DNA from: a virus
DNA: 22,645 bases
IMG/VR virus record: IMGVR_UViG_3300044996_000130
Coordinates: 1 to 22,645 of that record
Reading direction: 5' to 3' (one strand)
Shown piece after piece: positions 1-22,645 of this stretch (positions are counted from its first letter, which is position 1; each line of letters starts with the position of its first letter). The notes under the pieces were generated by a model that was not told the DNA's origin, searched no databases, and worked only from the letters and a program-made list of their open reading frames with translations. Position numbers and translations under genes: made by a program.

Positions 1-3000
1 TTACTGTTCAACCGTGGTGCTTGGCTGTATAACGCACGGGCTAGCATGGTATACTGATTAATCGCCCGCTTGCCCAGGTTCGACGCGGCTTCCGTAAAGT
101 CCCCACCCATCATCAACGCTCTAAGGCCCAACGTCGCCGCGTTATCAGTGTCGTGTGCCTCCTGCATAATACCGAAGTCCACGCGCTGTTCCTTGCGTGC
201 TCTCTCCAACGCTGCCATTAACGTTGGATTACTCAGCGGCTTGTCCAACGCGATGTTCACCAGGTCGTGCATCGCCTGGCCCCACAGCTTATACCCAAGC
301 CCCAGCCTACCTGTGTCCTGGGTCAACTGTGGCATCAGCGTAATAATCGGGTGCGTAGCCGTTACCACCATCGACGACACGTTGAAGCCGAGATAATACG
401 AGAACAATATCCGCTTCATCAGCGACATCTCGCCCTCTGGTGGATTGATTACGTTAGCGAAATGTTCACGCGCCTTTTTCAATGCCTCGCTGTTCGCCCG
501 CAACTCCCGGTCATGCAGCGCCACAGCGAACTCCCCGGTCACCTGGCGTTTCGCCAGAGTAGTCGCAACCGCGTGCACATGCCACAGAAAGTCCCGTGCC
601 AGGTTAATCGTCTCTCTACCTACACGTGACTTCTTCTCCGACATGAACCCTTCCGTCCCCTTCGACGTTATATCATTAAGCGTCGCTTCCATTGGGACAT
701 ACGCAAACACCTTATCCAAGTCCGCCTGCGACAGGCCGGAGCCAAGCAACTTATGCTGCATCGCTGCGGTCTCAATCTCCTGTAACGTCCGCACGAAGTC
801 AGGGTGCAGGGCCAATCGCTCATCACCCCTTAACGTCTTATCCCAAAAGTTGAACTTATCTCTCGCTACGCCCGACTTCGCCGACATTTTGTCTGCCCAC
901 TCGCTCGCCTCTTGCTTGGTGTCAAACGCCGCCAAGCCGGATTCCTCCCACGTGCCCTTCTTCTTCGGGTCGACATACGCCACATAATACCGGCCCCGTC
1001 GTTGCTCGGACACCCACCAGTCATTCCCTGCGTTGCGTTTCTCAAACTCACGTATTGGCTTGTGCTGTGCGAGCAACGCATCCGCCGCGGCTTGTATGCC
1101 CGGCACACCACTCATGCGTAATGCCATCACTTGCGCTGCGCCAGCCGCCGCAGTCGTCGGGTCATCTGACAATGCCGCCCACGTCGCATCGTTTAACTGC
1201 CGTGCCACCGACTTTGCATCCTCTACCAACATCGCCGGGTTGGCCGTGAGCAACTTCTGCGCTACGGGATGCTGTGCCGACTCTTTCAGCGACCTCACAA
1301 TCATCGGGAACATGTCCTTCACCACTGCCCGCATGTTGTGCCGGAAGTTAATCGCCTGTGCGTGTGCCTCCGGCGACGTAATTCCTTGTGCTGTAAGTGC
1401 TCGACGCCACTCATCATCGCTATACGCCCGCCGTGCCGTCTGCTCCCGCAACACCACTGAGTTGAATGCTTCCGTCAGCTCAGGATGCGTTAACACATAC
1501 TTCAACCCTGAGCCATCGACATTCAGCACATCCCGCTTGAGTAAACGTGTCGACACTAACATTGGCTTAAGTATCCTATCCGCGAAGTCGTTTGCCAGTG
1601 GCCGGAACGACCTCACCACCTCGAACGGCGCACGTAAGATCGGATACAACTGCCCCAGCTGTGCGGAAGCCATGAACTTCTTAAACAGCCACGGGATTTG
1701 TATACCATAATCCGCCTCAGTCTTTGGGTCATCCTTCAACCCAAGCCACGTAGCCGCGTGCTCAATAGCGGACTTGATGCCAGGTAAGCTAGACGGCGAT
1801 GGTGACGGCGATGGTGCTCCCGGCACACCACGGTTTTTCAAGATCAACTTATAAATATCGCTTAGGGCATTCACCATCGGCCCCGTTGCATGTGCCCTGG
1901 CCGCAAGATACGCCGCAGGATCGCTTGCTTGCAACGTCACCATCTGTTTATACGCTGCGTCGATAACATCACGGCTTGCAAGCACATCCTTGATGTTCTT
2001 CCGTATCTCGCTCGCACGTTGCACAAACACGCCATCCTGCGCCAACTCTGGCCGGGTAGCCGCTATCCGTTCCGCTAAAATATCCGCCGTATCCAGCAAG
2101 GCTACATACAACCCTTGTAGGAAATCTTGTGTATGTTGATCCGCGAATGTGTAAATATCCTTAATATACACCCTTGACGGACTCGCCAGCCCAAGTGAAG
2201 CCATGCCAACTATGTCCGACATGAACTCATTCGGGTCTTGCTTTCCTACGTCAACACGGTGCTGAATCAAACGCTGTAACCTTGGGTCAGCGTTTCTAAC
2301 CGCATTTGGAAATATGGAGTTAAACCACAACTTTAACAAAGCACCACGTTGCTCTGGCTCCATTGCAGCTGCGTGGGCATTCGCACGCCTTGCCGCAAGT
2401 ACGAACTTTATGCTACTTGTCGCTATGTCATCCGCTTTCCGCGTAACCGCGTGCCACAACTCGTGACCGAGGGTGTGCACCAACTTAGCTGCCCAATGCG
2501 TCCGCGCGTAGTGTAACTGGTTCATACCAACAATGGCTCGTGTTGTACCTCCGACTTCGCGACTGTACAACTCGCCAGCTATGTCGGACTGAAGCAACGT
2601 CATTATTTTCGTGTTGCTTATATCCTTAAAGGCAAACGTGACTTTAGCCGCCACGTCTGCATAGAACCCTGCTGTGGCTTCATCCGACCCATACTTCAAG
2701 AACGTTTCACGGAACCACTCACGCGCACCGATGGCCAGCTCAAGGTTCGACACCGGCGCCTCTTTTAGGTTTGTTAGGTAATCATACGCAAACTGGACTC
2801 CTGCGTCTAGCTGCTGTTGCGTTGGCGCACCTGGGGTTGCGTTACCTGTAATCACATCCCAACCACGTGGCGCCGTGCTTGCCTCTGGTCCTGGCTCACG
2901 CACCGGCAACTCCGCATTCGGGTTCTTCTTGTTCAACCAATCCTCAAACATCGCGTTCATGCGTTCGGTAAGAGCCTCGATATACCGATTGCGAACGTTC

Positions 3001-6000
3001 TTCCAGTTGTTGTCGGCCTTCGTCTGTATCTGCTCTGGTGTATCGCCAGGCTTACCGGTCTCGATGCCCAGGCGCTGCAACGCTGCGAGCTTATTCTCCG
3101 GCTCGGTCACAGTCAAACCATCCCGAGTATACCGCAGTATCAACTCGCCAGACTTCATCAGCGACAGAAGCCCGTTGAACACCCCTTGTTGCTTCGCCAA
3201 GTCTTCTTTCGGCGTGACCTTGGCCTTACGTGCATACTCCTCAGCAGGAATCTTGTGTGGCGCCCACGTGCTTTCCACGTCTGCCTTAAGCGTCTTCCGC
3301 AACTCCCGGCCACCAAACGCGTTCCACTGTTCCAGCGTTAGCTCGCTGTTAAAGTTCTCCAAGAACCAATTCCGGGCCGCGTCGACCTTTGCGGCCTGTG
3401 CCGGGTCAGGGCTGACAAAGTCAGCGAGGCTATTCAAGTTAAGCTCATTCGGCATGTTCTCCAGCTCACCGCCGAACAGCTCCGTCTCATGCTTCGCCGC
3501 CAGGTCCGCTAGGTACACAGTCCGTGCCACCAACTGCCAGAATTCATTCGGTGCCTCCTCGACCCTCTGTTTGATATACCGCATTGCCGCCGCACGTTCG
3601 ATAGATGGCCCAGTCTCACCCTCTTTCCTACTAGCGACCAGGTAGTCGTGCAAGGCATTCTGCCACCGTTCCGGCTTCTCCAGCTCCGCGGCACGCTGAA
3701 GGAGGCTGAAGTACATATCGTCGTCAATCAGCCCCACATCAGCCTTAGCGCCACGATACCTCACCTCGCCAGCGAGCACCTCGCCGAGTCCCGCCATCAC
3801 TGCAGGGCCATGCGGTTGTGCCTCTAGCGCACGCAACTTCTCCATCGTGGCTACCTTGTCCGCCTCGCTAACTTTAGGCAGTTTCAACTGCTGTTCGGCG
3901 AGGACGTTCAACCCTTCAATGGCCTTTGTAAGCTGTGCCAGCCGATACATCGCCGCACGATACACCCGGTCCATCGCTTCTGCCGCCGGTAGCACATTCA
4001 TCAACTCCTCAAGGTGCTTGAACGGCGAATACTCATCCGAGAGAAGCTTGGTGTACAACGGATGCCGTCCCACCGGCATATCCTTGGCTTTCTTCTTTAA
4101 CGGATCATACCTCCGCTCGAAGACTGTTAACGCCTTGTCTAACGCCTTGATCAGCACGTCAGTCATCTCAGTGACCTTGTTCAAACGCACCGTAATAGGC
4201 AACTCAGCCACTGGGCCGGTTTGCTCCAGCGTCAACAACTCCGCATCAATATACGGTCGCACCTGTTGTAGCATTAGCTCCGCACCACCGACCGGCGCCG
4301 TGAGTGCATTCGCAGACTCCTCACGCCACTTGGGCGTCATTGCCGTCCGTAGCTCAGCCTCCGTGTGAATCTGCTCACCTGCCGGCTTACCCTGATTATA
4401 CTGCGCCAGTATCCTCGTGACCTCCTTGTTATACGCTTCCCACTGTTTCCCGCTGGCTAGTTCCCGCTTACCTTGCAACTCAATCGCACGCTGGTGCAGT
4501 GCCTCTGGTGTTAACACCGGCTTCTCAAAGGTCGGCCACCGCATCTCGTCCTCGTTCGCAACACGAAATTTCTTTGTTGCCGTGTCAAGCACCATGTTCG
4601 TCGGGGATTCGCCAACGTACACCTGCGAGAATTGCGGGGTAACAGGCTTGATATGTACAGAATGCAGGTCATCAAGCAAGTACATCCCCACCCCAAACAC
4701 GGGGTGGTCTATCACTTGCAACTTGTTCCCAGTAGCCGCAGCTGCGCGCTGTCGCAACGTGTCCGCCGTTATCTTCGGCTTTACAAACCCAGGTGTTTTC
4801 GCCTCGACTTCAGTAGCTGGCCCGAATCTCCCGTATTGATGTCTAAGCACTATATTCGTAGGCTCACCACCAACATATACCTGCGATAAAGTCGGGTTGA
4901 TCTTGCGTGTGGTCGTTGCTTTTACATCCTTACGCAGAAACATCCCAAAGCCGAACACCTTGTGCCTCGGCTGTACAACCTGTTCGCCAGCTACCTTTGC
5001 CGCACGTTGGTGTAACAGCTCAAGTGTCACCTTCGGCGGCGTATAGCCAGCAACTGCGGCGTCTGCGGCGGTCGCTTCACGGTACTGTTGTGTCACCGTA
5101 TCACGCACCAAGTTCGTTGGCTCTTGGCCAACGTACACCTGGGAGAAGTTCGGGTCGACCTTAATCTTCCGTAGGTCTTCTAAGCTATACTGCCCAGCTC
5201 CAAAAATCGGGTGGTCGGTGGTTATTGGCTTCTCACCGACAGCCGCGGTAGCTGCTGCGGCACTCTTGCGCGTCTTCTTGTCAAGAGCTTCCAGCCTCGC
5301 TGCCAGGTTCTTCAATGGCGTGCCGACATTATGCACTACCCAGGCATACGCGGCTTCCATAACGTTGGGCTGTTTCTCGACAACCGGAAATATGTCATCG
5401 GCCTTGAGTTTGCGCTCCATCTCAATGTCTGCCAACACCTTCCGCATTGCCTCCGGCACGGGCTTCTTCGCTACCGGCTCCGGTGCAGGCACAGGAGTCG
5501 CCGCCACAGCTGCCTTTACCCTCGCAATCCACTCAGCCAGATTCGCTGATGGCCGTGGGAATGTCTCCACGCTCCCGCCTGGCGCGTTGACCACGTCATG
5601 TCCTGCGATACGTGTCGTATAACCCGGACCGTATAGCGCATCACCGACAGCTGCTGACGGCTCCAGACTCCCTTCTGGCGGGTTGGTAGACGCCATCACG
5701 CCAGCCGGTTGGACACTCTCCACCTTCCCACTAAACATATTCAACGCAGCGTTGATCAGGTCCAAATCGCTGAACGGTATCTTTCCCACGACCTTCACCG
5801 TCCCGTCAGGCTGTCGCTCCAGAACCTTCTGTATCACCAACTCTTCCACCGTCGCCGTATCGAGCTTTGAGGCATCCAACGGCTCTTTAGCTCGCGACAG
5901 CGCCACGAGTGTCGCTGACTGTGCCTTCATCTTACCCAGTTCCGCTGTCAGCGTCGCCGCCTTGGCCTTGCCGGTTGCGATAATATCCTCAACCGTAGCC

Positions 6001-6983
6001 TCGACATCCACAATCTGCACCTTGTCTTGTGGTTTATTCACCACCGGCACACCCGGCGCAGCAGGCACCTTCGCTGGCTGGCTCTGAGAGACAAAGTTCC
6101 TTATTTCCTCCATTGCCTCACTGATGTCCCGCATCGCACGTGCCTCTACGTCCGACCGCGGCTGTAACCGCTTGCCCTGTGCATCCACGATCTTCGGTCC
6201 CCTCACAATACCAGGCAAATGCAACATGCTAAACGCCACCTGTGGCGCAATCAACTCCGCGAGATGCTGGTTGTTCATCTCATACGGTGCACCAGTCGTC
6301 AACAGTGACGTAGCCTCCTGTGCGAGGAACTGATTCGCAATGACACCCACGGCCTCACCACCCGCGCCAGCCAAACGCTCCAACTGGCCACCGAGTGGCA
6401 CCACAAAAGGCTTAGCGTGTGGCACTGTCCGCCCGACTAACTGTTCGCCAGCTTTGCCGACCACGTCCAACGGCTTGTAGAGCTGTTGTATGCCCTTTGC
6501 AACAAGGCCACGCCCACCACGAGCAAATGCTGGGAATGCCGCACCGGCAACGCCTGACACCACACCCGCCGTAGGGCTTCCACTCTCTCCATATGCGTGC
6601 AGTGCCATGTCTCCCGCTGCCAGTCCAATGCCCACTGGCCCAAGTCCCATCAACGCCATCTCTGGCAACATGCGTGGTAGGCCTTCACCAACCCCACGGC
6701 CAATTTCCTCACCCATCGGGCCACCGATCTTCTCGCCAAGCCAGCCAAACGCCCGCCCAGCAGGCTCTTTCAGTGGCGCCAATTGCTTCTCTATCCACCA
6801 GTCAAGCTGGCGCAGCTTGTTATCCGTCAACCCCTGTGAGAATGCCTGTGTACCCAACTGCTTATTCGCCCACTGTGAGAACTGTGGCAGCGACTGCTGT
6901 GCGAAAAACGGCACTTTCTCGCTGAGGTCTTTGTGTAAATCCGATACCGTGCCGTATGGTAGGATTTCAGTCAAATCAGGCAT
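1..6983 (-). CDS. Giant polyvalent-type virion protein, 3' end beyond the window
   Basis: One frame starts at ATG 6983 and is uninterrupted to the left edge: 2327 codons, no stop. An 18-nt gap without Shine-Dalgarno precedes it. Order: residues 103-150 hydrophobic, Gly/Ala-rich (LMGLGPVGIGLAAG), possibly membrane-active; 591-845 three ~84-residue tandem repeats; 850-1450 mostly helical; HELWH at 1507-1511 with candidate third ligand E1586 in NEFMSD (metalloprotease-like); PSPSPS linker at 1724-1731; then WWVSEQRRGRYYVAYVD from 1989 and YLGFNVSS at 2197-2204, phrases I associate with large last-position proteins of podoviruses. Location matches T7 gp16, N4-type giant virion proteins and the multidomain 'polyvalent proteins' thought to be ejected with phage DNA. 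No lytic transglycosylase or RNA polymerase motif was recognised. Confidence 0.8.
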   Translation of the reverse strand, partial: MPDLTEILPYGTVSDLHKDLSEKVPFFAQQSLPQFSQWANKQLGTQAFSQGLTDNKLRQLDWWIEKQLAPLKEPAGRAFGWLGEKIGGPMGEEIGRGVGEGLPRMLPEMALMGLGPVGIGLAAGDMALHAYGESGSPTAGVVSGVAGAAFPAFARGGRGLVAKGIQQLYKPLDVVGKAGEQLVGRTVPHAKPFVVPLGGQLERLAGAGGEAVGVIANQFLAQEATSLLTTGAPYEMNNQHLAELIAPQVAFSMLHLPGIVRGPKIVDAQGKRLQPRSDVEARAMRDISEAMEEIRNFVSQSQPAKVPAAPGVPVVNKPQDKVQIVDVEATVEDIIATGKAKAATLTAELGKMKAQSATLVALSRAKEPLDASKLDTATVEELVIQKVLERQPDGTVKVVGKIPFSDLDLINAALNMFSGKVESVQPAGVMASTNPPEGSLEPSAAVGDALYGPGYTTRIAGHDVVNAPGGSVETFPRPSANLAEWIARVKAAVAATPVPAPEPVAKKPVPEAMRKVLADIEMERKLKADDIFPVVEKQPNVMEAAYAWVVHNVGTPLKNLAARLEALDKKTRKSAAAATAAVGEKPITTDHPIFGAGQYSLEDLRKIKVDPNFSQVYVGQEPTNLVRDTVTQQYREATAADAAVAGYTPPKVTLELLHQRAAKVAGEQVVQPRHKVFGFGMFLRKDVKATTTRKINPTLSQVYVGGEPTNIVLRHQYGRFGPATEVEAKTPGFVKPKITADTLRQRAAAATGNKLQVIDHPVFGVGMYLLDDLHSVHIKPVTPQFSQVYVGESPTNMVLDTATKKFRVANEDEMRWPTFEKPVLTPEALHQRAIELQGKRELASGKQWEAYNKEVTRILAQYNQGKPAGEQIHTEAELRTAMTPKWREESANALTAPVGGAELMLQQVRPYIDAELLTLEQTGPVAELPITVRLNKVTEMTDVLIKALDKALTVFERRYDPLKKKAKDMPVGRHPLYTKLLSDEYSPFKHLEELMNVLPAAEAMDRVYRAAMYRLAQLTKAIEGLNVLAEQQLKLPKVSEADKVATMEKLRALEAQPHGPAVMAGLGEVLAGEVRYRGAKADVGLIDDDMYFSLLQRAAELEKPERWQNALHDYLVASRKEGETGPSIERAAAMRYIKQRVEEAPNEFWQLVARTVYLADLAAKHETELFGGELENMPNELNLNSLADFVSPDPAQAAKVDAARNWFLENFNSELTLEQWNAFGGRELRKTLKADVESTWAPHKIPAEEYARKAKVTPKEDLAKQQGVFNGLLSLMKSGELILRYTRDGLTVTEPENKLAALQRLGIETGKPGDTPEQIQTKADNNWKNVRNRYIEALTERMNAMFEDWLNKKNPNAELPVREPGPEASTAPRGWDVITGNATPGAPTQQQLDAGVQFAYDYLTNLKEAPVSNLELAIGAREWFRETFLKYGSDEATAGFYADVAAKVTFAFKDISNTKIMTLLQSDIAGELYSREVGGTTRAIVGMNQLHYARTHWAAKLVHTLGHELWHAVTRKADDIATSSIKFVLAARRANAHAAAMEPEQRGALLKLWFNSIFPNAVRNADPRLQRLIQHRVDVGKQDPNEFMSDIVGMASLGLASPSRVYIKDIYTFADQHTQDFLQGLYVALLDTADILAERIAATRPELAQDGVFVQRASEIRKNIKDVLASRDVIDAAYKQMVTLQASDPAAYLAARAHATGPMVNALSDIYKLILKNRGVPGAPSPSPSPSSLPGIKSAIEHAATWLGLKDDPKTEADYGIQIPWLFKKFMASAQLGQLYPILRAPFEVVRSFRPLANDFADRILKPMLVSTRLLKRDVLNVDGSGLKYVLTHPELTEAFNSVVLREQTARRAYSDDEWRRALTAQGITSPEAHAQAINFRHNMRAVVKDMFPMIVRSLKESAQHPVAQKLLTANPAMLVEDAKSVARQLNDATWAALSDDPTTAAAGAAQVMALRMSGVPGIQAAADALLAQHKPIREFEKRNAGNDWWVSEQRRGRYYVAYVDPKKKGTWEESGLAAFDTKQEASEWADKMSAKSGVARDKFNFWDKTLRGDERLALHPDFVRTLQEIETAAMQHKLLGSGLSQADLDKVFAYVPMEATLNDITSKGTEGFMSEKKSRVGRETINLARDFLWHVHAVATTLAKRQVTGEFAVALHDRELRANSEALKKAREHFANVINPPEGEMSLMKRILFSYYLGFNVSSMVVTATHPIITLMPQLTQDTGRLGLGYKLWGQAMHDLVNIALDKPLSNPTLMAALERARKEQRVDFGIMQEAHDTDNAATLGLRALMMGGDFTEAASNLGKRAINQYTMLARALYSQAPRLNS
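1792..1815 (-). repeat. 12-bp perfect tandem duplication encoding PSPSPS linker
   Basis: On the plus strand gacggcgatggt occurs twice in direct succession. On the coding strand this gives the Ser-Pro repeat at residues 1724-1731 of the giant protein, a likely flexible linker between the metalloprotease-like part and the C-terminal part. Confidence 0.85.
2451..2465 (-). other. HExxH zinc-protease-like site in giant protein
   Basis: Coding-strand CAC GAG TTG TGG CAC reads HELWH (residues 1507-1511), within the local context LVHTLGHELWHAVTRKADD. The preceding residues are hydrophobic, as expected for a zincin active-site helix, and a Glu in NEFMSD follows 75 residues later. Confidence 0.6.
4449..4706 (-). 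repeat. Giant-protein tandem repeat 3 (residues 760 to about 845)
   Basis: Unit begins HPVFGVGMYLLDDL, contains FSQVYVGESPTNMV and ends with LTPEALHQRAIELQG. The end is approximate, because the fourth unit is not recognisable. Confidence 0.78.
4707..4964 (-). repeat. Giant-protein tandem repeat 2 (residues 674-759)
   Basis: Unit begins HKVFGFGMFLRKDV, contains LSQVYVGGEPTNIV and ends with ITADTLRQRAAAATG. It is 86 residues long. Confidence 0.8.
4965..5213 (-). repeat. Giant-protein tandem repeat 1 (residues 591-673)
   Basis: Unit begins HPIFGAGQYSLEDL, contains FSQVYVGQEPTNLV and ends with a helical VTLELLHQRAAKVAG. It is 83 residues long and abuts repeat 2. Confidence 0.8.
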
Positions 6984-7001
6984 AGGCTTGGTGGAGTTCT
7001 G

Positions 7002-7403
7002 TTAAAGAACCGGACCGCTCTGCGTTTTCAGTTGGCGAAGGAGAAGCTCTAACTGCGGCGGAAAGCCTGTACCGCTGTGGACGTCATCAAGTTGGTTAAG
7101 TCCAATGCCCTTTACGCCTTGGTATGAGCTTAGCTGCGGTGACAGCCCACCGGCAATCGCGCTGGTAACGCCCTCCATTGCTCTGTTCTTGATCAAGTCA
7201 AGTATCCCGACCTTTTGCTGCGGCTGCGTGCCACTCTGGCCTATATTCGCCTGTCGGAGTGGCCCACTGGTCGCTGCTGCTGAGCCGGCCTGTGCGGCGG
7301 ACATCCCAGTGCCACCACTTGTCTTACCAAATACTGACTTTGCTGCTTGTCCGACAGAGCTTTCGGCAAACCCCTGACTCGCGGCTGACATTAACTGTTG
7401 CAT
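7002..7403 (-). CDS. Small virion-associated protein with GILDLIK motif
   Basis: This 133 aa protein starts at ATG 7403, one base after the previous stop (TAATATG). It begins MQQLMSAASQGFAESSVGQA, has a Gly/Ser/Ala-rich stretch, and carries TQPQQKVGILDLIKNRAM with GILDLIK at 66-72. A Gly/Ser/Leu region follows and the protein ends in a helix ELLLRQLKTQSGPVL. The motif and its preceding TQP are shared with the 77 aa neighbour, so the two are probably related in part. Position between the 428 aa protein and the giant protein suggests it is part of, or an adaptor to, the ejected protein set. No known family is recognised. Confidence 0.62.
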   Translation of the reverse strand: MQQLMSAASQGFAESSVGQAAKSVFGKTSGGTGMSAAQAGSAAATSGPLRQANIGQSGTQPQQKVGILDLIKNRAMEGVTSAIAGGLSPQLSSYQGVKGIGLNQLDDVHSGTGFPPQLELLLRQLKTQSGPVL

Positions 7404-7404
7404 A

Positions 7405-7638
7405 TTAGCTTTGTTTGATTAGGTCGAGTATACCAGCCTTTGGCTGTGTGCTTGCGGCGTCAAGGCCACTATGGCCAAGGAAGCCACCGATTGCCTCACG
7501 TGGGTCTTGTTGTGGCATGAAGTTACTCTTGCCGACTGGACCTTGCCCAGGCATACCGGGAATGTGCGTCGGCTTGTTCGCCGCGTCCATTGCCGACGAG
7601 ATCATTTCGGATATGACGACACCTGCTAGTGCTTGCAT
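7405..7638 (-). CDS. Small virion-associated protein with GILDLIK tail
   Basis: This 77 aa protein starts at ATG 7638, one base after the upstream TAA (TAACATG). A GTG at 7665 would also be in frame but overlaps the previous gene by 26 nt and seems less likely. The product begins with a short hydrophobic-amphipathic helix (MQALAGVVISEMISSAMDAA), continues with Gly/Pro-rich linker sequence and ends in TQPKAGILDLIKQS. The motif GILDLIK at residues 69-75 recurs in the next protein. No function is recognised. Placement within the ejection gene block suggests a minor internal protein. Confidence 0.62.
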   Translation of the reverse strand: MQALAGVVISEMISSAMDAANKPTHIPGMPGQGPVGKSNFMPQQDPREAIGGFLGHSGLDAASTQPKAGILDLIKQS

Positions 7639-7639
7639 G

Positions 7640-8926
7640 TTAACGAACTGTTGGGTTGAATCCACGCCACCACTCTGGCCGTAAGCGTTTCCGACGCTCT
7701 TTCTCCAGGATGTCCAAGTCCTCTGGCCCGTAGATCGGACGTAGGTCCATGCCTTTGTATTGGTTCGACAACGTCAACGCGTCGATCACGTTGGTAGGCT
7801 GTGATGCAAGTGGTGGTGGCACCTGTGGTATCGTAGCCTGTGGTGGCGCCTCACGAGCCGGCTTACGTGGCCGCTGCGATGGTGCCGATGATGGCTGCCA
7901 CGGCGCAGGCGCCACTGGATTGCGCGGTGGTGGTGGCGTCTGTGTGCTGAAAGCATTAGACAGTATCGGCTTGAGCAGCTGTTGCACAATCGAACTGCTA
8001 AACTGTCCCATCGGAGAAACCGCTGGTGGCGCCGAAATGCCGGACACAGTCGGTGGCTGTGGCCGCTCACTCTCAAGGCTGTAGTTCCGTGGAGCACCTT
8101 GTGGGGCACCACCCGGCGGTGCAACTCCCGGCGCACCACCTGGGCCACCTGCGCCACCGTGTCCGAAATACCTACCAACCGCATCGTTGAACGCCTTAAG
8201 CGCCTCTGGTGACGTCTCGTTCATCTCACCTGGCCCCTGACCCGGTGCGGCCTGTCCGCTCATGAGCGTCTGTACCGCCCTAGCAAGCATAGTTTGTGTG
8301 GCCTTATACGCAGGCGACATCATATCACTACCCATCGGTATCATTGCCCCAGCGACTTTCGCCAGCGTGTCAAACTGCTGGAGCCGTGTTGCTTCCTCGA
8401 TGTGCTGCTGTTGCGCCTTGCCAGTCGCTGTGTCCTGAGTTATCTGCTTAATACGTGGCTGTCGTGTCTCACGTTCCGTGGTAGCTTTCTCCGTCGTTTC
8501 CCCAGTCTGTGCTTCGATCAGCCCGGACTCTTTGTTGAGCTTATTAACCTGACCTGGCGTCAACTCACTTAGATTGCGTGCCTGTGCTATATTCAAGCCC
8601 GCGGCTGCCAGCCGTGACAGAAACTCCCCTTGTTTCTCTATAGGCATAAACTCCATCGCCAGGCGCATTGTGTCCGACTGTGCGCCCAACAGTGCCTTAT
8701 GGCTCTCGATAAGTGCATTAGTCGCATTTGCCTGTGCCTGACTTTGCGCCCCGGCACCACGTGCCTGTGCGCCACGGGCTTCACTTTCTGCCACCTCTGC
8801 ACTCAACAACTGCCCAAAGCGTGACTTCGGCGCCACAATGCCCAACACGTCTCTCAACGACACCGGGATATGAACCCCGTACTGTCCCATTTGTAACCCA
8901 CTCGGCCAACCACCATCCATAGCCAT
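7640..8926 (-). CDS. Internal virion protein, coiled-coil plus Pro/Gly-rich
   Basis: This 428 aa protein starts at ATG 8926, one base after the previous stop (TAATATG). Residues about 40-190 are Ala/Gln/Glu-rich and probably helical coiled coil (ARGAQARGAGAQSQAQANAT; NALIESHKALLGAQSDTMR). Residues about 250-375 are Pro/Gly-rich and disordered (GGAGGPGGAPGVAPPGG; PQATIPQVPPPLASQPT), and a charged C-terminus includes EDLDILEKERRKRLRPEWW. Position and composition fit an internal or ejection protein, comparable in location to T7 gp15, but no family motif is recognised. The stop at 7640-7642 is followed after one base by the next ATG (TAACATG). Confidence 0.65.
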   Translation of the reverse strand: MAMDGGWPSGLQMGQYGVHIPVSLRDVLGIVAPKSRFGQLLSAEVAESEARGAQARGAGAQSQAQANATNALIESHKALLGAQSDTMRLAMEFMPIEKQGEFLSRLAAAGLNIAQARNLSELTPGQVNKLNKESGLIEAQTGETTEKATTERETRQPRIKQITQDTATGKAQQQHIEEATRLQQFDTLAKVAGAMIPMGSDMMSPAYKATQTMLARAVQTLMSGQAAPGQGPGEMNETSPEALKAFNDAVGRYFGHGGAGGPGGAPGVAPPGGAPQGAPRNYSLESERPQPPTVSGISAPPAVSPMGQFSSSIVQQLLKPILSNAFSTQTPPPPRNPVAPAPWQPSSAPSQRPRKPAREAPPQATIPQVPPPLASQPTNVIDALTLSNQYKGMDLRPIYGPEDLDILEKERRKRLRPEWWRGFNPTVR

Positions 8927-8927
8927 A

Positions 8928-10067
8928 TTACCTCACAAGTTTTCCAAGTGCACTCCACGCATGAAGCCACATGTGACAATACGGTGCGAGCATTGCACTC
9001 ATTTTGTCGGTTCTTTCCCCGTAGCACCAGTCCGCATACCGCAAGAACGGTCGGATTAGCACATTGTTTACGAACTTCCGCACTCGCTTCGACGCCCGCA
9101 TGGCCGGCACAAGCCAATAAGCCATTGCTGTATACCCCTTCTCCCTTGCTGGGGTCCAGTACTCCACCCGCGCAAGCTCCATTGTCCACGGCAACGCGCC
9201 GTTTAGGGCTGTGTTGAAGATGAAGCAGCATGTAATACCACCCTGCCAGCCAGCCTGGTTGCCCTTGCCCACCATGTTTTCCGAGGACGACTCGTGCGTA
9301 GTGCCGCGGAGCATACTTGCGAGCTGCAACAGCTTCGCATTTATGTCCTTGGTTGTATCCACGCCTCTTGCCGCACCCAGGCCACGTTCTGCTACGCCAC
9401 CAACAAGTTGTTGCAGGCCACCGGAGGCAGCTACGCCAGTCTGCGTACGTGCCTGCTCGATGCCAGCCATTGACTTTGCGGCATCCCCAACCAGCGAAGC
9501 GTCTTGCAGCCGTGCCTGGCGCACCTCTTGGCTGCGGTTACGTGCCAGCTGATCTGCCGTCACACCCTGCATAATCCCCGTCCTGGCATCGGCGCCACGG
9601 ACTGCATCCGGCCCACTTGCTACCTGTGATAGGGCATCTGCCGCACGGAGGTTATACGCATTGGCGGTTGAGGTTTCATACGCAGTTGAAAATGGGTCCT
9701 GACTTGCGATGTTGGCCAGTGGCACTTTCCCCTGATAGTTACCTGGGTCGATATTTGCCCATGACTCCAACGTGGAGAAACCCGGCTGTGCCTGCGGAGT
9801 ATCCTGCAACAAGCTGCTATACCTCGCGTTCTGCTGTGATGCCAACGCTGGGTTAATGCCCGACGAGGCAGCATTCTGGTCAATCAGCGAGGCGATGCCG
9901 TCTGGCACACCAAACGACTTTACCGATGCCCCACCACCCCGGCGGTCGAATGCCGTGTCTGTCTCTCCAGCCCCAAAGGCCACCACTCCCGCCGCATGTG
10001 GATACCGCTTTGCCGTCGCAGCCACCACACGAGCTGCCGTTGGTAAGAACTCTTGCCAGGTCTTCAT
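8928..10067 (-). CDS. Internal virion or ejection protein, gp14-like
   Basis: This 379 aa protein starts at ATG 10067, overlapping the upstream TGA (ATGA). An in-frame start at 10091 would extend into the previous gene and is not preferred. The N-terminal half is Ala/Gln/Ser-rich and helical, with an IASLIDQNAASSGINPALA region. The last ~105 residues are distinctive: GGITCCFIFNTALNGALPW, EKGYTAMAYWLVPAMRASK and PFLRYADWCYGERTDKM. Such a CC...ALxG...GY.xMAxWLVPxM C-terminus occurs in internal or tail proteins of many podoviruses, placed right after the nozzle gene. It is likely packed in the virion and ejected with DNA. The family link is by recollection of pattern. Confidence 0.68.
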   Translation of the reverse strand: MKTWQEFLPTAARVVAATAKRYPHAAGVVAFGAGETDTAFDRRGGGASVKSFGVPDGIASLIDQNAASSGINPALASQQNARYSSLLQDTPQAQPGFSTLESWANIDPGNYQGKVPLANIASQDPFSTAYETSTANAYNLRAADALSQVASGPDAVRGADARTGIMQGVTADQLARNRSQEVRQARLQDASLVGDAAKSMAGIEQARTQTGVAASGGLQQLVGGVAERGLGAARGVDTTKDINAKLLQLASMLRGTTHESSSENMVGKGNQAGWQGGITCCFIFNTALNGALPWTMELARVEYWTPAREKGYTAMAYWLVPAMRASKRVRKFVNNVLIRPFLRYADWCYGERTDKMSAMLAPYCHMWLHAWSALGKLVR

Positions 10068-10570
10068 AAGGTTTTGGTGAACACTACGCACGCCGGCGTG
10101 AAGCCGAGACGCCGCCGAAACAGCCGCATGGCCGCACCGTTGAGCCGGCGACTCTGTGCATGTAGCTCGACGTATCCCATACGCCTAGCCCACATTTCGT
10201 GATACGCCATTGCGGCGCGACTGATGTGCGGGTCTTTGTTGTTTGAATATGCAGCATAGATTAGTAACGTGCGTTTTTGCGGGAACTGGGTGTCGTCCTG
10301 GAGGACGGTGTAGCCTAACGGTTTTTGGTTCTTTGACTCGAAGATTAGCACCACGCCCCACTTTGGGCCGTTGTCAACCACCCGCATAAGGCGCTTGAGG
10401 TATTCGTCCCACGGCACGTCGCCTCGTGCGCCGGTGGGGTTACACAACACCTGCCAACCTTCGTGGATTAGGGCGGATTCGTCCAGCAACGCCTGCACCT
10501 CCAGCAGTGGCCGGATGAAATACAACTGTCGCTCAAACTCGAATGGAATGCGTAGACTATCTTGCGGCAT
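10064..10570 (-). CDS. GNAT-like protein at the gp13 position
   Basis: This 168 aa protein starts at ATG 10570, 14 nt inside the nozzle gene. The C-terminal half resembles a GNAT acetyltransferase fold: a strand PLGYTVLQDD at about 84-93, LLIYAAYS at 102-109, a helix AMAYHEMWARRMG and a terminal RLNGAAMRLFRRRLGFTP at 142-159. The last is the usual helix that stacks on the C-terminal strand. However, the region where GNAT enzymes carry the Q/RxxGxG/A acetyl-CoA loop reads SNNKDPHISRAA, so catalytic activity is doubtful. In T7-like phages a small gene occupies this position between nozzle and gp14-like genes. It could be an assembly helper with a degenerate GNAT fold. Confidence 0.6.
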   Translation of the reverse strand: MPQDSLRIPFEFERQLYFIRPLLEVQALLDESALIHEGWQVLCNPTGARGDVPWDEYLKRLMRVVDNGPKWGVVLIFESKNQKPLGYTVLQDDTQFPQKRTLLIYAAYSNNKDPHISRAAMAYHEMWARRMGYVELHAQSRRLNGAAMRLFRRRLGFTPACVVFTKTL

Positions 10571-12491
10571 CTGTGATCCTTACAATTTCCTCGAAGCCGG
10601 ACCAAACGAAGTTCCGCACGGCGCCGACCGGGCTGAATTTGTATCGTATGACCTTACCAGCAACAGGCTGGAAAGTCAGGAACTTCGTGCCAAGCGTTTG
10701 GGTCCAGGTGCCGACCTTGACCCACGAGACGGTGGTGTCCACGCTCTCCCGAGCGGAGATGTAGACGTCGATTGACAGAGCAGAAAGTGCGGTGGCGTTG
10801 ATAGTTAGGCCACTGATTTCCTTCACCACATGGGCGGATTCGTATAGCCTGTCGCCGGTCTCGATAACCATCGGCGACTGGGAGATCACGGTCAAATCCG
10901 TAGTGGCCGCCTCAGTGATTATCTTCCCATCACTTGTGCCATAGGCAAAAACAAGACTGTCGGCGGTGCGCTCAATAGCACCATTTATAGCCGTTTGCGC
11001 GGAGTTGGTTCCCACAAGGGCAGTCACTGGCGCAGCCCGCCGCTGCCACCGACAGAAAGCTGAGATGTTTTCCACCGAGCGAATGCTCCAGGTGGAGTTG
11101 CGGTAGTTATACGCTACGGCTTTGTCATACGCGCCGCTGGAGGCTACGGAGACATACACCCACACGACCTCGAAGTTCAGTCGGTCGACATACGCATAGG
11201 TCTTCTGTGCCAGGTCGCTATCGAGGTTTAAGTCGCTAAAGAAATACGACCGGATACCTTGGCCGATGGACTCCGGGCCTTGCCCTTTGTAGACATAGAA
11301 ATCCGCGTGGTGGACATCGACCCACGCTACGGCGTCATCGAGAGCTGCGGTGGCGTGCAACAGGCCATTGCCGTAGTCACGGATGAGTGGAGCTACGTTC
11401 ACCACCCGAGGCAGGCCGGTGTAGTTCATGGCGTAGATGCAACTGGAGGTGAAGATCAGTAAGGCTTCACGAACGCCTGTGAGTGTTCGCATCTTATACG
11501 GCTGGATGCCAGTAATGCCGGTGATCACATCATCAGGCCGTTGGTAGTCGGCACAGGTATACGAATCTGCCTCGTTGCCCACCCGCGGCAGCCAGTCAGC
11601 GTAGTCGTAGAGATTGCTCCACATCACCTTGTGGAGGTCGGTGATCCCGTTAAACGTCGGTGCGCCAACCACCACATGATCGTAGAACACCGCCACGTAA
11701 CGCCCAGCAGGAATGTTCATGAGTGTCACGCTCAACTGCCCAAGTGGCCAGTCGTCAGTATTCGGCACGCTGGCCACGGTGTTTGTGGCTCGGACTACGA
11801 TGTAGCCTGGCTTCACCTCGGTCACCTTCCCGGTAAGGGTGTAGCTCTCTGTCTTACTCACGAGCAGGTAATACCGTATTGTGGCTCCAACGGTGAAAAA
11901 CCACTCATTCGCGGTGTGGTAGATACGATAATATGAGTCCGTCGTCCACGTGAATGGCGAACTAAGGTCACCTTGCGGCACTCCCCACTGATCTTGCCAG
12001 GCGTCTCGGGCTGTGATTGGCCCGGAACCGAGGAAGTCAAACGGATTCGGCTTTGACCAACAGACGCGGTGGTCGAACAGCTCCTTAGCCGCTGCGCCAT
12101 TGGTGTATCTCACCCTGTCACTCGGGCGGGTGTAGAATAGAACGTCGTTATGCTTATGCGAGGACCACCGGGAGGTAGAGGTCAGGTAGCTCGTGATCTC
12201 CGTTGCGCCAGACAGCTTCACCTGCATCAACTCCTGCTTGGTCAGTGCGACCCAAATGCCATAGTCGGTATCGCCGCACGGCAGATTCGCCAGCACCTCC
12301 ACCGGCGCACCAGAGATCGTAACCACGTTCTTCTTCACCGGCACCTGGCTCAAGCCAAGATACGTACGCACATTAAACAGCGACCTCCACTGTTCCGGCT
12401 TAAGGAGAAACGGTCTCGCGTCCGCATCCATGCCACCGAACATGTCGAAATGCGAGACGCGCTGCTTGCCGCGTGTGTCTTGGTCTATCAC
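10557..12491 (-). CDS. Tail nozzle (hub) protein, tail tubular B / P22 gp10-like
   Basis: This 644 aa protein starts at GTG 12491, overlapping the fibre stop (GTGA). The beginning (FDMFGGMDADARPFLLKPEQ, then LFNVRTYLGL) matches the usual opening of podoviral nozzle proteins, which dock on the adaptor and form the tail tube end. Motifs such as KVMWSNLYDYADWLPRVG (about 288-305), MRTLTGVREALLIFTSSCIY and AVAYNYRNSTWSIRSVENIS are typical of the beta-propeller hub of this family. Residues 184-245 are a beta domain also present in the major capsid protein. The length is close to that usual for the family (T7 gp12 is near 800, P22 gp10 near 470). The end overlaps the next gene by 14 nt. Confidence 0.8.
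   Translation of the reverse strand: MIDQDTRGKQRVSHFDMFGGMDADARPFLLKPEQWRSLFNVRTYLGLSQVPVKKNVVTISGAPVEVLANLPCGDTDYGIWVALTKQELMQVKLSGATEITSYLTSTSRWSSHKHNDVLFYTRPSDRVRYTNGAAAKELFDHRVCWSKPNPFDFLGSGPITARDAWQDQWGVPQGDLSSPFTWTTDSYYRIYHTANEWFFTVGATIRYYLLVSKTESYTLTGKVTEVKPGYIVVRATNTVASVPNTDDWPLGQLSVTLMNIPAGRYVAVFYDHVVVGAPTFNGITDLHKVMWSNLYDYADWLPRVGNEADSYTCADYQRPDDVITGITGIQPYKMRTLTGVREALLIFTSSCIYAMNYTGLPRVVNVAPLIRDYGNGLLHATAALDDAVAWVDVHHADFYVYKGQGPESIGQGIRSYFFSDLNLDSDLAQKTYAYVDRLNFEVVWVYVSVASSGAYDKAVAYNYRNSTWSIRSVENISAFCRWQRRAAPVTALVGTNSAQTAINGAIERTADSLVFAYGTSDGKIITEAATTDLTVISQSPMVIETGDRLYESAHVVKEISGLTINATALSALSIDVYISARESVDTTVSWVKVGTWTQTLGTKFLTFQPVAGKVIRYKFSPVGAVRNFVWSGFEEIVRITDAAR
11757..11942 (-). 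other. Beta domain in nozzle protein shared with major capsid protein
   Basis: Residues 184-245: DSYYRIYHTANEWFFTVGAT, then IRYYLLVSK, then GYIVVRATNTVASVPN. The common pattern is SYxRxY...FxVGxxIxY...VSK...G.V..V...YIxVRATxTVxSVxN. Confidence 0.7.
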
Positions 12492-13525
12492 AAGGTAATA
12501 ATGACAAGTTTACCGTTCGCCGACGCCGGGTCGGCAGTGTACCAAACAATCTTGAACTCTATCACAGCGTTGGCGCTCAACACAAATATCGCAAAGTCGC
12601 CCCAGGTCATTATGTAATCAGGATGTGACGCATTCGCGCGCTGGTTGTTGATGATCAAGCCCAACGCTTCACTGTGAATGTAATCAACCGAAAACCCGAC
12701 CCCGGTATAAACGTTAGGAACCTCTGCCTTGATGGCACACACACCACCTTGCGGCAGTTCGACTGAAAGTTCATCTACGGGAATAACATACCGCCCCGTG
12801 CTTCCGCGGACGCGTGTCCACTTTGCGGTCCAGTCGTAATGGTTATAACCACCAGTACCGGTCACGTAGGTCTGGTCGCCAAATGAATTGATGGTGAACA
12901 CACCAAGGGCACCAGCGCCGTCGAACCCTGGAAGTATGAGCTGTGGTGGTGTGGGCAACACGTCCAACGACGCCCCAGGGATTTGCGCGAGCACGTTATT
13001 CGCGGCATTTAGCATCACCACAGGAACCATCGGTTCGACCGTGCCAACCTTTAGCACCTTTGCGTCAAGCGTGCCATTGCCCATCTTACCTGCGATGGTG
13101 GTGTTGACAGTATCGCCGGACAACTTGTCGCTTGACAGGGTGTTATCGGACACCTTTGTGCCGGACACCGCTGTGACCTTTACGTCGGTCACGGCTCCGT
13201 CAGCGAGCTTGGCCGTAGTCACCGCCCCGGCTGCAATCTTGTCCGTAGTGACCGCATTCGTCGCTAGCTTGTCAGCTACGACTGCGCCATCAACAATCAT
13301 CGGCGTGTCGACCGAATCCACCGCTGGTTGGAATGTCTGCGCAGCTAGCGCCGCAGACACCGCTGCCTGCTTCAACGTGCCGTCGTCATTATGGCTAACA
13401 GCCAAATACGTCCCGAGGAATTGTCGCACCTGGCGCTCCGCCGACGCGAGCAAATTAGCCGCCTCTGCGTCAGCGGGCGAGGTCGAGATGAGGTCACTAA
13501 GCAGCGTGATTGTTCCGTATGGCAT
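12488..13525 (-). CDS. Tail fibre-like protein with 10-residue repeats
   Basis: This 345 aa protein starts at ATG 13525. An N-terminal helical part (DAEAANLLASAERQVRQFLG) could attach it to the tail. Residues 81-120 then show four 10-residue units (AVVADKLATN, AVTTDKIAAG, AVTTAKLADG, AVTDVKVTAV), with looser continuation to about 160. Such A-V-T-x-x-K-L/I repeats are common in phage fibres and appear to form trimeric shafts. The C-terminal ~180 residues are beta-rich and varied (YNHYDWTAKWTRVRG, IMTWGDFAIFVLSANAVIEF) and may be the receptor-binding head. It sits between the adaptor and nozzle genes, an unusual place for a fibre relative to T7. Its TGA overlaps the nozzle start as GTGA. Confidence 0.72.
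   Translation of the reverse strand: MPYGTITLLSDLISTSPADAEAANLLASAERQVRQFLGTYLAVSHNDDGTLKQAAVSAALAAQTFQPAVDSVDTPMIVDGAVVADKLATNAVTTDKIAAGAVTTAKLADGAVTDVKVTAVSGTKVSDNTLSSDKLSGDTVNTTIAGKMGNGTLDAKVLKVGTVEPMVPVVMLNAANNVLAQIPGASLDVLPTPPQLILPGFDGAGALGVFTINSFGDQTYVTGTGGYNHYDWTAKWTRVRGSTGRYVIPVDELSVELPQGGVCAIKAEVPNVYTGVGFSVDYIHSEALGLIINNQRANASHPDYIMTWGDFAIFVLSANAVIEFKIVWYTADPASANGKLVIITL
13166..13285 (-). repeat. Four 10-residue repeats in the tail-fibre-like protein
   Basis: Residues 81-120 of the fibre protein repeat every 10 residues (AVVADKLATN, AVTTDKIAAG, AVTTAKLADG, AVTDVKVTAV), a shaft-like pattern known from many phage fibres. Confidence 0.8.
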
Positions 13526-13526
13526 A

Positions 13527-14252
13527 CTAGTCTAAATCGGCATCTGCCGAGTTGCTGGTTACTAACGTGGAGTCCCAGACAACCACGCTATGCCAGGCGC
13601 TGTTGAGTACAGCCTCACTGATGTTGATGCGTTGGTCGTCTTTCAGGAAGAAGTTGAGTTGGTACGCACTCCGTAGCAGCATGAAGTTTTCACACCGCTG
13701 CAAGAGGAAGTCGGTGTCAGCGTCCGCGGAGTAGTCTGGCAGGAACTTGATGATGTCGAAGCGGACGGTAATCGGGTCCGAACCGCCAAGGGCGGACGTG
13801 TCCGCCGGGGTGAGGTACACGGTATTCCCCAGGCGTACGATGCGGAAGAACGGCACAAGCGATGGCTGTCGTTGGGTGACTGTGGCGAGGTTCGTCACAG
13901 TCTCATAATGCCGTTGCACCTGCTCGATGTGCTTGTCACGCATGATCACGTCGATTGGGAACCAACCGTTCGCGTTGTCCGGCATGGGTAGAAAGCCTTT
14001 GATGAGCGACTTTGCATCGACCGCCGTGCTGCCATCGAGCAGCTTCATGTTACTTATATCCGAGCCATTCTGCAAGCTCACGGATAGCTGTGCCTGCACG
14101 CGGTTAAGCTCAAAGTTCCTCTCCAGCTCGGCCCACTTGCGTGCCCCATTAATCGCCGCGGAGAGCAAGTCCGTAGTGCCGACGGTGAACGTCGCTGCAT
14201 CGCGCTGCATGTATGCCGCGACCATCGCTTTCATTGTTCCGAATGTTGCCAT
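13527..14252 (-). CDS. Head-tail adaptor (tail tubular A-like) protein
   Basis: This 241 aa protein starts at ATG 14252 after a 42-nt gap. It is mainly helical, with an N-terminal MKAMVAAYMQRDAATFTVG, DLLSAAINGARKWAELERNF at about 28-47, then a beta-rich middle (VPFFRIVRLGNTVYLTPA) and a helix FLLQRCENFMLLRSA at 182-196. The pattern of an N-terminal helical pair, a beta strand with NTVYLTP and a C-terminal helix fits the gp4/gp11-type adaptors that attach beneath the portal in short-tailed phages. Position between the head genes and the nozzle gene matches T7 gene 11. It ends TAG, and one base later the fibre gene begins (TAGTATG). Confidence 0.72.
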   Translation of the reverse strand: MATFGTMKAMVAAYMQRDAATFTVGTTDLLSAAINGARKWAELERNFELNRVQAQLSVSLQNGSDISNMKLLDGSTAVDAKSLIKGFLPMPDNANGWFPIDVIMRDKHIEQVQRHYETVTNLATVTQRQPSLVPFFRIVRLGNTVYLTPADTSALGGSDPITVRFDIIKFLPDYSADADTDFLLQRCENFMLLRSAYQLNFFLKDDQRINISEAVLNSAWHSVVVWDSTLVTSNSADADLD

Positions 14253-14294
14253 ATAAACGTGCGCGTGATCAAGTATGCGCGCCCCACCGGTTGG

Positions 14295-14498
14295 TTAGAC
14301 CCCAGTGCCAGGGTGACGGTTCATGCCACCGTGAGGCTCACAGGCCGGAGCAGCCCCAGAGGCATACGGCTGGACAGTGTTAGTGTCCAACTGTGCCTTC
14401 GAGAACTTACCCTTGCCCTTGAGCATTTGGGTTTCACGAACGTCTTCACCAGAGTCGACAGTCGGCTCGTGGAGTAGGATGTCTTTCTTTCGGTCCAT
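14295..14498 (-). CDS. Small hydrophilic protein of unknown function
   Basis: This 67 aa frame starts at ATG 14498, 11 nt after the stop of decoration copy 2, and shares the start context CTAAACCTATGG with that gene. The product is very polar, with a charged N-terminus (MDRKKDILLHEPTVDSGED) and a Gly/Pro/His-rich tail without hydrophobic segments. It fills the space between the decoration genes and the adaptor. The conserved start context and the otherwise gapless layout support a real gene, but I recognise no family. It could be a small head-associated protein or a remnant carried by the same duplication that copied the start region. Confidence 0.5.
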   Translation of the reverse strand: MDRKKDILLHEPTVDSGEDVRETQMLKGKGKFSKAQLDTNTVQPYASGAAPACEPHGGMNRHPGTGV

Positions 14499-14506
14499 AG
14501 GTTTAG
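14495..14506 (-). promoter_or_regulatory. Start context CTAAACCTATGG of the 67 aa gene
   Basis: Identical 12 bases to those before decoration copy 2, although here the upstream stop lies further away (14510-14512). This suggests either copying by duplication or a selected initiation context. Confidence 0.5.
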
Positions 14507-14509
14507 TTG

Positions 14510-14836
14510 TTACAGGCCTTTTAACTGGAAGTACATACCGTTAGGTGTCGCAGGCACGGAGATGTCCACCGGTGCGCTTGCACCACCAATAGTGTCGTAC
14601 GCAAGCACCGAGCCGCCGTCAGAGGCTGGCAAAGCAAGGTACGCATACGAACCGTAACGCACCGCCGAGGCTTCTTCGATTAGTTGCAAACCGAAAGCTG
14701 TTGCCAGCATCCGGTTTGTTGTTCCGCCCCACGAGCCGCCGTGAACCTCTACAAGCTTCTGGCGCTTAACGCCGTCGGCTTCGTAGATATTACGGCTAGC
14801 TACAACCCGAACGTTTGCTCCAGTTAAGTCGGCCAT
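14510..14836 (-). CDS. Probable head decoration protein, copy 2 (paralogue)
   Basis: This 108 aa protein starts at ATG 14836, four bases after the stop of copy 1 (TAAACCTATG). It aligns along its whole length with copy 1, with about 40% identical positions counted by eye. Conserved blocks are LTxANVR, VEVxGGxWGGxTNxM, AFGLQxIEEA, AYxAxP and TPxGMYxxxKG. The variable positions are concentrated near residues 15-30 and 60-95. A tandem duplication with divergence suggests two decoration proteins, or one decoration and one specialised for other sites such as vertices or adhesion. Function is inferred. Confidence 0.72.
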   Translation of the reverse strand: MADLTGANVRVVASRNIYEADGVKRQKLVEVHGGSWGGTTNRMLATAFGLQLIEEASAVRYGSYAYLALPASDGGSVLAYDTIGGASAPVDISVPATPNGMYFQLKGL

Positions 14837-14844
14837 AGGTTTAG
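14833..14844 (-). promoter_or_regulatory. Start context CTAAACCTATGG of decoration copy 2
   Basis: The stop of copy 1 is embedded (TAA, then ACCT, then ATG). An AAAGG lies about 12 nt before the ATG, too far to be a convincing Shine-Dalgarno site. Confidence 0.5.
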
Positions 14845-15170
14845 TAGCCTTTCACCGTGATGTACATGCCACTTGGCGTGGTGTCGAGTGCCACATCTCC
14901 GACTGCACTTGAGGCCCCTGTGGAGTCAAACAAGTTCAGCCGTGTTCCGGCGCTGATGGGTGCCGCGACATACGCGTGCCCACCATAGATGCCAGGCGTT
15001 GCTTCTTCGATCACTTGGAGACCGAAGGCAGAGGCCGGCATGGTGTTCGTATCACCACCCCAGGTACCGCCGAAGACTTCCACCCGGCGCACCTTGCGGC
15101 GCTTCCCGGTGACGCTTCCCTCGGTCCACGAGGCGATTAAACGAACGTTAGCACTAGTAAGTGCAGCCAT
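14841..15170 (-). CDS. Probable head decoration protein, copy 1
   Basis: This 109 aa protein starts at ATG 15170, three bases after the capsid stop (TAACCTATG). It is compact, Gly-rich and likely beta-structured, with VEVFGGTWGGDTNTM, ASAFGLQVIEEA and a C-terminal PSGMYITVKGY. It is clearly paralogous to the next gene. Location immediately after the major capsid gene and ~11 kDa size match the decoration or head-stabilising proteins of many phages. The role is inferred from context, since no named family is recognised. The joint spacing to the capsid stop suggests translation coupled to the capsid and therefore high, near-stoichiometric output. Confidence 0.72.
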   Translation of the reverse strand: MAALTSANVRLIASWTEGSVTGKRRKVRRVEVFGGTWGGDTNTMPASAFGLQVIEEATPGIYGGHAYVAAPISAGTRLNLFDSTGASSAVGDVALDTTPSGMYITVKGY

Positions 15171-15178
15171 AGGTTAGG
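15167..15178 (-). promoter_or_regulatory. Start context CCTAACCTATGG of decoration copy 1
   Basis: The capsid TAA and the decoration ATG lie 3 nt apart and no Shine-Dalgarno sequence is seen. The same CCTATGG context precedes the next two genes. Confidence 0.5.
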
Positions 15179-16532
15179 GAGTGTACGACGTCACGTTCTG
15201 GATGAACATGTGGGACTCCGGGAACCAGACTTCCAGCCCGGTCTCGGTGAACCACTCGTCCTTCCGGTAATCGGCGTCATTCGGTTGGCGGTTGGCCAGC
15301 AACGTGGTGTCACGGCCTACCAGGGGCCGGTAACGCAAGTTGCGGACGTCGAGGTACAGCGCAGCGAAGCGAAGGTTCGCATTCTGCGTGAACAGCGGGT
15401 GGGTCTTGTAGTAGATCGTGCCAAACGGGGTAAGATGGCCGACCACGTTCATACCGTAGGTGTCTTTGAACGGGATGTCAGTCATCAGCACCGCCTTGGA
15501 GCGGTACATTTGGTTGATCACCTTGAGGAACCCGCTGCCACACAGCACGAGCTTCTCGTTGCTGGTGTTGTTCGTGTATCGGAACAGACGTTCGAGGTAG
15601 GTGTCGTAGGTGTCCTCGTCCATCGTTCCGCCGGAGTTGGTGATAATGCGCTTATCGTCGTCACTGTCACTCGTCGCGGTCACGGTGCGGTAGTCACCCG
15701 CTTCCCATCGCTGGAGGTGGTAGATAACCCCGCCAGTGGTGGTAACAGGCAATCCTGCGCCGGTGGTAGGAGCAGCATCTCCCGCGGGCACGTATTTGTT
15801 CTTCGTGCCAAACAGGAAGGCTTTTTCCAACTCCTCCATGTGCGTCACCGCGTGCTCTTTCGCCTTGTCCTGGTAAGGACCGCTCTCGTCGAACTTGAGC
15901 GGAGTCTTCAGTGCCGTGCCGGTGAAGCTAAACGGCGTCCGGAAGATTTGCGTGTAGTTCGAAAACTCCACGGGCGAGTTGTAGATTTCAGACGACAGGT
16001 CGACCACGCCTTGGTTGAACGCAGAGCCGATGATGAGCACTTCACTCGGAGCCGCGATGCAGGTGGTAGCGTTGTTCGTCACGGAGGTGACTGTACCAGT
16101 GGCCCGGACGGTGATGTAGTCATCGCCGGTGGTGTTAACGGCGCTAACGACGCCAATCACATCCTTGGAGACCGCGTGATACTTGATCACGTGGCCAACA
16201 CGGAAGATTGAGCCGTCGGCGACATACACCCGGTAGCTTGTGCCATCGGTCCAGTTGGAGCCAGTGGCAAAGTTCGCGCCACCGCTCGTCGTGAGTGGGC
16301 CGGCTGTTACACCGCCGCCAAGTCCGTTGTCAATCGGTAGCGTAGTCTGCGTGACGTGCCGCTTTTCCCAGTGAGAGAACTGCGGATCGTTGGTTTCCTC
16401 GCCGTCCATGATGGACAGCAAGCCAGTAAGAACGGCGGTGCCGTTCGGATACTGATACTGTACGCTGCGGCGGATGTTCTTGAACCGCGTTGCATCGTAT
16501 GTCTCAGTCGAAACAAGGCCAAGAATAGCCAT
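15174..16532 (-). CDS. Major capsid protein (HK97-fold inferred, SU10-like)
   Basis: This 452 aa protein starts at ATG 16532 behind an A-rich leader (CAAACACAGAAAGACAAC) with no Shine-Dalgarno site. It follows the scaffold gene. Features resembling the SU10/DUF5309-type capsid group are an early NGTAVLTGLLSIMDGEETND, then NSPVEFSNYTQIFRTPFSF (about 185-203), AKEHAVTHMEELEKAFLFG (about 224-242) and NEKLVLCGSGFLKVINQMY in the C-terminal half. Residues 98-154 form a beta-type inserted domain (SYRVYVADGSIFRVG...YITVRATGTVTSV) that also occurs in the nozzle protein. This protein would form the icosahedral shell. The HK97 fold is inferred from family resemblance, not demonstrated. Its TAA is followed after 3 nt by the first decoration gene. 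Confidence 0.85.
   Translation of the reverse strand: MAILGLVSTETYDATRFKNIRRSVQYQYPNGTAVLTGLLSIMDGEETNDPQFSHWEKRHVTQTTLPIDNGLGGGVTAGPLTTSGGANFATGSNWTDGTSYRVYVADGSIFRVGHVIKYHAVSKDVIGVVSAVNTTGDDYITVRATGTVTSVTNNATTCIAAPSEVLIIGSAFNQGVVDLSSEIYNSPVEFSNYTQIFRTPFSFTGTALKTPLKFDESGPYQDKAKEHAVTHMEELEKAFLFGTKNKYVPAGDAAPTTGAGLPVTTTGGVIYHLQRWEAGDYRTVTATSDSDDDKRIITNSGGTMDEDTYDTYLERLFRYTNNTSNEKLVLCGSGFLKVINQMYRSKAVLMTDIPFKDTYGMNVVGHLTPFGTIYYKTHPLFTQNANLRFAALYLDVRNLRYRPLVGRDTTLLANRQPNDADYRKDEWFTETGLEVWFPESHMFIQNVTSYTP
16071..16241 (-). other. Beta domain in major capsid protein shared with nozzle protein
   Basis: Residues 98-154: SYRVYVADGSIFRVGHVIKY, then AVSK, then DDYITVRATGTVTSV. Matches nozzle residues 184-245 in order and spacing. 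Confidence 0.7.
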
Positions 16533-16550
16533 GTTGTCTTTCTGTGTTTG

Positions 16551-17420
16551 CTAGGAGTTGCCGAACAACTTACGTGCGAGAGACTCTTGCGCACTCATTG
16601 TCGTTCCGCGTTGCCCAGCGCCGGTTTGCCCTCCGGTGGAGACCGTGGACATACGTTGCGATGAAGCGGCCCGTGCCGCACCATTGCCACCAGCATTTGT
16701 TGCCCCTGTGGCAGCCGAGCCACCGGGAAGTTTAGCCACTACAGCCTTGAACTGGCCATAGACGGCTTTGAAAGCTTCGTCTTTCGAGTTGAATTTCACG
16801 CCCCGACCGTTCATGTCGTTGTAGATCATCTCTAACACCGGCTCGTAGCCCTTGGTGTCAGGGTAGGTCGTCATGAATTCGTCCTGCAACCGGGCCTTTT
16901 CTTGCTGGTAGGCGAGGTTGAGAACGGGGTGGAGCTGTTGTTGCAGAGCGGCGAGGTCGTTGCGCTTTAGGGCCTCGATCTGCACCGCGGCCATCGTCAC
17001 AGCTTGCCGTGTCTTCGCCTCCAGCATTTCGTTCAACGCGGTTGCAAGCTCAGTGGCCTGCTCAGGCGTTGCGTCGATACCTAATGCCTTTGCCAGGCGC
17101 ACGGCCACAGTGGGCGGGACGCTGTAGACATTCAGCATTTGGTTAATTTGCTCTTGTGAGAGTTGAGGCTGTGGCGTAGTCGCCTTGACAGCCTGTGAAA
17201 CCGCTTCCGCGCTGGAGGTGCGGACGATTTCCCTCAGTTGCTCTGTGGTCAACGCACTGGCGCCCTGCTGCGTTTGGGCAGCACCACCGTCCTGCGTTGG
17301 CTGTTGCTGTACCTGCTGTGCCTGATCACTACCAGCGCCACCGAATATCTGTTGCGCTTGATCGCTACTCTGGCTAGCCCCGGTCGGTGCGGTGCTCGTC
17401 GATGTCTGCTGATCGTTCAT
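16551..17420 (-). CDS. Capsid scaffolding (assembly) protein
   Basis: This 289 aa protein starts at ATG 17420, preceded by a purine-rich GAAAGAACAAGAAC but no clear Shine-Dalgarno site. The N-terminal ~55 residues are Gln/Ser/Ala-rich and low in complexity (DQAQQIFGGAGSDQAQQVQQ). The middle is predicted helical with coiled-coil character (LTTEQLREIVRTSSAEAVSQ; ATELATALNEMLEAKTRQAV; ALQQQLHPVLNLAYQQEKAR). A Gly/Ala/Ser linker then leads to a basic C-terminal helix SLARKLFGNS, the usual capsid-binding end of scaffolds. It lies directly upstream of the major capsid gene. These traits are characteristic of podoviral scaffold proteins that template procapsid assembly and then exit. The start overlaps the previous gene by 47 nt. 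Confidence 0.82.
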   Translation of the reverse strand: MNDQQTSTSTAPTGASQSSDQAQQIFGGAGSDQAQQVQQQPTQDGGAAQTQQGASALTTEQLREIVRTSSAEAVSQAVKATTPQPQLSQEQINQMLNVYSVPPTVAVRLAKALGIDATPEQATELATALNEMLEAKTRQAVTMAAVQIEALKRNDLAALQQQLHPVLNLAYQQEKARLQDEFMTTYPDTKGYEPVLEMIYNDMNGRGVKFNSKDEAFKAVYGQFKAVVAKLPGGSAATGATNAGGNGAARAASSQRMSTVSTGGQTGAGQRGTTMSAQESLARKLFGNS

Positions 17421-17757
17421 GTTCTTGTTCTTTCGTTAGTTGCCTGATATACCGCTCGACCTCGGTGCTGAAAGCACTAAGTCCAACGATAAAGCCGAGT
17501 TCCTTCTCGCGTGCGAGAAATGTTGCGATGTCTTGTACGGCATACGATGGAAGGGCCGAGAGGCTTGTGAGCGCACGGGCGTTAAGTTTGTCCACTAACC
17601 ATTTGACCACCGGGTCTGCCGCCAGGCCCCGGAGTCGCGCCAGCAATTCCCCCTTCGGTAGTGGGAAATGCTCCGCCTGTGAGTCCAGGTATGATAAGTC
17701 CTCCGCCACCGTTGGGCGGGCCTCCGACGCCGTTTCCGGATTTGTTAGGTTGTCCAT
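17374..17757 (-). CDS. Small protein overprinted on the portal 3' end, function unknown
   Basis: A 127 aa frame starts at ATG 17757, 176 nt inside the portal gene, and ends 47 nt inside the scaffold gene. The frame is open back to 17898, but the extra N-terminal residues look like a shadow of portal coding, so I choose the ATG giving MDNLTNPETASEARP. A weak GGACAG lies just upstream. The middle is protein-like and helical: PKGELLARLRGL, DPVVKWLVDKLNARAL, AVQDIATFLAREKELGF, VERYIRQLTKEQEHERS. Without this gene 161 nt between portal and scaffold would be empty, which is atypical for this genome. A non-ATG start nearer the portal stop would reduce the overlap and cannot be excluded. No function is recognised. 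Confidence 0.62.
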   Translation of the reverse strand: MDNLTNPETASEARPTVAEDLSYLDSQAEHFPLPKGELLARLRGLAADPVVKWLVDKLNARALTSLSALPSYAVQDIATFLAREKELGFIVGLSAFSTEVERYIRQLTKEQEHERSADIDEHRTDRG

Positions 17758-19621
17758 TTTTCTGTCCGAGTAACCCCCATTGCTGCATTTGTGCTGCCAG
17801 CTCCTGCATACGGAGCTGGTCGATCTCGAACCGTTTGGGGTTCCTAATCCCGCGGAGTTCGAGCCATTCTGCAACGAGTTTACGAATGTCGTAACCAAGG
17901 ACGGGTACGATCTGTGGATTCATAAACATTGCCTGGAGGAATTCTTGCAGTGCGGCAGCCTGCTCCGCACGTTCCATCGGCAGCGTGCCGTCGAAGACCT
18001 CGAAGTCGTAGTCGCCGACGAGGTCGTCTTTGGTGACCTTGGTGAACTGGGCGTAGTCTGCCGGGTTGGCGTTTTCGCCAATCACACGCACGAAGGTCTC
18101 GACGTCAAGGCCTTGTTGGAGGTTGGAGAGCATCTTACGTGCAAGAGGCTCCAACGTTTGACGAAAGAGCATGAGGGCGGTGACCTTCAGTCTCGCTGCG
18201 GTGGCGCTGTTCACGTTCCGGGCTTCTGTGGCTGAGCGGCGGCCAACGTGGTATTGGCCTAACGCGTTGTCGTTGATGCCGGTTGTGAGCTGGACGACAC
18301 TCTGCAAGTCCTGTGCGTCCTTCATGTGGTTCGCGGTGACGTCGACGACTTGCAGCTGCTTCACCCATTTGTCAACACCGGTGCGGGCAGCGTCAGGGCG
18401 GAGCCGGATGACCGGGCGACGTTCGGTAAGATCTTTCATTTCGATACCGGACGGATCGACAATCAGCTTGTCGCCGATGACCTTACGCACGTTGGTGATG
18501 TGGGAGTTGATCAGCCACGAGATCACATCCTGTAAGCGGTCCATACTGTCCGCCAAGCCCTCGTTGATGAGGTTAAGCATGTCGGGGGAGTACTCGCCGA
18601 TGTCATAGGTGTAGAGGTCGTGCTTATAGCCCAGGGGTTCGGCCTTGACGATTCGGGTGTCATTGACATACCAGATGTTCCAGCGGACTGGGTAATCCTC
18701 CGGCCCCATTGGTTCGCCATTGATCTTGAACATCGACGGGACCAGCGAGACTTGCACTTCTGTCAAAATGGCTGCACCGACGGTTTGTGCTGAGCCAGTG
18801 GCCATGCGGCCTGGACCCATCGGCGCACGCTCGGTCTGACGGATGAGTCTCCGGCGCAGAGCGAATACATCCGCTTTCTGCGGTTTTACCCACTGGATGC
18901 CAGACACATCACCATTCTTCTCCATTTGACGTAGGTGGCTCAGCGAGTACATATCCTCGCTGGCGACGAACTCGCCCTCTTGGAAGCGGTAGAGTGGCAG
19001 GCGCACGTCGGGGAAAAAGGAGTATGGGCTGACGTTAATCAGCTTGTTGCCGAGGTATCGCACGACCTCGGCCATCTCGGTGGTGGTACGAGGCGCACCG
19101 AGCGGGATGCCGAAGATGGAGGGTGCGGGGATGGTGGTCGTACGCTCCTGGGTGTAGACGTCCCTGTGCCAGGCGGATTTGATGATACCGATGCCAAAGC
19201 GCCCGACGTCGAGGAGGAATTGGTAGAGCTTTACAGGGAAGCAGTTGTACGTCAGGTCACGGTCGATCAGGGCTTCACCAATCTTTGCCGCTCGGTGGTC
19301 TTCTTCGCCCGTTCCGATAAGCTCGAACACACGCTCGCGCTGGGTGTAAAGCGCGGTGCAAAAGGCAATGAAGGTTTGAACTTGACTGTAAGTAAGCGGC
19401 ACGACCATCTTCTCTGGCTCGTTGCGGTTGCGCGCATTGACGTCCTCCTTGTCTGGTCGCTTGAGTCCACGGTAGACATCATCGTTGTGGTCCCAGATGT
19501 CGTAGTACTGAATCATGTAATGCCGGGACATGTCGACAAGGCCCTTAACGTGGAGAAAGAGCTGCTGGTGGAAGTCGCCCGGCTGTGCTTCATTTAACGC
19601 TATCTTGATTGCTTCGTCCAT
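17582..19621 (-). CDS. Portal (head-tail connector) protein
   Basis: This 679 aa protein starts at ATG 19621 after a 25-nt gap with no Shine-Dalgarno sequence. Length, position directly before the scaffold and capsid genes, and composition fit a podoviral portal that forms the dodecameric ring at one capsid vertex. Portal-like phrases include FLLDVGRFGIGIIKSAW, ALIDRDLTYN, NKLINVSPYSFFPD, LADSMDRLQDVISWLIN and ATEARNVNSATAARL, the last matching the helical wing-to-stem region of P22/T7-type portals. The final ~60 residues are Gly/Pro-rich and low in complexity and overlap another reading frame (17582-17757). The assignment rests on context and these sequence features. I see no close match to a specific named phage. 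Confidence 0.82.
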   Translation of the reverse strand: MDEAIKIALNEAQPGDFHQQLFLHVKGLVDMSRHYMIQYYDIWDHNDDVYRGLKRPDKEDVNARNRNEPEKMVVPLTYSQVQTFIAFCTALYTQRERVFELIGTGEEDHRAAKIGEALIDRDLTYNCFPVKLYQFLLDVGRFGIGIIKSAWHRDVYTQERTTTIPAPSIFGIPLGAPRTTTEMAEVVRYLGNKLINVSPYSFFPDVRLPLYRFQEGEFVASEDMYSLSHLRQMEKNGDVSGIQWVKPQKADVFALRRRLIRQTERAPMGPGRMATGSAQTVGAAILTEVQVSLVPSMFKINGEPMGPEDYPVRWNIWYVNDTRIVKAEPLGYKHDLYTYDIGEYSPDMLNLINEGLADSMDRLQDVISWLINSHITNVRKVIGDKLIVDPSGIEMKDLTERRPVIRLRPDAARTGVDKWVKQLQVVDVTANHMKDAQDLQSVVQLTTGINDNALGQYHVGRRSATEARNVNSATAARLKVTALMLFRQTLEPLARKMLSNLQQGLDVETFVRVIGENANPADYAQFTKVTKDDLVGDYDFEVFDGTLPMERAEQAAALQEFLQAMFMNPQIVPVLGYDIRKLVAEWLELRGIRNPKRFEIDQLRMQELAAQMQQWGLLGQKNGQPNKSGNGVGGPPNGGGGLIIPGLTGGAFPTTEGGIAGATPGPGGRPGGQMVSGQT

Positions 19622-19646
19622 AGTAGGGTTTTATGTCAGAACCAGA

Positions 19647-20216
19647 CTAGAAATCGCAGAAGGCCAGGCGTGTGCCATAGACATGCTGGATGTCCAACGG
19701 GAGTTTATCGAGGTACGCTTTCAGCTCATGGAAGTCGCTGTGGCACCTCGGGTCGATGTCGTCGACGTTCGGGTGGTAGTCGTGCCACACGATGGTCCCG
19801 CCTGGTGGGGTGCTTACCATGAAGTGAAACACGGCTTTCCGAGTGTCGGCCTCCACGCCAGCTCGGGTGTGGTCGCCGTCGATGTAGATGAAGGTGGTGT
19901 CATACGGAATGATGAAGTCGTTGCCGACGCGATGCAGGCTGACGTTACGTAAACCGATAGCCTCCTCGCAGCAGGCGACGTTTGTCTCGTGGTATGTCGA
20001 CTGGCCAGCAGGGAGGTCGACGGCATAGACAGTCCGGTGGGGGAATTCCGTAGCGAGGTACTTCGTCGTGCGGCCCTTCCAGACACCGATCTCAACAATC
20101 GAGCCGATGGACTGGCTGGCTTTCCACACGAGCCAGGCGACCTCGTGAGGCATGGTGCCCCATTCTGGCCCGAAGCCGCAACCGTACGCTGAGATTGGGT
20201 ATTCAACCGTGCGCAT
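19647..20216 (-). CDS. Class I SAM-dependent methyltransferase
   Basis: This 189 aa protein starts at ATG 20216, 14 nt inside the end of the glycosyltransferase gene. It shows the Rossmann SAM site IVEIGVWKGRTTKYLA (motif I, from residue 40), an acidic strand end YAVDLPAG at about 64-71, FIYIDGDHT at 109-117 and GGTIVWHDYH at 139-148. The pattern IDGDH plus W/HDY is that of the Methyltransf_24 (CmcI/TylF-like, metal-assisted O-methyltransferase) group often found in glycan biosynthesis loci. It probably O-methylates a sugar or other small substrate. The tight overlap with the GT9-like gene supports action on the same product. The substrate and target (host surface or virion) are unknown. Confidence 0.8.
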   Translation of the reverse strand: MRTVEYPISAYGCGFGPEWGTMPHEVAWLVWKASQSIGSIVEIGVWKGRTTKYLATEFPHRTVYAVDLPAGQSTYHETNVACCEEAIGLRNVSLHRVGNDFIIPYDTTFIYIDGDHTRAGVEADTRKAVFHFMVSTPPGGTIVWHDYHPNVDDIDPRCHSDFHELKAYLDKLPLDIQHVYGTRLAFCDF

Positions 20217-21261
20217 ATTCAGGGTCGTTAATTAGGCTTAGCCAGCGGTCACTCCAGAAGGGGTAGACGTCGCCACCGAAGGCCGCTTCGAGGGAGTAGA
20301 TTGACAGCCGCGGAACAAGGCAGCTTTCACCTTCTTGGTGGAGGTGGACGTTCTGTGGATACAGCCACTCTTCCTCGATTGTGAAGGTCCGGCGCAGCGT
20401 GGGGAGCACGACTCTCGATGCGTCTGGCATGTTTATGAGCACTATACAACGCGCTCCAGTGGCAACCGCCACGTGCATCGGGCCACTCATGATGCCCACG
20501 AACCAGGAGCAGGTCTGCATGAACTCGATGAGGTTGCTCACGGTCGTGGCGGGGAAGTATGTCACGCCGGGAATGTTGCTCGACTTCTGCCCGACCTCGA
20601 AGAATTCAAACTCAGGGTGTGCGGCCACAAACTTCGCCAGCATTGCGAGGGTGTGGTCATACACCTCTCTTGGGTGCGGGTGCCACTGCTTTTGATGTTC
20701 GTGATGCTGACCGTTTGGCTCGAAGTGGAAGCAAACGCGGTTCTTACGCTTGGGAGCTTTGACGACCAAGTGGCCAACGGGCTTGACCGGCACAGGGATT
20801 CCGAAGGCCCGGCAGTATTGCTGGATAACATGGCCGTTACCACAGTCAAAACGCTCATACAGCAGCGGGCCATCGACGAGAAACGGCTTCCCGAGAATCC
20901 AGCCTTTGTCGTAGTGATGGGAGTTCGGGCAGTAACGCATTACCTCCTGGAAGCTTGGCGCACCGCTCCAAACCTCGATGTCGCGACCGTGCATCACGGC
21001 TTGGCCACGGACGCCTGACAGGGTCACAGAGTCGCCCAGGCCACGGGCGGCGAGGGTGAGTACCATATCTGGCAGCCAGGCTGGCGGTAACGGGCGCAAC
21101 TTCGAGGTGACGTTGGCATACGCTGAGCGGATAGCTGTTTCGATGGCGCTATCTGTCAGCTGACGTGAAAGCCGCGGCCGTTTTGGCTGTGAGCCGGCGA
21201 CGGTAGCCAGCCCTTTGTGCTCATACGGCAGCGTCTGACACGATTGCTTCTGACGTTTCAT
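20203..21261 (-). CDS. Glycosyltransferase family 9-like protein
   Basis: This 352 aa protein starts at ATG 21261, one base after the upstream TAA (TAACATG). The segment GLGDSVTLSGV at residues 74-84 resembles the N-terminal GxGD...P/G loop of family 9 (heptosyltransferase-type) GT-B enzymes. FVGIMSGPMHVAVATGARC at 254-272 closely matches the C-terminal nucleotide-sugar site of that family, with its conserved SGPxH...A.G core. A middle segment with CFHFEPNG and K/WHP (about 177-195) sits where the family usually has its linker and donor loop. It likely transfers a sugar from a nucleotide donor to a glycan or protein. The acceptor cannot be read from sequence. It overlaps the methyltransferase gene by 14 nt, suggesting a joint function such as modifying host surface glycan or a virion component. 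Confidence 0.75.
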   Translation of the reverse strand: MKRQKQSCQTLPYEHKGLATVAGSQPKRPRLSRQLTDSAIETAIRSAYANVTSKLRPLPPAWLPDMVLTLAARGLGDSVTLSGVRGQAVMHGRDIEVWSGAPSFQEVMRYCPNSHHYDKGWILGKPFLVDGPLLYERFDCGNGHVIQQYCRAFGIPVPVKPVGHLVVKAPKRKNRVCFHFEPNGQHHEHQKQWHPHPREVYDHTLAMLAKFVAAHPEFEFFEVGQKSSNIPGVTYFPATTVSNLIEFMQTCSWFVGIMSGPMHVAVATGARCIVLINMPDASRVVLPTLRRTFTIEEEWLYPQNVHLHQEGESCLVPRLSIYSLEAAFGGDVYPFWSDRWLSLINDPEYAHG

Positions 21262-21262
21262 G

Positions 21263-21619
21263 TTATTTGCCTACGGCGGCCCGAACTGCAGCACCGACCA
21301 CGGCGCTAAGGACGTCGTTGATGTTTGTAGCTGTGGATTGTTGGTCGAGACTCGCGATACCGGTGGACTGCGCAGCGATACCGTTTGTGCGTGTGGTCTG
21401 GTGCACAAGGAGTCTCGTTATTTCGCTCTTGCTGTCGAAAAGGGTACTGATACGGACGGTAATTGTCACCGGCTTGCCGACATTGTCCACGGCCTCAGTG
21501 CGGGAGTAGAAGCTTGAACAGCCGCAGCACATCACAGCGAGCCAAAGGGCCATGACGCCAACGATGAAAAGGTAGATAGCGGTACGCAGGTCGCACTTTG
21601 GGCTTGTGGTGGAGTTCAT
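21263..21619 (-). CDS. Membrane-anchored or lipoprotein-like small protein
   Basis: This 118 aa protein starts at ATG 21619, overlapping the upstream TGA (ATGA). It has a short polar N-terminus, a hydrophobic helix at about residues 13-30 (TAIYLFIVGVMALWLAVM), then a cysteine cluster CCGCSSFYS at 31-39. The last Cys (C34), preceded by Gly, could be a lipidation site, but the lipobox is imperfect because the -3 and -2 positions are Cys. The rest is polar and Ser/Thr-rich, ending in a helical Ala/Val-rich tail (VVGAAVRAAVGK). A small phage lipoprotein beside a TM/coiled-coil gene recalls two-component spanins (outer-membrane lipoprotein plus inner-membrane partner), but this is only a positional inference. 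Confidence 0.65.
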   Translation of the reverse strand: MNSTTSPKCDLRTAIYLFIVGVMALWLAVMCCGCSSFYSRTEAVDNVGKPVTITVRISTLFDSKSEITRLLVHQTTRTNGIAAQSTGIASLDQQSTATNINDVLSAVVGAAVRAAVGK

Positions 21620-21891
21620 ATCGGGAGTTTTGTGAAGCGTTGCGTGTCACCGTTCATTTTGTCTGCGTGCCGTTGGACCGTGCCGTCGTAGAAGGCGCGG
21701 AGAGCCACAGCTGCGCCGGAGATACCGAGCAGTAGGGCCAGCGCCAGACGTGGGAGCGTTGGCCACGTATCCTTTTCGAGGAAGGGTTGCACTACGTTGA
21801 GCAGCGGTGGGAGGAAGCCCAGCACGACGTACAACACCGCCCGCCATATTACGGGCGACCAGGCACTGGCACGGGATAGGATGAAGCTCAC
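21616..21891 (-). CDS. Small protein with two TM helices, candidate holin
   Basis: This 91 aa protein starts at GTG 21891, overlapping the upstream TGA by 4 nt (GTGA). Two hydrophobic segments are visible, about residues 15-35 (IWRAVLYVVLGFLPPLLNVV) and about 48-66 (RLALALLLGISGAAVALRA), separated by a short polar loop with a Pro. A charged, His/Lys/Arg-containing C-terminal tail follows (VQRHADKMNGDTQRFTK). Size and topology fit a class II-type holin. The flanking genes encode a TM/coiled-coil protein and a lipoprotein-like protein, which also fits a lysis cassette. No endolysin is seen in the window, so the assignment is a topology-based inference. A generic phage membrane protein is the alternative. 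Confidence 0.65.
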   Translation of the reverse strand: MSFILSRASAWSPVIWRAVLYVVLGFLPPLLNVVQPFLEKDTWPTLPRLALALLLGISGAAVALRAFYDGTVQRHADKMNGDTQRFTKLPI

Positions 21892-22190
21892 GGTCTGCCT
21901 TTCTCGTTTAACCGACGCAGCACTTCGTCGAGTTTGGTGTTGAGGACATCGAGTTTACCCTCCAGCTTCAGGATGTCCTCACGGTTCGCCTGAATCTGTG
22001 CCGCCATCGTCTTGCCGTCGGCACGTAACTGAGTAATGGCGCCGGCATTCGTTACGATCTGATTCGCCCCAGTCCCCACGGCGGCGATGGTCACAAGCAA
22101 CGCGATAATGACCTTGATCGTTTCGGCCCAGCGTTTGACCGTGCCAAGCCCATTGCCCTTCTCTACCCTGTCTGTGTTATCGGTGTTCAT
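21888..22190 (-). CDS. Small membrane protein, one TM helix plus coiled coil (holin/spanin-like candidate)
   Basis: This 100 aa protein starts at ATG 22190, which overlaps the upstream TGA as ATGA. A longer in-frame start at 22250 exists but would read back into the previous gene, so I prefer 22190. Residues 1-24 are polar and charged, residues about 25-41 form one hydrophobic helix (IKVIIALLVTIAAVGTG), and residues about 51-95 look like a coiled coil with leucine/isoleucine spacing (ILKLEGKLDVLNTKLDEVLRRL). One N-terminal TM followed by a coiled coil resembles inner-membrane spanins of the Rz type in architecture and is also seen in some holin-associated proteins. It sits at the head of a run of three membrane-type genes. 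The lysis role is inferred from architecture and neighbours only. Confidence 0.7.
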   Translation of the reverse strand: MNTDNTDRVEKGNGLGTVKRWAETIKVIIALLVTIAAVGTGANQIVTNAGAITQLRADGKTMAAQIQANREDILKLEGKLDVLNTKLDEVLRRLNEKGRP

Positions 22191-22645
22191 TGAACGCACT
22201 CGGTATAGCCCTGGTTGAGTTGTAGTGAGTTGGCCCCAGTTGCGGACCATTCACAGGTGACTGTGAAAGTGTTCGTTGTGGTGGTATCAATAGATACCGG
22301 AGCGGTCAAAGCGTCCATGTTCACCGTCGAATCTTGAATGAGGCGAGCGCGGGCAGTCAACGTGCCACCCGCACCGATAGAAAGGATGGTTGCCGTGAAC
22401 TGCACTTCCCAAGGTTTGGCTGTGGAATTGCCAGCCGTTGAAGTTGTCGTTACCAAGGTTGTCGCGCCTTTCTTCAGTCGCAAAGTAAAGGTCTGCGGAT
22501 TGTTCAGCCAGTAGACCCCTCCGAGTTTCGGCACGATAACCTTGCCAGCCGTCAAATAGTTCGTGGCCATCTCAATTGAGTAGATCGTGGTTTCCGTCAC
22601 AGTATTGGACACGGTAACGGGCGTGACAACGATGTCCTGGTTGAG
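22187..22645 (-). CDS. Beta-rich phage structural or appendage-like protein, 5' end beyond the window
   Basis: The frame ends in TGA at 22187-22189 and stays open to the right edge (at least 152 residues). A GTG at 22610-22612 could start a 141 aa product, but 11 more in-frame codons (LNQDIVVTPVTV...) precede it without a stop, so the true start is probably off the window. The visible part is rich in Thr, Val and Ser in alternating patterns, with phrases such as YSIEMATNYLTAGKVIV and FTVTCEWSATGANSL. That is typical of beta-sandwich modules in phage appendages, fibres or head decorations. No enzyme motif is seen. Its TGA overlaps the ATG of the next gene (ATGA), so the two are likely translationally coupled. 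The structural assignment is an inference from composition and context. Confidence 0.6.
   Translation of the reverse strand, partial: LNQDIVVTPVTVSNTVTETTIYSIEMATNYLTAGKVIVPKLGGVYWLNNPQTFTLRLKKGATTLVTTTSTAGNSTAKPWEVQFTATILSIGAGGTLTARARLIQDSTVNMDALTAPVSIDTTTTNTFTVTCEWSATGANSLQLNQGYTECVQ

Follow-up and report, generated by a model that had tools for sequence, protein, structure and literature searches.

Polyvalent proteins are inferred to enter with the injected DNA, and the zincin metallopeptidase is the commonest domain among them (Iyer et al. 2017, PMC5512222). Among the DarB-like giants of the Bcep22-like podoviruses, gp69 of podovirus JC1 has been detected as a virion protein by mass spectrometry (PMC9144972). 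Giants with a PLxRFG/tail-700 region are covered by the NCBIfam model NF032893 ("PLxRFG domain-containing protein", tail-700), for which the curated cut-off is 100 bits. In this study, we analysed a single virus record from IMG/VR (IMGVR_UViG_3300044996_000130; 22,645 bases), the whole of which is called the window below, and a giant protein encoded on it, P0001, that carries three adjacent copies of a small unit. The unit itself is undescribed, and its setting is a known kind of protein, one that is known for many undescribed domains.

All recognisable genes of the window lie on the minus strand. They encode a portal protein with matches to phrog_332/156, a major capsid protein of SU10 type (PF17236, E 1e-25), further head proteins, proteins of tail-fibre and tail-tubular-like type, and several small proteins whose genes lie directly ahead of the giant gene. 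Portal and capsid are 23-30% identical to their counterparts in Microcystis phage Mel-JY34, Vibrio phage VS-ABTNL-3, Caulobacter phage Kuura, Desulfofustis phage LS06-2018-MD01 and Roseobacter phage CRP-810, in all five of which the structural cluster has a giant gene towards its end; the tail-tubular-like protein also matches LUZ24/PaP3-like podoviruses. Via the portal, the search for relatives was widened to 80 IMG/VR loci, plus genomes. Searching with the C-terminus of the giant and with a neighbouring protein returned only one contig, G001 (IMGVR_UViG_3300007516_000048), which encodes a giant of 2,649 aa, and its near-identical twin (IMGVR_UViG_3300007722_001116). In synteny with G001, the giant gene of the window follows the tail-tubular and internal-protein genes. 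The four small to mid-size genes immediately before it (7002..10091, minus strand) occupy the place of podovirus internal or ejection proteins, and the product of one of them (8928-10091, minus strand) shares 46% identity with its counterpart in G001. Gene content and gene order suggest that the window derives from a podovirus with its giant in the ejection-protein position.

Residues 94-193 of the major capsid protein (15174-16532, minus strand) resemble residues 182-300 of the tail-tubular-like protein (10557-12491, minus strand) with 27% identity (E 7e-5), over about 100 residues, and the capsid stretch also matches the G001 counterpart of the tail protein (38%, E 6e-6). Possibly, a single inserted domain serves in both head and tail. 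The capsid gene is followed by two adjacent tandem paralogues (14510-14836 and 14841-15170, minus strand) with 49% identity, both of which match one single G001 counterpart. The products of the two genes directly ahead of the giant gene (7002-7403 and 7405-7665, minus strand) have a motif in common, QPxxxGILDLIK / QPKAGILDLIK. The protein encoded at 10064-10570 (minus strand) appears GNAT-like by eye and has no Pfam match. Beyond the portal gene lie a Methyltransf_24 protein (19647-20216, minus strand; Pfam E 7e-9) and a weak glycosyltransferase-9 match under the cut-off (20203-21261, minus strand; E 8e-4). Within the Flavobacteriales MAG NORP27, a portal 51% identical to that of the window is encoded at 4179-6059 of NVWW01000119.1 (locus L124). 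The contig probably represents phage DNA; a search of the NORP27 genome yielded nothing of P0001.

P0001 (3..6983, minus strand) comprises 2,327 aa in the window, its C-terminus being lost at the contig end. Its N-terminal region (aa 1-280; 6144..6983, minus strand), rich in Gly and Ala and with hydrophobic stretches, is conserved in the G001 giant with 31% identity (E 1e-25) and is also matched by a further fragment, L011 (E 9e-7). An HExxH motif, HELWH (aa 1507-1511; 2451..2465, minus strand), is aligned with HEITH in G001, and NEFMSD, about 80 residues downstream, with AEFVSD. Glu 1586 of NEFMSD (2226..2228, minus strand) is a candidate third metal ligand, a role that we presume by analogy with zincins. 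HExxH with a downstream Glu, conserved with G001, is the pattern of a zincin metallopeptidase, and we refer to this region as a putative peptidase. At its end, P0001 enters a C-terminal region that resembles PLxRFG/tail-700, of which the window holds the start (3..1001, minus strand; aligned with G001 from aa 1877 onward).

Against NF032893, the G001 giant scores 109.1 bits, above the cut-off, and the giants of VS-ABTNL-3 and Mel-JY34 score 288 and 304 bits. P0001 has no match to this model, presumably because it is cut off at the contig end. Since the related G001 giant passes the cut-off, we provisionally assign P0001 to the giants of the DarB/polyvalent type, placed in a podovirus-like cluster at the position of an ejection protein. 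Along this line, it is a large protein (at least 2,327 aa) encoded together with virion genes, adjoining those for internal, tail and head proteins. P0001 is most likely a virion-borne, injected protein of the polyvalent type, packaging and injection being deduced from its relatives.

The comparison with described systems reveals likeness and difference in each case. With the PLxRFG/tail-700 giants, P0001 has in common that its G001 relative is a member of the family, and with those of Mel-JY34 and VS-ABTNL-3 the same order of HExxH and then tail; however, P0001 ends early in this region, and its repeated unit is not found in the other giants. Like the LPD polyvalent proteins of Iyer et al., it exceeds 2,000 residues, has a zincin-like motif and uncharacterised domains, and lies in a virion cluster. 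It differs from them in that no second enzymatic domain beside the HExxH region was recognised with Pfam, PHROGs or NCBIfam, and in that one uncharacterised domain is present in three adjacent copies. To the DarB-like giants it is linked by the C-termini of the Mel-JY34 and VS-ABTNL-3 proteins, which match phrog_11358 over about 750 residues and, in addition, phrog_10089 ("DarB-like antirestriction"); JC1 gp69, moreover, is likewise encoded in a virion morphogenesis module. In contrast to these giants, P0001 shows direct PHROG similarity only to phrog_11358, near its end (E 7e-5), and neither Pfam nor PHROGs detected a methylase or helicase domain in it.

The initial annotation had reported three tandem repeats of about 84 residues in the giant protein. 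They are indeed present, with the small correction that the gene bearing them lies on the minus strand: unit 1 covers aa 590-672 (4968..5216), unit 2 aa 673-755 (4719..4967) and unit 3 aa 756-842 (4458..4718), as delimited by Smith-Waterman comparison and a profile. FGxG occurs at residues 594, 677 and 763, which gives the spacings of 83 and 86 residues. The proposed order of motifs (H-x-x-FG-x-G, SQVYVGxxPTNxV, LxQRAxxxxG) recurs in each unit, except that unit 2 reads GMF...DV in place of GxY...DL. Smith-Waterman scores between the units are 151, 188 and 160, while the maximum in 500 shuffles is 45; pairwise protein identities are 38, 46 and 41%, and 24 columns are identical across the three units. 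A profile built from the three units finds exactly these copies in P0001 and no fourth.

With the same profile, a single copy emerges at the corresponding position of the G001 giant (aa 537-632, E 3.8e-9), and the twin contig has this copy as well. Outside the unit, the two giants can be aligned over aa 1-280 (31%) and aa 1423-2327 (27%) of P0001. In between, where aa 286-1425 of P0001 face aa 276-1330 of G001 (some 1,000 residues), the unit is the only detectable homology; thus, it was kept while its surroundings diverged. P0001 thus has three copies and the G001 giant one, and a search with all filters off detected no copy in 15 further giants from the wider group. Neither the array nor whole P0001 gave a tblastn match among 50,697 GenBank phages, and scans of IMG/VR and GTDB genomes with degenerate-DNA and peptide patterns, which see only copies retaining the chosen peptides and could be escaped by more distant ones, returned chance stretches only. 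Weaker candidates were rejected: the one match in a search of plasmids, in pQBR57 (E 0.3), misses the conserved motifs and has a profile score below zero, and weak profile matches in a 77-aa frame of contig G021, in a Nitrososphaera MAG (frame resembling PHA synthase) and in a Flavobacteriales MAG (frame resembling PKD repeats) were put down to chance. Homologues in other phages, expected earlier as single or multiple copies, therefore come down to a single copy in one related lineage represented by two near-identical contigs. As judged from these searches, the unit family is narrow.

Units of the window are 26-31% identical to the G001 unit and 38-46% among themselves, which suggests that the tripling took place after the two lineages split. 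One ancestral copy, followed by tripling in the lineage of the window phage, would be the simplest reading. Alternatively, the lineage of G001 could have lost copies and changed faster. At four-fold degenerate sites, units 1 and 2 agree in 6 of 20 positions, units 2 and 3 in 9 of 19, and units 1 and 3 in 15 of 22. The former two pairs are near saturation and the last is not, so that the earlier view of the units as old, rather than products of recent copying, holds for two pairs only. Units 1 and 3 look like a younger pair, or like one partly homogenised by sequence exchange.

Across all four copies, three from P0001 and one from G001, the invariant columns are H, G, G, Q, V, G, P, T, V, A, P and T; Asp, Glu, Lys, Arg, Ser and Cys are missing from this set. 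These are mostly turn or core residues with one His, which speaks against both an enzymatic function and a metal site built on cysteines; a domain with a structural or binding role would suit the set better than a catalytic one. Binding of nucleic acid, by an array that holds the phage DNA or shields it from restriction in the way put forward for DarB-like proteins, would suit the setting in a protein of the DarB-like/PLxRFG type, and a small beta-sheet domain could bind DNA. We regard this as very unlikely, however: the pI of the four copies swings through 5.5, 10.8, 5.7 and 9.2, which makes binding by charge improbable, no basic residue is invariant except the one His, and Pfam and PHROGs revealed no methylase or helicase domain in P0001.

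Unit 3 was modelled with AlphaFold2 from the four-sequence alignment and reached a pLDDT of 86.4 and a pTM of 0.71. The model shows a small β-sheet domain that closes with a long helix at residues 71-88; its strands lie at 2-5, 9-12, 21-25, 30-35, 38-45 and 51-53, and its two short helices at 15-19 and 56-59. Foldseek found no match to this model at E <= 0.001 in the PDB (best 0.7) or BFVD (best 0.19). Pfam, including its LPD families, assigned none of the four copies to a family up to E 10, PHROGs gave no match, and the PDB sequences no significant one; DING proteins (E 0.15) and an SR34 chain (E 0.033), both PDB sequence matches, are not significant and gain no support from the structure search. 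PARP proteins carry the motif FGKGIYFA, which FGxGxY resembles; this likeness was dropped because the unit is too short and its predicted strand order different. The proposal of an unrecognised, compact repeated domain thus stands, as the unit models confidently alone, has no significant match in Pfam, PHROGs or Foldseek, and possesses a single-copy homologue in another phage. Since Pfam also missed the HExxH peptidase region of P0001, the negative family searches are no proof of a new family. This insensitivity, together with profiles built from three or four sequences, would allow the unit to be a divergent member of a known small family, such as an LPD domain of polyvalent proteins, linked too weakly for profiles to see; in view of the negative Pfam, PHROG and Foldseek results, we consider such a membership unlikely.

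A tandem model of 265 residues, built from only two sequences, is of low quality (pLDDT 55.8, pTM 0.32). The elements follow one another in nearly the same order in every unit, joined by linkers of low confidence; this agrees with separate beads, though the model is too weak for proof and too poor to judge packing. Such linkers could point to units that are inert spacers or carriers of cleavage sites, with the linkers cut by the metallopeptidase of P0001 itself and the parts released after injection. The HExxH motif lies downstream of the array, and peptidases of this kind are thought to process polyvalent proteins (PMC5512222). However, the conserved blocks SQVYVGxxPT and HxxFGxG lie inside the folded domain and not in the linkers, and spacers have no need of 24 columns identical in three units; we take this explanation to be quite unlikely.

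We prefer to see in the unit a binding or spacer domain. It is most likely lineage-specific, tandemly amplified and non-catalytic, with a changeable copy number, and this variation would resemble that of accessory binding repeats. The three units would be tandem copies of a small, independently folding domain between the N-terminal segment and the metallopeptidase, produced by duplication within the lineage of the window phage. As with its DarB-like/PLxRFG counterparts in other short-tailed phages, the giant would probably reside in the head and enter the cell along with the DNA. The unit would then most likely hold the injected protein to a partner, whether the envelope of the host, one of its proteins or a further internal protein of the phage, and the array would raise avidity and serve as a flexible spacer. 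Taken as a whole, a new small domain with a non-enzymatic binding or spacer role in an injected giant of the polyvalent type has, in our judgement, about an even chance of being correct. That the unit founds a genuinely new small domain family, perhaps with a new fold, and acts as a tandem docking module of the injected giant, with a copy number adjusted to the host, is a tentative suggestion that we hold to be somewhat improbable.

Undescribed domains abound in the giant virion proteins that phages inject, and the middle regions of these proteins for the most part defy alignment from one phage to another. A domain that not only survives but also increases in number within such an otherwise unalignable middle marks a part that is under selection, and the unit offers a small, expressible target for learning what these giants do in the cell.
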